Source: an uncultured Planctomycetota bacterium (GTDB lineage Bacteria; Planctomycetota; Phycisphaerae; UBA1845; UTPLA1). Taken from it: a DNA stretch of 64,000 nt. Positions within the stretch are counted from its first letter, which is position 1. Each line of letters begins with the position of its first letter. A model generated the notes under the pieces. It was not told where the DNA came from and did no database searches. It was given only the letters and a program-made list of their open reading frames with translations. This document shows, one piece after another, positions 1-64,000 of this stretch. A program made the position numbers and the translations under genes. The stretch lies in NCBI GenBank assembly GCA_900696465.1, contig CAADGE010000022.1:248001-312000 (forward strand), written 5' to 3'.

Positions 1-480
1 TACCGCGTGCGCAACGAAGGGTTGAAGGACCTTTTCGCCGAGGCCTGCGATCGGCTCAGTCGCTTTTCACAGTGGCGGCTGCGTCATGTCCGGCGCGAGG
101 CCAACGCGCGCGCCGATGAACTGGCCAATCTGGCGATGGACGCAGGTGAGGATGTCGTCGTGCTGGATCGCCGAGGCGCAGGGAACGGCAAAGCCGACCA
201 ATCCACGACGAATGGTGCAACGGCGCGGGCACGCAAGTCGCGTTCATCCGCCGTGCACGAAGTGCGCGTTTGTTGCGTTCAACCGCCCAATGAAGAGGTT
301 TGTCCGTCGCCTTGTTCGGCGGAAGCAATCTATTCATTCAGGGATGCGACGCCGGCGGGCATCTGCATCCATGCGGCGCCGACGATTCTGCAGGCGGTGT
401 TCGCAGCGAGGGATGGATCGGGGAAACAGGAAGTTACCTGTGCCCGCAAGGGCTGCAGAGCGAGGTTCGTCGTCCAGTGA
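1..480 (+). CDS. RNase HI-family protein, C-terminal part (5' end outside window)
   Basis: The frame is open from the first base and ends at a TGA at 478-480. The first 50 residues match the C-terminal end of the RNase H fold of the bacterial RNase HI / reverse-transcriptase-like family: a segment around NEGLKDLFAEA is followed by RHVRREANARADELANLA, which holds the conserved Arg, Asn and Asp of the last helix. About 100 further residues follow, ending in a cysteine-bearing segment (two Cys after VRV, CPSPC, ICIHAA, CARKGC) that may be a small metal-binding module; that role is inference. The family hydrolyses RNA in RNA/DNA hybrids. The 3' end overlaps the presumed GTG start of the next gene by four bases. 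The N-terminal catalytic residues lie outside the window. Confidence 0.7.
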   Translation, partial: YRVRNEGLKDLFAEACDRLSRFSQWRLRHVRREANARADELANLAMDAGEDVVVLDRRGAGNGKADQSTTNGATARARKSRSSAVHEVRVCCVQPPNEEVCPSPCSAEAIYSFRDATPAGICIHAAPTILQAVFAARDGSGKQEVTCARKGCRARFVVQ

Positions 481-2378
481 GTGCGAGCACGAACACCACC
501 CTGCGACCGGAGTCGCTCGCGCGATCGCACGGTTCCACAGCGGATGCGTCGACAGCGTCGAAGGTTCGCGCCACGTCGTCATCCGGATCGAGGAATCCTC
601 TCGCGCGATGGTATGAGCAGACATCCCGACCCTGGATCTTTCTGCTGCTGGTGATTTGTTGCCTCTATCTTCCGTCGCTGGGCGATGGGTTCATCCTGGA
701 TGATCACCGGGCACTTCGTGTGCTGCAGGAGTACGCCTCGGGCGAGCGAAGTTCGCCGTCGGTCTATCGGTTTCTTTCCGGCGATGCGGAGGCCAATCGC
801 AGCGAGCGCGCGGAGGGCTGGTACCTGTGGTGGATCGCGGACGACCTGAAATACCAGCACATGCGGCCGCTGGCCGAATGGCTGCTGTACCTGGAGTACC
901 GGCTTTTCGACCGATGGGCACCGGGCTATCGTCTGGTGAATCTGTTTTTGTATGCCACCGGTGTGCTGCTGGTTCTGCGGTTGTTCCGGCTGGTGTCGAG
1001 TGACGAGCGTATGGCACGCTGGGGAGCGCTGCTTTTCGCGGTGGCGGCCTCGCACGCCATTCCGGTGCTGTTCGTCTCCTCGCAGGGGGATGTCGTCGCG
1101 CTGGTCTGCGTCGCGGGTGCGATGCTCTGCGCGGGAACCTTCGTTGAGACCGGGCGGATCAGCCGACTGATGATGTTCCTGGGTCTGTTCGCCGCAGGGC
1201 TTGGCATGAAGGAAGCCGTGCTGCCGGTGGCCGTCGCACCGCTGATGTTCCATCTTTTCAAGCGTTCAAGCGACGGTCTGCGCCGCGGACTCCTGGGTAC
1301 GGCGCTCTCGCTAATGATATCGCTTGTCTGGCTGTCGATGTACGTACGCGACGGTTTCGGCAGCAACACGTCGGTCATGCTGGACCCGATCCACGACAGA
1401 GCGGATTACTTGCGGGCCCTTCCGTTGCGGTCCCTGCTGCTGCTGTCGACCTGGGTGGTACCGGTCAATCCCTTCTTGTTTGAGTTTCAGACTGAGTTCA
1501 AGGCCTTTGAATGGATCTATGCAGTGCAGGGTGGCGCGACGCTGGCGATTCTGGCGGTGATGTACTGGCGATACCATCGGCGGCAGAACGGTGTCGTCAT
1601 GATGGCGCTCTGGGTGCCGGCCTTCCTGCCGATCCTCGTCTGCACGCCGCCGGATGATCGCGTCATGATGCTTCCAAGCATCGGTCTGGCATATCTCGGC
1701 GCGGCCTGGCTGACGCGCCCCCGATCCGACGGCACCCTGCGGCTGCGCGTGATTCCACTGCTGCTCTTTGTCGTCTTGCAGGTCTGCACGGTCTGGATCA
1801 CGGGCCGTCTGCTGGCTTATCTCGAATCGCAGTCACAATTGCACGTGCACTCGATGGCGGAGTCTTTCGGTCGGCCGATGGTCGAAGAGGACCACATCTT
1901 CGTGCTGAACAATCCTTTTTCGTTTGAGGGGCTGTTCATGCAGGATCGGCTGCGATCCCTGATGGGACCGTCGGATGGTCGGGCCGCGATTCTGTCAGAC
2001 GTGCGAGATCCGTCGATTACCGTCGTCGATGAACGGGCGTTTCGGCTCGATGCCGGTGCGAAGCCGCTGCTGTCGAGCTTCCTCGGGAGAATGGGAACAA
2101 CCCGGGCGAGGCCTCGGGCGACGGGAGATTCCCTCGCGGGCAGCGATTTTATTGCGACGATCCTGAAGGCCGACGCCGCCGGTGTGCAGTCGGTGGAGCT
2201 TCGATTCAACCAGCCGCTGACGTCGGAGCGGTATCGATTTTTCCTTGTGGGGGACGATGGCTGCCCGGTGCCTTGGCGAGCGGCTCGCGGCCACGGTCCG
2301 AGCGGGCTGCAAGCTGGCGACGGTGAGGACGCTGCCGGGCTCGAAATCGCAGGAGAACGTGCAAAAGAAGGGGTTTGA
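477..2378 (+). CDS. Polytopic membrane protein, GT-C glycosyltransferase-like
   Basis: A protein of about 633 residues with some ten hydrophobic segments and a soluble C-terminal part of roughly 180 residues. The start is uncertain because no ATG lies near the N-terminus. GTG at 477 is chosen since it overlaps the preceding stop as GTGA; the frame is open upstream to a TTG at 300. After the first membrane segment (about residues 53-67) comes an acidic pair in LDDHRAL (residues 74-75), where GT-C enzymes of the ArnT/PMT type carry their catalytic acidic residue in the first lumenal loop. It resembles the product at 6135-7907 in layout: a DD pair after the first helix, a YRF segment, a tryptophan-rich stretch, then RP(L/I)(A/S)E. 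Function is unproven; transfer of a lipid-linked sugar is inferred from fold similarity. Confidence 0.6.
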   Translation: MSASTNTTLRPESLARSHGSTADASTASKVRATSSSGSRNPLARWYEQTSRPWIFLLLVICCLYLPSLGDGFILDDHRALRVLQEYASGERSSPSVYRFLSGDAEANRSERAEGWYLWWIADDLKYQHMRPLAEWLLYLEYRLFDRWAPGYRLVNLFLYATGVLLVLRLFRLVSSDERMARWGALLFAVAASHAIPVLFVSSQGDVVALVCVAGAMLCAGTFVETGRISRLMMFLGLFAAGLGMKEAVLPVAVAPLMFHLFKRSSDGLRRGLLGTALSLMISLVWLSMYVRDGFGSNTSVMLDPIHDRADYLRALPLRSLLLLSTWVVPVNPFLFEFQTEFKAFEWIYAVQGGATLAILAVMYWRYHRRQNGVVMMALWVPAFLPILVCTPPDDRVMMLPSIGLAYLGAAWLTRPRSDGTLRLRVIPLLLFVVLQVCTVWITGRLLAYLESQSQLHVHSMAESFGRPMVEEDHIFVLNNPFSFEGLFMQDRLRSLMGPSDGRAAILSDVRDPSITVVDERAFRLDAGAKPLLSSFLGRMGTTRARPRATGDSLAGSDFIATILKADAAGVQSVELRFNQPLTSERYRFFLVGDDGCPVPWRAARGHGPSGLQAGDGEDAAGLEIAGERAKEGV

Positions 2379-2449
2379 GGTGCTTTACACGCAGGCCATA
2401 CTTCGGCGCATGCCTGCCTGATGCTCGATCGATAGCGAGGCCGATCCGA

Positions 2450-3349
2450 ATGGACCTTCGAGAGATTCTTGAGAAAGTTCGTGTACCACCGGGTTCAAAG
2501 GTAAAGCTCAGCCGCTTTGACCCGGCGTGGCCGGGCACGGCAGAGATGAAGCATCTCTGCGGTGACAAGCTCAAGATGCGAGCGAAGCGCATGATTGAGC
2601 AGAATGTCCACGAGCTGGCCAACGCTCAGGAGTTGCTGTGGGCGAGCGACACGTACGCGATGCTGGTCGTCTTTCAGGCGATGGACGCGGCCGGCAAAGA
2701 CGGGACGATCAAGCATGTCATGTCGGGCGTGAACCCGCAGGGGTGCGAGGTGGTCTCCTTCAAGGCACCAACGGCGGAGGAACTGGATCATACTTTTCTC
2801 TGGCGGGTGGCGAAGGCGTCGCCGTCCCGGGGGAAGATCACGATCTTCAACCGTTCGCACTACGAGGATGTGCTGATTGTCAAGGTGCACCCCGAATTGC
2901 TGGAGCAGTCAAAGCTGCCTCCGGGCAAACGAGGCAAGTCGTTCTGGCGGGCACGATACGATGACATCAATTCCTTCGAGCAGCATCTTCATCGCAATGG
3001 AACGCGGATCGTGAAGTTTTTCCTGAATCTCTCGAAGGATGAGCAGAAGCGGCGATTTCTCTCGCGGCTGGATGACAAGCGAAAACACTGGAAGTTCTCG
3101 ATGGCTGACGTGCGCGAGCGTGGCTACTGGGACAAGTATCAGTCGGCCTATCAGGACATGCTTCGGGCAACGAGCACACGCTGGGCGCCGTGGTACGTGA
3201 TCCCCGCAGATAACAAGTGGGTTGCCCGCGCGATGGTGTCGGCGATTCTGACGCACGAGATTAACACGCTGGAACTTCGCTGGCCGGAGGTGAACGACGA
3301 GCATAGGAAGGAACTGGCGGAGGCGCGAAAGCGACTGTTGAGCGAGTAA
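2450..3349 (+). CDS. ppk2: Polyphosphate kinase 2, class III-like (polyP:AMP/ADP phosphotransferase)
   Basis: 299 residues, the usual length for single-domain PPK2. The Walker A segment is MDAAGKDGTIKH, followed by NPQG and FNRSHYEDVL, which carries the second conserved motif and lid arginine. Further on are KFFLNLSKDEQ, a WKF segment and WYVIPADNKW, as in the class III enzymes known from Meiothermus and Deinococcus. Class III members move phosphate from polyphosphate to AMP and ADP, regenerating ATP in the cytosol. I chose the ATG at 2450 because the protein family begins close to this point; the frame is open further upstream into the preceding gene. It runs convergently into the amidohydrolase gene with only 24 bp between the stop codons. 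Confidence 0.9.
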   Translation: MDLREILEKVRVPPGSKVKLSRFDPAWPGTAEMKHLCGDKLKMRAKRMIEQNVHELANAQELLWASDTYAMLVVFQAMDAAGKDGTIKHVMSGVNPQGCEVVSFKAPTAEELDHTFLWRVAKASPSRGKITIFNRSHYEDVLIVKVHPELLEQSKLPPGKRGKSFWRARYDDINSFEQHLHRNGTRIVKFFLNLSKDEQKRRFLSRLDDKRKHWKFSMADVRERGYWDKYQSAYQDMLRATSTRWAPWYVIPADNKWVARAMVSAILTHEINTLELRWPEVNDEHRKELAEARKRLLSE

Positions 3350-3373
3350 TGAACTTATGTGCAACTCGTAGCG

Positions 3374-4696
3374 TCATGCCCGAGGCATGCGCGACCAGAG
3401 GGCTCTGGTCACGTCAACGGCACGGCGGCGAGTTTCATTTTCAGCAACGGTGAGCACCTGTCGATCGCGCAGCGTCCATTGACCTGCGACGATGACATGC
3501 CGGACATGATGCGACGCCAGCGCGAAGATGAGATGGCCGACGATGTTATCCGGGGTTAGGGGCGTCGCAGGAATGTAATCCGTGACCACCACGTCCGCGG
3601 CAGCTCCCGGGGCGAACTGACCAAGCTCCTTACCGAGCAGACGTGAAGCGGTACGGGCGGATCGGACGAGCATCTCAACGATGTCCGTCGGGGCGAGGCC
3701 CGCGCAGGCATCGCGCGACTTGAACCAAGCGGCGCGGGCTTCAGCGAACATGTCGCTGCCGATTCCGTCGGTGCCAAGCTGCACGCCGGACAGGTGATTC
3801 GTGGGGGCGTAACCGACCTGGTTGTTCATGTTGGATCGGGGGTTGTGCGCCACGGCGGCGACCATGCGAGACAGCCGCTTGGCATCTGCCTGCGAGAGAT
3901 GCGTACAGTGGGCGAGGATGGATCGGGCCGCGACGCCGACGGATTCGTCAACGATGCCGCTGCGCGTGAGACGCTCCACGAGCGGTGCGCCATACTTCTC
4001 GCGGCAGAGCCGGTCATCGCAGGGGTCTTCAGCGACGTGGATATGCACGCCACTGTGATACTCAGCCGCAAGCCGTGTGCATGCGGAGAGCGTTTCGTTG
4101 CTCATGGTGAAGGCGGCATGGGCGCCGACCAGCGCGGCGAAGCGGCCGTCATTTCGCTGGGCGCAGCGTTCGAGGTAGCGGCGATTCTCCTTCAGCCCGG
4201 CCAGCGCGCCAGCCGCTCCGTTTCGGTCCGTCGTTTCGTAGCAGAGCACCGCGCGCAGGCCGACGGCGGCAATGCCGCGTTCGAGGTTGTCGAGACTGTT
4301 TTCGATCGAGTTGGGCGAGGCATGATGGTCGATCAGGGTCGTCGTGCCGCAGTGAACGGCGTCCAGCGCGCCGATCAGGCCGCACAGTTCGATCGACTCG
4401 GCATCGTGGGCACGATCGAGCCGCCACCAGATCAACTCGAGAATTTCATGGAAGTTCTTCGGCGCGCCCGACGGCGGGGGCATGCCTGTGGCCAGCGCGC
4501 TGTAAAGATGGGTGTGGCCGTTGACCAGACCCGGCAGGACGACGGCGCCGCCGCAATCGACGACCTCATCGCCCGGCGAGGGCTTCACCATCGGCCCGAT
4601 GGCAGAGACGGAGTCGTTTTCAATTCGCAGCGCTCCGGACATGACGCCCGGTGGATCGAGACTCAGCAACGTGGCGTTCTCAAGTGTGATCGGCAT
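3374..4696 (-). CDS. ssnA: Amidohydrolase, SsnA-like aminohydrolase
   Basis: 440 residues of the metal-dependent amidohydrolase superfamily (cytosine deaminase/chlorohydrolase branch). Visible metal-site residues are the HTH of NGHTHLYSAL near residue 60, a His in GVHIHVAED, a His in LAHCTHLS and an Asp in LGTDGIGSD. The N-terminus (TLLSLDPP) and the segment LCYETTDRNGAAGA are as I recall them from SsnA-type putative aminohydrolases, which lie near purine or hydantoin catabolism genes in other bacteria. No such genes are adjacent here, so the substrate is open. The terminal beta-sandwich strand pattern is intact and nothing is truncated. Confidence 0.8.
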   Translation of the reverse strand: MPITLENATLLSLDPPGVMSGALRIENDSVSAIGPMVKPSPGDEVVDCGGAVVLPGLVNGHTHLYSALATGMPPPSGAPKNFHEILELIWWRLDRAHDAESIELCGLIGALDAVHCGTTTLIDHHASPNSIENSLDNLERGIAAVGLRAVLCYETTDRNGAAGALAGLKENRRYLERCAQRNDGRFAALVGAHAAFTMSNETLSACTRLAAEYHSGVHIHVAEDPCDDRLCREKYGAPLVERLTRSGIVDESVGVAARSILAHCTHLSQADAKRLSRMVAAVAHNPRSNMNNQVGYAPTNHLSGVQLGTDGIGSDMFAEARAAWFKSRDACAGLAPTDIVEMLVRSARTASRLLGKELGQFAPGAAADVVVTDYIPATPLTPDNIVGHLIFALASHHVRHVIVAGQWTLRDRQVLTVAENETRRRAVDVTRALWSRMPRA

Positions 4697-4767
4697 GGTT
4701 GTACATTCCTGCGATCGTCATGGCCGTTCAAAGCAGCGGGTTAACCATACCTCACGGCGGTCGATTC

Positions 4768-6138
4768 TCAAGTCGGCCGACAGAGTTCTTCGTCGATGAG
4801 TGCAAGATAACGCTGGGCCAGCTCATCAGAAACCGCCGGGTGCACGTAAGTCAGACTCAGATTCAACCGATCACCGAAGCGCGAGAAGACCGGGTTCCAT
4901 GCCGGCGGTGTCGTGGTCGGGCCGCCGCCCCAGATGTTCACGACTTTCGCGCCGCCGATGGTGCGAAGCGGCCGTTCGATTTCGCCGTAGTAGGAAAAGC
5001 CCGATGCGAAGATGTTAACGCCCGGCGGGAGCTTGAAAAGCAGACCGTAGAACCAGGGGTGAACCCGTGCCGCGAGTTCGAGCAGTGCCCATTGCTGCAG
5101 GTCGCCTTCAGTCGCAAGGAACGCCTGCAATTGTGAGAGTACATTTTCCGCGATCGCGGCGCGAACTTCTGCCTGCTCGCGCGTGCAGCAGATCGTCGGT
5201 GCCACGAGGTAATTTCCGATCAGAGGCCGTCGATGGAGCAGGTTGCTGCCAGGGACCGATGCGCCGACCGACATCGGAAAGGTAATGCAATATGCTCCCG
5301 TCACCACGTCGCGCTCGGTAAAGATGCGATGCAGTGCGCGGAGTACGCTGGCGGCAAGGTATCGCGCATGCAGCGCCGGGCCCGGCGGTGTGAGCTTACG
5401 CGCGTTCTCGCGGATGGTCGCGACTGGCTCCGATTCCCAGTGGCGATGCAGCAATCGAAACTCGGGCGTAACACCGGGCGCCGGATTGATAATGCTGCGA
5501 ATCTGTGGCGCCGGCACAATCGCCCGCTGCGCTCGAAGTCCGCGAAGTGCCAGCGACCAGCGTCGACCGCGCGTGGCGTCGCGGAGCACGTTGATCGTTG
5601 CATCGTCCGGCAGCAGTGCATCATCTGCCGGCGGATCGTCGTCGAGCTTCGCGAGGAACCACTGCGCGCCGGTGGCATCCATCAGATAGTGCGGCCAGCG
5701 GAGAACCAGCCGCGTGCGTTCGTTCGGCAGGGCGTAGTGCTCCAGCCGCACCTGCGGTGGGCTCGATGGATCCCATCGGGAGTTGTATCGTTCCCGGCAA
5801 ACGGCTTCGAGTCGTCGCTGCCAGTTCACATCGCTGCGTAAATCTTCAGAGTAGTATGCAGACCGTGCGGCGTGCTCGTATTCGCGCCGCGCGGCCGCTG
5901 AAACCTGCCAGAAAGGTTGCAATCGAAACGGCGAAACATGCAACGTTGACATCGTGACCGGATGTGCCGACATGATTCGGGACAGTGCCTTCAACACGGC
6001 ATCCGAGTCAGCATGACCGACGGCGTCGACCATCATAAAGGGGTGATTGCCCTGACCGTGGGTGGCATAGCCCACCCGATCCTGCCCGTAAATGCAGTCG
6101 TCGCAGGGATTGAGTGGAACACGCAACATTGCGTTCAT
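4768..6138 (-). CDS. Condensation-domain-fold acyltransferase-like protein
   Basis: 456 residues resembling the chloramphenicol acetyltransferase / NRPS condensation / wax-ester synthase superfamily. The key motif is HYLMD at residues 150-154 (HxxxD), preceded by a basic hydrophobic strand (RLVLRW) as in that family; the usual second His and trailing Gly of HHxxxDG are changed. A later segment has GNYL(V)APT and FSYYGEIERP, similar to the DFGWG-side region. It probably transfers an acyl group from a thioester to an alcohol or amine. Its ATG overlaps the TGA of the upstream membrane-protein gene as ATGA, so the two are translationally coupled and probably work together, for example in acyl modification of a glycolipid. 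The substrate is unknown. Confidence 0.55.
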   Translation of the reverse strand: MNAMLRVPLNPCDDCIYGQDRVGYATHGQGNHPFMMVDAVGHADSDAVLKALSRIMSAHPVTMSTLHVSPFRLQPFWQVSAAARREYEHAARSAYYSEDLRSDVNWQRRLEAVCRERYNSRWDPSSPPQVRLEHYALPNERTRLVLRWPHYLMDATGAQWFLAKLDDDPPADDALLPDDATINVLRDATRGRRWSLALRGLRAQRAIVPAPQIRSIINPAPGVTPEFRLLHRHWESEPVATIRENARKLTPPGPALHARYLAASVLRALHRIFTERDVVTGAYCITFPMSVGASVPGSNLLHRRPLIGNYLVAPTICCTREQAEVRAAIAENVLSQLQAFLATEGDLQQWALLELAARVHPWFYGLLFKLPPGVNIFASGFSYYGEIERPLRTIGGAKVVNIWGGGPTTTPPAWNPVFSRFGDRLNLSLTYVHPAVSDELAQRYLALIDEELCRPT

Positions 6139-7907
6139 GGTCGGGAATCTCCCGAGAGCCGTTTCTTTTCTGACGCGCTGCCGTCATCAATCAGGTCGGG
6201 TAAATGCAGGTGAAGGCCCGTTGCGTGCAGGCCGCGTGGAAAGTGAAACTCCATCCGAGTGACGTCACCGACTGCATCGACGGCCGTTACAGTCGCCGTG
6301 AAGTGACGCAAGGAAAACTTCTGCCCGATCGTTGGTCGCCAGTCGTCGCCGCGTGTCAGGTAGTGCAGCGGAGCGCCGAGCAGCGAGCCGCTTCGTGCCT
6401 GCATTACCAGCGTCTTCTCGTCGGAGGCGGACAGATCCGCAGCCACACCGGGCGGATGCAGGTGATGCAGGCAGACGCCGCGCCGGCCGGTGAGATACTC
6501 CAGCCGCTCGCCGGCACAGATCATCTCAAACTGCGATCGGGCATCGCTGATGATCAGGACATCGTAGTCCTGAAGGGGCGGCGTGAGATGCGCGGTGATA
6601 TCCTTGAGCCGTTCGCACGCTGCTTTCTCCGCGCCGGTCAGCACGAGCACAGTGCCGATGATGCATCCGATGCTGACGACGCCGTTGACCGCGAGAACGA
6701 ATTGCCGAACGAGCATCGGTGTCGGACGCACTTGCGATTGGGTCGGCACGAGGATGGTCGAGATCAGATAGGCCCAGCCGATCGTCGCCGTGCAGAGCGT
6801 GCGTGCGCTGGCCGTCAGGGCCCGCAGGCCGGGCAGCGTGAAGAGGAGCAGCCAGAGCACGAAAAAGAGCGCGGCACTGTCGCCGCGCGTCGAGCGGCGC
6901 AGGTAGTGAATGGTGAGCAGCATCAGCAGACCACCTGCACCGGCGACCAGCCACGAAGTCCGGTCCGACGCGATGTGCAGTACATCGATCGGAAAGCCGA
7001 ACGACCAGACGGCTGCGTAAAGCAGGAGCGTTTGTGGCAGTTGTGCACCGAGTTGGGTGGGCTCGCTCTCAGCACCGGCGACGTTGAACACCCAGGAGCG
7101 GGTAGAAGCGTAGTAGGCGAGGTATGCAGCGACGATTGCCAGCAGACCGATGACCGTGACCAGGACCATGCGCCGTGCGGCCCCCTCGGCGATCGATGAT
7201 CGCGTGATCAGCGCATGCACAAGCACGACCGCGGCAAGGGCGACGGCGACTTCCTTCGAAAGCATCGCAAAAAGAAACCCGCCGAACGCGAGGAGGACAT
7301 ACCTCACGCATGGACGCTGCCGCAAGGATAAGTATGACCCCGCGGCGAGCGTGACACCAATGACCACCAGCAGGTCCTGCCGGTTGCACAGCCAGGTTAC
7401 CGGCGGTGTGACGGTCTGTGAGATGCCGTAGAAAAACGTCGCCACGCCTGCCCGAATACGATCTCCGGTGTGCCGGCCGCTTGTACGGTCCGCGGTGGCC
7501 TGCATGAACATCCAGTGCACGCTGCAAAGCGCGACTGCGAAGATCGCCAGACTCATGAGCCGATGGCCGAAGACCTTCCTCCCGAAGAGCCGGACATCCA
7601 GCAGAAAAGAGGCCTCGGAGATTGGCCGGAGAAAGTCCAAACGACCCGTTTCAGGCAGCCACCACGGCAGGGTTCCTCGGTTTCGCAGTTCGTTCCACTG
7701 GTCGTCGTTCGTGGCGAATCGATACAGCCGAGCGTCGTTGGACTGGCCCGCGAGGAATCGCTCGGCCTTGAGCAACAGAAACAGATCGTCGCTGACAAAC
7801 GGTTCATTCAGGGTACCAACGTAGAGCAGCAGTGGCGCGAACAGCCAGAACGCGCGATGTGGCGCGGCGGCACGGAGAAACACAAACGGCTGTTCAAAGA
7901 GGGACAC
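6135..7907 (-). CDS. Polytopic membrane protein, GT-C glycosyltransferase-like (paralogue of 477-2378)
   Basis: 590 residues from a GTG start, with about ten to eleven hydrophobic helices and a periplasmic C-terminal domain of around 150 residues. After the first helix is NEPFVSDDLFLLLKAERFL, holding the acidic pair typical of GT-C lumenal loop 1, then LYRFATNDDQW and LRPISEASFLLD, which parallel the first membrane protein of this window. These similarities support paralogy. The downstream acyltransferase gene overlaps it by four bases. The GTG lies just after an inverted repeat, GCGGGATTATCCCGC. Transfer of a sugar from a polyprenyl-phosphate donor is an inference from the family, not shown by a specific motif. 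Confidence 0.6.
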   Translation of the reverse strand: MSLFEQPFVFLRAAAPHRAFWLFAPLLLYVGTLNEPFVSDDLFLLLKAERFLAGQSNDARLYRFATNDDQWNELRNRGTLPWWLPETGRLDFLRPISEASFLLDVRLFGRKVFGHRLMSLAIFAVALCSVHWMFMQATADRTSGRHTGDRIRAGVATFFYGISQTVTPPVTWLCNRQDLLVVIGVTLAAGSYLSLRQRPCVRYVLLAFGGFLFAMLSKEVAVALAAVVLVHALITRSSIAEGAARRMVLVTVIGLLAIVAAYLAYYASTRSWVFNVAGAESEPTQLGAQLPQTLLLYAAVWSFGFPIDVLHIASDRTSWLVAGAGGLLMLLTIHYLRRSTRGDSAALFFVLWLLLFTLPGLRALTASARTLCTATIGWAYLISTILVPTQSQVRPTPMLVRQFVLAVNGVVSIGCIIGTVLVLTGAEKAACERLKDITAHLTPPLQDYDVLIISDARSQFEMICAGERLEYLTGRRGVCLHHLHPPGVAADLSASDEKTLVMQARSGSLLGAPLHYLTRGDDWRPTIGQKFSLRHFTATVTAVDAVGDVTRMEFHFPRGLHATGLHLHLPDLIDDGSASEKKRLSGDSRP

Positions 7908-8079
7908 GCGGCGGGATTATCCCGCGAGCGGCGGCGGAGTTCAAACGCATCTTGCCCTGAGCGGCTGAATGCGACGAAGAATAGACGGCGTCGAAATGCG
8001 ATCGCAATGGCCCACCGCAAGTTTCGAATGATCTGTAGTGCGGCGCGATGCAGCATGCCAGCCGTAGAAGTTCGGTTGA

Positions 8080-9690
8080 TTACATTCGAAAGACGCCGAC
8101 GCGGCGTTCCGGGAATGGGGCATGCAGCGATGCGGCGATGGACAGGCCGAGGACCATTCTCGTGTCTGCCGGGTCGATGACGCCGTCGTCCCAGAGCCGC
8201 GCCGTGCTGTAGTACGCGCTGGATTCGTGGGCGTACTTTTCGAGCGTCGGTCGTTTGAATGCTTCTTCCTCCTGTGCGCTCATCGGCGGGTCTCCCCGGG
8301 AGGCGAGCTGGTCTTTCTTGACCGTCAGGAGCACGCTGGCCGCCTGTTCACCGCCCATGACGCTGATTCGCGCGTTGGGCCACATCCACAGGAAGCGGGG
8401 CTGGTAGGCCCTGCCACACATGCCATAGTTTCCAGCGCCGTAAGAGCCACCGATGATAACGGTGAATTTGGGTATGGCGGCGTTCGACACGGCGGCGACC
8501 ATCTTGGCGCCGTCCTTGGCGATACCGCCGGCCTCGAAGGCCCGGCCGACCATGAAGCCGGTGATGTTCTGAAGAAAGATCAGCGGGATCGAACGCTGGC
8601 TGCACATCTCGATGAAGTGCGCGGCCTTGAGAGCGCTCTCCGAAAAAATCACGCCATTGTTGCCCACGATGCCCACAGGATGTCCCCAGATGTGTGCGAA
8701 GCCGGTGACAATCGTCGTGCCGTAGAGGGCCTTGAATTCGTGGAAACGGCTGCCGTCGACGATGCGAGCGATCACCTCGCGAACGTCATACGGTTTGCGG
8801 ATGTCCTTCTGGATGATGCCGTAGATTTCGTGTGGATCGTAGAGCGGATCCTCAGGCGGGCGCATCGTCAGGTGGGTGCGCGGGCGGGGATTCAGGTGCT
8901 CAACGATGTGCCGCGTGATGGCCAGGGCGTCTTCGTCGTTCTGAGCATAGTGATCGGTGACACCGCTTTCGCGGCAGTGGACATCGGCCCCGCCGAGTTC
9001 TTCGGCCGTTACTTCCTCGCCCGTGGCGGCTTTCACCAGCGGCGGGCCTCCGAGGAAGATCGTGCCCTGGTTGCGAACGATGACGGTCTCATCGCTCATG
9101 GCCGGCACATAGGCGCCGCCGGCCGTGCAGGAGCCGAGCACGACGGCGATCTGCGGGATTCCCTGGGCACTCATCCGCGCCTGGTTGTAAAAGATTCGGC
9201 CGAAATGATCGCGGTCGGGAAACACCTCCGCCTGAAGCGGCAGGAACGCCCCGCCGGAATCGACAAGGTAGATGCAGGGCAGGTGGTTCTCGCCGGCGAT
9301 CTCCTGCGCACGAAGGTGCTTCTTCACGGTGAGGGGGTAGTAGGTGCCGCCCTTGACGGTCGCATCGTTGGCCACGATGACGCAGGGCTGACCCTGCACG
9401 CGGCCGATGCCGGTGACCACGCCCGCGCACGGTGCCTCGTTGTCGTACATCTCCCACGCCGCAAGCGGGGATAGCTCCAGAAACGGGCTATCGGGGTCGA
9501 TCAGCCGCTCGATGCGCTCCCGGACGACGAGTTTGCCTCGCCGGGTGTGCTTCTCCACCGCCGCCGCACCGCCGCCTTCTCTGACCTTGCCGATCCGCTG
9601 CTTAAGTTCTTCAACAAGGCCCTGCATGTGGGCCTTGTTTTCTGCAATGGTCGGATCGGCTGGGTTGATCTTGGTCTGTATCACGTCCAT
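8080..9690 (-). CDS. Acyl-CoA carboxylase carboxyltransferase subunit (methylcrotonyl-CoA carboxylase beta-like)
   Basis: 536 residues with both crotonase-fold halves of the biotin-dependent carboxyltransferase family. The N-terminal half has the [14 protein letters not shown] signature, [28 protein letters not shown] and [15 protein letters not shown]. The C-terminal half has [11 protein letters not shown] and [17 protein letters not shown], closest in style to methylcrotonyl-CoA carboxylase beta (leucine breakdown), with geranyl- or propionyl-CoA carboxylase as alternatives. The enzyme moves CO2 from carboxybiotin to the acyl-CoA in the cytosol. I chose ATG 9690 over the in-frame TTG at 9702. 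No biotin carboxylase/BCCP subunit gene lies beside it, so its partner must be encoded elsewhere. Confidence 0.9.
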
Positions 9691-9860
9691 CGTGGAAACC
9701 AATGTACTCGGTGCCCGTCAAAAGGAAAACCGGGCGCTGCCGGCGGCTTGTAACGGTCAGCTTTCTTGAAATCCGCATTCTGCAATCAAGGGAGGTTCAG
9801 GTGGTCCTTTGGATATTGTTCTTTTGACGTCTCGGCGCTTTGGCGTTTCCATACGGGCCC

Positions 9861-10505
9861 ATGTCTTCGCAATTCCGACTCGGCTGGCCCAACCGCATCA
9901 GCATCGGTCGCGTCCTCTTCGTCGCGCCATTCGTCATCTGTCTGCTCAATCTCAACCAGCCCGGCCAGTCCTGGCTTCGCTGGCTGGCGATCGGACTGTT
10001 CGCGGTCATGGCGGCAAGCGACGGACTGGATGGCTGGCTGGCTCGTCGACTCAGGCAGGAATCACTCCTTGGGGCCTTTCTCGATCCGCTGGCCGACAAG
10101 CTGCTGGTTACCGCCACGGTTATTATTCTTGCTATTCGCGGCGTGCTGGATGAATCCGACCCGGAGAACCTGCGGACGTTGTATCTGCCGAACTGGGTGG
10201 CGGTGACCGCCATTGGAAAGGACCTCGTCGTCTGCATCGGTTTCGGGGTTTTGCGGCTGACGACGGGCCGGCTCCACATCCGACCGCGTCACCTGGGCAA
10301 GTGGTGCACGACCGTGCAGTTACTGATGGTTTTGAGTATGCTGTTATGGCCGAGTTTACCAGAGCCGATGCGTGGTCTGCCGGAAATATTGTGGATCACA
10401 GCTACGATCCTCGCAGTCGCAGCAGCGCTGGATTACGTTCGCATCGGCAGCCGATTTCTCTCCGCGCCGGCAGGTAATGACGACAGGGAGCAAGAGATAA
10501 GATGA
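9861..10505 (+). CDS. pgsA: CDP-alcohol phosphatidyltransferase (phosphatidylglycerophosphate synthase-like)
   Basis: 214 residues with about five to six hydrophobic helices. The full CDP-alcohol phosphatidyltransferase signature is present: D57-G58, A61-R62, G71, D75 and D79, spaced as D-G-x2-A-R-x8-G-x3-D-x3-D, with a preceding D54-G55. The family swaps CMP for an alcohol; PgsA makes phosphatidylglycerophosphate from CDP-diacylglycerol and glycerol-3-phosphate at the inner membrane. The PNRISIGR start segment is typical of PgsA. ATG 9861 is preferred to an in-frame TTG at 9840. The stop overlaps the ribBA start as ATGA. The exact alcohol substrate cannot be fixed from sequence alone. Confidence 0.85.
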   Translation: MSSQFRLGWPNRISIGRVLFVAPFVICLLNLNQPGQSWLRWLAIGLFAVMAASDGLDGWLARRLRQESLLGAFLDPLADKLLVTATVIILAIRGVLDESDPENLRTLYLPNWVAVTAIGKDLVVCIGFGVLRLTTGRLHIRPRHLGKWCTTVQLLMVLSMLLWPSLPEPMRGLPEILWITATILAVAAALDYVRIGSRFLSAPAGNDDREQEIR

Positions 10506-11758
10506 GCAGCCCCACCCCGCAGTTCTGCACGATTCCCGAGGCCCTGGAAGAGCTGAAGGCCGGCCGGTTCATCATCCTGGTGGACGATGCCGACCGGGAG
10601 AACGAGGGCGATCTGGTCTGCGCCGCCGAGCTGGTCACGCCGGAGATGATCAACTTCATGATCCGCAAGGCGGCCGGCAAGCTCTGCCTGACGCTGACTT
10701 CAGATACCTGCGAACGGCTGCATCTCTATCCGCAGACGAACGAGAACACCGCATCACACGGCACGGCGTTCACCGTGTCGATTGATGCCGCGCCGGAGTT
10801 CGGCGTGACCAGTGGCGTCAGCGCCGCCGATCGCTGCACCACCATCCGCCGCTGCCTCTCGCAGGATGCCCGGCCGCAGGACTTTCGTCGACCGGGCCAC
10901 ATCAGCCCGCTCAAGAGCAAGAACGGCGGCGTCCTCGTCCGCGCCGGCCATACCGAGGCGAGCATCGACCTGGCCCAGCTTGCCGGTCTCACACCGGCCG
11001 GCGTGATCATTGAAATCCTCAATGAGCGCGGCGAAATCGCACGGATGGACGAGCTGATGGCCTTCGCTCGCGAGCATCAGCTCAAGGTCTGCACGATTGC
11101 CGCGCTGGTCGAATATCGGCTGCAGCGCGAGCGTTCGATCCTTCGCATCGAGTCGATCCCGTTGGAAAACCGCTTTGGTCGCTGGACCCTGCACGCGTAC
11201 GAATCAGTGCTCGACAGCGAGCCGCACGTTGCGCTGTGCATGGGCGACGCCCTGGGCGGAATCGACGGGGCTGGTGAGGTGATCAACGTCGAGCATCCCG
11301 TGCTGGTACGCGTGCACTCGCAGTGCCTTACGGGGGATGTGTTTCACTCGATGCGCTGTGACTGCGGCGAGCAGTTGGACCGGGCCATGGAAGCGATTGC
11401 CGCCGCCGGCGAGGGCGTCATCGTGTATCTCCGGCAGGAGGGGCGGGGCATCGGCCTGACGAACAAACTGCACGCCTATCGCCTGCAGGACCAGGGTCTT
11501 GATACAGTGGAGGCCAACGAAGAACTGGGCTTCCCTGCTGATAAACGTGACTACGGCATTGGTGCTCAAATCCTCCGCGATCTGGGAGTTCGACGGATAC
11601 GCATCCTGACCAACAACCCGAAGAAGACCAATCGCCTTCAAATCTATGGGCTCGAGGTCGTTGAGCAATTGCCCCTTCGCGTGCAGCCGAATCCGCACAA
11701 TCGTCGATATCTTGAGACGAAGCGCACCAAACTGGGCCACCTGCTGGATGAGCCGTGA
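10502..11758 (+). CDS. ribBA: Bifunctional 3,4-dihydroxy-2-butanone-4-phosphate synthase / GTP cyclohydrolase II
   Basis: 418 residues. The N-terminal DHBP synthase domain (about 10-206) has DDADRENEGD at 28-37 with the metal-binding acidic residues, and RAGHTEASIDL with His150 and Glu152. The C-terminal GTP cyclohydrolase II domain has the zinc cysteines Cys275, Cys286 and Cys288 in SQCLTGDVFHSMRCDCG, then YLRQEGRGIGL and LTNNPKK. Both catalytic halves look complete, so it should supply both precursors of riboflavin. It sits between pgsA (ATGA overlap) and a GNAT gene (TGATG overlap), so the three are very probably co-transcribed and translationally coupled. Confidence 0.95.
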   Translation: MSSPTPQFCTIPEALEELKAGRFIILVDDADRENEGDLVCAAELVTPEMINFMIRKAAGKLCLTLTSDTCERLHLYPQTNENTASHGTAFTVSIDAAPEFGVTSGVSAADRCTTIRRCLSQDARPQDFRRPGHISPLKSKNGGVLVRAGHTEASIDLAQLAGLTPAGVIIEILNERGEIARMDELMAFAREHQLKVCTIAALVEYRLQRERSILRIESIPLENRFGRWTLHAYESVLDSEPHVALCMGDALGGIDGAGEVINVEHPVLVRVHSQCLTGDVFHSMRCDCGEQLDRAMEAIAAAGEGVIVYLRQEGRGIGLTNKLHAYRLQDQGLDTVEANEELGFPADKRDYGIGAQILRDLGVRRIRILTNNPKKTNRLQIYGLEVVEQLPLRVQPNPHNRRYLETKRTKLGHLLDEP

Positions 11759-12375
11759 TGCAATTCGCCACAGAAAAAGTGCATTGGACGAGATGCGAGC
11801 CGGTGCTTTCTCCCTTTTCGCCGCAATATGCTTCGTTCGTTGCCTCATGGATCAGAACAGATACCGAGTTGCTGTGGCTTGCGCCGGGTACGCTTCCACC
11901 GCTGACGGCCGACAAAGTGCTCGCATGGGGGCGGGAGCGCCGTGAGCGCTTTTTACTCTGGAACGGCCGCGACGACGCGCCCATCGCATACGCCGAACTG
12001 AACGACATGCCCCATGCCCGATTCCAGATGTGGATCGGCCACTTTCTGCTCAGCCCCGAACATCGTGGCCGTGCCTGGGGCGTTCGATTCGCGCAGGCCC
12101 TGCTGACGCGGGCCTTCCGGGATCACGGAGCGACCGACGTGTTGCTGGTGGTCTTCCCGGAGAATGTTCGGGCCATCCATTGCTACGAGCGTGCGGGGAT
12201 GATCGAGCTCGGCCAGGAGACGAAGTTTTTCAAATCGACGGGCAGAGAGCATCTCTTTACCCGGATGGGTATCAGCCGCAGCCGCTACCGGCGGCTGGTA
12301 GCGGCGGGAAAACTCCCAGCGGATCCGTTGCCGTTCCTGGCACGACCGATCCCTGTATCCGCCTGCGTGAGCTGA
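11758..12375 (+). CDS. GNAT-family N-acetyltransferase
   Basis: 205 residues. The acetyl-CoA-binding core lies near residues 95-115, where LLSPEHRGRAWGVRFAQAL contains the R-G-x-x-x-G/A pyrophosphate loop, followed by VFPENVRAIHCYERAGM, the usual motif B region with NxxAIxxYE(R/K)xGF. The start ATG overlaps the ribBA stop as TGATG; a GTG lies one codon upstream. The substrate is unknown. The coupling to ribBA does not by itself imply a flavin role. The C-terminal 50 residues are rich in Arg and Pro and extend beyond the usual fold. Confidence 0.75.
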   Translation: MQFATEKVHWTRCEPVLSPFSPQYASFVASWIRTDTELLWLAPGTLPPLTADKVLAWGRERRERFLLWNGRDDAPIAYAELNDMPHARFQMWIGHFLLSPEHRGRAWGVRFAQALLTRAFRDHGATDVLLVVFPENVRAIHCYERAGMIELGQETKFFKSTGREHLFTRMGISRSRYRRLVAAGKLPADPLPFLARPIPVSACVS

Positions 12376-12562
12376 CGACCAGATAATCGTTCCCAGAATC
12401 GGCCCTGCCGGGGTTGCCGGACCGCGTAGCCGGTGGGGGGTTGGATTTCAGGGCGACCGATCGCTTAGAATGATTTCATACCAAGCGGGCAGATCGGCAG
12501 TCGGAAAAGGGTATTGCGCCCGGCATCCGACTGGTTCGGGTAATGCATTCAGAGGGATTTCC

Positions 12563-13906
12563 ATGAAGCGTTTGTTCGCGGGAACTGTATTGTGCTTGAT
12601 GATGGCCGGCGCCGCTGTGGCGGAAGAGCCCTTCTTCAGCGGTAGCTTTGACGAGGCCTGCAAGCTGGCGCGCGAGAAGGGCAAGATCGTCATGGTGGAC
12701 TTCTACACCACCTGGTGCGGACCGTGCCGCATGCTGGATCGACACACATGGCCGGATGAGAAAGTCCGTCAGTGGCTGGCGGACAAGACGATTCCGATCA
12801 AGGTGGATGCGGATCGGAATCGAAACCTTGCCGCGCGATTTCACGTTCGATCTTATCCCACGATTGTCTTCCTCAATCCGGACGGCGAAGAGATCGGCCG
12901 TACGCGCGGCTTTCAGCAGCCGCTGGCCTTTATCACGAACGCGGACAAGGTGCTTGAAGGAAGCCGCATGAAGACGGCGCTCCAGCCGGTGCCGAAGCCC
13001 GCGGCGAATCCCGCGCAGGAAACTCCTCCGGCTCAGGCCAAGGACGCTCCTGTCGTTTCTGCGAACGACGCAATTCTGGAACGCACGAATCGCGCCCGTC
13101 AGCTTGCAGCTTCGGAGCGCTACGAGGAGGCACTATCCGAACTGCTCTGGTGTTTCGATCAGGGAAGTCGCGAGGCGGGTCCGTTTCGCCTGCGCCTGAC
13201 CGTGGTGCTGGCAGAGATTGCCAAGCTGGGCCGCGTGTACGAACCGGCGGCGCAGGCCATACGAACCCGGCGCGATCTGCGTCACCGCATGCTGATGGCC
13301 AGCGCGTCCGAGAGCGTGCCGGCGGATCAGCGAATGCCGATGTCGGACCTCGTCGCCATGGCGAACGAACTTGCCGCGCTGAATGCCGCGATGGAAGAAC
13401 CTCAGCGGAATCTGGCAATGTTTCACCACCTCGGAAAACAGGGAACGGTAGGAAAGGAGCTGCAACAGGCGCTCTTCGACGACCTGCTGGACTTTTTGCT
13501 GGCATCCCGAAACTACCAGGACATTGTGAACTGCGCCGGCGATATCAACGGTCGGATTGATCGCAAGATTCAGCGATGTCAGCAGCTGACGGGTTCAAGT
13601 GCCGGCGTGTCGGACAAATCGCGCGACGATCTGACACACTACCTCCGCCAGCAGGTGGCACTCGAAGGCGGCAAGTTCTACGAGGCACTGCTCGGCGTTG
13701 GCCGACCCGAAGATGCGCGGAAGCTCGCCGAGCGGATTCTGGAATTCGACCCGGCGCCTTCGGTCTATGCATCCTTCGTGAGCCATGCGGTCAAGGCCCA
13801 GTCCTTCGATGCCGCAAGAGAACTGGTGGACCGTGCGGAGCACCGTCTGAAGGAAACCGATCTGACGCTGGTGCGGCGGGCCGCGGCCTCGATTCCACGA
13901 TCGTAA
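12563..13906 (+). CDS. Secreted thioredoxin-fold protein with helical C-terminal region
   Basis: 447 residues. A signal peptide of about 20 residues (basic start, then CLMMAGAAVA) precedes a thioredoxin domain at about 21-135 with the redox motif W51-C52-G-P-C55 and the cis-proline segment RSYPTIVFLNPDG. A Pro/Ala-rich linker (about 140-165) leads to a helical, repeat-like region of about 280 residues that may be a TPR-type protein-binding module. The start is supported by AGAGGG upstream of ATG 12563. It probably reduces or isomerises disulfides on envelope proteins; the specific client is unknown. It runs convergently with aroB, with 10 bp between the stop codons. Confidence 0.75.
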   Translation: MKRLFAGTVLCLMMAGAAVAEEPFFSGSFDEACKLAREKGKIVMVDFYTTWCGPCRMLDRHTWPDEKVRQWLADKTIPIKVDADRNRNLAARFHVRSYPTIVFLNPDGEEIGRTRGFQQPLAFITNADKVLEGSRMKTALQPVPKPAANPAQETPPAQAKDAPVVSANDAILERTNRARQLAASERYEEALSELLWCFDQGSREAGPFRLRLTVVLAEIAKLGRVYEPAAQAIRTRRDLRHRMLMASASESVPADQRMPMSDLVAMANELAALNAAMEEPQRNLAMFHHLGKQGTVGKELQQALFDDLLDFLLASRNYQDIVNCAGDINGRIDRKIQRCQQLTGSSAGVSDKSRDDLTHYLRQQVALEGGKFYEALLGVGRPEDARKLAERILEFDPAPSVYASFVSHAVKAQSFDAARELVDRAEHRLKETDLTLVRRAAASIPRS

Positions 13907-13916
13907 CAGGCCGGCT

Positions 13917-15023
13917 TCAGCGCAGGCGATCAATGGCTGCGCGCAGGTCTTCCTCGTTCGGATCGATCAGCCAGTCCGTCTCACCCAGTTTCGGTGTCAC
14001 CACGAAGCGGACCCTTCGATCGCGTACTTTTTTGTCGGCGCCCAGTCGAGCGCGCAGTTCATTCGCATCCAGCGGGATGGCGCATCTGACGGGCAGGCCC
14101 AGCGCCGCGAGCAGGGCCTCCACCCGGCGCCGATCGACATCCGACAGGCCGCAGCCGCGCACGGATAGTTCCAGCGCGGCAACCATCCCCAGTGAGACGG
14201 CTTCTCCGTGGCGAAGGGAGTAGCTCGAAACGGCTTCGATCGCGTGGCCGATGGTGTGACCGAAGTTCAGTGCCGCTCGACCGACACCCTTCTCGGCTTC
14301 TTCGCGCTCGTCCTGTTCCACGTACCGCGCCTTGATCTGGCAGTTTCGCTCGATCAGTGCGCAGACCGTTTCGGCCTGTTGGGCTCGAAGATCATGCACA
14401 TGCGTCTCGTGCCAGGCCAGAAAGGCCGGATCCGCAATGACGGCATGTTTGACGGATTCCGCCAGGGCGGCGGTGTAATCCCGTGGTAAGAGCGTCGACA
14501 GGCACGCCGGGTCGATGCACACAAGGCGCGGCTGGTAGAAAGCGCCGATCAGGTTCTTACCCGCTGCGTGGTTGATCCCGGTCTTGCCACCGACGCTTGC
14601 GTCGATCATGGCTTCAAGGGATGTCGGGCACTGCACAAAGGGCACGCCGCGCAGCCAGATGGCAGCGGCGAATCCGGCCAGGTCACCGACCACACCACCG
14701 CCCAGCGCGATGATCGGCTCATCCCGCGCGTGGTGATGGCTGGCCAGCACGTCGAGAAGTTGTGACAGTTGGTTCAGAGACTTCGATGCTTCACCGGCCG
14801 GGACGACGATCTGAGCGGCAGCGATTCCGGCGGCCTGAAGACTTTGGATGGCCGCATCGAGATAGAGCGGACCGACATTGGAATCGGTCACGATCGCTGC
14901 CCGCATGGCGGGACAGCGGAGCGCCACCTGCCGACCGAGATCATGCAGCAGCCCGTGACCGATGAGCAGGTCATAGGCCCGCTGGGGCAGGTTAATTCGC
15001 ACGGTAACCGGTGAGGTGGACAT
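13917..15023 (-). CDS. aroB: 3-dehydroquinate synthase
   Basis: 368 residues, the normal length. The NAD-binding glycine segment is GGGVVGDLAGFAAA, and the zinc/active-site segments are PTSLEAMIDASVGGKTGIN, ALAESVKHAVIAD and LNFGHTIGHAIE, the last holding one of the zinc histidines. The enzyme converts DAHP to 3-dehydroquinate, the second step of the shikimate pathway, in the cytosol. No other aro gene is adjacent. One small oddity is that the usual Gln of PTTLLAQVD is replaced by Met in SLEAMIDASVGG; this position varies in the family. Confidence 0.95.
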   Translation of the reverse strand: MSTSPVTVRINLPQRAYDLLIGHGLLHDLGRQVALRCPAMRAAIVTDSNVGPLYLDAAIQSLQAAGIAAAQIVVPAGEASKSLNQLSQLLDVLASHHHARDEPIIALGGGVVGDLAGFAAAIWLRGVPFVQCPTSLEAMIDASVGGKTGINHAAGKNLIGAFYQPRLVCIDPACLSTLLPRDYTAALAESVKHAVIADPAFLAWHETHVHDLRAQQAETVCALIERNCQIKARYVEQDEREEAEKGVGRAALNFGHTIGHAIEAVSSYSLRHGEAVSLGMVAALELSVRGCGLSDVDRRRVEALLAALGLPVRCAIPLDANELRARLGADKKVRDRRVRFVVTPKLGETDWLIDPNEEDLRAAIDRLR

Positions 15024-15154
15024 GGTGAGAGATCATACGGGAAAAAGTCGACTGTCGAATGACAGATTACGGGAGAAGTCGCAACTGCGATCGACCGTTT
15101 GCTGCAATCGTACTGCCATTCCTCGGCCGCAATTTATCCATGTCAGTTTCACCT

Positions 15155-16303
15155 TCATCGCGGCAGGAAGCTCAGCGTCACGTGCATGACGGTCCAGTAG
15201 TAAAAGTTCTTGGAGCCGACTACCACGTCGAGCCAGGACTCTTTACCGAAACCGTAAACATCAATGGCGATGAGCACGGCGACAAGGGCTGCCAGTCCCA
15301 GGTGCAGTACCATGAACCCCTTGCGCGTCGTGCGCATCCACTGCCAGAGCCCCGCAGGCGGCTGCTTCGGCGGATTCCGACCGAGCAGGTAGAGCGCAAA
15401 GAGATACCAGCCGACGAAGTGCATCAGCACGACGATGTTGAACGTCCACGGCCCGCCGACGAGGGCGAGGAGCACGATGCCGACGGAAATGAGCTGAACG
15501 GCGAGGATCGGCCGATGGACGCGCCAGAGCCCGGCGAGCCGGTCGGGAAAGAGTCGGGCGATGCGCCAGAGGGCGTAGAGCGCGATCAGCACCATCGGCA
15601 CAAACATGGACGCCAGCTTGAGGACAAACGGCCACGCTGCGGGGAAGAAGTTCTCCAGGATCGGATGCTTCAGCCGCCAGTGCGTCTGCGACATCTGGGC
15701 ATAGGTCGGCCAGATCAGGGCCAGCAGCAGGCCGATGCCCAGGCATTGGAGCACAATCATGATGCGTTCATGCGTCTGAGCCGCTTCCTTCGGCATGTCT
15801 CCGTAGGCCTTGTAGAAGTAGGCGTCGTCGCGAAAGCCGTGGATCAGGAAGTAGAAGTAGAAGAGGAACATCAGGAACGGATTCAGGTGCGCCCCGAAGT
15901 GGAAGAAGGCGTAGCAAAAGACGGCGCCCAGCGCGAAGAGCCCGACAAAGTAGAGCTGATTCCGTCTTTCTTTCATCCTGCGGGAGGAGAGGACGAACAT
16001 CAGCGCGATGATGAAGTGCGGCAGACCGAAGATGCGCATGGGCAGCTCGGTTGGGTTCTTGAACATGCGATAATCGACATCGCGAGGTGTCCCGAAGGTA
16101 AAGCCCCACTTGTCGAAGACGTAACAGAGTGCGCAAAATCCGACGGCCGACAGCGTCCAGAAGAGTGTTCGCCGCCAGTTGCGAAACGTGAGCGATTCAG
16201 TGAGCGGTGTAGGTCGCGGCGCAGCGTCATACTCCAGGACAGGTACCACGGATCCGCTGAAGTTTGAGGCGGTCAACCTGAGACTCCGTCTCCGGGGCTG
16301 CAC
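15155..16303 (-). CDS. Polytopic membrane protein of unknown function
   Basis: 382 residues from GTG 16303; a second GTG near 16251 is another possible start, and no ATG lies before the first helix. I count about eight to nine hydrophobic segments. Aromatic-rich stretches such as HFGAHLNPFLMFLFYFYFL and a cytosolic-looking loop (DMPKEAAQTHERI) stand out. Many His, Tyr and Trp residues lie at helix ends (for example FGLPHFIIAL, MHFVGWYLFAL and YWTVMHVTL), which could bind metal or haem, but there is no recognised motif. I do not recognise the family. It is divergent from ATP sulfurylase across a 229-bp spacer. Confidence 0.6.
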   Translation of the reverse strand: MQPRRRSLRLTASNFSGSVVPVLEYDAAPRPTPLTESLTFRNWRRTLFWTLSAVGFCALCYVFDKWGFTFGTPRDVDYRMFKNPTELPMRIFGLPHFIIALMFVLSSRRMKERRNQLYFVGLFALGAVFCYAFFHFGAHLNPFLMFLFYFYFLIHGFRDDAYFYKAYGDMPKEAAQTHERIMIVLQCLGIGLLLALIWPTYAQMSQTHWRLKHPILENFFPAAWPFVLKLASMFVPMVLIALYALWRIARLFPDRLAGLWRVHRPILAVQLISVGIVLLALVGGPWTFNIVVLMHFVGWYLFALYLLGRNPPKQPPAGLWQWMRTTRKGFMVLHLGLAALVAVLIAIDVYGFGKESWLDVVVGSKNFYYWTVMHVTLSFLPR

Positions 16304-16532
16304 GCAAGGAACGGTCGCCCACGGGTTTGCAAGGGTTTATCAGTATTATCGGCACATCTGAGACCGTCAACACGGTCGACCGGCGCATCCCGTCAAGCGT
16401 TTGCTTTGCGGCGGTCCGGCTTGTATGCGTCAATCGGAATCTCTATCATGGGGCGTTCCTGCCTTACGGCAACAACCTGCCCGGCACCGGACCAATGGCA
16501 ATCCTGATGACTTACCACGAGGAGCTGACAAC

Positions 16533-17783
16533 ATGGCTGATCTGATTCCCGTCCACGGCGGTCTAGCTGCACCGGTGGATCGAACCGTTCCCGCGGATCG
16601 CATCGCGGAGTTCAAGAAGCAGGTGGCAACGCTGCCGGCCATTCGCGTGGACGATGCGGATCTGTCCAGTTTCTACCGCTTTGGCGACGGCGGCCTGTCT
16701 CCACTGAACGGCCCGATGAACAAGGAGCAGTGGCATCTGAGTCTGGATGAAGGCATCATCCGCTCGAACGGCAGGAACTACGCGTGGACAATTCCGATCT
16801 CGCTGCCGGTGACCGCGGACGAGGCGAAATCACTTAGGCCTGGTGCGAAGGTGCAGGTGCAAAACAGCAGGGGCGAACTTGTCGGTGCGCTCACGGTGAG
16901 CGACGTCTTTCCTTATGACAAGGCGAAGTATATCAAGAGCGTCTACCAGACCGAGCGCACCGATCACCCCGGCGGCAGGATGGTGATGAACGATGCCCGT
17001 GAGATGCTCGTCGGCGGCGAGGTCGAGGTTCTCCCGCAGCCGAAGCACCCGGAATACGGGCAGTTTGTCCTGAGACCGGCCGAGACGCGAAAGCTCTTCG
17101 CGCAAAAGGGCTGGACGCAGGTCGTCGCATTCCAGACGCGAAACCCCCTTCACCGGGCGCATGAATACGCTCTTGTCTATGGCCTGGAGACGCTCTGCCG
17201 CGAGTGCGACACGGCCGGCGCGGTGCTGAACCCGCTGATCGGCGAGACAAAGGGCGACGACGTGGACGCGGCGACGCGCATGCGCACTTACCGAGCCCTG
17301 ATTGACAACAATGCGCTCGGCCAGGGCGACAGTGACACAGCCCTGTGGAAGTCCAAGAACTACACCCTGCACGACCGCGTCATGCTCCTCGGTCTCGACA
17401 TCAAGATGTTCTACGGCGGACCCAAGGAGGCGGTCATGCACGGCATCTACCGGCAGAACTTCGGCTTCACCCACATCATCATTGGCCGCAAGCACGCCGA
17501 CGCCCCCTACGACGACGGCAAGGACATCTGGGATGGCCTCGCCGCCCAGCGCATCTTCGACGCCCTGCCCGGTGAGCTGCACATCAAGCCGGTGAAGGTT
17601 GGCTTCGCGGCGTTCTACGAAAGCGTCGGCCGCGTCGAGTTGGTCGAGAAACACCCGGACGAGAAACCGGTCTCCATCAGCGGCCGCGAGATCCGCGAGC
17701 AACTCATCGCCGGCAAAATGCCCGATCCGCGGATCATGCGCCCCGAGACGGCGAAGATCCTGATCGAGAAGATGCACAAGTAA
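16533..17783 (+). CDS. sat: Sulfate adenylyltransferase (ATP sulfurylase), single-chain type
   Basis: 416 residues of the homo-oligomeric ATP sulfurylase family. The ATP-binding motif is [11 protein letters not shown] at residues 201-211, and a second conserved segment is [18 protein letters not shown]; near the C-terminus is [15 protein letters not shown]. The enzyme makes adenosine 5'-phosphosulfate from sulfate and ATP, or runs in reverse in sulfur oxidisers. The ATG at 16533 follows GAGGAG at a proper distance, so the longer upstream frame is not used. No APS kinase or reductase gene is adjacent, so an assimilatory or dissimilatory role cannot be told from context. Confidence 0.92.
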
Positions 17784-17896
17784 ACGCCAAAAGTCTAAAC
17801 GTCTAAAGTAAAAATGAAAGCAGTCGAGCGCACAAAATGCACAGGAGTAACCTGGGCGCGCTTCAGATGCATCTCATGGAGTAGTTGAATTCTTCG

Positions 17897-18229
17897 TCAC
17901 GCTGATCGCGCACGGGGTCGTGCCATGGTGCGACGACGGTCGATCCGCTTCCTGATCGCCTGGCCCATGCGCTCGGCCGCGCGGGCCACGCCGGCGTAGA
18001 TGTCCTCATTCGTCTCTTCAACCACGACACGGTGCGAGGGGCGGACGCTGGCCAGCATGCGGCACTTCTTGTCGAGGCCGCCGCGCGGGCCATTCACGTC
18101 TTCCATGTGTACGCTCAGGCGATCGATCCGATTCTCGAATCGACCCAGTGCAAAGTCGAGCTTTCGCTCGATGTGGGTCCGTAGCTTTTCGGTCACTCTC
18201 ACGTTCCGTGCATGGATCTCAAGCTGCAT
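17897..18229 (-). CDS. hpf: Ribosome hibernation promoting factor (HPF/RaiA, short form)
   Basis: 110 residues of the sigma-54 modulation/ribosomal S30EA family. It has the beta-alpha-beta-beta-beta-alpha pattern: an N-terminal MQLEIHARNVRVTEKLRTHIE, FENRIDRLSVHMEDVNGP, then VVVEETNEDIYAGVARAAERM. Short HPF binds the 30S subunit where tRNA and mRNA would sit and dimerises or silences ribosomes in stationary phase. There is no long C-terminal dimerisation domain. The start is preceded by a strong AGGAGGT five bases upstream. In many bacteria hpf follows rpoN; here it does not. It is divergent from the NhaR-like gene. Confidence 0.9.
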   Translation of the reverse strand: MQLEIHARNVRVTEKLRTHIERKLDFALGRFENRIDRLSVHMEDVNGPRGGLDKKCRMLASVRPSHRVVVEETNEDIYAGVARAAERMGQAIRKRIDRRRTMARPRARSA

Positions 18230-18435
18230 AGGGACCTCCTCTTGGAAATGGAACTTCCGTGCTTCCTACGAATCGCCCGGGCGGTCGGTTCCCGGTGGTA
18301 TGTAACTGCTGCGTAAAACCCGCGGCCATCGATAAACGTTCTAGCATTTTTCGGGCCACGGCAGCGATTTTTTACATCGAAGGATAGATCGCATGGTGTT
18401 TGCCGCATCGATTATCCCGATGTATCTTATCTTGG

Positions 18436-19335
18436 ATGAAGTCACTGAATTATCACCATCTGCTTTATTTTTATGTCGTGGCACGAGAGGGCAGCATCGC
18501 CCGGGCCTGCGAGAAGCTGGCCCTCGCCCAGCCGACGATCAGCGGCCAGATCCGCGCGCTGGAAAAGAGCATCGGGGAAAAGCTCTTCGACCGCGTCGGT
18601 CGGCGGCTGCGTCTGACGGAGACCGGCCGCGTCGTCTTCCGTTATGCGGACGAGATCTTCTCGCTCGGCCAGGAATTGCAGGACATGATGAAGGGCCGGC
18701 CGGCGCGCACGCCGCTTCGGCTCAATATCGGTATTGGTGATGCCCTGCCCAAATTTCTGACCTATCGCATTCTGTACCCCGCGTTGAGGTTAAACCACCG
18801 CGTGCAACTCGCATGCACGGAAGGGAGCAACGAAGTACTACTGTCCAGACTGGCCATGCACGAACTGGACCTCGTACTGTCGGATTCGCCAGTCACGTCG
18901 ATGACACGGGTTCGCGCATACAGCCATCTGCTGGGCGAGTGCGACGTGAGCATCTTCGGGACGCAGGAGATGTTCGAACTCTATCGGCGCGGTTTTCCGA
19001 AATCGCTCGACGCAGCGCCCTGGGTACTGCCGCCGGAACACACGGCCCTGCGACGCTCACTCGACCGCTGGTTCGAAGCAGAGGGCATCCAGCCCAGCAT
19101 CGCCGGTGAGTTCGACGACAGCGCGCTGATCAAAGTTTTCAGCGTGTCCGGTCTCGGCGTCATGGCCTGCCCGACGGCCTCGGAGAAGGACATCCGCAAA
19201 CATCTGGACATGAAGGTGATCGGCCGCATTCCCTCCGTCAAAGAGCGCTTCTACGCAATCACCGTTGAACGCCGCATCCGGAATCCGGCCGTCGCCGCCA
19301 TCTGCGAGGCCGCCCGCGATCGCCTCTTCGGCTGA
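18436..19335 (+). CDS. nhaR: LysR-family transcriptional regulator, NhaR-like
   Basis: 299 residues. The N-terminal winged helix-turn-helix spans about 5-65 (LNYHHLLYFYVVAREGSIARACEKL, then AQPTISGQIRALE and LFDRVGRRLRLTETG). The LNYHHLxYF opening and the later FGTQEM segment are those of NhaR, which activates Na+/H+ antiporter genes in enterobacteria. The rest is a periplasmic-binding-protein-type co-inducer domain. I chose ATG 18436 because NhaR proteins begin just before LNYHH; an upstream start at 18400 is possible. The 206-bp divergent spacer with hpf holds an imperfect dyad (18381-18415, GGATAGATCG against ATCGATTATCC) that could be its operator. No antiporter gene is adjacent. Confidence 0.85.
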   Translation: MKSLNYHHLLYFYVVAREGSIARACEKLALAQPTISGQIRALEKSIGEKLFDRVGRRLRLTETGRVVFRYADEIFSLGQELQDMMKGRPARTPLRLNIGIGDALPKFLTYRILYPALRLNHRVQLACTEGSNEVLLSRLAMHELDLVLSDSPVTSMTRVRAYSHLLGECDVSIFGTQEMFELYRRGFPKSLDAAPWVLPPEHTALRRSLDRWFEAEGIQPSIAGEFDDSALIKVFSVSGLGVMACPTASEKDIRKHLDMKVIGRIPSVKERFYAITVERRIRNPAVAAICEAARDRLFG

Positions 19336-19346
19336 TTTAATCGGGC

Positions 19347-19376
19347 TTGACTCAGTTTGCCGTTCGGCCTGACAAT
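19347..19376 (+). promoter_or_regulatory. Possible sigma-70-type promoter of bioY
   Basis: TTGACT and GACAAT are separated by 18 bp in the spacer between the nhaR-like gene and bioY, about 80 bp before the bioY start. The -35 box is one base off consensus and the -10 box is weaker. No BirA-type palindrome is evident nearby. Confidence 0.35.
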
Positions 19377-19458
19377 GTAATTCGGAGAGAAGGCAACTGC
19401 ACATGCGGGTCCGCGATATTGCCGGTTGCATTACTTGTTGGCAATGATGAGGTATTGC

Positions 19459-20052
19459 ATGACTGCTGTTCGAACTCTTGCAGACCTGACCGGGACGTTC
19501 GCCACGCGCCGTGGCGTGCTCCTGCGTGATTCGCTTCTGGTCATCGCCGGGAGCATGCTCGTTGCGATTTGCGCGAAGATTCAGGCGCCGACCGGGCCTG
19601 TTCCGATGACCCTGCAGCCCTTCGCGGTCCTGCTGGTTGCGGCCGCCCTCGGCAGTCGTCGGGGTGCACTGGCCATGCTCGCTTATCTCGCGCAGGGGGC
19701 CGTCGGCCTGCCTGTTTTTGCACTTCCGCCGTACAGCGGGCTTGCCTACCTGTTCGGCCCAACGGCGGGCTTCCTGCTTGGTTTCGTGCCGGCTGCGTAC
19801 GTCGTAGGGCTCCTCTCGGAGCGCGGCTGGGATCGTCGCTTTCTCTCAGCTATTGCCGCCATGTCGATCGGTCAGGTGATCATTCTGGCAATGGGCTTTT
19901 TCTGGTTGAGCATCGGCCAGGGGACATCGCAGGCGTTCGCCACGGCCGTCGCCCCATTCCTGCTCGGCGATGTTTTCAAAATCCTGCTCGCGGCGTCGGC
20001 GCTCCCGCTTGTCTGGCGGTGGGTTCGTGACCCTCAATCGTCGAGTCGCTGA
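19459..20052 (+). CDS. bioY: Biotin transporter BioY (ECF S component)
   Basis: 197 residues with six hydrophobic helices. Family segments are AKIQAPTGPVPMTLQPFAVLL near residue 50, GALAMLAYLAQGAVGLPVFA, and GPTAGFLLGFVPAAYVVG. BioY binds biotin in the inner membrane, alone or with the EcfA/EcfT energising module; no such partner genes are in this window. The ATG at 19459 follows GATGAGG at a suitable spacing; upstream TTG and ATG codons in frame are less likely. Biotin uptake fits with the biotin-dependent carboxylase subunit encoded 10 kb away, though they are not linked. Confidence 0.92.
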   Translation: MTAVRTLADLTGTFATRRGVLLRDSLLVIAGSMLVAICAKIQAPTGPVPMTLQPFAVLLVAAALGSRRGALAMLAYLAQGAVGLPVFALPPYSGLAYLFGPTAGFLLGFVPAAYVVGLLSERGWDRRFLSAIAAMSIGQVIILAMGFFWLSIGQGTSQAFATAVAPFLLGDVFKILLAASALPLVWRWVRDPQSSSR

Positions 20053-20545
20053 CCAGTTGCGCACACCCAGCGCACGAATTGCCTTCGCCATGGCACTGGC
20101 CTGTGCCGTCATGGGCTGCCATCACGAAGGCGCGATCCGGATCGATCTCTCGACCGGGACTCCACGGTTCATCATTGAGCATCAGGGGTGGCCGCGACCA
20201 TTCTGGACGCCTCGGGTGACGGAGTTCGCCCTTGCCAGCGAAGAGGACGGTCCCATCTGGCAGCTTGAGTCCATCGACAGCCGCGGTCTCGCGGCGAAGC
20301 ATATCGTGATCGAATACGGTCGCGTCCCGGCGGGTTTTGCGCAGGTCTATCCGGAAGGAGGGCTGCGACCGCGAACTCTCCAGACTCGGCGCAATTACTT
20401 CGTGGCCGCCGGGGGGCAGCGTGCGGTCTATCGCATCGTCTTTGCCATGCCAATTACCGGATGGACGCCGATCCTGCCGAATGCAACGCCGAAGTTGCGC
20501 GAACCGGACCGGATGGATATCACAACGACTCAACCTGCGGGCTAA
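20027..20545 (+). CDS. Predicted lipoprotein of unknown function
   Basis: 172 residues from GTG 20027, which overlaps the end of bioY by 26 bases; an ATG at 20090 within the signal peptide is a weaker choice. The N-terminus is basic, then ARIAFAMALACAVMGC, giving a lipobox-like VMGC with Cys at about residue 31. The mature part is beta-rich with a segment FRPFW-like (PRPFWTPRVTEFAL) and no catalytic motif I recognise. It is probably attached to a membrane on the outside. It ends 231 bp before the sigma-54 promoter of the flagellar genes. Confidence 0.55.
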   Translation: MTLNRRVADQLRTPSARIAFAMALACAVMGCHHEGAIRIDLSTGTPRFIIEHQGWPRPFWTPRVTEFALASEEDGPIWQLESIDSRGLAAKHIVIEYGRVPAGFAQVYPEGGLRPRTLQTRRNYFVAAGGQRAVYRIVFAMPITGWTPILPNATPKLREPDRMDITTTQPAG

Positions 20546-20776
20546 GCGTCGGGTTCGATGAGCGAATGCCGTACATCCGACGATCAGTACATTCATCTCC
20601 CACCTTGTGCGCTTGTTGCGTATTGCATTGCACGTCTTGCGCCTCGATGACGGCTTTATCAAATGACTTCAAGCGGCTTTTCACGCTGCGAGAATTTTTT
20701 TCTTCGTCGTCAACTTATGACGAATGCACGACTTAGCAAGTCGTGTGATTGATGTCCTCTGTTCTGTTCGAGCGAA

Positions 20777-20792
20777 TGGCACGCCCGTTGCT
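20777..20792 (+). promoter_or_regulatory. Sigma-54 (RpoN) -24/-12 promoter of the flagellar operon
   Basis: TGGCACGCCCGTTGCT matches the consensus TGGCAC-N5-TTGCW at every fixed base, with GG and GC separated by exactly ten bases. It lies 315 bp before the flgF start and faces the flagellar genes, predicting a transcript start near 20803. Sigma-54 control of rod/hook genes is established in several flagellated phyla and needs an AAA+ activator; no activator gene is in this window. The inverted repeat at 20727-20745 is about 30 bp upstream and could bind a regulator, which is inference. Confidence 0.85.
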
Positions 20793-20858
20793 TAAGCGGG
20801 CCGTCGGCATCTGCGCCGCGCGCAGGTGGCAGGGAGATTCGACGTGGAACTCGATCGC

Positions 20859-21074
20859 ATGATGAACACGTTCGGTTGGTGTCAGACAGTGGACACTTCC
20901 GCAACGGCTTCCGGATGGGCCGAACTCGGTTTACGGATCAGCCGGGCAGCTCGGACCGCGACCGCGCTTCAACTTTGCCGTGAGCAATGGTTGGGGTCGC
21001 CCGGAGCCGGGCAGACGCCGACAGTCACCCAGGACAGACCGGTCGGAACGTACGACCTGTCCGTACGAGATTAG
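20859..21074 (+). CDS. Possible small ORF in the flagellar leader
   Basis: A 71-residue frame starting at ATG 20859 lies inside the predicted flagellar 5' leader and ends 19 bases before the flgF start. GGAA lies nine bases ahead of the ATG. The middle is a plausible amphipathic helix (WAELGLRISRAARTATAL); the rest is low in secondary-structure signals. Third-codon-position GC, judged by eye at about two thirds, is below that of the neighbouring genes. No family was recognised; it may be chance. Confidence 0.25.
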   Translation: MMNTFGWCQTVDTSATASGWAELGLRISRAARTATALQLCREQWLGSPGAGQTPTVTQDRPVGTYDLSVRD

Positions 21075-21093
21075 CAGCGAGCAGAAGGAATTA

Positions 21094-21852
21094 ATGGTAC
21101 ACGGACTCTGGCAATCCGCCGCCGGCCTGCAGACCCAGGAGTATCGCCAGGCGATTCTGGCGAACAACCTGGCGAACGTCGATACGCCGGGCTTCAAGCC
21201 CGACCGGATCACGTTCCAGGAACGGCTTAACGCTGCCCAAAGTGAGGGCGCGACGAAAGTGCGCCATCCTGCGCTGCAGGCCCTGTCCGGCGGACTGTTT
21301 GAATCACCGGTTTACACGAATTACGCACAGGCCGGCCTTGAGACCTCTCAGGGGCCGCTTGACGTGGCCATCGCGGGCGATGGCTTTCTTACGGTACGCA
21401 CGTCCGAAGGGACACGATACACCCGCGACGGACGAATGCTGATCGATCGCAACGGCACGCTGCTTCATGCCGCCAGCGGCTCGCCGATGGTGGATGATCG
21501 CGGCCGATCGATCCTGCTGGATCGCAACGCAGTGAACAAGATCACGATCGACGGAGAGGGCAACATTCAACAGGCCGGCGAGATCGTCGGAAAGCTCGCA
21601 CTGGCGGATTTCGCGGATCGCAACCAGTTGAGCAAGACCGGCGGAAATCTTCTGGACGCCGGCGGCATGCGACCGGTGCCGGCAGACGGCTCGCTGAAGC
21701 AGTACGCCATTGAGGCGTCAGGAGTCGATCCGGTCTCATCGCTCGTGGAAATGATCGAAGCCACGCGCGTGTATCAGATGAACGCAACGCTGATCTCCAT
21801 GCAGGATGAATCCCTGAGTCGGGTGGTCAACGACGTAGGACGTATCGGCTAG
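21094..21852 (+). CDS. flgF: Flagellar basal-body rod protein FlgF
   Basis: 252 residues of the FlgF/FlgG rod-hook family. The N-terminal rod motif is LANNLANVDTPGFKPDR (ANNLANxxTxGFK), the middle has GPLDVAIAGDGFLTVRT, which is the diagnostic D-x-A-x-x-G-x-G-F-F core, and the C-terminus is a coiled-coil ending in SLVEMIEATRVYQMNATLI. FlgF forms the proximal rod in the periplasm. AAGGA precedes the ATG. It is the first gene after the sigma-54 promoter. Assignment as FlgF rather than a second FlgG rests on its place directly before a better FlgG and on its shorter length. Confidence 0.88.
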   Translation: MVHGLWQSAAGLQTQEYRQAILANNLANVDTPGFKPDRITFQERLNAAQSEGATKVRHPALQALSGGLFESPVYTNYAQAGLETSQGPLDVAIAGDGFLTVRTSEGTRYTRDGRMLIDRNGTLLHAASGSPMVDDRGRSILLDRNAVNKITIDGEGNIQQAGEIVGKLALADFADRNQLSKTGGNLLDAGGMRPVPADGSLKQYAIEASGVDPVSSLVEMIEATRVYQMNATLISMQDESLSRVVNDVGRIG

Positions 21853-21909
21853 ACGTGCGGCGGGATGAACGCCGCGGGATAACGACAGGACGTCGAGAGA
21901 AACGCAATC

Positions 21910-22719
21910 ATGGGTATTCAGGCGCTCTACACGGCCGCGACGGGCATGAAGGCAATGGACTTCAAGCTCAGCGTGACGGCGAACAACCTGGCGAACATCG
22001 AGACCGTTGCCTTCAAACGATCGCGGGTCAACTTCGAGGACCTGCTCTATCGCACGCTCGAGCAGCCCGGCCTGCGGAATGGTCTGGAAACACCCCTGCC
22101 GCTCGGGCAGCAGGTCGGTCTGGGCGTCGCCGTTTCCAACACGCAATTGGATTTCACGCAGGGCGCATTCGACCAGACCGGACTCCCGCTGGATATGGCC
22201 ATTGAAGGCGATGGCCTCTTCCAGGTGCAGGCCTTCATCGACAATCAGGAAAAGACCGTCTATACGCGGGCGGGCAATTTCACGACCAATTCCAACGGCG
22301 AGATCGTGCTCGGCAACACGATGGGTGCCAGACTCGAGCCGCAGATCACCATTCCACAGGATGCTGTGGAGATCGCCATCAGCCCGCAGGGGTTGGTACA
22401 GGTGCGGCAGCAGGGAGCCGTCGAGTTTCAGGATGTCGGGCAGATCCAGCTCGCGCGGTTCATCAACCCCGCCGGGCTCAAGCAGCTCGGAAAAAATCTG
22501 TATGACCAGACGGATGCCTCCGGACCGCCGATCATCGCCAATCCTACGCAGGACGGCACGGGCGCGATCCTGGCCAACACGCTGGAGCTTTCCAACGTGG
22601 AGCCGGTACGCGAACTGGTCGAGCTGATCCGTACGCAGCGTTCGTTCGAGTTGAACTCACAATCCATCCAGAGCGCCGATCAGACGCTCCAGACGGTCAA
22701 CAACCTCAGGAGATTCTAA
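21910..22719 (+). CDS. flgG: Flagellar basal-body rod protein FlgG (distal rod)
   Basis: 269 residues, near the usual 260. The N-terminus IQALYTAATGMKAMDFKL and the ANNLANIETVAFKRSR rod motif are clear, followed by PLDMAIEGDGLFQVQ, LGNTMGARLEPQITIPQDA, and the C-terminal ELSNVEPVRELVELIRTQRSFELNS segment typical of FlgG. It builds the distal rod that passes through the P and L rings. It follows flgF by 57 bp. Confidence 0.95.
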   Translation: MGIQALYTAATGMKAMDFKLSVTANNLANIETVAFKRSRVNFEDLLYRTLEQPGLRNGLETPLPLGQQVGLGVAVSNTQLDFTQGAFDQTGLPLDMAIEGDGLFQVQAFIDNQEKTVYTRAGNFTTNSNGEIVLGNTMGARLEPQITIPQDAVEIAISPQGLVQVRQQGAVEFQDVGQIQLARFINPAGLKQLGKNLYDQTDASGPPIIANPTQDGTGAILANTLELSNVEPVRELVELIRTQRSFELNSQSIQSADQTLQTVNNLRRF

Positions 22720-22785
22720 CGCAGGAGCTGATCTGAGCGCGGCAGGCGTTGGATTGACAGTCGGAGGGACGGCGGAGACGTCACC

Positions 22786-23907
22786 ATGAACACGTTGAGA
22801 CGAAGACAACCTGCGGGAGTGCTTTGGGCGACGGCGATCGTCTGCACATGCGCCGCCGCGCAGGGCGAAGAACTGCGCATTCGACCGTCGGCGATCGTCG
22901 ACGGCGAATCCGTGCTGCTGTCTCACGTTGCTGATTTAATCAACTTGGACCCCTCACAGTCAGAAACCCTGGGCCGCATTGTCATCTATCCCGCGCCGCG
23001 ACCCGGTGGCGAGATCGTTCTTCATGTCCGAGACATCCGCGCGGCTCTCGTCGAGGCCGGCGCGAATCTGGCCACCATCTGCATGGTCGGTTCCGCGCGA
23101 TGCGCCGTGACACGGCCACTGCCACCGAAGACGGTTTCACCGAAACCTCTGCAGCCCGAGCCCGAGCGTCCGAAGGCGCCGGTTCCATCGCAGGCAGCGC
23201 CAAAGCCCCAGCCGCGCGAAGTGCAGGTCGAACGAGATCGACAACTAGATCACACGCTGGAGGCCGCGGTGCGCCAGTTCATTGAAATGCGAGCCGCCGC
23301 GGTGGAAGGTCGCATCGAGATTCGCTTCAGCCCGGCAGGCAGCGAGGCCCTCGCTCACACGAGTCCACCTTACGAGTTTCGCGTCCGCTCGAAGGACGAT
23401 CGCAGGATCGGCCTGCTCAGTCTGGAAGCGGATCTGTTGCGCGACGGGGCGATGGTTCGGACGGTTCCACTGGTGGCGGAGGCCTCGCTGGTACGCGAAG
23501 TCGTCGTCGCGCGGCGGGCCATCAACCGCGGTGAGACGATCGAGGGACGCGCCCTGAAGCTTGAAGCTCGACGGTTTACGAACGAGAGCGAAATCGGGCT
23601 GACCGATCCGACGCTGGCCATCGGCCGACAGAGCAGCGGCTTCGTCCAGGGCGGGCAGATGCTTTCATCTGCTTCCGTGCAGGACAAGCCGATGGTCACG
23701 CGCGGCCAGACGGTGACCATCTGGATGCGGCAGGGCGGACTGGTGATTCGTGCCAGCGGTAAGGCACAAGGCGCCGGCGGTCTGGGTGATCGGATCGAAG
23801 TCCTACGAGAAGGCACGCGCCGCAAAAGCGATCTGCTCGATGCGGTGGTTACCGGTCCCGGAACGGTCAGCGTCGAGCCGACGCAAGTGGCGCTTGGCGC
23901 CGGTTAG
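22786..23907 (+). CDS. flgA: Flagellar P-ring assembly chaperone FlgA
   Basis: 373 residues, longer than the common 220-250. A signal peptide (VLWATAIVCTCAAAQG) is followed by an N-terminal part rich in acidic and Pro residues (PPKTVSPKPLQPEPERP, about 115-135) and a C-terminal SAF domain. The SAF domain holds VVVARRAINRGETIEGRAL, a strand pattern shared with antifreeze and pilus-assembly (CpaB) proteins, then VTRGQTVTIWMRQGGLVIR and GDRIEVLREGTRRK. FlgA is periplasmic and helps FlgI assemble. The gene sits between flgG and flgH/flgI. Confidence 0.88.
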   Translation: MNTLRRRQPAGVLWATAIVCTCAAAQGEELRIRPSAIVDGESVLLSHVADLINLDPSQSETLGRIVIYPAPRPGGEIVLHVRDIRAALVEAGANLATICMVGSARCAVTRPLPPKTVSPKPLQPEPERPKAPVPSQAAPKPQPREVQVERDRQLDHTLEAAVRQFIEMRAAAVEGRIEIRFSPAGSEALAHTSPPYEFRVRSKDDRRIGLLSLEADLLRDGAMVRTVPLVAEASLVREVVVARRAINRGETIEGRALKLEARRFTNESEIGLTDPTLAIGRQSSGFVQGGQMLSSASVQDKPMVTRGQTVTIWMRQGGLVIRASGKAQGAGGLGDRIEVLREGTRRKSDLLDAVVTGPGTVSVEPTQVALGAG

Positions 23908-24012
23908 TCACCGGCCGCAATCGAGCGAGGTCGGCTTGCGGCGTGTCGAAGTGCAATGAAGGCAATGCAGGTCGGGCGCCGTGTAAGCGCCCGATTACGG
24001 GAAGTTGACATA

Positions 24013-24759
24013 ATGCGAATGCTGCTGGGAATCCTGATGCTGGTGCTGACTTCGTCGGCCTGGGCCGCGGCGCAGAGTAACTCGCTGTTTCTGCACAGCC
24101 AGGCCGCGAAGGCCGAAGCCGAAGCAGCGACGACACAGCCCGCGGCCAACGGCGCCGTGCAGGCCAACGCCGGCGCAACACAGTCGACGGCAATCGTTCG
24201 CAACGCCGCTCTGGCTCAAGTCTCGCTGACGGCGATGACGCCCAGCGAGCCCTCGACGATCCAGGTGAACGACCTGATCACGGTCGTCGTCCGGCATCGA
24301 CTGCGCTACCAGAGCGAGGCACGAACGAATCAGCAGAGCCGCTGGAACCTTCGGACGCGGCTGGATGGCTGGTTCCGCATTCACGATCGTAAGTGGACGC
24401 AGCAGGATTTTGAGCGCGGCACGCCCGACATACGCCTGAGAAACCAGAACGACCTGCAGAACCAGGGTCGAGCGGATCGCAAGGATGTCTTCGAGACGCG
24501 GGTGATGGCCAAAGTGATGGACGTCAAGCCCAATGGAAACCTGATCCTGGGTGCGCACTCGCGGGTGAAGATCGGCGAGGAGGACCAGCTCATCGTGCTT
24601 ACGGGTGAGTGCAACAAGAGTGATATCGCACCGGATGGCAGCATCCTGAGCGACAAGATCTACGCGCTGGAAGTCATTACCGAAAACGACGGCGCAATGC
24701 AGGACCTGGCCAATCGAGGTTGGCTCAAGCGATTGGTGGATGACGTAAAGCCGTTCTGA
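24013..24759 (+). CDS. flgH: Flagellar L-ring protein FlgH
   Basis: 248 residues. A signal peptide (MLLGILMLVLTSSAWA) is followed by AAQSNSLFLHS; no cysteine is present at the cleavage site, so it is secreted by signal peptidase I rather than lipidated as in Escherichia coli FlgH. Family segments are INDLITVVV-like VNDLITVVVRHR, DRKDVFETRVMAKVMDVKPNGNLILG, IVLTGECNKSDIAPDGSILSDKI and the terminal GWLKRLVDDVKPF. The protein forms the outer-membrane ring around the rod. ATG 24013 is favoured over an upstream frame start at 23956. Confidence 0.9.
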   Translation: MRMLLGILMLVLTSSAWAAAQSNSLFLHSQAAKAEAEAATTQPAANGAVQANAGATQSTAIVRNAALAQVSLTAMTPSEPSTIQVNDLITVVVRHRLRYQSEARTNQQSRWNLRTRLDGWFRIHDRKWTQQDFERGTPDIRLRNQNDLQNQGRADRKDVFETRVMAKVMDVKPNGNLILGAHSRVKIGEEDQLIVLTGECNKSDIAPDGSILSDKIYALEVITENDGAMQDLANRGWLKRLVDDVKPF

Positions 24760-24853
24760 TCTTTTGCCGGAATTCGGTTTCGTGCTGGCAGGGAAGTGTT
24801 TCTGGAGATTTGAGTGTTCGAGTGGTCCGCAACGGCGGCCAACCGTGAAGCGA

Positions 24854-25969
24854 ATGATGCAACGTCAGACTGACAGGAAAACTTCATCCCCTCGTCTGCG
24901 AACAGTCGCGGCGGTCGTCGCATGTGCGCTGTTCATCGCGACGCCGACGGCGCACGCGATCCGCATCGCCGACGTCACGCATCTTCAGGGGCGGCGCGGC
25001 AACACGCTCATGGGTTACGGCCTGGTCATCGGACTGCCCGGCACCGGCGACGGCGGCAAGTATCTGGCGTCGATCATGCAGCTTCACGCCATGTTGATGA
25101 AGTTCGAGATTCCGGTTCCGCCGGCGGCCCTGGCCGACACCAAGAACGTCGCCATCGTCATGATCGAGGCCACGATTCCGGAAAACGGTGCGCGCGAGGG
25201 AGATCGGATCGACGTTCGCGTCAACTCGACGGGCGTCTGCAAGAGTCTGCTCGGCGGTCATCTCGTGCCGACGCCGCTGCAGGGACCGGGGCTGGACCGC
25301 ATCTTTGCCTTCGCCAGCGGGCCGATCCGCCTGGTCGATCCGAAGGTCAAGACCAGCGGGCTCGTCGTCGGCGGTGCGACGATGGAAGCGGACATCATCC
25401 ACAACTACATCAGCGAAGACTGGCAGATCATGCTGGTCATCGAGGATGTTCATGCCAGTCATGCCATGGCTTCGGTCATCGCGCAAATCATCAATGAGAA
25501 CGCCTCCGAGGTCGGGCAGCTTCGCCGCATCGCAACGGCACTGAATCCGAAAATGGTCCTGGTAACGATTCCCGAGGGAGATCGTGACCATCCGGCGGAT
25601 TTCATTGCCCGCGTGGAGTCCACCGAGCTGCTGATGCCGCCGACCGAGGCGCGAATCGTCATCAATCGGGGAACCGGCACCATCGTCATTGATGAACAGG
25701 TAGAGATCGGCCCGGCTGTCATCTCCCACAACGGGATGTCAATCGTGACCACGCAGCCGCCGCCCAGGCCGACCGAGGAAACGCCCGTTGTGAGCGAGCA
25801 GTATGCGGCCTCCATCCATGTGCCGAATCGGGAATTTGCCGGTGCCCGGCTTCGGGAGCTGGTGGACGCCCTGAACCAGTTGAACGTTCCGTCGAAGGAC
25901 ATCATCGAGATCGTCGAGAACCTGCATCGCATGGGCAAGGTGACCGGCAAGCTGGTGATCGTGGAGTAA
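24854..25969 (+). CDS. flgI: Flagellar P-ring protein FlgI
   Basis: 371 residues. A basic N-terminus and signal peptide (VAAVVACALFIATPTAHA) lead into IRIADVTHLQGRRGNTLMGYGLVIGLPGTGDG, which is the hallmark of FlgI. The rest shows the family's repeated beta segments (VMIEATIPENGAREGDRIDV, VTIPEGDRDHPADFIARVE, IVINRGTGTIVIDEQVEIGP) and the C-terminal LVDALNQLNVPSKDIIEIVENL. The P-ring acts as a bushing in the peptidoglycan layer. ATG 24854 is one of two adjacent Met codons. Confidence 0.95.
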   Translation: MMQRQTDRKTSSPRLRTVAAVVACALFIATPTAHAIRIADVTHLQGRRGNTLMGYGLVIGLPGTGDGGKYLASIMQLHAMLMKFEIPVPPAALADTKNVAIVMIEATIPENGAREGDRIDVRVNSTGVCKSLLGGHLVPTPLQGPGLDRIFAFASGPIRLVDPKVKTSGLVVGGATMEADIIHNYISEDWQIMLVIEDVHASHAMASVIAQIINENASEVGQLRRIATALNPKMVLVTIPEGDRDHPADFIARVESTELLMPPTEARIVINRGTGTIVIDEQVEIGPAVISHNGMSIVTTQPPPRPTEETPVVSEQYAASIHVPNREFAGARLRELVDALNQLNVPSKDIIEIVENLHRMGKVTGKLVIVE

Positions 25970-25976
25970 ATCGATC

Positions 25977-26366
25977 GTGAAGGTATCCGCTGCAACCGAG
26001 GTCAGTCCGCTAAGCGCCATCCGGCCGGATGCCGCGAAGGTGGCACTTTCGCCTCCGAAGTCTCCGCAACTCAGCGGACCGCGCGCGGAACTTCGCCGGG
26101 CGATCGGTGAATTTGTCGGCAATACCTTCTACGGAACGCTGATCAAGCAGATGCAGGCCTCGAGCTTCAAGACGAAGTACATGCACGGCGGCCGGGGAGA
26201 GGATGTCTTTCAGGGACAGCTCGGCATCGAACTGGCGCAGCGGCTCGGCCGTTCGACAAACAACCCGGTGGCGGATCGGATGCTCACCGCCATCGAGCGC
26301 CGGCTTGGCCGCAACGCACCTTCGGATGCGACGACACAGCCAGCCAGGGAGGGCGGCGATGCCTGA
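25977..26366 (+). CDS. flgJ: Flagellar rod-binding protein FlgJ (N-terminal domain only)
   Basis: 129 residues starting at GTG 25977. The rod-binding domain is visible as FVGNTFYGTLIKQMQASSF, YMHGGRGEDVFQGQLGIELAQRLG and a final helix. There is no C-terminal peptidoglycan hydrolase (glucosaminidase) domain as in E. coli FlgJ, so another enzyme must open the wall for the rod; single-domain FlgJ is common outside proteobacteria. It follows flgI by seven bases and overlaps flgN by eight. Confidence 0.8.
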   Translation: MKVSAATEVSPLSAIRPDAAKVALSPPKSPQLSGPRAELRRAIGEFVGNTFYGTLIKQMQASSFKTKYMHGGRGEDVFQGQLGIELAQRLGRSTNNPVADRMLTAIERRLGRNAPSDATTQPAREGGDA

Positions 26367-26883
26367 CAATCCGGCCATGCAACCCGTACTCGAATTATCC
26401 GCGCTCTTTGGCGAGTTGACGGCGCTGCAGGAATCTCTGCACGGCGTCATCACGATCAAGCTCGAAGCGATGCGTCGATCCGACGTCGACGGCATGCTTG
26501 CCGCCTCACACCGCGAGGGCGAACTGGCCGCGAAGGCCGAGCAACTCGACGAAATTCGGAAGCAGATCGTTTCCCGCCTCTGTATGGTGCTGGGGATCGC
26601 TCCGGAGGCCGGCGGCAGGCCGGTTCGCCTCAGCTCGATTCTCTCCCGGCTGGATCCGTCCCTGCGGCCGCGTCTGGCTCAACTCGCGGCGGCGCTTCGG
26701 GAGCGGATGCTCAAAGTGGCGGAAGCCAACCGAGTCGTGGAACTGGTCAGCCGTGAAATGCTGGCGCACTTCAAAGCGCTCTTCGCGGCGATGACCCAGG
26801 ACGAGGAAAACGTGGAAGTGTATTCGGCGGCAGGCGGCGCGACCCGTACGGGCGGTCCGCGCGTCCTGGATGCCGTGGGATAA
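26359..26883 (+). CDS. flgN: Flagellar export chaperone FlgN-like protein
   Basis: 174 residues, almost wholly helical. The pattern is FlgN-like: LELSALFGELTALQESLHGVITIKLEAMRRSD, then a long second helix with AEQLDEIRKQIV, and a third ending LVSREMLAHFKALFAAM. FlgN binds the C-termini of FlgK and FlgL and holds them for export; its gene stands directly before flgK, only four bases away, which supports the call. GGGAGG precedes ATG 26359. Sequence identity within the family is low, so position weighs as much as sequence. Confidence 0.75.
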   Translation: MPDNPAMQPVLELSALFGELTALQESLHGVITIKLEAMRRSDVDGMLAASHREGELAAKAEQLDEIRKQIVSRLCMVLGIAPEAGGRPVRLSSILSRLDPSLRPRLAQLAAALRERMLKVAEANRVVELVSREMLAHFKALFAAMTQDEENVEVYSAAGGATRTGGPRVLDAVG

Positions 26884-26887
26884 GACG

Positions 26888-28594
26888 ATGGGACTGTCCT
26901 CCGCACTTAGTATTGGTCGCACGGCGCTGACGGCTTACCAGGCCGCGCTGAACGTCGTCGGCCAGAACATCGCCAACGCCGGCACGCCGGGTTACAGCCG
27001 CGCGTCGGCGCGCCTGTCGGCGCTGCCTGGTCCTGGGCTGACGGTCGGACAGATCGGCAACGGTGTTCGGCTGGATGCCGTGCGCCGCCATGTCAGCGAG
27101 ACGCTCAATGCCAGATTGCGACTTGCCGGCTCCGATCAGCAGTCGGCCCTCGCGCAGCGCTCCAACCTGACGCGCATCGAAAGCATCTTCGACCCGTTGG
27201 GTAGTTACAACCTCGGCTCGCTGATGGGCGAATTCTTCAAGTCCGTCTCAAACCTGCAAAACACCCCGGAAAGCGCGGGCGCACGTGCCATCGTCGTCAG
27301 CAGCGCCCAGGCCCTCACGGGTCGTTTCCAGGAAATACGCGACCAGCTCGTCGGGCTGCGTTCCGAATTGAACGTGCAGATCGAGCAGCAGGTCGCACAG
27401 GCCGATGAACTGGCAGGCCGCATTGCCGAGCTGAACCTTCGCATCACGACGGCCGAGGCGTCGAGCGCCGGGTCCTCCGCGGCTTTGCGTGATGAACGCG
27501 ACCGGCTGCTCTCGGAACTATCCGAGTACTTCGCGATCACCGTTCGAGAACAGCCCAGCGGCGCGGTAAACGTCTACATTGGGAGCCAGTCGCTCATACA
27601 GGCCGGGCAGAGCTTCGGGCTCAAGACCGTAAACGAAACGGACGCCCAAGGTCTTCTCGCCTCCGTCGTGCGATTCAAGATCGACAACGGACCGGTCATC
27701 GCCTCCAGCGGGAGCGTCCGCGGACTGATCGAGGCCCGAGACAGCCACGGCGGCGCGCAGCTACAGCGACTCAACACGCTCGCCGCGGCCCTGATTCGCG
27801 AGGTCAACACGATCCATTCCGGCGGACAGGGACTCAGTGGCTTCGCGACGCTGACAGGGCTGACCTACGTAAACGATCCTGCGATGCCGTTGTCTACGGC
27901 TGAAAACGGGATCGCATTCCTGCCGCGCACGGGATCGTTCTTCATCGACGTGAAGGATCAGGCCACCGGCTCGATCGTGCGGACGCAGGTCCACGTCGAT
28001 CTCGACGGCATCGGTGCTGATTCCACGCTTAGTTCCATCGCTGCAGACATAACCACCAACGTGGCGAACGTCAAAGCCACTGTTCTTCCCGACGGACGTC
28101 TCGAACTGGTCAGCGATGATGGCTACCGCTTCACCTTCGCGGACGATACCTCCGGGCTGCTGGCTGCCCTGGGCATCAACACGTTCTTTTCCGGCGCCGA
28201 TGCCACCACAATCAGCGTCAACCCGCTGATGGCGTCAACGCCGTCGTTCATCGCGGCCGCCCGATCGGATCTTTCGGGCGACGGCAGCAATGCCACGGCC
28301 ATGGCCGCGCTGGCCGATGCGGCGCTGGCCGGTCTCGGCGGCGTCTCACTCAATTCGTACTACAACTCCACGATCTCGCAGATCGCGGTCAGTTCCTCCA
28401 GTGCGCAGAGTGCGCTGGAAGCCGGAACCATCATTTTCGATTCGCTGACGGCCCAGCGCGAAGGGGTATCCGGCGTCAGTCTCGATGAGGAAGCCGTTTC
28501 AATGATTTCGTATCAGCGGGCCTTCGAAGGCGCGGCGCGCTACATGCGCGTCGTCGATGACATGCTTCAGGTCCTGCTCGGCCTTGTGCGGTAG
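26888..28594 (+). CDS. flgK: Flagellar hook-filament junction protein FlgK (HAP1)
   Basis: 568 residues, within the family range. N-terminal rod/hook motif VVGQNIANAGTPGYSRAS and C-terminal SLDEEAVSMISYQRAFEGAARYMRVVDDML are typical. The coiled-coil between residues 150 and 210 has LRDERDRLLSELSEYF, another FlgK mark. The middle variable domain (about 330-480) contains a strand-rich segment VHVDLDGIGADSTLSSIAADI resembling the IN-type modules of flagellin and FlgL. The protein caps the hook for filament attachment. Confidence 0.93.
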   Translation: MGLSSALSIGRTALTAYQAALNVVGQNIANAGTPGYSRASARLSALPGPGLTVGQIGNGVRLDAVRRHVSETLNARLRLAGSDQQSALAQRSNLTRIESIFDPLGSYNLGSLMGEFFKSVSNLQNTPESAGARAIVVSSAQALTGRFQEIRDQLVGLRSELNVQIEQQVAQADELAGRIAELNLRITTAEASSAGSSAALRDERDRLLSELSEYFAITVREQPSGAVNVYIGSQSLIQAGQSFGLKTVNETDAQGLLASVVRFKIDNGPVIASSGSVRGLIEARDSHGGAQLQRLNTLAAALIREVNTIHSGGQGLSGFATLTGLTYVNDPAMPLSTAENGIAFLPRTGSFFIDVKDQATGSIVRTQVHVDLDGIGADSTLSSIAADITTNVANVKATVLPDGRLELVSDDGYRFTFADDTSGLLAALGINTFFSGADATTISVNPLMASTPSFIAAARSDLSGDGSNATAMAALADAALAGLGGVSLNSYYNSTISQIAVSSSSAQSALEAGTIIFDSLTAQREGVSGVSLDEEAVSMISYQRAFEGAARYMRVVDDMLQVLLGLVR

Positions 28595-28644
28595 TGGATT
28601 TGCGTTCCCGGTAAAGAACCGGAGATTCTGGAGTAAGTTCGGCA

Positions 28645-30579
28645 ATGGCGATACCTGGCGGCGGAATATCACGAGTCTCGCACGGCCTGCAGACCTTTAC
28701 GCTTCTGCAGAACCTGCGCCAGAACTCCATGCGCCTCTTCGCCGAGCAGCAGCGCCTCTCCTCCGGCAAGCAACTGCTCTCAGTCAGTGACGATCCCATC
28801 GCCGCCTCGAACATCGCTCGACTGCAGAAGCAGCGCGAGAACCAGAACCAGATTCTTACGAACCTGCGCCATGCCGACGGTCAGCTCTCTGCGGCCGACA
28901 GCGCCCTGACCGATGTCGCCGACCTGCTCATTCAGGCCTCACGGATTGCCAGTGAACAGGCCGGCAGTCTGCAAAGCACCGAGGAGCGTGCGGCGCAGGC
29001 CACGGTCGTCGCCAGTCTCATCGATCAGCTTCGCAACATCGGCAATCAGCAGTATCAAGGACTCTTCCTGTTCGGCGGTCGGGGGACCGAGCAGAACCCA
29101 TTCACGACGCAGCTCGGTCGCGTGACCTTCGCGGGCGATCTCGGTTCACGCAGCACGCTCGTCGGTCAGAACATGACGCAACCGTTCGATGTCAACGCCG
29201 CAGACATCTTCAATCTCAAGGGCGCGGTTGTCGGCGGATTGCAGGTCTTTGAGCCGCAGCTCGCAGCGGACACACGTATCAGCGAACTGGGCGGCGCCTC
29301 CGGTGCAGGTGTCCGGCTGGGTCGAATCCGAGTCGATCAGACCGGTCCGGCGATGAGTTTTGAGGTGGACTTCGCCGGTGCAGAGACCATCGGTGACCTG
29401 GTTGCCCGCTTCAACGATGCGGCGGCGGCCGCCGGCAGTGCCGCGACGCTGGGAATCAGTCCCGCGGACGGCCGTGCACTTCGTGTTAGCTCGGGCGGCG
29501 CAGCGACGATTCAGATCAGCGACGTCGGGCAGGGGGTCGCCGCGGCGGACCTGGGCCTTCGCAAAACCGCGATCGCCACGGACATCGAAGGCGACGATCT
29601 CCAGAGACGGGCCACGCTGACGACGAGACTCGCGGACCTTACGCCCGGCGGCATTTCGCTGCCCGACGGAGTGCGGATTACCAACGGAACAGTATCGAAG
29701 ACGGTCACTTTCGCCGGTGCAACGACGCTGCAGGACGTGCTCAACGCCCTGAACGGTGCCGGCGCAGGGATTCGTGCTTCGATCAACGCGGCGGGCAACG
29801 GCATCGAGGTTCAGAACCTGGTCGCCGGCAGCCCGCTGGTCATTGGCGAAAATGGTGGTGTCGATGCTGCGACACTCGGCATCAAGACGCTGGACAATAC
29901 CGTTCCCGTGTCGCGCCTGAACGGACTTCGCGGCATTCATCCGGTCAGCGGTAGCGATTTCCGCATCACCGACGCCAATGGGATTTCGTTCGAGGTGGAT
30001 GTCAGCAGCGTACAGATCATCGGCGATCTTCTCCATGCCATCAATGCCGCCGCCAACAACGCGGGCTCGACGCTGTTCGCCTCGGTTTCTGACAGCGGAG
30101 CCGGACTTCAGCTCGTCGGGCCGGCCGGACCGGGCACGATCCTCGTCGAAAAGCTCAATCTTTCGCCGGTGGCCGAGGAGCTGGGAATCCTCAAGACTGG
30201 TAGCGCGACGCTGTTGAATGGAGACGACGTCGGGGCCTTCTACCAGACCGGTGTGTTCAGTGCCCTCTATCGGTTGCACGACGCACTCCTCGCGGACAAC
30301 GCCTCCGAGATCACCGAGGCCGGAAAACAGATCAACGAAATGCAGCGCCACCTGTCGTCCGTTGCTGGTCAGGTCGGCGCCCGGGCACAGGCCCTCCGCG
30401 GCCGGCTTCAGCAGACGGAGGACGCCGTGACGGCCACCTCCGTCCTGCTCTCGGAGTTGGAAGACGTGGACTTTACGGAGGCAGTGACCAGGTTTCAGGA
30501 GGCGCAGACCGCCCTGCAGGCGAGTCTGCTGGCAGGGTCGAGAACGCAGTACCTGTCGTTGTTGGACTTCCTGCGATAG
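28645..30579 (+). CDS. flgL: Flagellar hook-filament junction protein FlgL (HAP3), enlarged
   Basis: 644 residues, about twice the usual 300-320. The N-terminal flagellin-like helices include LQNLRQNSMRLFAEQQRLSSGKQ and DDPIAASNIARLQ. The C-terminal helices include LNEMQ-like QINEMQRHLSSVAGQVGARAQALRG and VDFTEAVTRFQEAQTALQAS. Between them lie three tandem modules of about 90-100 residues (near 212-310, 320-415 and 425-525), each with a strand, a helix of the type TIGDLVARFNDA / TLQDVLNALNGA / IIGDLLHAINAA, and a final LGL/LGI(L/K)KT segment. These look like flagellin IN motifs and would form a surface domain on the junction. The assembly role of FlgL should be unchanged. Confidence 0.9.
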   Translation: MAIPGGGISRVSHGLQTFTLLQNLRQNSMRLFAEQQRLSSGKQLLSVSDDPIAASNIARLQKQRENQNQILTNLRHADGQLSAADSALTDVADLLIQASRIASEQAGSLQSTEERAAQATVVASLIDQLRNIGNQQYQGLFLFGGRGTEQNPFTTQLGRVTFAGDLGSRSTLVGQNMTQPFDVNAADIFNLKGAVVGGLQVFEPQLAADTRISELGGASGAGVRLGRIRVDQTGPAMSFEVDFAGAETIGDLVARFNDAAAAAGSAATLGISPADGRALRVSSGGAATIQISDVGQGVAAADLGLRKTAIATDIEGDDLQRRATLTTRLADLTPGGISLPDGVRITNGTVSKTVTFAGATTLQDVLNALNGAGAGIRASINAAGNGIEVQNLVAGSPLVIGENGGVDAATLGIKTLDNTVPVSRLNGLRGIHPVSGSDFRITDANGISFEVDVSSVQIIGDLLHAINAAANNAGSTLFASVSDSGAGLQLVGPAGPGTILVEKLNLSPVAEELGILKTGSATLLNGDDVGAFYQTGVFSALYRLHDALLADNASEITEAGKQINEMQRHLSSVAGQVGARAQALRGRLQQTEDAVTATSVLLSELEDVDFTEAVTRFQEAQTALQASLLAGSRTQYLSLLDFLR

Positions 30580-30718
30580 ACGGAGTTATCGCGGGCGACG
30601 ACAGGATGACATGGATGTCGTGTGACGCTTGTTGGTGATGGCCATCGCCGGGCCGGCCACCGGGACGTGGACGCGCGACGCGCAAATGGCCGCATGAGGC
30701 GGCCGGGAGTAATTGGTG

Positions 30719-31171
30719 ATGATCATTGAGACGTCACGGTTTGGCGGAATCGACGTGGACGATCAGCGATTCCTGAATTTTCCGCGAGGCCTGCTGGGCT
30801 TTCCGGATGACAAGGACTACGCCCTGATTCAGACCGGCGAAAACAGTGCCTTCTATTGGATGCAGGCCGTGCATCGCCCCGAACTGGCCTTCGTGGTCTG
30901 TGATCCGCGGATGTTCATTCCCGACTTCCGGATCGCCATCAAGTCCGAGGACCTTGCGTCGGTCGGATTGACTGATACCCACGGCTCCCAGGTCTTCGTC
31001 ATCGTCAACAAGGTGGACGACACGCTGACCGCAAACCTACAGGGACCGCTTGTGATCAATGTGGCTACCCGCGTGGGTAAGCAACTGGTTCTTTCCGAGA
31101 AGAAGTTCACGACGCGGCACCCGCTGATGCAGCTTCCGTCGCGTCAGGCGGCGATGAGCCGAACGGCCTGA
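30719..31171 (+). CDS. fliW: Flagellar assembly factor FliW
   Basis: 150 residues from ATG 30719; TTG 30713 and GTG 30716 in frame are alternatives. The family segments are INFPRGLLGFPD-like LNFPRGLLGFPDDKDYALI, FYWMQAVHRPELAFVVCDP, and INVATRVGKQLVLSEKKF-type VINVATRVGKQLVL. FliW binds CsrA and is displaced by flagellin, so export of flagellin frees FliW to block CsrA. Its neighbours csrA and flagellin are in the order known from Bacillus and Campylobacter-type systems. Confidence 0.95.
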   Translation: MIIETSRFGGIDVDDQRFLNFPRGLLGFPDDKDYALIQTGENSAFYWMQAVHRPELAFVVCDPRMFIPDFRIAIKSEDLASVGLTDTHGSQVFVIVNKVDDTLTANLQGPLVINVATRVGKQLVLSEKKFTTRHPLMQLPSRQAAMSRTA

Positions 31172-31534
31172 TACGGGTGTGGTCGATCGAGAGGATGATA
31201 TGACGCTTTGCCGCGAAATACTTTCGCACGTCGCTTCGGCCGCGTGGCCGGGTACAGGCCTTCGCCTGCCCCTTGCCCGCCGACCGGGCAGTGAGCCGGG
31301 TCGCGCGCCGTCGTCCATCCGCCTCGATCAGCGGGAGCTAACACAAGGCCGGCCTGCTCGAACCGGCCTACGATCTCTCGGCGACCCCCGCGCGGGCGTC
31401 GACCGCCTCGGGCGGTTCTCGACAGCGCGGGAGCGTGTCGTCCGACGGATCGGGCGATCATGGATCGAGCACGCCCAGACACGGATGTCTCGGCGAATAA
31501 CGGGCAATCTCGTTGCCAGAGCAAGGAGACAGGG
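31172..31534 (+). other. 363-bp spacer between fliW and csrA, one doubtful ORF
   Basis: This is long for the block. A frame starting at ATG 31200 (with GAGAGG just upstream) runs to 31574, overlapping csrA by 40 bases; its product is Arg-rich, low in complexity and matches nothing I know, so I do not call it a gene. I see no convincing sigma-54 or sigma-28 promoter here and no clear terminator. Confidence 0.4.
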
Positions 31535-31858
31535 ATGTTGGTCTTATCGCGTCAGCGTGACGAGACGATCATGATCGGCGACGACATCGAGATCACGATC
31601 GTTGATATTCGTGGAGATAAAGTACGACTCGGAATCACGGCGCCGTCGCATGTGCCGGTGCACCGGAAGGAAGTCTACGACGCCATCCAGCGCGAGAACC
31701 GCGCCGCGGCGAACATCAAGCCGGAGGATCTGCCGTCGGAGGGCCCGGCTGTGAAGCGACGGGGTGAAGGAAATTCAGAAGGGCGAGGCCGCGGTGCCGA
31801 AGGAAATCGGGGTCGAGGGCCGGAAGGGCCCCGAGATCCGGGGCGCGGCGGAACGTAG
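31535..31858 (+). CDS. csrA: Carbon storage regulator CsrA with C-terminal tail
   Basis: 107 residues. The first 62 are a normal Csr[21 protein letters not shown], then [18 protein letters not shown] and [12 protein letters not shown] with Leu4 and Arg44, the RNA-contact residues. The last 45 are an added tail rich in Gly, Arg, Glu and Pro ([14 protein letters not shown] and similar). CsrA binds GGA in hairpin loops, often masking a ribosome-binding site. AAGGAGA precedes ATG 31535. FliW upstream and flagellin downstream point to flagellin mRNA as the target. The tail could add RNA affinity or contact FliW; this is inference. Confidence 0.93.
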
Positions 31859-32008
31859 CAACGTAGCACGGGAGAAGGACGAAGAGTCGAGGGATTTGTG
31901 AGAGCCGGACCGCGAACATTGGAACCACGCCGGAAGGTCGCCGGCGACGCCGACGCTGACCGAAATGCGTGAGATGTGACAAGTGAAACCCAACAAGCAC
32001 GGATGCTT

Positions 32009-32112
32009 CGGCGCAGACCAGCGCCGCGATGACTCGGCGTTGTAGACGCCGACAGGCGAAAGAGGAGCTTCGATGCCCTTCTTCGCAATGATCAATCAGG
32101 GAGGATTGTGAC
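32009..32112 (+). promoter_or_regulatory. Flagellin leader with two hairpins and GGA motifs (candidate CsrA target)
   Basis: Two tandem hairpins are visible: CGGCGC/GCGCCG at 32009-32026 and TCGGCGT/ACGCCGA at 32034-32052. Downstream are AGAGGAGC and the ribosome-binding site AGGGAGGATTG, each holding a GGA. CsrA control of flagellin through overlapping GGA sites is known in Bacillus; that it applies here is inference from gene order. No matching sigma-28 promoter was found in the 254-bp gap. Confidence 0.4.
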
Positions 32113-33552
32113 ATGGCTCGGATCAATACGAACACTGCCTCGATACTTGCGGCGCGCCAGCTTGGCCGCTCCAACGAGCAATTGAGGTCTTCGCTCGAAC
32201 GGCTCTCCTCCGGTCTGCGGATCAATCGCGGAGCGGACGATCCGGCAGGGCTCATCATCTCCCAGAGCTTGCGCTCGGAGATCCAGGGTGTCCGGCAGGC
32301 GATTACCAACTCACAGCGGGCTTCAAACGTCATCGCGACGACGGAAGGCGCGCTCAACGAGGTCTCTTCGCTGCTGAACGACATCCAGGCGAAGATCGTC
32401 GAGGCCGCCAACGCAGGTGCCGTCTCCGAGGACGAGATCCGGGCGAACCAGCTTCAGATCGACTCGGCGATTGCCTCGATTACGCGCATCGCCAACACGA
32501 CGACCTTCGGCGGTCGAAAGCTGCTCAACGGATCGCTGGGCTACATCACCAGCGGCGTCAACATCTCCAACATCTCCGACCTGCGGGTCCACGGCGTGTC
32601 GTTCGGCACGGCGAGCTACGTCCCCGTGACGGTCAGCGTCCTGCAGTCGGCACAGCACGCGGCCCTCGAGTTCCGCACCAGCTCCATCACCGCCGACGTG
32701 ACCCTCGAGCTGGCCGGCCCCAACGGCGTGACGGGTCTCCCGCTCCTTGCCGGCACGACCGCCAGCGCGATTGCCGCGGCGATCAATCTCGTCAGCGACG
32801 CGACCGGTGTGAGGGCCTCGCTCATCAACGACGCAAACGCCGCGAGCGGCATCGTGCTCTCGTCCATGGAGTACGGCAGTAACGCCTTCGTGCAGGTCAC
32901 CGAGATCGGTACGACACCCAACGTCTTTTCCACCGTGGACGGCGACGGTAACACGGTCAACCGCGACATCGGTCGCGATGCGACGGTCACCGTCAACGGC
33001 ACCAGCGCCCTGGGGCGCGGTCTCGACGTTTTCCTCAATACCACCGGCCTGTCGCTCGAGCTACGGCTCCAGGAATCCTTCAACGTGGTCGGCTCGACGA
33101 CCTTCGCCATCACCGGCGGTGGGGCATCGTTCCAGCTCGGACCGGGCGTCGACTCCAACCAGCAGGTCAACATTGGTGTCCAGTCGGTGGCGGCCTCGCG
33201 GCTGGGCAACGCCGGCGTCGGATACCTCTCCGATATCGCCAGCGGCGGTCCGTCGAGTCTCGTCAAGGGCGAAGCGGCGCAGGCCTCACGCATCATCGCC
33301 GAAGCCATCCGACAGGTGTCCATGATTCGCGGACGCCTCGGCGCCTTCGAAAAGAACACCGTCGATACCAACGTCAACCAGCTCCAGATCACCCTGGAGA
33401 ACCTGACAGCGTCGGAATCCACCATCCGAGACCTCGACTTTGCACGCGAGACCAGCGAACTGACCCGCGCTCAGATTCTCATGAACGCGGGTACCAGCAT
33501 CCTCGCGATCGCCAACCAGACGCCGCAGACCGTCCTGTCGCTCTTGCGATAA
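32113..33552 (+). CDS. fliC: Flagellin
   Basis: 479 residues. The N-terminal D0/D1 region shows the family pattern INTNTASILAARQLGRS, LERLSSGLRINRGADDPAGL and TTEGALNEVSSLLND. The C-terminal region has SMIRGRLGAFEKNTVDTN, RDLDFARETSELTRAQIL and the terminal ANQTPQTVLSLLR. The central 200 residues form a surface domain with an IN-type module (TASAIAAAINLVSDATGVRASL). There is no cysteine. Only one flagellin gene is in the window. GGGAGG lies nine bases before the ATG. Secretion by the flagellar type III system and FliW binding of the C-terminus follow from the family. Confidence 0.96.
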   Translation: MARINTNTASILAARQLGRSNEQLRSSLERLSSGLRINRGADDPAGLIISQSLRSEIQGVRQAITNSQRASNVIATTEGALNEVSSLLNDIQAKIVEAANAGAVSEDEIRANQLQIDSAIASITRIANTTTFGGRKLLNGSLGYITSGVNISNISDLRVHGVSFGTASYVPVTVSVLQSAQHAALEFRTSSITADVTLELAGPNGVTGLPLLAGTTASAIAAAINLVSDATGVRASLINDANAASGIVLSSMEYGSNAFVQVTEIGTTPNVFSTVDGDGNTVNRDIGRDATVTVNGTSALGRGLDVFLNTTGLSLELRLQESFNVVGSTTFAITGGGASFQLGPGVDSNQQVNIGVQSVAASRLGNAGVGYLSDIASGGPSSLVKGEAAQASRIIAEAIRQVSMIRGRLGAFEKNTVDTNVNQLQITLENLTASESTIRDLDFARETSELTRAQILMNAGTSILAIANQTPQTVLSLLR

Positions 33553-33587
33553 GCTCGCGGACAGGTCGAAGGGCGATGAACGAATCG

Positions 33588-33630
33588 GGGCCCGGAGCCG
33601 CGTGAATCAGCGGATTCCGGGCCCTTTCTT
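33588..33630 (+). terminator. Intrinsic terminator after flagellin
   Basis: A nine-base-pair outer stem GGGCCCGGA/TCCGGGCCC continues into an inner CCGC/GCGG stem and is followed by TTTCTT. It begins 36 bases after the flagellin stop and closes the flagellar block. Confidence 0.8.
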
Positions 33631-33934
33631 ATTCTGATCATCGGGGCCGGCCAGGTTCACCCCATCGCGGTTTTCTCCGTAAAAAGGAGCGTTTACAAGG
33701 GTACCAATGCCGCTTTCTACTCGTTATAATCATTATCTGAGCCGATTGGATTCTTACCCGCCGACCACGTTCGTTAGTCCGATTGATGGTCATGATGATT
33801 CCGCCGGGCAGCGTCAATGCCGCCCGGTAAAAACCGTCACCGTCCGCACGTCGATTACCGTGCCGCGACGACTTCAAGCGGTCTGACGTGATTCTCAGGT
33901 GGGGTTGAACTTGGAAGTGAGGGAGGTCTTGCGG
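33631..33934 (+). other. 304-bp spacer before the sugar dehydrogenase gene
   Basis: Apart from a weak CCGGGC/GCCCGG stem at 33804-33827 and the ribosome-binding site AGGGAGG near 33920, I see no gene, promoter match or known RNA element. Confidence 0.4.
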
Positions 33935-35704
33935 ATGAAAAGGATGATTCAGATTTCTACTTTCTCGAGTGCCGTCGTGCTGCTGTTGGTTCACGTCGTG
34001 CAGGCCCAGACGCCGCTGACGACCGTTCGGATCTATCCGCCGAATGCCAGCCCGACAGCACTGAACCGCCCGATCTTCGTGGCCTGCCCGCCGGGCGACA
34101 ACACGCGGCTCTTCATTGTCGAGCAGCGCATCGGCAACTCGGTTCCCACCAACGCACAGGGTCGAATCCAGATTCTCAACATGGCCAATAACACCCTCCT
34201 TCCTACGCCCTTCCTCACCACGACTGGGCAGAACACCAGCAACGAAGAAGGACTGCTCGGCCTCGCCTTCCATCCCGACTTCTTTGCCGACGCGCCAAAT
34301 CCCAACCGAGGCGCCTTTTTCATCTACATCACCCAGGGCGGCAACAATCACGTCCGTCGCTACACGACGACCGGTCAAGACCCCACGGCCAACACCGCGG
34401 ACGCCGCCAGCATGCAACTGGTCCTCACCATCAATCACCCGACCAATGCCAATCACAACGGTGGATGGATCGGCTTTGGTCCCGATGGCTATCTCTACGT
34501 CGCCACGGGCGACGGCGGCTCTGGCTGCGATCCGAGCGGCAACGCCCAGAACATCAACTCGCTCCTCGGCAAGATGCTCCGGCTCGATGTCGCAGCCGAC
34601 CAGGATCCGGGCAACACGACCGTCTGGGGTTATGTCAATCCGCCTTCGAATCCGTTTGTCGGCGTCGCCGGACTTGATGAAATCTATCACTACGGCCTTC
34701 GCAATCCCTGGCGCTGCAGCTTCGATCGCGCCAACGGGAATCTCTACATCGGTGATGTCGGTCAGAATGCCCGGGAAGAAGTGAGTCTCGCCCCGGCGGG
34801 CGTCGCCGGGATCAACTTCGGTTGGCGCACCCGCGAGGGTTTCGTCTGCTCAAACGCACCTTCAAGTTTCTGCAGCAGCACGTGCAGCACCGTCGGGCTT
34901 ATCAACCCGGTCTGGGATTATCCGTGGACAAGCGGCTCCGCAGTCACCGGCGGCTACGTCTATCGCGGTTCACTCATCCCCGATCTGAAAGGCCACTACT
35001 TCTTCGCCAACTATATCCAGGCCACCGTCAGCGGTCTGTGGTCCTTCCGCTACACCGGCAGTTGCAACATGAGCACCGGTCAGTGCACCGCGGTCACCGC
35101 GGGCCAGGTCGTCAACCGTGCCTCGGAGCTGGTTCCCACCGGCCCGATCGGCGGACTGAACCTTGCCGGTCTCGTCTCCTTCGGTGAGGATGCCGAAGGC
35201 GAGCTTTACATCGTCAAACACGTGCCGGGCGAAATATACAAGATCATCGTTAACTGCTCCGGCAGCTCGATCAACATCAATACTCATCCGCAGAGCCAGA
35301 CCGTCTGCGAAGGGCAAAACGTCTCCTTCACCGTCGCTGCTACCGGCATGCGCGGCCTGTTCACCTACACTTGGCGAAAGGACGGCGATATCGTGGGTAC
35401 GGACAGCGCGCTGCTCAGTCTGACCAACGTCACTTCGGATGATGCCGGCGATTACACCTGCACGATCACCGACCAGTGCAATCAGCAAACCAGCTTGACG
35501 GCGATTCTGACCGTCGATCCGCTCCCGCTGGGCGATGTCAACGGTGATTGCAGCACGAACCTGCTCGACATCCCGCATTTTGTGAACGTCCTGATCGGCA
35601 CCGAGACGAACCCCGGCTTCATGGCCCGCGCCAATGTGGACGGACAGGGCGATGCCGACGGCATGGACATTCAGGTCTTCGTGGATCTGCTGCTCAACCC
35701 GTAA
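33935..35704 (+). CDS. Secreted PQQ-dependent sugar dehydrogenase-like protein with Ig-like and dockerin-like domains
   Basis: 589 residues. A signal peptide (VVLLLVHVVQAQ) precedes a six-bladed glucose/sorbosone dehydrogenase propeller (about 28-437) with NEEGLLGLAFHPDF, HNGGWIGFGPDGYLYVATGDGG, LGKMLRLDV and YGLRNPWRCSFD. These are family marks for the PQQ-binding sites. Cysteine pairs in the loops suggest disulfides. Then come an Ig-like domain (about 438-528, TYTWRKDGDIVG then DDAGDYTCTI) and a 60-residue tail with DVNGDCSTNLLDIPHFVNVL and NVDGQGDADGMDIQVFVDLL, two calcium-loop-like repeats as in dockerins. It probably oxidises sugars outside the cell. PQQ dependence is a family inference. 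Confidence 0.85.
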   Translation: MKRMIQISTFSSAVVLLLVHVVQAQTPLTTVRIYPPNASPTALNRPIFVACPPGDNTRLFIVEQRIGNSVPTNAQGRIQILNMANNTLLPTPFLTTTGQNTSNEEGLLGLAFHPDFFADAPNPNRGAFFIYITQGGNNHVRRYTTTGQDPTANTADAASMQLVLTINHPTNANHNGGWIGFGPDGYLYVATGDGGSGCDPSGNAQNINSLLGKMLRLDVAADQDPGNTTVWGYVNPPSNPFVGVAGLDEIYHYGLRNPWRCSFDRANGNLYIGDVGQNAREEVSLAPAGVAGINFGWRTREGFVCSNAPSSFCSSTCSTVGLINPVWDYPWTSGSAVTGGYVYRGSLIPDLKGHYFFANYIQATVSGLWSFRYTGSCNMSTGQCTAVTAGQVVNRASELVPTGPIGGLNLAGLVSFGEDAEGELYIVKHVPGEIYKIIVNCSGSSININTHPQSQTVCEGQNVSFTVAATGMRGLFTYTWRKDGDIVGTDSALLSLTNVTSDDAGDYTCTITDQCNQQTSLTAILTVDPLPLGDVNGDCSTNLLDIPHFVNVLIGTETNPGFMARANVDGQGDADGMDIQVFVDLLLNP

Positions 35705-35767
35705 GCGCGATTCAGGCAGCTTCTGGCAACCCGCGAGGCGGCGGAGTATCATCCCACCGCCTCTTTT

Positions 35768-37240
35768 ATGTGCAGCTCCACCCGACAAAACGCGACCATC
35801 GCACACCGTGTTCAGACTGATACACGCGATGCAGTACCATCTGCTGACTCGCTCGGCCAGGTGCCGACGCCACGGAGGGTGGCCGATTGGATGACCGCAT
35901 GGGCCTGTGCACATCGACCTCACCGCGTGTTGGAGCCGGCGATGGGCGAAGGCGTCTTCATTCACGCCTTGGAGTCCTTCTATCGCCGACGGCCCCGCTG
36001 GACGCGGCCGAGCATTCATGCCTGCGAGCTGGATCCCCGGCTGCCGGGGCGGCTCGATCGATCCGATCGGCGGTTGACCGTGCGCTGTCGCCGGGCGGAT
36101 TTTCTTCGCGTGCGTTTCGGCCGGCCCTTCGATGCGGTGCTGGCCAACCCGCCCTACGTTCGCCACCACGAACTGAACTACGACGACGAGCTGCTCGGTG
36201 AGTTCGACCGGCTCGCCGGACGCCGCCTCAGCCGCATGATGAATCTCTACGGGTTGTTCATGCTGCGGATAGCTTCTCTCCTCGGGCCGCGCGGTCGCGC
36301 GGCGATCATCCTGCCTGCCGAATGGCTCAATGCCGATTTCGGCGTGCCGCTCAAGGCGTTTCTCCTCGAGCGCAATGTCCTCGACGGCATCGTACACTTC
36401 TCGCATCGGGTGATGATCTTTCCGACAGCGCTGACTACGGCAGCCATCCTGCTGCTGCGGCGCGGCCGCGCCCCGTGTGAGTCGATTCGGCTTTCCCGGG
36501 CGGAGGACGCCGGCTCGCTTTCGTCGAAGACGCTGCGAGATGCGCGCCGTGTACGCGCGGAAGATCTGTCGCCGACGCGCAAGTGGTCGCCGATCATAGA
36601 GTCGGATGCGCCGCTGCAAACGGCTCACCACCGGCTGGGTGAAGTGGCCGCCTGTTCGCGCGGCATTGCCACCGGGGCCAATGATTTCTTCGTGCTGCGA
36701 CCTTCCAAGTGCCGCGAGCTCCGCCTTTCATCACGCGACGTGCGTCCGTGTATCAGCCGCGCTAGGCAGATCGAAGGACCTCGACTGACCGGGCAGGCGA
36801 TGCGCAGGTTGATCGCTTCTGACGAGCCGCTCTACCTGCTCTCACCGCGTCAGATGCTTAGTCCAGCAGTTCAGGCATATCTGGGTGAAGGACGCAGACG
36901 TGGGATCGATCGCCGCTACCTGCCTTCGCACCGGCCGGTCTGGTTTCGACCGGAAGAGCGAAAGCCGGCGCCGATCCTGATTGCCGTCTTTGCTCGGGGT
37001 GATTTTCGCGTCGTGCTCAACTCGGCGGGTGCGCTGAATCTGACGGCCTATCACGGAATCTACCCGCGAAACTCAACCGCCGCGGTCGTCAAATCCCTTC
37101 ATGCCTATCTTTGTAGCCCCGAAGGGCAGCGGGCTCTTTCGGCCCAGCGGCGGATTTACGGCGGCGGTCTTTACAAGCTCGAGCCGCGCGATGTGGAGGC
37201 CGTGGAACTGCCTGAAGCGCTGTGGCGGAAGTTGAGCTGA
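35768..37240 (+). CDS. Orphan N6-adenine-specific DNA methyltransferase
   Basis: 490 residues. It has the class I N6-adenine methyltransferase order: GQVPTPRRVADWM at 30-42, the SAM-binding motif VLEPAMGEG at 54-62, an acidic ACELDP at 85-90, and the catalytic NPPY at 127-130. The following MNLYGLFMLRIASLLGPRGRAAIILPAEWL segment is typical of Eco57I/TaqI-type enzymes. The C-terminal half (about 290-490) would be the target recognition domain. No restriction nuclease gene is adjacent. It may mark DNA for regulation or protection, or be the remains of a type IIG system. ATG 35768 leaves about 29 residues before the first motif. Confidence 0.85.
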   Translation: MCSSTRQNATIAHRVQTDTRDAVPSADSLGQVPTPRRVADWMTAWACAHRPHRVLEPAMGEGVFIHALESFYRRRPRWTRPSIHACELDPRLPGRLDRSDRRLTVRCRRADFLRVRFGRPFDAVLANPPYVRHHELNYDDELLGEFDRLAGRRLSRMMNLYGLFMLRIASLLGPRGRAAIILPAEWLNADFGVPLKAFLLERNVLDGIVHFSHRVMIFPTALTTAAILLLRRGRAPCESIRLSRAEDAGSLSSKTLRDARRVRAEDLSPTRKWSPIIESDAPLQTAHHRLGEVAACSRGIATGANDFFVLRPSKCRELRLSSRDVRPCISRARQIEGPRLTGQAMRRLIASDEPLYLLSPRQMLSPAVQAYLGEGRRRGIDRRYLPSHRPVWFRPEERKPAPILIAVFARGDFRVVLNSAGALNLTAYHGIYPRNSTAAVVKSLHAYLCSPEGQRALSAQRRIYGGGLYKLEPRDVEAVELPEALWRKLS

Positions 37241-37283
37241 TAGCAGAACCCGGCCTCAGGTCCCGTGTCCCAGGCCTTCTTCC

Positions 37284-38588
37284 TCACAGTGTTCCGAATT
37301 CAAGGTTCTTTCGAAATGATCGTGCGAAGATGCCGTGCAGGCGGGCAATGACGTAATTGCCGTAGTAGTAGAATGCCATGACGACGCCCCAGGCGACGAG
37401 CGCCAGCGCCACCTGGATGATGTTGCCCTCCTTCGCCCCCGCCACCATGCTGCCGACTTGCGGGATGAACCATTCAAAGACGATCGCCAGAAATGCCGCC
37501 GCGAACATGATGCCGTAAACACTCAGCAGAATCACAAGAAAAATATAGTGGACGTGTGTCCGGCCGATCGACTTGAAGACCCGCACCGGATTGATCGCCT
37601 GCACCACGGTTCCCAGCCCGAATCCGAGCAGGTTCATCGGCACGCCGATCGAAACGATGAACATCCCCACGCCGAAGGGCGTTCCCGCGTCCTTGATAAT
37701 CTGCATCACATCGCCCCGGCGAATATCCTCGAACAAATCGCCCGGATAGGTCAGGTACAGCAGAAGCGAACCGGCCACGATGTAATAACCCAGCAGCACG
37801 AGGTAGCCGAGCACGCTCTTACCCCAGCTTGCCGGGCTCCATCCGAGATTGGGTGGCGCATTGTTGCCGATGACGGTCGTGCGGATCACATCAAGGAAGA
37901 CGTGCAGGGCGACGGCCGAGTAGAAGACCACCTCCGCGGCGAAGATGGCTACGAGAATCCATTGCACACCACTGAGGTCGGCCTTCAACTGATCGTTGGG
38001 TACCAGCCCCACGTTCCCCATTTCCATCACATTCGCCAGTCCCGTCAGCACCAGCACCGGCACCAGCGCCGCCGCGATCGCTATGCCCGCTGCCGTGCCC
38101 AGCGATGCCAGCGCCGGCACCGGGTACGCGATGGCATTGGCCAGCTCGCCGTAAAACATCGTCGCCCCGCCCGGTCCGCCTCGCGCCCGACCGATCTTCT
38201 CCCCCTTGATCAACGCCGGAATCGGCTGCCAGCAATGTGAACAGAGCATCTCCGCGTACGGGTCCTCCACTTTGGTTCGCTTCCGGCAGTTCGGACAGGT
38301 GCGAATCGTCGGGTCGCCGCGCTGTGCTTCGGCGGCTCGTTCGGCAGCCACCTGCTCCTGCGCAGCGGCGAGTTCCTGCTCATCCATCTCCGAGGCGGCG
38401 CGCTCCAGACTGGCCAGCCCTTCGAGATCGAGCTTCGCCGCATCAAGTCGCGCCCCCGTAGCCCCGCCGTCACCGGCCGGCCTGGGAACCGTAAAGGCGC
38501 GCTGACAGGCAGGGCAGCGAATCGCCTTCCCCGCGTACTTGTCGGGGATGTTGAGCTTTTGCTGACATCGGGGACAACGGAGTTTCAT
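37284..38588 (-). CDS. Zinc-ribbon membrane protein of unknown function
   Basis: 434 residues from ATG 38588. The N-terminal 35 residues are an MJ0042-type zinc finger (LRCPRCQQKLNIPDKYAGKAIRCPACQ, two CxxC pairs), and a second four-Cys ribbon lies near 95-125 (TCPNCRKRTKV, then MLCSHCWQPIP). An acidic Ala/Glu-rich helix links them. The C-terminal 280 residues carry about six hydrophobic segments. Proteins of this make-up are common in planctomycetes but lack a defined role. It is transcribed convergently with the DNA methyltransferase gene. Confidence 0.7.
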   Translation of the reverse strand: MKLRCPRCQQKLNIPDKYAGKAIRCPACQRAFTVPRPAGDGGATGARLDAAKLDLEGLASLERAASEMDEQELAAAQEQVAAERAAEAQRGDPTIRTCPNCRKRTKVEDPYAEMLCSHCWQPIPALIKGEKIGRARGGPGGATMFYGELANAIAYPVPALASLGTAAGIAIAAALVPVLVLTGLANVMEMGNVGLVPNDQLKADLSGVQWILVAIFAAEVVFYSAVALHVFLDVIRTTVIGNNAPPNLGWSPASWGKSVLGYLVLLGYYIVAGSLLLYLTYPGDLFEDIRRGDVMQIIKDAGTPFGVGMFIVSIGVPMNLLGFGLGTVVQAINPVRVFKSIGRTHVHYIFLVILLSVYGIMFAAAFLAIVFEWFIPQVGSMVAGAKEGNIIQVALALVAWGVVMAFYYYGNYVIARLHGIFARSFRKNLEFGTL

Positions 38589-38608
38589 GGAGGCAGTGAT
38601 TGCTGAAG

Positions 38609-38630
38609 CCGATGGATCGCAACCCATCGG
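38609..38630. repeat. 22-bp imperfect palindrome, copy A
   Basis: A near-perfect palindrome with arms CCGATGG and CCATCGG centred on TCGCAAC lies 20 bases upstream of the zinc-ribbon protein start. It matches the element at 55528-55549 at 19 of 22 positions. It could be a REP-like element. Confidence 0.55.
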
Positions 38631-38798
38631 ATCCCATCCGATCGAACGAACCCATCCACCTTGGTTATGAGGTGAATCGTAGGCAATACAATGATGAAGG
38701 GCAAATGTGAACGAATCGTGCCGGCGGGAGTACAGAAGTGTCGTAGCTCAGGGTGGTACGGGCGTCTCGCTCGCTTTTCTTGATGTAACGCCTGGTCG

Positions 38799-40514
38799 CT
38801 ATGCCTTACCCACCGCGAACGCCCCGCGGATTTCCGCGATGAGCTGCTCCACCTTGAACGGCTTGAACAGCACCGCGCTGAGCCCCTCCTTCTTCGCCCG
38901 TACGATGCTGTGATTCGGGTCATACCCGAAGCCGGTCATGAGAATTACAGCAATGTCCGGGTTGCCCTCCTTCGCCGCGGCATAGACTTCGTAACCGTTC
39001 TTGTGCGGCATGCGAATATCGGCGAGGAGCAGATCGTACGGATGGTGCTGCAACTCCTCGATCGCCGCGGCCCCGTCGCAGGCCGTTTCCACGTCGGCCC
39101 CCGCCTTCCGCAGCACCCCGGCGATGGTCTCCCGGATCGTCTCTTCGTCATCGGCCACGAGAATGTGCTTGCCCTTGAGCAGCGGATCGACGGTCGTTCC
39201 AGTTCGTCGCCCCAGGATGCCGCCGCGCGGCCGGGCCACCTCGCGTACCTTTTCCTTGATCTCCGTCACATGGTCGCAGATCGCGCTGAGCCGATGCCGC
39301 AGATCGTCATTGCCGATGTATTCCTCCATCAGCGTCTGCGCCTCCGTGATGATGTCGTTCAGCGGTCCGGCGATCTCGCCGAGCACGTCCTCCGCCAGCC
39401 GGCCCGTCCAGTCGTTCCGCTCGACGATGAGCAGATCGAGGATGTTCAGCGCGATGGCGATGTAGCCCGCGAGGATCTCCGCGTACTGCCGATCCTCCTC
39501 GTTGAACGCCGCCTCCCGGTCTGACTCGATGTTGAACACACCGATGATCTTGTCGTGCAATCGCAGCGGAACCGTCAGCGAGCTTTTCGCCGATTCCAGA
39601 CCGGGCAGATAACGCGGGTCCTTCGATGTGTCGTGGCAGATGTAGCTGCGGCCCGTGGCGGCGACGTAGCCGCTGATCCCGTTGCCCTCCGGCGAGGCAA
39701 TGATCTCGTAGTCCCGCGAGCGAGGAATCATCCCGTGTTGCAAAACAAAATCCAGCCGGTTGGTCTTCTTGTCGATGAGCAGCACCGCAAAATTGTCGAA
39801 ATGCAGCAGGTCGTGCATGTAACGCAGGATCTTCTGTTCGAGAAGACTGATCCGCTCCTCGACGTTCATTCCCGCGGTCGTTTCCGCGTCGAGACGTACC
39901 AGCTCTCGTCCGGCAAGGTCAATCGCGTCGATCTTCTTCTGCAATCGCCGATTGTGCGTCACGTCCCAGACCACTGCGGCAATCTGCATGACCTCGCCGC
40001 GGGAGTTCAGCACGGGCGTAATCGTGACTTCAAAGTGCTCGTCGCGCGGGCTGGTGATGCTGACACGCCGCGCCCGATGGTGCGCCGAGCGGCTTTGGCC
40101 GTTGTTAAAACCGAAGGACGATTTCCCCTCGCTGCCGGAATCGGCTCCGCTCGTGCCGAACGTCTTCACGCAGATACCGCAGACCTGGGCGATCATATCT
40201 TCGGGATAGCTGCGCATCTTCGGATTGGCCCAGACCAGGCGACCTGAGGGGTGCACGATGCAGACCCCCTGGCCGATGTTCTCAAGGATCATGGCCGACT
40301 GCTGATTGACCGCGGCGCGCTCAAGCGCGAGAAAATCCCCCTGATCGCTGATGACCACGTCAAAGGCAGATTCCCGCATGGCCGCGAGCGCCTCGTCGAA
40401 CGTCATGACGCTGTGAACGTTTGCCCCGATTTCGGCGAACTTCTGGACGATCTCGTGTGCCCGGCTGCCGGGACGGCCAAGGAGAAGTATTCGCGGCACA
40501 ACGTTCGGGTCCAT
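38799..40514 (-). CDS. PAS-GAF-REC signalling protein without kinase domain
   Basis: 571 residues. In order: a degenerate receiver-like segment (about 8-70), a PAS domain (about 75-200, MILENIGQGVCIVHPSG, then VVWDVTHNRRLQKKIDAID), a GAF domain (about 225-365, MHDLLHFDNFAVLLID, and VPLRLHDKIIGVFNIES), a helical segment, and a full receiver domain (about 450-565, ILVADDEETIRE with the acceptor Asp in LLLADIRMP, TG and KPF). The helical segment EIAGPLNDIITEAQTLMEEY looks like a histidine-kinase dimerisation helix whose His is missing, and there is no ATPase domain. It therefore must get phosphate from a separate kinase. The output is unknown. Confidence 0.8.
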   Translation of the reverse strand: MDPNVVPRILLLGRPGSRAHEIVQKFAEIGANVHSVMTFDEALAAMRESAFDVVISDQGDFLALERAAVNQQSAMILENIGQGVCIVHPSGRLVWANPKMRSYPEDMIAQVCGICVKTFGTSGADSGSEGKSSFGFNNGQSRSAHHRARRVSITSPRDEHFEVTITPVLNSRGEVMQIAAVVWDVTHNRRLQKKIDAIDLAGRELVRLDAETTAGMNVEERISLLEQKILRYMHDLLHFDNFAVLLIDKKTNRLDFVLQHGMIPRSRDYEIIASPEGNGISGYVAATGRSYICHDTSKDPRYLPGLESAKSSLTVPLRLHDKIIGVFNIESDREAAFNEEDRQYAEILAGYIAIALNILDLLIVERNDWTGRLAEDVLGEIAGPLNDIITEAQTLMEEYIGNDDLRHRLSAICDHVTEIKEKVREVARPRGGILGRRTGTTVDPLLKGKHILVADDEETIRETIAGVLRKAGADVETACDGAAAIEELQHHPYDLLLADIRMPHKNGYEVYAAAKEGNPDIAVILMTGFGYDPNHSIVRAKKEGLSAVLFKPFKVEQLIAEIRGAFAVGKA

Positions 40515-40765
40515 TGTCAGTTCCCTGCTGTCAGATATTGAAGGTCTCCGCGCGAGAGGGACCGCGGCGTCGAAGCCGGGCTGTACGCGGTTGATGTTGC
40601 GGCATGTCGTGGCCTGCCATCGGTGGTAACGAACCCCCCTAGTAATCGGCTAAAACATTTTAGCGGCTTGGGCCTCTTTGGACAAAGGTCCGAAGGGGCT
40701 TTTTCAGACGCGCCGCGGCCGGTTTGGGCGGAAAACGTGCATTTTCATGCGCCGGCCCGCGACGA
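40515..40765. other. 251-bp spacer with palindrome and orphan terminator-like hairpin
   Basis: Upstream region of the PAS-GAF-REC gene, which is read leftwards. It holds a GCTAAAA/TTTTAGC palindrome (40649-40664) and the hairpin described next. No ORF of merit is seen. Confidence 0.4.
40672..40704 (+). terminator. Orphan plus-strand terminator-like hairpin
   Basis: A 12-pair stem (GCCTCTTTGGAC against GTCCGAAGGGGC, two G-T pairs) with a four-base loop AAAG is followed by five T. It faces right, yet both flanking genes are read leftwards, so no plus-strand gene explains it. It may end a small RNA that starts further left, or be an RNA element in the leader of the PAS-GAF-REC gene. Confidence 0.5.
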
Positions 40766-41656
40766 TCAGCCATCCGCGATCAGGGTGCTGGCTCGCTCCG
40801 GGGCGTCCGGGTCGGAGATCGGCCGGCTCGGCCATGAATTGAACTCGATCACAAGTGGTGCGAGATAGTGTTTCACAAAGTTGCGATCGGACCAGCCCAT
40901 GTGATCGCCGATGTGACCATAACGCTGCATGGTCGGTCGCCATTCCACCTGGTGGAGCTTGCGATAGAGGTCTCGCTCGGATGGATCAGAGGTCGTCGGG
41001 CGGCGAAAGCCCACGGCACCGGCGGCCATGGTGTGCTGGCGATCGATCGTTCCTGCGACACTGGTTCCGACGCCGAGCAGCGCCGCGTCGAGCTTCGAGT
41101 AATAATTGAAAATGCCGCCGCTCACGTTTCGAAGTGCCGGACGCAGGTCGTAGTCCGGGCTCAATGCCGCCGCCAGCAGGATGAGTGTTGTGATGCGTTC
41201 ATTCTCCGGCATCATCTCTGCGGCCATGACGGCAATCCCGGCGCCGCCTGAGTGACCGATCAGGTGGACGGCACGCGAGGGGTTCGCTCGGCGATACTCC
41301 AGGATGTAATCTCGCAGTGAAGCAGCCATCGCTCGGTTGCGCTCGTAGTGAGCAAGGTTGATAAGCATGCCGCCGGGGATGCGCGTTCCCCAGTCGTAAA
41401 TCTGTACGGAGTTTCGGACGCCGCCATCAGCCAGACCGCGGGCAAGGTTGTAATTCCACGGGCTGGGGCCTTCGATGCCCGGCAGGATGATGACGAGGCC
41501 GTTGTCGCGGCGCTGCGGTGTGTCGAGGTCTGCCAGCGAGCAGCCGACTCCGGACTGCAGCAGCCCGATCATGGCAAGGAGGGATGGCCGAAGCATGCGG
41601 CGATGAGGCGGGAACTTCGGGCGAGACGATCTGCGCTGGGAGCGGTTTGTGTTCAT
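40766..41656 (-). CDS. Alpha/beta-hydrolase (lipase-like) lipoprotein
   Basis: 296 residues from ATG 41656; an ATG 20 codons later is an alternative. A basic N-terminus and MLRPSLLAMIGLLQSGVGCS give a lipoprotein signal with Cys near residue 39. The mature part has an alpha/beta-hydrolase nucleophile elbow GHSGGAG (Ser the expected nucleophile), preceded by GLVIILPGIEGPSPWNYNLARGL, where the oxyanion-hole strand and loop are expected. A C-terminal HIGDHMGW segment could hold the catalytic His. The substrate is unknown; fold and signals suggest an envelope-bound esterase. Confidence 0.7.
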   Translation of the reverse strand: MNTNRSQRRSSRPKFPPHRRMLRPSLLAMIGLLQSGVGCSLADLDTPQRRDNGLVIILPGIEGPSPWNYNLARGLADGGVRNSVQIYDWGTRIPGGMLINLAHYERNRAMAASLRDYILEYRRANPSRAVHLIGHSGGAGIAVMAAEMMPENERITTLILLAAALSPDYDLRPALRNVSGGIFNYYSKLDAALLGVGTSVAGTIDRQHTMAAGAVGFRRPTTSDPSERDLYRKLHQVEWRPTMQRYGHIGDHMGWSDRNFVKHYLAPLVIEFNSWPSRPISDPDAPERASTLIADG

Positions 41657-41746
41657 ATTAGTAGATATCGGGAAAAGCGAGGAAGAAAGCCGCGATTCCG
41701 CGGGTGGATCGGCAGGCCGAACCGTCGGCAGCAATGGGAGCCGATC

Positions 41747-43741
41747 TCAGGCGAGACGCCTGGCGCGGCGTTCGGCCAGTGACTGGTGCATCAGCAGCGC
41801 CCACATGAGCGACGACTGCCCCGCGGCGATCACGATATAGACCCATGTCGGCAGGGCAGGGAAGCCGCCCCAGTAGATGAGGATGGCCACGCCGCCGAGG
41901 GTCAGGCAGGTGGCGAGCAGCACGGCTGCGGCGCTGGCGTGAACCCAGGTTGCAAGGTTCGAATCGTGCCGCAGGGCCCAGAAGCCGAAGATTGCCGCCG
42001 ATCCAAGGAAAGTCAGCCAGATGGCGCTGGTGTGATGCTGCGAGTAACGCCACGCGGCAAGCCAGCCGAGCCAGGTTTCCGAACCCTTCGGCCAGACGCT
42101 CCACAGCAGAGTCCCGGCAATGCCCAGCGAAACCCACAGCACGCAGAAGGCGAAGCGACGAAGCGATCGGCTTGATGTCATCATGCTGACACCGGTAACC
42201 GCAATCAGGCCTGCCAGCGCCGCCGTCAGAAACATCCAGACCAGCGGCGTGATTTCTCGCACCGTGGCCGGCCGCTGAATGCTTGCTAATGCCCGCATCC
42301 GGGCCTCGTCCAGCTCACCGGTCGCGTCCGGCGTCACGGCTGGTCGAGCGACCGCCGACGTGTTCCGAGCCGCAGTCCCACCCACAGTTGAATCTTCGCC
42401 GCGAGGGGCCGGCTCATCGTCCACGGGCTCATTGGGATTCGGTCGTAAACGTTGCGTTGGCGCCGTCGGCTGCGGCGTTGGACCGATCGGCAATCCCCAG
42501 TTTGCCAGCGGATCCTGCGAGGCCTGCGTGGACTGCATGCCGGTGGACCGCGTTGCCGTAAAGCCCTCACTGGCCGTCCGCAGCAGTGACATATTCCCCA
42601 CCGCGCCATAGATTCCGAGGCCGGCGATCATCCAGGTGAATGCGAAGGCGACGTTCAGCGCCCCCATTCCCAGTGACAGATGCAGCAGCACCGCCGCCAG
42701 CACGGCCAGCTCAACCGCCACCACCCAGCGCCAGGCCTCGACATTGCGGTAATTGACATCCTCGACGGTCGGTACGTAATCCTTCACCGCCAGCTCGGGG
42801 AAGGTTCGCACCTGCACGAGTCCCGAAGAGACGCAGTGCCAGGCCAGCGCGATGAGCATGAGAGCGATCAGCAGATGAACCGGCCGCGTGCGAGAAGAGG
42901 CGACTCCGATCGCCGTGAGGATGAGAACCGTGGCCCAGGTGCATTCGTCAGTCCACTCGGAGAGCAACTGCGAAGCCGTCGGACCGATCCACGAGGCCAG
43001 CGGGGTCCAGTCGTACCAGTTATGCATCGTGCCGAAACCGGCGACGGCGACAATGAGCAACCCGATGATTCCGCGAATGCTGATCTTCGAGTTGGCCGGC
43101 GATGCGTGGACAAGATAACCGAAGGCGGCGGCAAGAATCGCAAGAACATAGCGCGGCGATCCCGCTCCAAGCCATGCAGTCGCGACGCGCGAGAAGCGAC
43201 CGGCAAGCAGCGAATCGCAGGAGAAGACCGTCAACGCGAACAGCACGCCGGTGACGATGACCGCGAAGGCGCGGGCACGCAACACAGAAAGCGCCGCAAC
43301 GACAAGCAGACCGCTGGCCATCCATCGTCCCGTCTCCGACGACAAGTGCCGAACGAACGCGGGCAGATGAACCGGCAGCGTCAGGGCGTCGGCTGAACCT
43401 TCAGTCGGCTCAGCTACGACCGTTCCGGTTGACAGCATCAGGACCAGATTCGTCCAGGTGCGAATCGGGAGCGTGGCCAGCACGACACCGATCATCAGAA
43501 TCGCCATGCCGAAGATCAGCATGGCCGGTCGCGGCGCGCGTGCCGGGTCCATGCCGGGTCCAAAAGTGACAGTCATCTGCGCAGGATGGACAACAGCGAC
43601 AGTCTTGGGAGCGATGCCGTCAAGTGGCGCGATGGAGGCGTGGGCATCTCGCCCGCTCTTAGCAGGGCCAGACTCGGGCGTCGGATCGGGCGCAAGACGA
43701 AGGGGGCCGGCGCCGTTTTCATTCGCAGACACATCGGACAT
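41747..43741 (-). CDS. Large polytopic membrane protein of unknown function
   Basis: 664 residues. About 90 polar N-terminal residues precede some eight hydrophobic helices (up to about 400). Then comes a 100-residue Pro/Ala-rich, charged linker (PIGPTPQPTAPTQRLRPNPN and on), then about five more helices. The first loop carries an acidic stretch, and NWYDWTPLASWIG sits between helices. No enzyme or transporter motif is recognised. Neighbours (lipase-like lipoprotein, M16 peptidases) are envelope proteins too. The gene reads leftwards and ends 90 bases before the lipase gene's start. Confidence 0.6.
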   Translation of the reverse strand: MSDVSANENGAGPLRLAPDPTPESGPAKSGRDAHASIAPLDGIAPKTVAVVHPAQMTVTFGPGMDPARAPRPAMLIFGMAILMIGVVLATLPIRTWTNLVLMLSTGTVVAEPTEGSADALTLPVHLPAFVRHLSSETGRWMASGLLVVAALSVLRARAFAVIVTGVLFALTVFSCDSLLAGRFSRVATAWLGAGSPRYVLAILAAAFGYLVHASPANSKISIRGIIGLLIVAVAGFGTMHNWYDWTPLASWIGPTASQLLSEWTDECTWATVLILTAIGVASSRTRPVHLLIALMLIALAWHCVSSGLVQVRTFPELAVKDYVPTVEDVNYRNVEAWRWVVAVELAVLAAVLLHLSLGMGALNVAFAFTWMIAGLGIYGAVGNMSLLRTASEGFTATRSTGMQSTQASQDPLANWGLPIGPTPQPTAPTQRLRPNPNEPVDDEPAPRGEDSTVGGTAARNTSAVARPAVTPDATGELDEARMRALASIQRPATVREITPLVWMFLTAALAGLIAVTGVSMMTSSRSLRRFAFCVLWVSLGIAGTLLWSVWPKGSETWLGWLAAWRYSQHHTSAIWLTFLGSAAIFGFWALRHDSNLATWVHASAAAVLLATCLTLGGVAILIYWGGFPALPTWVYIVIAAGQSSLMWALLMHQSLAERRARRLA

Positions 43742-43766
43742 CAGGACATTCCGGAAGCATTCGTCG

Positions 43767-43783
43767 GGTGGGCATCGCCCACC
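43767..43783. repeat. Perfect 7-bp-arm palindrome, REP-like
   Basis: GGTGGGC/GCCCACC with loop ATC lies in the 237-bp spacer between the membrane protein gene and the M16 gene. The surrounding sequence, in one frame, reads FVGWASPT, a phrase I know from dispersed planctomycete repeats. A half-site of the 22-bp element (TTGCAACCCATC) lies at 43969-43980, just at the M16 stop. Confidence 0.4.
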
Positions 43784-43978
43784 GCGTTACTCGTCGCCCG
43801 ACATTCGTAACGTGGGCACTTTCCAGCGTAGTATTACCCCGGCTGCGCAAAACAATTTCAATATCGGTATGTAAGGCGAGGTACGTTATCAGCGAAAGGA
43901 CTTTATCGGTGGTTCCCGGCAGGGGCTACAGGCGCAGCGGTCCGGCGAAAAACGCCGAAAAACAGGGCTTGCAACCCA

Positions 43979-45247
43979 TCAACCCACCAGGACCGCCTTC
44001 TCAGGCCAGTGGCGCGGTCCCAGACTGGTGAGTGCCCCTTCGCCGTTCATCGGCCATTTTCGCAGGTAGGCCCGGATCGAATCGGGCGTGACGGCATCAA
44101 TGGCCGCGAGCCGTTCGGTGACATCACGCGGCCGGCCGAGAGCGTCGATGTCGTTGACCAGTTGCATCAGCCGGTAATAGGGGGCCTCCGCTTCGGTGGC
44201 CAATCCGGTCCGTGTGCGATTTCGAACGCGCTGCACCTCGTCGTTGGTGACACCCTTGTCGCAGAGCTTCGCGATTTCCGCGCGCATGGCGGCGAGCAGT
44301 TCATCGGCCCGCTGTGGATCACAGAATCCGAAGGCGATCATCATGGCCGCGTCGCAGTAGTCGATGCGCCCTGCAGCGACGTGGGCGGCGATACCTTCCT
44401 GGATGATGTTCCAGAAGAATCGCGAATTGTGCCCGCCGAGAATCGCCGCGAGGACATCGGCCGTCTCGCGATCGGGGTCCGTGGCCGACGGCGCCGGAAA
44501 GGCCAGGGCAACGGCCTGTTGCTTGAAACGCTCGACTTTTCGGCACCATGTCCCGCTGCGGAGTGTCGGTGGTGTGGCACGCCGTGGTCGGGGTGCACGG
44601 GCCTTCCAGTCGCCGCTGTGTCGGCGGGCCATCGCCAGGGCCGCGTCGGGGTCCACGTTGCCGGCGACAAGCAGTATCATGTTGCCCGGGTGGTAGCGAT
44701 CTTCGAAGTAGCCGTGCAGCTCATCGCGCGAGAGCTTCGAGATCGTGTCCGTCGTGCCGAGCACGGGCCAGGCCAGCGGATGACCCACATAAAGCTGTTC
44801 GTGGATCAGATCATACACGCAGCGATCGATCTGGTCGGCCGACATGGCGATCTCTTCGAGGATCACCTTCTTTTCCATTTCAAATTCTTCGGCGGGGATG
44901 ACGCTGCGCATCATGTCGGCCAGCAGCTCGATCTGCTTCTCGAGATCTTCGACGCGAACCCATCCAAAGTAGAAGGTGCGCTCCTTCGAGGTGTAGGCGT
45001 TGTAGGTGCTGCCCATGTTGTCAAAGTCGATGGTGATGCGGTGCCAGTCGCGCCGCGGCGTGCCCTTGAAGCACATGTGTTCGAGGAAGTGGGAAACACC
45101 CGCAAGTTCGGGTATCTCATCACGCGCGCCGGTCCGCACGAGATAGCCGGCAGCGGCGCTTTGCACGTGAGGCATGACCTCAATGATGACCCGCAGGCCA
45201 TTGTCCAGCGTCCGGTCGACAAAATGGCTCGCTGCCATCTGCTTCAT
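43979..45247 (-). CDS. M16 family zinc peptidase, catalytic subunit
   Basis: 422 residues. The inverted zinc motif is HFLEH at residues 53-57 with the third ligand in VILEEIAM (Glu131 or Glu132), as in mitochondrial processing peptidase beta and PqqF/YmxG types. The C-terminal half holds the second M16 fold. The enzyme cuts peptides in a clam-shell chamber. It is coupled to the upstream partner gene by an ATGA overlap, matching the two-gene M16B systems that form heterodimers. There is no signal peptide, so it is likely cytosolic. Confidence 0.9.
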   Translation of the reverse strand: MKQMAASHFVDRTLDNGLRVIIEVMPHVQSAAAGYLVRTGARDEIPELAGVSHFLEHMCFKGTPRRDWHRITIDFDNMGSTYNAYTSKERTFYFGWVRVEDLEKQIELLADMMRSVIPAEEFEMEKKVILEEIAMSADQIDRCVYDLIHEQLYVGHPLAWPVLGTTDTISKLSRDELHGYFEDRYHPGNMILLVAGNVDPDAALAMARRHSGDWKARAPRPRRATPPTLRSGTWCRKVERFKQQAVALAFPAPSATDPDRETADVLAAILGGHNSRFFWNIIQEGIAAHVAAGRIDYCDAAMMIAFGFCDPQRADELLAAMRAEIAKLCDKGVTNDEVQRVRNRTRTGLATEAEAPYYRLMQLVNDIDALGRPRDVTERLAAIDAVTPDSIRAYLRKWPMNGEGALTSLGPRHWPEKAVLVG

Positions 45248-46506
45248 ACCACACCCTCCAGCGGCCGCGGTCCCAGGGTCAGTACGCAGAGGCGATCTCG
45301 CGGATGGTTCCTGAGATACTTCCGCACGTCCTCAACGGTAACCGCCGATAGCTTGGCGTTCTTTTCCGCGATGCTGACCGGCCGACCGTGGAAATAGAGG
45401 TCGCTCGACAGTTCGCTGACCCGTGCCCGTGTGATGTCGCCGTGCGTCTGGGTCTTGGCGATGATGCTGATCTTGGCCCGCTCGATCTCCTCAGCCGTAA
45501 CGTCCTCCTCGAGACGATCCACTTCTCGAAGCAGCGTGCGATAGGTCTGATCGCACCGCGCCGGCATGGTTGATGCGCCCATGAAGAGTCGCCCGCCGCT
45601 GCGTGGATGCTCGTCCCAGGCGCCGACCCAGTACACCAGCCCCTGCTTTTCCCGCACTTCGGTAAAGAGCCGCGAACTCATGCCTTCACCCAGAACGCCG
45701 AGGGCAATTCGCTCGACGGGATACGCATCGTCGCGCACGGCGACGCCCGGCCAGCAGATCAGAATGTGCTGTTGCTCCAGTTCCTTGTGATGATGGTGCG
45801 CTCCCGGGGTGAACTCCGCGGCGCGCCCCGGCGTGGTGCCGGGAGCATTTCCCGTCGAATCGTCCGTGCTATCGAAGCCGGTGAAAAGCTGATCAATTCG
45901 AGCGGAGGCCTTATCGATATCCACGGCTCCGCCGAGGGAAATCTGCAGGCGTCGCGCAGTGAAGTGGTGCTTCCAGTAGTCGACGACTTGCTCACGGCGG
46001 ATTCGCCGGAGCGATTCCTCGCAGCCGAGTTCGTGTCGACCGAGTCGCGGCCCGTACGCATGGGGACCGATGAGTTTTCGCGCCAGCTCGCCCGGCTCGT
46101 CTTCGAGACTCAGCAGATCCTGTATCGCCAGCTCGACGGCGACTTCGCAGTACTCTTCCGGAAAAATCGGTGTGCGCAGCATCTCCGCGTGCAGGCCCAG
46201 GGCGTGATCGAGATACTCCGGAAGGCAACTGCATCGGAAGACCATCGACTCGCGGCCGACACCGGAGCTGACTTGCGCCCCGAGCGCATCGAATGCGTCG
46301 GTCAATTCCTGCGCGCTGCGCTGCTGTGTCCCCTTGGAGATGGTCTCCTCGACGATGCGGGCCAGGCCGCCGAGTTCCTCGGGTTCGTCGGAAATTCCCG
46401 CGAGTACGCGAATTTCGTAAGCGACCGTCCTGCGTCCCTCGAGTGGAAGGACCGCCAACTCCACGCCGCAAGCGAGCCGCCGGTGTTCAGTGGATTCCGT
46501 CGCCAT
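45244..46506 (-). CDS. M16 family peptidase, non-catalytic partner subunit
   Basis: 420 residues from ATG 46506. The fold matches M16, but the zinc motif position reads LARIVEETI (residues 49-57) where HxxEH is expected, so it cannot bind zinc there. The second half keeps SSRLFTEVREKQGLVYWVG, which bears the Arg/Tyr pair that contacts substrate in non-catalytic halves. An odd HHHH run occurs in a loop (EFTPGAHHHHKELEQ). Its stop overlaps the start of the catalytic subunit gene. Together they should form an active heterodimer. Confidence 0.88.
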   Translation of the reverse strand: MATESTEHRRLACGVELAVLPLEGRRTVAYEIRVLAGISDEPEELGGLARIVEETISKGTQQRSAQELTDAFDALGAQVSSGVGRESMVFRCSCLPEYLDHALGLHAEMLRTPIFPEEYCEVAVELAIQDLLSLEDEPGELARKLIGPHAYGPRLGRHELGCEESLRRIRREQVVDYWKHHFTARRLQISLGGAVDIDKASARIDQLFTGFDSTDDSTGNAPGTTPGRAAEFTPGAHHHHKELEQQHILICWPGVAVRDDAYPVERIALGVLGEGMSSRLFTEVREKQGLVYWVGAWDEHPRSGGRLFMGASTMPARCDQTYRTLLREVDRLEEDVTAEEIERAKISIIAKTQTHGDITRARVSELSSDLYFHGRPVSIAEKNAKLSAVTVEDVRKYLRNHPRDRLCVLTLGPRPLEGVV

Positions 46507-46634
46507 CCCGATTTTATAGTCAGATTTCGCCTGCCTGGCCACAGGATGAATTTTGCGACTGGATGTGGACGAAAAGACAAGAAAGCACGGCGGACCTGAA
46601 AGAGCCGAACCAGATGGTTGCAGGTGCCGAGTGC

Positions 46635-47111
46635 CTAATTGCGAACCAGAACGACGTTGCCGAGCAGAATAGGTCCGTTGGGTTCGTTGCGCAGCGTCCC
46701 GCTGCCCTGGAGTGTGTCGCCGGCGCCGAGCATCAACTCATATGTATAAATGCCGCCGTTCGTGAAGCTGTCCGGCGAATCACTGAACGAAGCGAAGATT
46801 CTGAAAATGCCCGTATTGCCTTGCGCCTGTGCCGGTGGGGTCGAAACGAGCGGGAGGATGTTGCCGTTGCAGCCGTCGTCGATCTGAGTGATGCGCGAAT
46901 TAGCGATCGTGATGCAGGTCTCGCGCAGTGTGCCTGATGCTGCATGCCGCCACTGCCCGTCGATGTTGATGCTCGGAAGCGGCGGCTCCGGGGCGGGCTC
47001 TTCTCCTGTTGGAGGCGGTGTCTGCGGTTGCAAGGCGGGGCACTGCAGCCCGAGGCACGACACGAGGCAGCCGCAGATCGCAAGGCCGATCAGTCTGGCT
47101 TGAAGTTTCAT
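46635..47111 (-). CDS. Predicted small lipoprotein
   Basis: 158 residues from ATG 47111. The signal segment is RLIGLAICGCLVSCLGLQC, with several Cys any of which could be lipidated (GCLVSC the best lipobox-like site). A Pro/Glu-rich spacer (PQTPPPTGEEPAPEPPLP) follows, as in outer-membrane lipoproteins. The rest is a small beta-rich domain (SINIDGQWRHAASGTLRETC, then TYELMLGAGDTLQG) in a lipocalin-like strand style. No family recognised. It reads towards the M16 genes 128 bases away. Confidence 0.55.
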   Translation of the reverse strand: MKLQARLIGLAICGCLVSCLGLQCPALQPQTPPPTGEEPAPEPPLPSINIDGQWRHAASGTLRETCITIANSRITQIDDGCNGNILPLVSTPPAQAQGNTGIFRIFASFSDSPDSFTNGGIYTYELMLGAGDTLQGSGTLRNEPNGPILLGNVVLVRN

Positions 47112-47267
47112 TCGGTCGTCCCCCGGGCAGGTTTTCGCGGCGGACCTGCCGGCGAAGATCAGGTACGTGAAGGCCACAATCGCACGCTCAGGACCGCCTA
47201 CGCCGTTTCATCGGAAAGTCATTTTACGACACCGTAGCGAATGAATCAATCAACAACCGACCCTGCG

Positions 47268-47306
47268 TATGAAGAAAGCGGGGCGTGTCGTGGTGACACG
47301 CCCCGC
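47268..47306 (-). terminator. Intrinsic terminator after the 47348-48541 gene
   Basis: A perfect 12-pair GC-rich stem (GCGGGGCGTGTC/GACACGCCCCGC) with a five-base loop is followed, on the minus strand, by TTTCTTCAT. It lies 42 bases past the stop of the lipoprotein gene it serves. Confidence 0.85.
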
Positions 47307-47347
47307 GCAAATCAATTGACTCAGGGCGCTGATGCGCGGTGCGCGGG

Positions 47348-48541
47348 TCAGTTCGAGTGCACGAAGAAGACCGACCAGCCGATCTCATGCACGCCGGGCA
47401 CGCCGTTGCCGAAGTTATCGCTCGGCGCCGGGCAGTTGATGTCGGGAATCAGGAACTCGTTGTAACCTGAACTCGGGACGATCGGCAGGATGTCACCGGC
47501 TCCGATCGGCGCCGGCGCCGGTCCGGGCACGTTCGGGTTCACAACCACGCCCTTGCCGAAGAAGGCATCCTTTCGGATCACGAATACGAAGCCACCTTCG
47601 CCGGGCGACGGGTTGAAGTGCTCATCCACGTTGGACATGTCGAGGAAGGCGTACGCCTTCGTCGGGAAACCGGCGCACGTCAGTGGGACGGGATGAAGCT
47701 TCAGGTTTCCGAAGGGTTCGCTGTTGGCGTCGAAATGGTCGCCGTTGACCTGCACCGATTCGAACGCGCCGTCATCGTGCGTGCCGGGCGTGTCAAAGAA
47801 GGCGGGCGGTCCGCCCTTGAGCGCGCCGGTGATGTTGAAAAACCGACCGCTGCGATAGGCGTTGTCACGCATGAAGGCCAGCCAGCCCGTCGGGCCGAGG
47901 AAGTTCATCGACGCAGTCGTGTTGGTCGGATTGAACTGGAAGTTGATGCCGGTCACCACGATGGCGACGTCACCGCCGGTCAGATCGATGAGACTCCGAT
48001 TGGCGACCACGTCATCGTTCGACGGATAGTCGGCCTGACTGCCCTGCGGCGTCATGAAGTAGTCGTTGCCCGCGATATGACCTCGGGCACACGGATTGAC
48101 CGCCCGCAGACTGAACTCGATCTGTGTGAAGAACTGCGGGAAGATCGGCTCCACCGGAACGCGCAGGGCCAGACAGTAGTCGGTATCACCGAGCGTGGCC
48201 AGCCAGTCGTACTCACTGGGAATGTTGAAGAGATTCGGCGTGAAGATGGCCGGCCCGCCGATCCGGCTCGGCCAGGGATCCGCACCGCCGCCGCCCAGCG
48301 GCGCGCAGCGCTGCTGAGCGCCGAGGCCGTTGTATTGCAGCACGTCCACGCGGAGCTTCTTGCCCACGCCGGTATCGATCAGCCGCGCCGCGTTCTGCCG
48401 TCCCTGCGACGCACCGAGCACCTGCACGTCACCCGCAGCGCCGCCGACGCCTCGCAGCGCGTCGCAGGCGCCGAGCGCTAGAACGCCACCGGCTACGACC
48501 GCGAGCGCCACAATGATCTTGCTCGAACCTTTCATATTCAT
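47348..48541 (-). CDS. Predicted secreted lipoprotein of unknown function
   Basis: 397 residues. Two start codons compete: ATG 48541 and ATG 48535; the GGGGGAGG upstream is better spaced for the second. The signal is IIVALAVVAGGVLALGAC with Cys at about residue 25 in a proper lipobox (LGAC). The mature part is beta-rich and has Cys pairs (QRCAPLG, NPCARG, LTCAG, INCPAP), likely disulfides. No known family or catalytic motif. It has its own terminator, so it is probably expressed alone and at a good level. Confidence 0.6.
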   Translation of the reverse strand: MNMKGSSKIIVALAVVAGGVLALGACDALRGVGGAAGDVQVLGASQGRQNAARLIDTGVGKKLRVDVLQYNGLGAQQRCAPLGGGGADPWPSRIGGPAIFTPNLFNIPSEYDWLATLGDTDYCLALRVPVEPIFPQFFTQIEFSLRAVNPCARGHIAGNDYFMTPQGSQADYPSNDDVVANRSLIDLTGGDVAIVVTGINFQFNPTNTTASMNFLGPTGWLAFMRDNAYRSGRFFNITGALKGGPPAFFDTPGTHDDGAFESVQVNGDHFDANSEPFGNLKLHPVPLTCAGFPTKAYAFLDMSNVDEHFNPSPGEGGFVFVIRKDAFFGKGVVVNPNVPGPAPAPIGAGDILPIVPSSGYNEFLIPDINCPAPSDNFGNGVPGVHEIGWSVFFVHSN

Positions 48542-48877
48542 CTTCCTCCCCCGTGTGCCAGTTGCGTGCAGGAGACCCTCGTGGCCGGGATACACACCGG
48601 CCGGGGTGCGGGTGGCCTGCCTTCACGCACGAGGATCAGATTGCAGCCGCCGCAAGCTGGTTCATGACCACGACGTGCGCCGGAGGAACGATCCTCTGGT
48701 TGTTGTGTTGTGAATCCCCAATCCCCCTCAGGCAATCGTAGGACCCCATGGCGCCGGCGATCAATCGAAAAAAATGTTCCGGCAAATCGCAACGGCGCGC
48801 GGCGGTAGTTATCGCGCACAATCGCACGCACACGAACGACGTTGCTATTGGTTATGAGACAGATGGAGAGGCGAAGC
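48542..48877. other. 336-bp spacer between gltX and the lipoprotein gene
   Basis: It must hold the promoter of the leftward lipoprotein gene and the end of gltX. An A/T-rich run (GAAAAAAATGTT, near 48767) stands out. No convincing promoter pair, terminator or small gene was identified. Confidence 0.4.
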
Positions 48878-50536
48878 TCACATCGCGCGCGTCCGAAGAT
48901 CAAGACACCGTCGAATGCGCGCGAGCGTGGAGGACTTGCCGAGCAGAACCAGCGTCTGACCGATGGCCGGACTTACGGGACGTCCGGCAACGGCGACGCG
49001 CAGGGGCTGCGCAACGTCGCCCATTTTGGCGCCGGACTGTTCGCAGTAGTCGCGGATAAATGCGTCGATTGTCTCGACCGTCCACGGCTCCAGAGAATCT
49101 AACTGCGGCAGAAGCGCCTGCAGCGTCTGATAGCCGCGGCCCTCGCCCTTTTCGAGCACTTTCTTGACCGACTCCTTCTCGTAAGAGACGGCATGATCCG
49201 GTATGAAAAGGACACCGGCCTTGGCTTCCAGATCCCGAAAGGTGCGAAACCCTCTGCAGGCGTCGAGCAGGTCAGCCGCGACGGCGTCGTCCAGCTTCGA
49301 CAGTGCCGATCCGCTGACACTAGCCCAGTCACGGAAGGCCCCCAGCAGACGGTCCGGCGCGGCGGCCGCCACGTAATCCGTGTTCATCGCCAGCAGTTTC
49401 TCACGGTCAAATCGACCGGCGGTCTTGTTGATCGCCTCCAGCCGGAACGCCTCGATCATTTCCTGCCGCGTGAGAATCTCCCGGTCATCCTTGGGCGACC
49501 AGCCGATCAGGGCGACAAAGTTCACCAGGGCCTCTGGCAGATAGCCGGACAGGCGAAAGTCGTGAACGTCGATCTCGGGGATGACGACGCCCGCCGCGAC
49601 CGCCAGGCGCGTGACCTGGGCCATGTCCAGTTCCGTGTCGGCCTTGTCGAGCCATTTATCGAAGGCGTCGGCGCGGCACTCGGCGATCTGTGCGGCCGTC
49701 TCTTTCGTCCACTGCTTCGTCTTGAGACGGTCCTTCACCGCCGTGCGAACCACCTTGTGTTTGTCCCGCTTGGACATCTTCGTGCCGTCGATGTTAAAGA
49801 CCAGCGGAAGGTGGGCGAATTTCGGCGTCGGATAGCCCAGCGCACGCTGGATGAACACGTGCTTCGGCGTGTTCATCAGGTGCTCCTGGGCGCGAAGCAC
49901 ATGCGTGATCTGCATCTCCGCGTCGTCAACGACGACGGCGAAATGGTATGTCGGCCAGCCGTTCGATTTGACGATGACCAGGTCCTCGATTTGACCGGTC
50001 TCGAAGGACACATCGCCGAGTATCTCGTCGTGGACGGTGATCGGCGCATCCGGTGTCTTGAAACGCACCACTACGGGCCGACCTTCCGCCCGGGCCCTTG
50101 CCGCATCGGCCTCGGTCGGCAGCGGATCGGGCCGCGGATATTTGAAGCTCTCCTTCTTCGCCTCGGCGGCCTTCCGCATCGCATCAAGTTCTTCCGGCGT
50201 GTCGAAGGCATAGTAGGCGTTGCCCTCAGCGAGCAACTTCTTCACGGCCGCGTCGTAGAGGTCTCGCCGCTCGCTCTGCCGATAGGGTCCGAACGGACCG
50301 CCGACGTCCGGGCCTTCGTCGTAGTCCATTCCCAGCCAGCGCAGATCGTCGATGAGCTTCTGCTCAGCGCCTTCGATGTTCCGAAGGATATCGGTGTCTT
50401 CAATCCGCAGGACGAACGTTCCCCCGTGGCGCCGGCAGAAAAGCCAGTTGAACAGGGCGGTCCGCGCGCCGCCGACGTGCAGATAGCCGGTGGGAGAAGG
50501 TGCGAATCGGGCGCGGACACCACTCATATTCGTCAT
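48878..50536 (-). CDS. gltX: Glutamyl-tRNA synthetase
   Basis: 552 residues from ATG 50536; in-frame ATGs at 50554 and 50527 are near. The class I HIGH-type signature is FAPSPTGYLHVGGARTALFN, and the second is GTKMSKRDKH (KMSKR). Between them are the LRIEDTD segment and acceptor-binding region. It is longer than the usual 470-490: an inserted stretch of some 60 residues after KMSKR (DRLKTKQWTKETAAQIAEC and on) is present. The enzyme charges tRNA-Glu (and perhaps tRNA-Gln, if GatCAB is present). It follows carB-carA in the same direction by 113 bases. Confidence 0.95.
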   Translation of the reverse strand: MTNMSGVRARFAPSPTGYLHVGGARTALFNWLFCRRHGGTFVLRIEDTDILRNIEGAEQKLIDDLRWLGMDYDEGPDVGGPFGPYRQSERRDLYDAAVKKLLAEGNAYYAFDTPEELDAMRKAAEAKKESFKYPRPDPLPTEADAARARAEGRPVVVRFKTPDAPITVHDEILGDVSFETGQIEDLVIVKSNGWPTYHFAVVVDDAEMQITHVLRAQEHLMNTPKHVFIQRALGYPTPKFAHLPLVFNIDGTKMSKRDKHKVVRTAVKDRLKTKQWTKETAAQIAECRADAFDKWLDKADTELDMAQVTRLAVAAGVVIPEIDVHDFRLSGYLPEALVNFVALIGWSPKDDREILTRQEMIEAFRLEAINKTAGRFDREKLLAMNTDYVAAAAPDRLLGAFRDWASVSGSALSKLDDAVAADLLDACRGFRTFRDLEAKAGVLFIPDHAVSYEKESVKKVLEKGEGRGYQTLQALLPQLDSLEPWTVETIDAFIRDYCEQSGAKMGDVAQPLRVAVAGRPVSPAIGQTLVLLGKSSTLARIRRCLDLRTRAM

Positions 50537-50649
50537 GGAGACATCTTGGAGCATGATTCAGGACAGAGCAAGATCGTGTCGAATCGAATCTGAGCTGAAT
50601 GAAATGACGTACACAACGGCCTGCGAAGTCGATGCAATTGCTCGCCGCT

Positions 50650-51839
50650 TCAATTCGTGCCCATCATCGCCACGAACTGCTCAAAGAGATAATGCGAATC
50701 GTGCGGTCCGGGGGCGGATTCGGGGTGGTATTGCACGGCGAAAACGCGCTTCGACGCATGGGAAAAGCCCTCCAGACTGCGGTCGTAGAGATTGATATGC
50801 GTCATGCGGCCACCGACGGATTCGAGACTGGCGATGTCGACGGCGAAGCCGTGGTTCTGGCTGGTGATCTCCACCCGACCGGTATCGAGATTCAGCACCG
50901 GGTGATTGGCCCCGTGATGGCCGAACTTCAGCTTGTAGGTCTTCGCCCTCAGTGCCAGGGCGAGCAACTGGTTTCCGAGGCAGATGCCGAAGATCGGCAG
51001 GCGACCGATCAATCGGCGAAGCGTGTCGATCGCATCCGTCACCGTGGCCGGGTCGCCGGGGCCGTTGCCGACGAGCAGCCCGTCCGGCCTGGTGCGGAGG
51101 ATCGCTTCGGCATCGGCGGTCGGAGGTACGACGCGCACGCTGCAGCCGGACGCAATGAGACGACGCAGGATGTTCTGCTTGATGCCGCAGTCGATCGCCA
51201 CGACGTGATACGCTGTGTCGCTCGCTGCGTGCGATCGCGCTCCCTCCGCGGGCTCATAGAGCATTTCGCCCTCGGGCATGACGCGCTCAACGAGTTGAAG
51301 GCCCTCCATCGGAGCGGCGGCACGGGCCATCTCGACGAGCGCCACCGGATCCGCCGTCTCCGTGCTGATAACGCCGCGCTGGCTGCCGCGATCACGCAGA
51401 CGCCGAGTCAGGGCGCGCGTGTCGATACCGGCCAGCCCGATGACGCCCGCCTCGCGAAGATACTCGTGCAGATCGCCTGTGGCGCGATGGTTGGAGTGCC
51501 GCCGGGCGAGCTCCCGGACGACGAAACCGGACAAGTGCAACGCGGACACGGGAGCTGTCGCTGACCGGGCAGCCGTCATGGACGATGAGCCGCCTGCTTC
51601 GCGAGCGGTCTTTCGTGGCAGAGATTCGATGTCGTCGGCGTTGATGCCGTAGTTGCCGATCAGCGGCATGGTCATGGCAACGATCTGCCCGCAGTAGGAC
51701 GGATCGGTGAGGATTTCCTGATAGCCGCTCATGGCGGTGTTGAAGACGACCTCGCCCTCGGCTGTGCCTTCAGCGCCGAAGTGCTCACCGATGAACACCG
51801 TGCCGTCTTCCAGCGCGAGATGACAGGAGGCATTTTTCA

Positions 51840-51840
<1 letters not shown>
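50650..51840 (-). CDS. carA: Carbamoyl-phosphate synthase small (glutaminase) subunit
   Basis: 396 residues from ATG 51840. The N-terminal CPSase domain has TAMSGYQEILTDPSYCGQIV; the C-terminal class I glutamine amidotransferase has the nucleophile in FGICLGNQLLAL and the partner His-x-Glu in QYHPESAPGPHDS. Residues 72-100 form a short Ser/Ala/Thr-rich insertion not seen in E. coli. CarA frees ammonia from glutamine for CarB, feeding arginine and pyrimidine synthesis. The ATG overlaps the carB stop by one base (TAATG). A longer frame upstream is out of the question since it lies in carB. Confidence 0.95.
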
Positions 51841-55472
<3,632 letters not shown>

Positions 55473-55527
55473 TGAGGGCAGTGCTATGGGTTCGTAGTTC
55501 GCTCGGTGTAACTGTCAATCCTGGAAA

Positions 55528-55549
55528 CCGATGGATTGCAATCCGTCGG
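55528..55549. repeat. 22-bp imperfect palindrome, copy B
   Basis: Arms CCGATGG and CCGTCGG around ATTGCAAT lie in the 85-bp spacer between carB and the small upstream gene. Nineteen of 22 bases agree with the copy at 38609-38630. It may act as a REP element or an mRNA hairpin. Confidence 0.55.
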
Positions 55550-55557
55550 CCTGCTTG

Positions 55558-55815
55558 TTAACCAGATGTCAATCCCGTCAATTGCTTTTCCACGTCATCC
55601 GGCGTCAGGTTCTCGCCGGCATTGAGTCGGCGAACGATCTCATCAATGCGCTGCTTGCCTTCTTCCTTTCGGGCATCGCTCAGAAAGCCGTCAAAGAAGT
55701 GCTCGCCGGACATCGCCCGGTTGATTTCGAATTCCTTGTTGTGTTCGTCGAGTTCGGTAAAGTAAACAACGCGGAATTGCCGTCCGTAGTCGGACTCGCG
55801 GTAGATTTCGAACAT
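55558..55815 (-). CDS. Small protein of unknown function
   Basis: 85 residues from ATG 55815; a GTG at 55836 is an alternative. It begins MFEIYRESDYGRQFRVVYFTEL, a beta hairpin-like region, then NKEFEINRAMSGEHFFDGFL and two charged helices (ARKEEGKQRIDEIVRRLNAG, LTPDDVEKQL). The mix of aromatic strands and acidic helices suggests a folded, soluble protein. I do not recognise a family. It lies directly upstream of carB, reading the same way, with 85 bp between. Confidence 0.55.
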   Translation of the reverse strand: MFEIYRESDYGRQFRVVYFTELDEHNKEFEINRAMSGEHFFDGFLSDARKEEGKQRIDEIVRRLNAGENLTPDDVEKQLTGLTSG

Positions 55816-55940
55816 CGTACGGTCGCTGACGGCCACGAAAGTGCGTGCTCCTTCCCGATCCTACCAACGTGCTGACTGCCCGATCATCAGGATGATAACG
55901 GCACGCGCTGTGACCGAAAAGGGTTCGCATCGGCCGATCG

Positions 55941-57320
55941 TCATTTTTCTTGATCGTGCACGTCGCTTTCTGCATCGTGGGCGCCTGTCTTCCAGAAGTC
56001 GCCCGGTGTGTGAATCTGCCGGCGCTCATCGATCCGGCGAAGTCCCGCAGCGCTGAGGTAACCGACTTTGGCATCAAGAATGCGCCGTATGCCGCTGCTC
56101 TCAGCGGACCACGGGTAGGTTGTGAATTGAAGGATCGAGGCCATCGCCATCGCCGCGGCGAATCCGGCGGCGCGCTTCGGCGGGAGACGGCGATGAAGAA
56201 GATCGCCCATGAACCAGTAGGCCGCGGGAATCAGGAGCATGGTGTGGCCGGCCTCGCTCATGTGAATCAGCAGGAGAAAGGCCGTCAGCGGCGCCGTCCA
56301 GACCAGAAGCATTGTGCACGCCGGGCGGGTTGCAGTCAGCGGCAGGATCGGGTGGCCGGCGGCGGCCGGTGCGGTCCACACACCGATCAGGCAGATCAGA
56401 AGTGGTAGACCGATCGTCCAGCCGACGATGGCGGTCAGCTTAACCGCGCTGCGTGCGAGCCCGTCGATCAGCCCCAGTCGAAAGATGCTGGTGTTCAGGA
56501 TGACATCCAGCGTGTGGCGTAGGTCCGGGGTCACTGCCGGTTCGGCCGCGCGGCCGTACAACAGTCCGGTCACGACGAGAAGGACGAGTAGGCCCGCCAC
56601 AAGGACCAGGGCTGCACCAATCCGTGTCCGCATCGGGTATTGCCATGCTGCCCAGATCAGCAACGGGCCGAGCCAGAGGAGCAGGTCCGGGCGAAACAGG
56701 AGTGCGACGGCGAGCAGTGCGGCGGCCTGAATGAGTGGGAGAGAACGCCTCGACGGGTGGCCTTCGCCGGTGTAGTGACCCGCCGCATGTCGAGCCCGTA
56801 GACAAAGCAGGGCGATCCAAAGGCCGACCGCACAGGCGAGGGAGTAGTTCAGGGCCGTCGTACCGAGAAACCAGACCAGCGGACAGACCCCGAACGCCAG
56901 GGCCGTCCACCACGCAAGTCCTTCAGCGGCGTTCTGTTCACCGTGTAATTCTGCCGATCTTCGTGGTACGAGTGACCGCCGCAGTGCGAGGTAAAGCAAT
57001 ACCGGCGCTGCGACCGAAGCGAAGACTGACCATGTCTGATACGACGCATAGGGCGACAGGCCGAGACGAGCCAACAGCGTTCCCAGCGCGACCCAGAGCG
57101 GATATCCGGGGTGATGAACAGGGTACGCTGCCGGAAATCCGATCGCGGCGACGAACTCGTTTTCGTCGCCATGCACGGGGATCGGGTGGCCGAGCAGCGG
57201 CAATCGGGCCATGAGCAGGATGGCCGCGAGCAGCACGACCCGGCGTGCCGGGCCTGCCGGCCACTTCCCGGTGCCGGTCGAGCTATGCGGGGTTTCGTTG
57301 GAAGACCTGTGAAACGACAT
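55941..57320 (-). CDS. Polytopic membrane protein, GT-C glycosyltransferase-like
   Basis: 459 residues with about ten hydrophobic helices. After the first helix comes PVHGDENEFVAAIGFPAAYPVHHPGYPLW. The acidic pair in DENE and the HHPGYPL segment are as in GT-C/ArnT-like and DUF2723-type lumenal loops. A short C-terminal tail is polar. The target is unknown; transfer from a lipid-linked sugar donor is inferred. It is the third such protein in the window but is not closely alike to the other two. Divergent from pfk across 127 bp. Confidence 0.6.
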   Translation of the reverse strand: MSFHRSSNETPHSSTGTGKWPAGPARRVVLLAAILLMARLPLLGHPIPVHGDENEFVAAIGFPAAYPVHHPGYPLWVALGTLLARLGLSPYASYQTWSVFASVAAPVLLYLALRRSLVPRRSAELHGEQNAAEGLAWWTALAFGVCPLVWFLGTTALNYSLACAVGLWIALLCLRARHAAGHYTGEGHPSRRSLPLIQAAALLAVALLFRPDLLLWLGPLLIWAAWQYPMRTRIGAALVLVAGLLVLLVVTGLLYGRAAEPAVTPDLRHTLDVILNTSIFRLGLIDGLARSAVKLTAIVGWTIGLPLLICLIGVWTAPAAAGHPILPLTATRPACTMLLVWTAPLTAFLLLIHMSEAGHTMLLIPAAYWFMGDLLHRRLPPKRAAGFAAAMAMASILQFTTYPWSAESSGIRRILDAKVGYLSAAGLRRIDERRQIHTPGDFWKTGAHDAESDVHDQEK

Positions 57321-57422
57321 GATCCCTGCCTCGCCTGCCCTGCGAGCAAGCGCACCGGTGCTCCGGCGTGAGTCGGTACGGTCACCTCAAACCGCTCGAC
57401 GCAGTGTCCGGTGCGACGTAGA

Positions 57423-57444
57423 GTAAACGCAGCGCGGAGTTTAC
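57423..57444 (+). promoter_or_regulatory. Operator-like dyad just before pfk
   Basis: GTAAAC and GTTTAC are perfect inverted half-sites ten bases apart, ending four bases before the phosphofructokinase start. The spacing would place the two arms on one face over about two helical turns, fit for a dimeric regulator, or a weak leader hairpin. Confidence 0.35.
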
Positions 57445-57447
57445 ACG

Positions 57448-58551
57448 ATGGATGCCAAAGCGATCAGGCGGATCGGAATCCTCACCGGCGGAGGCGATTG
57501 TCCGGGAATCAACGCAGTCATTCGCGCCGTATCCAAGACGGCGATGTACGACCACGGCTGGGAATGTTTCGGCATCGAGGACGGGTTTCTCGGGCTGATC
57601 GAGAATCGGATTCACCCACTGCACTCGGCGGATGTCAGCAACATCCTCACGCGCGGCGGGACGATCCTCGGCACCTCGAACAAGGCCAACCCGGCGCGAT
57701 TCGCGGTCGGCACGAACAAGCTCGGTGAACCCATCTTCGAGGACGTGCGCGAAAAGGCCGCGGCCCATTATCACGAACACGGTCTTGATGCCCTCGTGGT
57801 CATCGGCGGCGACGGCACGATGAGCTGCGCTGCGGGAATGATACCGCTCGGCGTGCGATGCGTCGGCGTGCCCAAGACGATCGACAACGACCTGATGCAC
57901 ACCCACATCACCTTCGGCTTCACGACGGCCGTGGAAACGGGTACCGAGGCGATCGACCGAGTCCACACGACGGCCGCCAGCCACCATCGCATCATGGTTG
58001 TCGAACTGATGGGGCGAAATGCCGGCTGGCTGACACTGTTCGTCGGCATGGCCAGCGGCGCAGACGCAATCCTGATTCCGGAAATCCCCTACGACATCGG
58101 GCGGCTTTGCGAATTCTGCAAGGCCCGCAAGGCCGAGGGCAAGCGGAGCACGATTGTCGCCGTCGCGGAAGGCGCCCGCCCGATCGGCGGCGACCAGTTT
58201 GTCCAGCAGACCATTGCGGACAGTCCGGACCCGGTTCGCCTCGGCGGCATCGCGCCAGTTCTCGCCCGGCAACTCGAAATGTGCAGCCACATGGAAGCTC
58301 GTTCGGTCATCCTCGGGCACGTCCTTCGCGGAGGCAGCCCGTCGGGGATGGACCGCATCCTCGCCACGCGTTTCGGTCACAAGGCGGCAGATCTGCTGGC
58401 GGCAGGGCGCTTCAACGAGCTCGTGGTCGTGCAGCACGGCGCGCTGACCAGCGTTCCGATCACCGATGTGGCTGAAAAGCAGCGGCTCGTTCCCGTGGAG
58501 GATGATCTCGTCCGCGCGGCCCGCGCCGTCGGTACCAGTTTTGGAGATTAG
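57448..58551 (+). CDS. pfkA: 6-phosphofructokinase (group with Gly/Lys donor-site pair)
   Basis: 367 residues. N-terminal GILTGGGDCPGINAVIRA, the donor-site GGDGT at 120-124 and PKTIDND with Lys143, then MGRNAGWLTLF and GHVLRGGSPSGMDRILATR. In E. coli the two donor residues are Gly104 and Gly124; PPi-using enzymes carry Asp and Lys. Here the first is Gly (Gly123) and the second Lys, a mixed pair that in actinobacterial relatives goes with ATP use. It phosphorylates fructose-6-phosphate in glycolysis. ATP as donor is probable, not certain. Convergent with ppiC. Confidence 0.92.
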   Translation: MDAKAIRRIGILTGGGDCPGINAVIRAVSKTAMYDHGWECFGIEDGFLGLIENRIHPLHSADVSNILTRGGTILGTSNKANPARFAVGTNKLGEPIFEDVREKAAAHYHEHGLDALVVIGGDGTMSCAAGMIPLGVRCVGVPKTIDNDLMHTHITFGFTTAVETGTEAIDRVHTTAASHHRIMVVELMGRNAGWLTLFVGMASGADAILIPEIPYDIGRLCEFCKARKAEGKRSTIVAVAEGARPIGGDQFVQQTIADSPDPVRLGGIAPVLARQLEMCSHMEARSVILGHVLRGGSPSGMDRILATRFGHKAADLLAAGRFNELVVVQHGALTSVPITDVAEKQRLVPVEDDLVRAARAVGTSFGD

Positions 58552-58556
58552 CGCAC

Positions 58557-58596
58557 GTCGCGAATTCCGCACGAACTTCCTTCGTGCTATCGCGAC
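58557..58596. terminator. Two-tier hairpin between convergent pfk and ppiC
   Basis: Outer arms GTCGCGA/TCGCGAC enclose inner arms GCACGAA/TTCGTGC around CTTCC. It fills the 35-bp gap and dips into the last codons of ppiC. No T-run follows on either side, so it may be a Rho-type or transcript-stabilising end rather than a classic terminator. Confidence 0.4.
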
Positions 58597-59726
58597 TGAA
58601 GCGGCGGCCCGATGATCTCGCCCTTCTTCAGCCGTTCCTCGTATTGCTTCTTGAGCACGGGGTCGTTGATCAGCAGCTTGCTGCGCGTCAGCAACTGCTC
58701 ACCCAGCGCCTGCATTTCCTGAGCGATCAATCGGGCATGCAGGGCCTTTTCCAGTTCCGCCCGGACGGAGTCCATGCTCACGTCGTCAGCGGGGATGAAA
58801 CGCTCGACCTTGAGAACATGAAAACTGCCCTCGGCCTCGAAAAGACTCGAGACCTGGCCGGCAGAAAGTTCAAACGCCACTTTCGCGAAAATGGGTGGCA
58901 CGGTGGGGTCTTCCTCTCGTGCAATCGGTGGCATGAGTCCGCCCTTTTCGCGCGTGAGGATGTTTTCACTGAAATCGCGGACCAGCTTTTCAAAATCATC
59001 GCCCCGGTCGATGCGCTCTTTCAGTGAAGGCCATGCACGCGGTGCGCCGAGCTGAATATGTCGTACTTCTACACGCGGGCCATGCTTGATCCGGTACTCG
59101 CGCTCGATCATCTCCGGCAGGATTCGGACGTGGCCTTCGGCGATCTTCCGGAGATGGGCCTGTCGCCGGATGGCGATGTCCAGCTCCATGCGACTGATGC
59201 CGCGCGTGCGAAGCCAGTCGGCGATGAGTTGCTCCTTGCGGGCCGGTGTCAGTTTGTCCTTGTCCTTTCCATTGAAGCGGTCGGCCTCGAGCGTCAGCTC
59301 GTATTCGTGTTCGATGTCCTCCGGCGTGATCGTGAGGTTCAATCGCCGGGCCTCCTGCTCTGCCAGACGCGCAAGAACGAGCTGCTGAAGCTGCAACAGC
59401 CCACGCGTCTCAATCAGCAGTGTGATCAGGTCACGTCGGGCGATTTCCTCGCCGTTCACCACGGCGACCGGTCGGCTGGGTGTACTCGATGATTCTGCCG
59501 CGGGCCGGTCGACTTTCGATGTACCTGTCGACTCAGCGGCATCGTCCGAACCGGGAGTTGAGGGGCCATCGCCGGCGGCCATCCGATCGCGGACCGAAGA
59601 GGCACTTGATCCTCCCGTCTCGCAGGCCGATAGCATGCTCAGGAAGATTGAAAGCCCGACGATGACGACTCGTCCCGGCTTGATGTTGCCACTTCGGTCC
59701 CACGTCATTCGAATTGCCTTTCTCAT
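58587..59726 (-). CDS. Parvulin-type peptidyl-prolyl isomerase lipoprotein (PrsA/SurA-like)
   Basis: 379 residues. The N-terminus is a lipoprotein signal (VVIVGLSIFLSMLSAC, Cys near 35), followed by a Ser/Asp-rich linker and a SurA-like N-domain starting VAVVNGEEIARRDLITLLI. A parvulin domain lies near 220-330 (VEVRHIQLGAPRA, DFEKLVRDFSE, GGLMPPI, FELSAGQVSSLFEAEGSFHVLKVE). The family helps outer or secreted proteins fold. The start overlaps the upstream nif3-like stop as ATGA. Last gene of the pab operon. Confidence 0.88.
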   Translation of the reverse strand: MRKAIRMTWDRSGNIKPGRVVIVGLSIFLSMLSACETGGSSASSVRDRMAAGDGPSTPGSDDAAESTGTSKVDRPAAESSSTPSRPVAVVNGEEIARRDLITLLIETRGLLQLQQLVLARLAEQEARRLNLTITPEDIEHEYELTLEADRFNGKDKDKLTPARKEQLIADWLRTRGISRMELDIAIRRQAHLRKIAEGHVRILPEMIEREYRIKHGPRVEVRHIQLGAPRAWPSLKERIDRGDDFEKLVRDFSENILTREKGGLMPPIAREEDPTVPPIFAKVAFELSAGQVSSLFEAEGSFHVLKVERFIPADDVSMDSVRAELEKALHARLIAQEMQALGEQLLTRSKLLINDPVLKKQYEERLKKGEIIGPPLQSR

Positions 59727-60955
59727 ACCGGTTGAAACGGATCGACATCCCGACGGCTCACCACGACGGAAACGCCGGGCAGCAGTGCACGCAAACGACT
59801 CGACAGAGGCGTGAGCGCTGGTCGCTCGCTGGCCCAGTGGCCCAGCGCGATGGCACTGGCCCCAGAGCGGAGATACGCCAGGGCATCATGGTGGCGGATT
59901 TCTCCGGTGATGACCACGTCGCCGGGTCCGCAGGGACGATCAGGTATCTCGAACGGCAGTGATCCGGCTGCGCCGACGCAAACAAGCGCATGCCCAAGTC
60001 GTGGGGCTGTCATGCGTCGGCTTCCCGTCGTTCTGTGTGTCCTCGCCCCATCGAGAATCATGACGTTCCTCGCCCCGGTCTTTCTCGCCAGCCATCGCGC
60101 CAGAGCGCGAAGCGTCATCGGTCGTGCGAACCGACCGATCCGGCCCTGCCCGAGCTGCCGGTCGGGATGCCCTTGCAGCGGATAGATATCAAAGGCCGGC
60201 TCCTCATATGGGTGTGCCTTGCGCATCGCGGCTACGACGGCATCGAGCTTGTTCAACGGTACGACGAGTTCGATGCGTATCTCTTCAACGTGTTCCAAAC
60301 GTCCTCTGCGGCCCACGGCCGGATTGGTTGCGTCCGTTCCGAAAAAGGTTCCCTGCCCGCGAACGCGGTAGCTGCATTTCTCATAATCGCCGATCCGCCC
60401 GGCGCCTGCCGCGAACATCGCTTCGGCGACGACGGAGACTTTCTCAACGGGAACAAAGGTCACGAGCTTCACCTCTTTGGAGGCACGACGAGCGGCTTCG
60501 AACGGCCGCACGTCTTTCAGACCGCAGAGGGCGGCGATGGTGTCATTCGTGCCGCCCGGCGCGCAATCCAATGCCGTGTGCGGCGAATAAATGGCGATCC
60601 CGCAGGTTAGTGCTGCCGACGCCAGTCCTTCGGTCGAACCGTGGTGAGCGACGAAAGACTTGATCGGGCGGAAGATCGGCGGGTGGTACGACACGATGGC
60701 GTCGGCCCGACCGAGAACGGCCTCCTCGAGCACGGCGCCGGTCAGGTCCGTCGTGAGCAGCAATCGTCGCAACGGCAGTTTTCGGTCACCGGCGAGCAGG
60801 CCAACGTTGTCCCATTCAGCGGCCGCCCAGGTCGGCGTGATCTGTTCCATCGCGTCGCAAAGAGCCGCGATGGTCAGCAAACGGGCGCGTGCACTGCGCA
60901 CCGCCCCCTTGCCGCTGCCGCGTGAGACTCTTGCGTTTCGACGACTCTTACTCAC
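59723..60955 (-). CDS. NIF3-like dinuclear metal-centre protein (GTP cyclohydrolase I type 2 family)
   Basis: 410 residues from GTG 60955, which lies 35 residues before the first Met; the frame must start near here since LLTIAALCDAMEQITP opens the domain. Metal-site segments are SYHPPIFRPIK, YSPHTALDCAPGG and, at the end, ITGEIRHHDALAY and ALGHWASE. An insert of about 110 residues (near 155-265, with VTFVPVEKVSVVAEAMFAAGAGRIGDYEKCS) is the CutA1-like domain of YqfO types. The real reaction of the family is not settled. It overlaps pabC by eight bases. Confidence 0.9.
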   Translation of the reverse strand: MSKSRRNARVSRGSGKGAVRSARARLLTIAALCDAMEQITPTWAAAEWDNVGLLAGDRKLPLRRLLLTTDLTGAVLEEAVLGRADAIVSYHPPIFRPIKSFVAHHGSTEGLASAALTCGIAIYSPHTALDCAPGGTNDTIAALCGLKDVRPFEAARRASKEVKLVTFVPVEKVSVVAEAMFAAGAGRIGDYEKCSYRVRGQGTFFGTDATNPAVGRRGRLEHVEEIRIELVVPLNKLDAVVAAMRKAHPYEEPAFDIYPLQGHPDRQLGQGRIGRFARPMTLRALARWLARKTGARNVMILDGARTHRTTGSRRMTAPRLGHALVCVGAAGSLPFEIPDRPCGPGDVVITGEIRHHDALAYLRSGASAIALGHWASERPALTPLSSRLRALLPGVSVVVSRRDVDPFQPV

Positions 60956-61847
60956 CTGCCGGACACTCCTTCGATACGAGTTGCTGATACAACTCTGCGA
61001 TCCGGCGCGTCATGTCACCGACCGAACCATCGCCGACCATGTGCCGTTCGATCGAGGTCACCGGCATGATCTCCAGCACGCTGCCGGTCAAAAAGACTTC
61101 CTGCGCCGCCAGCAGCATCTCGATGTCGATTCGCTTCTCTTCGATCGGGATCGAGTTGGCCTGCGCCAGCTCGATCACGCAGCTTCGTACCACACCGGGA
61201 AGGATCGGCGTGTCCGTCGGCGGCGTGGCGATCTGCCCCTGCGAAACGATAAAGACGTTGCACACCGAGCCCTCGGCCAGGTAGTTCTCCGTCGTGAACC
61301 AGAGCGATTCATTGCACTTACGGTCGGCGGCATCCTTCATCGCCAGGAGCCGCGGAAGGTAGGCAAGGGTCTTGTGTCCCGCCAGCGGATCGTACCGGCT
61401 CTGCTTGAAGGGACAGATACACACCCGCATGCCGCTGCGATAAAGCTCGGGAGGATATGCCTGCACCGGCGAAGCGGTAATCAGCACCGTCGGCGGCGGG
61501 CGATGTTCGATTGGCTGACCCGGTCTCGGCACGTCACCGGGCGTGATCACCAGCCGAATGCGGGCATCGTGCAGCTTGTTCGCTTCCAGCACGGCATGAA
61601 CACCCTGCCGCAGGTCGTCCTTCGACGAGGGTACCTGGGCTTCGATGGCCGCGGGCATCTGCAGTTCCAGTGTCGCCGCGGAGCGAAACAACCGGTCGAG
61701 GTGCTGATCGAATCGCATCACCCTTCCGCGGTAGGCGCGCATCGTCTCGAACAGCCCGGCGCCGTGCGAAAAGCCCGCGTCGAAGACGGAGAGCGTGGCT
61801 TCCTGCGCCGGAACGATTCGGCCGTTGAGAAAGACGTACTCGGCCAT
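60948..61847 (-). CDS. pabC: Aminodeoxychorismate lyase-type class IV aminotransferase
   Basis: 299 residues. Fold-type IV PLP enzyme: FDAGFSHGAGLFETMRAY near residue 25, the PLP lysine in HKTLAYLP, and the glutamate with SVCNVF(I) strand in NYLAEGSVCNVFIV, then LTGSVLEIMPV. Relatives include branched-chain and D-amino-acid transaminases. The coupling to pabB by TGATG favours aminodeoxychorismate lyase, giving p-aminobenzoate for folate. The start is ATG 61847. Confidence 0.85.
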   Translation of the reverse strand: MAEYVFLNGRIVPAQEATLSVFDAGFSHGAGLFETMRAYRGRVMRFDQHLDRLFRSAATLELQMPAAIEAQVPSSKDDLRQGVHAVLEANKLHDARIRLVITPGDVPRPGQPIEHRPPPTVLITASPVQAYPPELYRSGMRVCICPFKQSRYDPLAGHKTLAYLPRLLAMKDAADRKCNESLWFTTENYLAEGSVCNVFIVSQGQIATPPTDTPILPGVVRSCVIELAQANSIPIEEKRIDIEMLLAAQEVFLTGSVLEIMPVTSIERHMVGDGSVGDMTRRIAELYQQLVSKECPAGE

Positions 61848-63343
61848 CACCGCACCTCCGCGGGACACGGCATTGCCGACCGATCAGGTGCCGTATCCAT
61901 GGCAGTCGATTCCGGCATCAGCGCGGCCATCATGCCGGCGGCCTTGGCCTCCAGTTCAGCCAGCTCTTCTTCGGGCACGGAATCGGCGACGAGGCCGCTG
62001 CCCACGAAAAGCTCGGCGACCTGATCGGCGATCGTCAGCGTTCGAATCGCGAGGTTGAGTTGCAGATCACCGTCGAGTCCGAGGTAGCCGATCGCCCCGC
62101 AATAGGGGCCGCGCGGTCCGGGCTCCAGCTCGTTGATGATCTGCATGGCACGGACTTTGGGGGCGCCGGTGATTGAGCCGCCGGGAAAGGTTGCCCGGAG
62201 CAGGTCGATCGCGCCTGCTTCGGGGCGAAGCATGCCGGTGATGCTCGCCGTTCGATGCAGAACGGTGGGATGAAACTCAATGCAGCCGTCGTCGAGAACT
62301 CGCACGCTGCCGTACTCGCAGACCCGGCCCAGGTCGTTGCGTTCCAGGTCGATGATCATGTTCAACTCGGCACGGTCCTTCACACAGCCGGAAAGCTCTT
62401 CCGCCGCGAGCCGGTCCGCGTCGGCATCGCCGCCGCGCGGGCGCGTGCCCTTGATCGGCCGTGTCATCACGCGCCGCCCACGAAGACTGAGAAAGAGTTC
62501 TGGTGAAGAAGACAAGATCGCTGCGCCGGGCATGTCGGGGCCGACAGACAAGTAGGCAGCGTAGATCGACGGATTCTTGCGGCAGAGCCGCTCATAGACC
62601 GCGATGGGTGCCTCGGCCACCGGTGCCTGATAGCCGCGGGCCAGGTTCACCTGAAACACATCGCCGGCGCGGATGTATTCGAGTACGCGCCGGACGCGCT
62701 CAAAATACAAATCCTGCGAATATGCCCAATGACCGGCCGGGTGTACCTTCGCACGAACCGGCAGAAACGAATCGGGCACGGGAACCTGTTCGCACCGGTC
62801 GTCGACGTCAGAGTTTGCGACAAACGATTCCGCGATATCCAGTCGATCTGCGAGCGGTGGTCGATCGGCAGGGCGCAGGCGTGCCGGCAACTCGACACCG
62901 GCTACATGCCATGCATTGCGCAGTCGATCGAAGACCACGACCGTGTCCACCAGCATCCACCGGGCCATCGGAAAACGGGACGTATGCGAAGGGTTGTGTC
63001 GGGCGGTTGGTTCGTTCCATCCGCCGCACTCGTAGGCCAGGTAGCCGATCCAGCCGCCGACGAACGGCAACTCCGGTGGCGAATCAAAGGAAGCGGCGGG
63101 ACGCAATTGGTCTCGGAGGACACCGAAAATGTCTCGCTCGGATTCTTCCGCCGTGGAGATAATCCTGACTGCGTCCCATGCGTAGATCGAAAAACGGCCG
63201 AACGTCCGATCCTGGGCCACGGATTCGAGCATGACACCGTGCGGAGTGCCGGCGATCGCGCGACGCAGGGACGCGAGGTTACCGGGCGGTAGGATCGTCC
63301 GGGAAAGCCAGTGAATCGTGGAATCGGTGTGCATGCGGGTCAT
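61847..63343 (-). CDS. pabB: Aminodeoxychorismate synthase component I
   Basis: 498 residues of the chorismate-binding family. The active site has PIKGTRPRG: Lys in PIKGT marks PabB, while anthranilate synthase TrpE has PIAGT. Other family marks are AGDVFQVNLARGY, LSSSPELFL, AELNMIIDLERNDLGRVCEYG, HRTASITGMLRP and FPGGSITGAPKVRAM. It makes 4-amino-4-deoxychorismate with a PabA-type glutaminase, which is not encoded next to it. The ATG at 63343 is followed by another at 63334. The operon continues as pabC-nif3-ppiC. Confidence 0.93.
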   Translation of the reverse strand: MTRMHTDSTIHWLSRTILPPGNLASLRRAIAGTPHGVMLESVAQDRTFGRFSIYAWDAVRIISTAEESERDIFGVLRDQLRPAASFDSPPELPFVGGWIGYLAYECGGWNEPTARHNPSHTSRFPMARWMLVDTVVVFDRLRNAWHVAGVELPARLRPADRPPLADRLDIAESFVANSDVDDRCEQVPVPDSFLPVRAKVHPAGHWAYSQDLYFERVRRVLEYIRAGDVFQVNLARGYQAPVAEAPIAVYERLCRKNPSIYAAYLSVGPDMPGAAILSSSPELFLSLRGRRVMTRPIKGTRPRGGDADADRLAAEELSGCVKDRAELNMIIDLERNDLGRVCEYGSVRVLDDGCIEFHPTVLHRTASITGMLRPEAGAIDLLRATFPGGSITGAPKVRAMQIINELEPGPRGPYCGAIGYLGLDGDLQLNLAIRTLTIADQVAELFVGSGLVADSVPEEELAELEAKAAGMMAALMPESTAMDTAPDRSAMPCPAEVR

Positions 63344-63461
63344 CGAAGACGGGCAGTATAGCCCTCATGTCCGCATTCATGCCATTGGCCCCCGGTATGG
63401 CTCGGCAGGGCGACCGCTTTCGGACGCGTGCGATCCCCTCAAATCCGCGAGTTCCCGGCGC

Positions 63462-63489
63462 TTGAGGGAGGTCGATCCGGCTGTATAAT
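63462..63489 (+). promoter_or_regulatory. Sigma-70-type promoter of the 63535 gene
   Basis: TTGAGG and a perfect TATAAT are spaced by 16 bases and lie 45 bp before the start of the rightward gene. It is the best -10 match seen in any spacer of the window. Confidence 0.6.
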
Positions 63490-63534
63490 TCAAATGGGTA
63501 GCCAGCCAGGGGGAGATTTGCCGAAGGTACGTCT

Positions 63535-64000
63535 ATGAACCAGGATCAGCACGATTCTTCCTCGGCGTATTCAACGCGCACGGTGACTCCCGGCGGGCAG
63601 ACGGTCCTCTGGGTCATCGCCCTGCTGCTGGCCGTGATCGCGACAACGCTGCTCGTTCGACCGAGCGGCGTGTCGTTCGCACACCCGGCCTTCGCCGATT
63701 CGCCGATGACCGGCGCACGCGGCATCATGGCTTTTACCGGCCAGTTGGATAAGAACAGCTACGGCCTGTTCATGATCGACGTCGATGCGCGAACGCTTTG
63801 GATTTACCAGTACCTGCCCGCGACGAGGCGGCTGAAGCTGGTGGCCACGCGCTCCTTTGATCACGATCGCTATCTGAAGAACTACAATAACGAAACGCCG
63901 ACCGTCGAAGAGGTCAAAGGCATGCTCGACGACCAGCGACGGGTGCTCGATCGCATGGAGCGCGAGGGCGTCGCCGAAGATGACGAAGCACTGAGCATCA
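63535..64000 (+). CDS. Membrane-anchored protein of unknown function (3' end outside window)
   Basis: The frame starts at ATG 63535 and stays open to the last base (155 residues). A polar N-terminus is followed by one membrane helix (QTVLWVIALLLAVIATTLLV, near 27-46). The outside part starts ARGIMAFTGQLDKNSYGLFM, a beta-strand pair, then IDVDARTLWIYQYLP and RLKLVATRSFDHDRYLKNYN, then charged helices. I know this pattern only as an uncharacterised planctomycete-type protein. It probably acts outside the cytoplasmic membrane. Confidence 0.6.
   Translation, partial: MNQDQHDSSSAYSTRTVTPGGQTVLWVIALLLAVIATTLLVRPSGVSFAHPAFADSPMTGARGIMAFTGQLDKNSYGLFMIDVDARTLWIYQYLPATRRLKLVATRSFDHDRYLKNYNNETPTVEEVKGMLDDQRRVLDRMEREGVAEDDEALSI

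Follow-up and report, generated by a model that had tools for sequence, protein, structure and literature searches.

Does the sequence ahead of flgF in this 4.14-Mb genome of the class Phycisphaerae act as a sigma-54 promoter for the flagellar rod, ring and junction genes, and what fills the long interval between it and the first rod gene? The question arises from a -24/-12 box in the window (the whole 64-kb stretch of DNA that was analysed), in which an earlier note had seen all fixed bases of TGGCAC-N5-TTGCW facing flgF. That description is exact: the box matches with zero mismatches, is the sole such match in the window, and holds the GG and GC dinucleotides 10 bp apart in TGGCAC-N5-TTGC, as expected of a sigma-54 promoter. 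The features of the promoter region are:

20727..20745, no strand: perfect inverted repeat CACGACTT-AGC-AAGTCGTG (CACGACTTAGCAAGTCGTG), containing ACTTAGCAA (20731-20739); possible activator site, a tentative role
20777..20792, + strand: sigma-54 (-24/-12) promoter TGGCAC-GCCCG-TTGCT (TGGCACGCCCGTTGCT); exact match, unique in the window, kept before flgF in relatives
20803, + strand: transcription start as predicted from the usual sigma-54 geometry, 12 nt beyond the C of the GC at -12

Shuffled windows contained a mean of 0.06 perfect matches, and at least one match occurred in 6/100 of them, so that a fortuitous match, with flgF served by a different promoter, has to be considered. Genome-wide, there are eight perfect TGGCAC-N5-TTGCW sites against two for a backwards control pattern; when one mismatch is allowed, the count (134 sites) shows no excess over the control (150), and weight was therefore given only to perfect or conserved boxes. 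Against a chance match stand the position and orientation of the box, its conservation across the class, and the presence in the genome of rpoN and a flagellar activator (see below); a chance origin is scarcely credible. Three of the other perfect sites in the genome lie ~110 nt upstream of dnaK (L004 [G000:C39:20261], 1501-1516), upstream of a gene resembling hcp of the type VI secretion system (L007 [G000:C42:164739], 1501-1516), and upstream of a gene resembling acetyl-CoA synthetase (L006 [G000:C40:53359], 1501-1516). The dnaK site recalls the sigma-54 sites before chaperone genes that are reported, in passages of a study of sigma-54 regulons, for Planctomycetota and Bacteroidota (PMC12316311).

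The strongest evidence for a functional site is the conservation of the box across the class. The pattern TGGCAY-N6-TGC occurs within 500 nt upstream of flgF at 26 of 38 Planctomycetota loci, with a shuffle expectation of 0.19, and the antisense, backwards-pattern and downstream controls of the same scan each gave 0. The relatives of FlgF in named records belong to Phycisphaerae and other Planctomycetota. Most of the 15 flgF loci of the family carry the -24/-12 box 265-384 nt upstream of flgF; the scan missed a box at some loci, including the family loci L031 and L032.

The machinery that such a promoter requires is also encoded. The earlier note had named the lack of an rpoN gene as a finding that would speak against the promoter; the genome has one rpoN, on contig C40 (Sigma54_AID, E=1e-12), together with seven complete RpoN activators (Sigma54_activat), and enhancer-binding AAA+ proteins are thus available. 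One activator lies among flagellar genes:

C40:15686-17092: NtrC-type activator with receiver domain, AAA+ domain with GAFTGA, and Fis-type HTH

This gene is preceded by a HisKA/HATPase kinase and followed by TGGCACGCCGCTTGC, flgB, and flgC. TGGCACGCCGCTTGC is a second core-perfect -24/-12 box, situated between the activator and flgB on a different contig from the window, so that boxes precede both the flgB and the flgF operons. The earlier note had proposed a search for further -24/-12 sites before flagellar genes and for an activator gene of the FleQ/FlrC type; a further site is found here before flgB, and adjoining it an FlgR/FlrC-like regulator with its histidine kinase. Read from order and sequence, the genes downstream of flgC would be fliE to fliJ, flgD, flgE, flhB, flhA, flhF, flhG, and fliA. 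The flgB-side activator is kept in 17/17 family genomes, in 11 of which TGGCAY-N5-TTGC lies between it and flgB. In G016, a genome of the same genus (97% complete), there is no match to flgF, flgG, or the small gene described below, and the flgB-side activator (91% identical) and its box are retained; either the second flagellar operon has been lost or there is an assembly gap. The claim that the rod and ring operon is faced by an RpoN-dependent promoter thus held, on the presence of rpoN, of the NtrC-type activator and kinase before flgB, and of a box conserved class-wide, and the sigma-54 reading of the flgF box is strongly supported by these sequence comparisons. Judged by gene position, the activator at C40:15686-17092 is the one most likely to act on the flgF promoter.

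The inverted repeat upstream of the box, which had been suggested to take part, fared less well. No other copy was found in the genome at up to two mismatches and the three-mismatch count equals the control, so the repeat was rejected as a genome-wide operator; its symmetry is absent in relatives. A shorter segment does recur: ACTTAGCGA, one mismatch from the ACTTAGCAA of the window, is found 45-47 nt before the box in three family genomes (G015, G011, and G012), of which one is congeneric and two come from a second genus, giving the pattern ACTTAGCRA. Neither the segment nor the repeat was found before flgB, and no inverted-repeat enhancer site (UAS) common to the promoters of the same activator was identified. 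The ACTTAGCRA segment is a possible activator site, a lead chosen after the fact.

Control of this kind has an experimental parallel, since the Vibrio cholerae flgF promoter (flgFGHIJ) has been shown to be FlrBC- and sigma-54-dependent (PMC7064773). V. cholerae FlrBC and the Campylobacter jejuni FlgSR and Pseudomonas FleSR systems share with this locus sigma-54 promoters both immediately before the flgF rod operon and ahead of flgB, an NtrC-type regulator and kinase among the flagellar genes, and flhF and flhG in the same cluster (here as read from gene order). They differ in that the organism here is a member of the Planctomycetota, the kinase-regulator pair stands immediately before the flgB box, an extra small gene lies between the box and flgF, and no FlrA/FleQ-type master regulator came up among the genes assigned. 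Sigma-54 promoters are computationally enriched upstream of flagellar basal-body genes in Planctomycetia, according to passages of PMC12316311; these passages agree with our data in placing such promoters at basal-body genes, but name neither flgF nor flgB and mention neither Phycisphaerae flagella nor a small gene. The predicted promoter is the known FlgSR/FlrBC-sigma-54 logic of rod operons, in another phylum.

The operon that it would serve comprises the following features:

21083..21089, + strand: Shine-Dalgarno AGAAGGA of flgF, from sequence
21094..21852, + strand: flgF (proximal rod); Pfam Flg_bb_rod, D1, and Flg_bbr_C domains, and orthologues
21910..22719, + strand: flgG (distal rod); Pfam
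22786..23907, + strand: flgA (P-ring chaperone); ChapFlgA
23956..24759, + strand: flgH (L-ring); Pfam FlgH
24764..25969, + strand: flgI (P-ring; start may be later); Pfam FlgI
26203..26883, + strand: flgN (chaperone; true start probably later); Pfam FlgN
26870..28594, + strand: flgK; Pfam FlgK_D1
28645..30579, + strand: flgL-like hook-filament junction protein; Pfam Flagellin_N/C and IN motif, flgL from its order after flgK

A short gene between flgI and flgN (25977-26366) has no Pfam match and, by position and sequence, may encode the rod-binding protein FlgJ. After flgL, fliW and csrA-like genes (30713-31171; ~31535-31858) lie ahead of flagellin (32113-33552), and a search upstream of it with simple consensus patterns gave no clear box for either sigma-54 or sigma-28.

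The distance from the predicted start (~20803) to the flgF ATG (21094) is ~290 nt, as the earlier note had stated in predicting a 290-nt leader; the distance stands, but the term leader does not, since most of the interval is occupied by a conserved small gene, and the 5' untranslated stretch would really be ~41 nt when counted from the predicted start:

20832..20836, + strand: Shine-Dalgarno GGGAG of the small gene, from sequence; 7 nt before the GTG
20844..21074, + strand: small gene of 76 aa, GTG to TAG, first cistron; core GWAELGLRISRAARTATALQL, predicted helix at residues 22-50; from syntenic homologues, codon-position entropy, and an AlphaFold2 model

The small gene is present at 14/15 family flgF loci, the exception being L031. 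A first profile built from these 14 family sequences recovered the gene at the same place in families outside the training set (L081-L085, L089, and L101; E 1e-4 to 1e-11), and a 28-sequence profile placed it at nearly all 38 flgF loci, with a reverse-strand control no better than E=0.3. The weak scorers L103, L105, and L111 retain an ATGA-type overlap with flgF and an LGxxVL-like core; L086-L088 have no recognisable core. When the 28-sequence profile was run against 298 Phycisphaerae genomes, blind to flgF, the best 30 matches were all directly upstream of flgF; 21 of these loci were in the training alignment and nine outside it, and the seven that were in neither alignment are likewise directly upstream of flgF. 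A phylum-wide search outside the class gave weak matches only, mostly within long frames and none beside flgF; within the reach of these tools, the small gene is thus confined to the class. At L079 and L080, the start used is 17 nt past the box, ahead of the expected transcript start, and the true start must be later. Longer forms with C-terminal extensions occur at L074 (2684-3001; 106 aa) and L094 (604-990; 129 aa).

The manner of conservation bears on whether the interval of 250-290 nt could be a genuine untranslated leader, perhaps with an RNA element. Its length is roughly similar among relatives, as such a leader would require, but the conservation is at the level of amino acids, with third codon positions free: codon entropy across the 20-residue core is 1.17/1.02/1.45 at positions 1/2/3, the third being highest, and reaches 0/0.19/1.94 at the near-invariant Gly. 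Start codons with ribosome sites also recur among the loci, with stops fitted to the flgF start, and an untranslated leader is highly improbable. We infer from these comparisons that the frame encodes a previously unrecognised small protein (~75 residues) that is almost always directly upstream of flgF in the class; a literature search returned no report of a small protein in this position.

The predicted protein has a core DWxxLGxR[VI]xxA that leads into an alanine-rich helix, with flanks that vary freely. AlphaFold2 predicts a single helix (residues 22-50; pLDDT ~97 in mid-helix) with low confidence outside it, suggesting one amphipathic helix within a disordered chain. Because the conserved residues W25, L28, G29, I32, A36, and A39 share one face of the helix, this face may be a binding surface.

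The small frame could, alternatively, be a leader cistron acting only in cis behind a real promoter, its translation opening the flgF ribosome site and its peptide having no job of its own. This would fit the frequent ATGA overlap of its stop with the flgF start (20/29 loci), the rapid change outside the core, where even close pairs differ at many amino acids (a pattern that would also suit a loose role), and its occurrence only ever before flgF. It accounts less readily for the 20-residue core, the conserved helix face (W, L, G, I/V, A, A) and the free third codon positions across families, which point to a peptide under selection; moreover, in the window the small frame stops short of flgF, for which a strong ribosome site is provided separately. 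We regard coupling in cis as the sole role of the frame as unlikely, and favour a small flagellar accessory protein that would be co-translated with FlgF.

As to the identity of this accessory protein, Pfam, NCBIfam, and PHROGs hold no model that matches it beyond chance, and a PDB sequence search gave chance-level matches only (best E=0.33). It resembles FlgM (PF04316), the anti-sigma-28 factor, in being small, mostly disordered, and flagellar, and its location in a hook-basal-body operon is also FlgM-like, which could indicate a divergent FlgM or another known flagellar chaperone. Yet at E<=1 no member of the small-protein set matches FlgM (PF04316) or a chaperone model; FlgM-like genes are found at separate loci, one per genome, in 16/17 family genomes (the match in the genome studied here being below the Pfam cut-off); and the chaperone FlgN is encoded separately at 26203-26883. 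FlgM was rejected as the identity of the protein, and it is very unlikely to be either FlgM or a known chaperone in divergent form.

Taken together, the box very probably functions as a sigma-54 promoter of the rod, ring and junction operon, with a 76-residue flagellar accessory protein found class-wide as the first gene product. RNA polymerase with RpoN would bind 20777-20792 and start transcription near 20803 once an NtrC-type response regulator has been phosphorylated; the FlgR/FlrC-like protein whose gene lies with that of its kinase before flgB is the likeliest candidate. The transcript would carry, in order, the 76-residue gene with its own ribosome site, flgF, flgG, flgA, flgH, flgI, and onward, the length of the operon being a prediction. 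The small protein would be made together with FlgF and would most likely bind a rod or export partner. Whether it represents a new Phycisphaerae flagellar family, a single-helix partner made along with FlgF and having a role in trans in the assembly of the rod, the loading of the export gate, or the sigma-54 checkpoint, is a proposal for and against which we see the balance as even.

With strong comparative support, the promoter extends the control of rod genes by a two-component NtrC-type regulator and sigma-54 to the Phycisphaerae. The newer part is the small gene, which is conserved class-wide, fixed ahead of flgF, and named by no family library; should its product prove to be a part or regulator of the flagellum, a component would be added to a machine that is usually thought to be fully listed.
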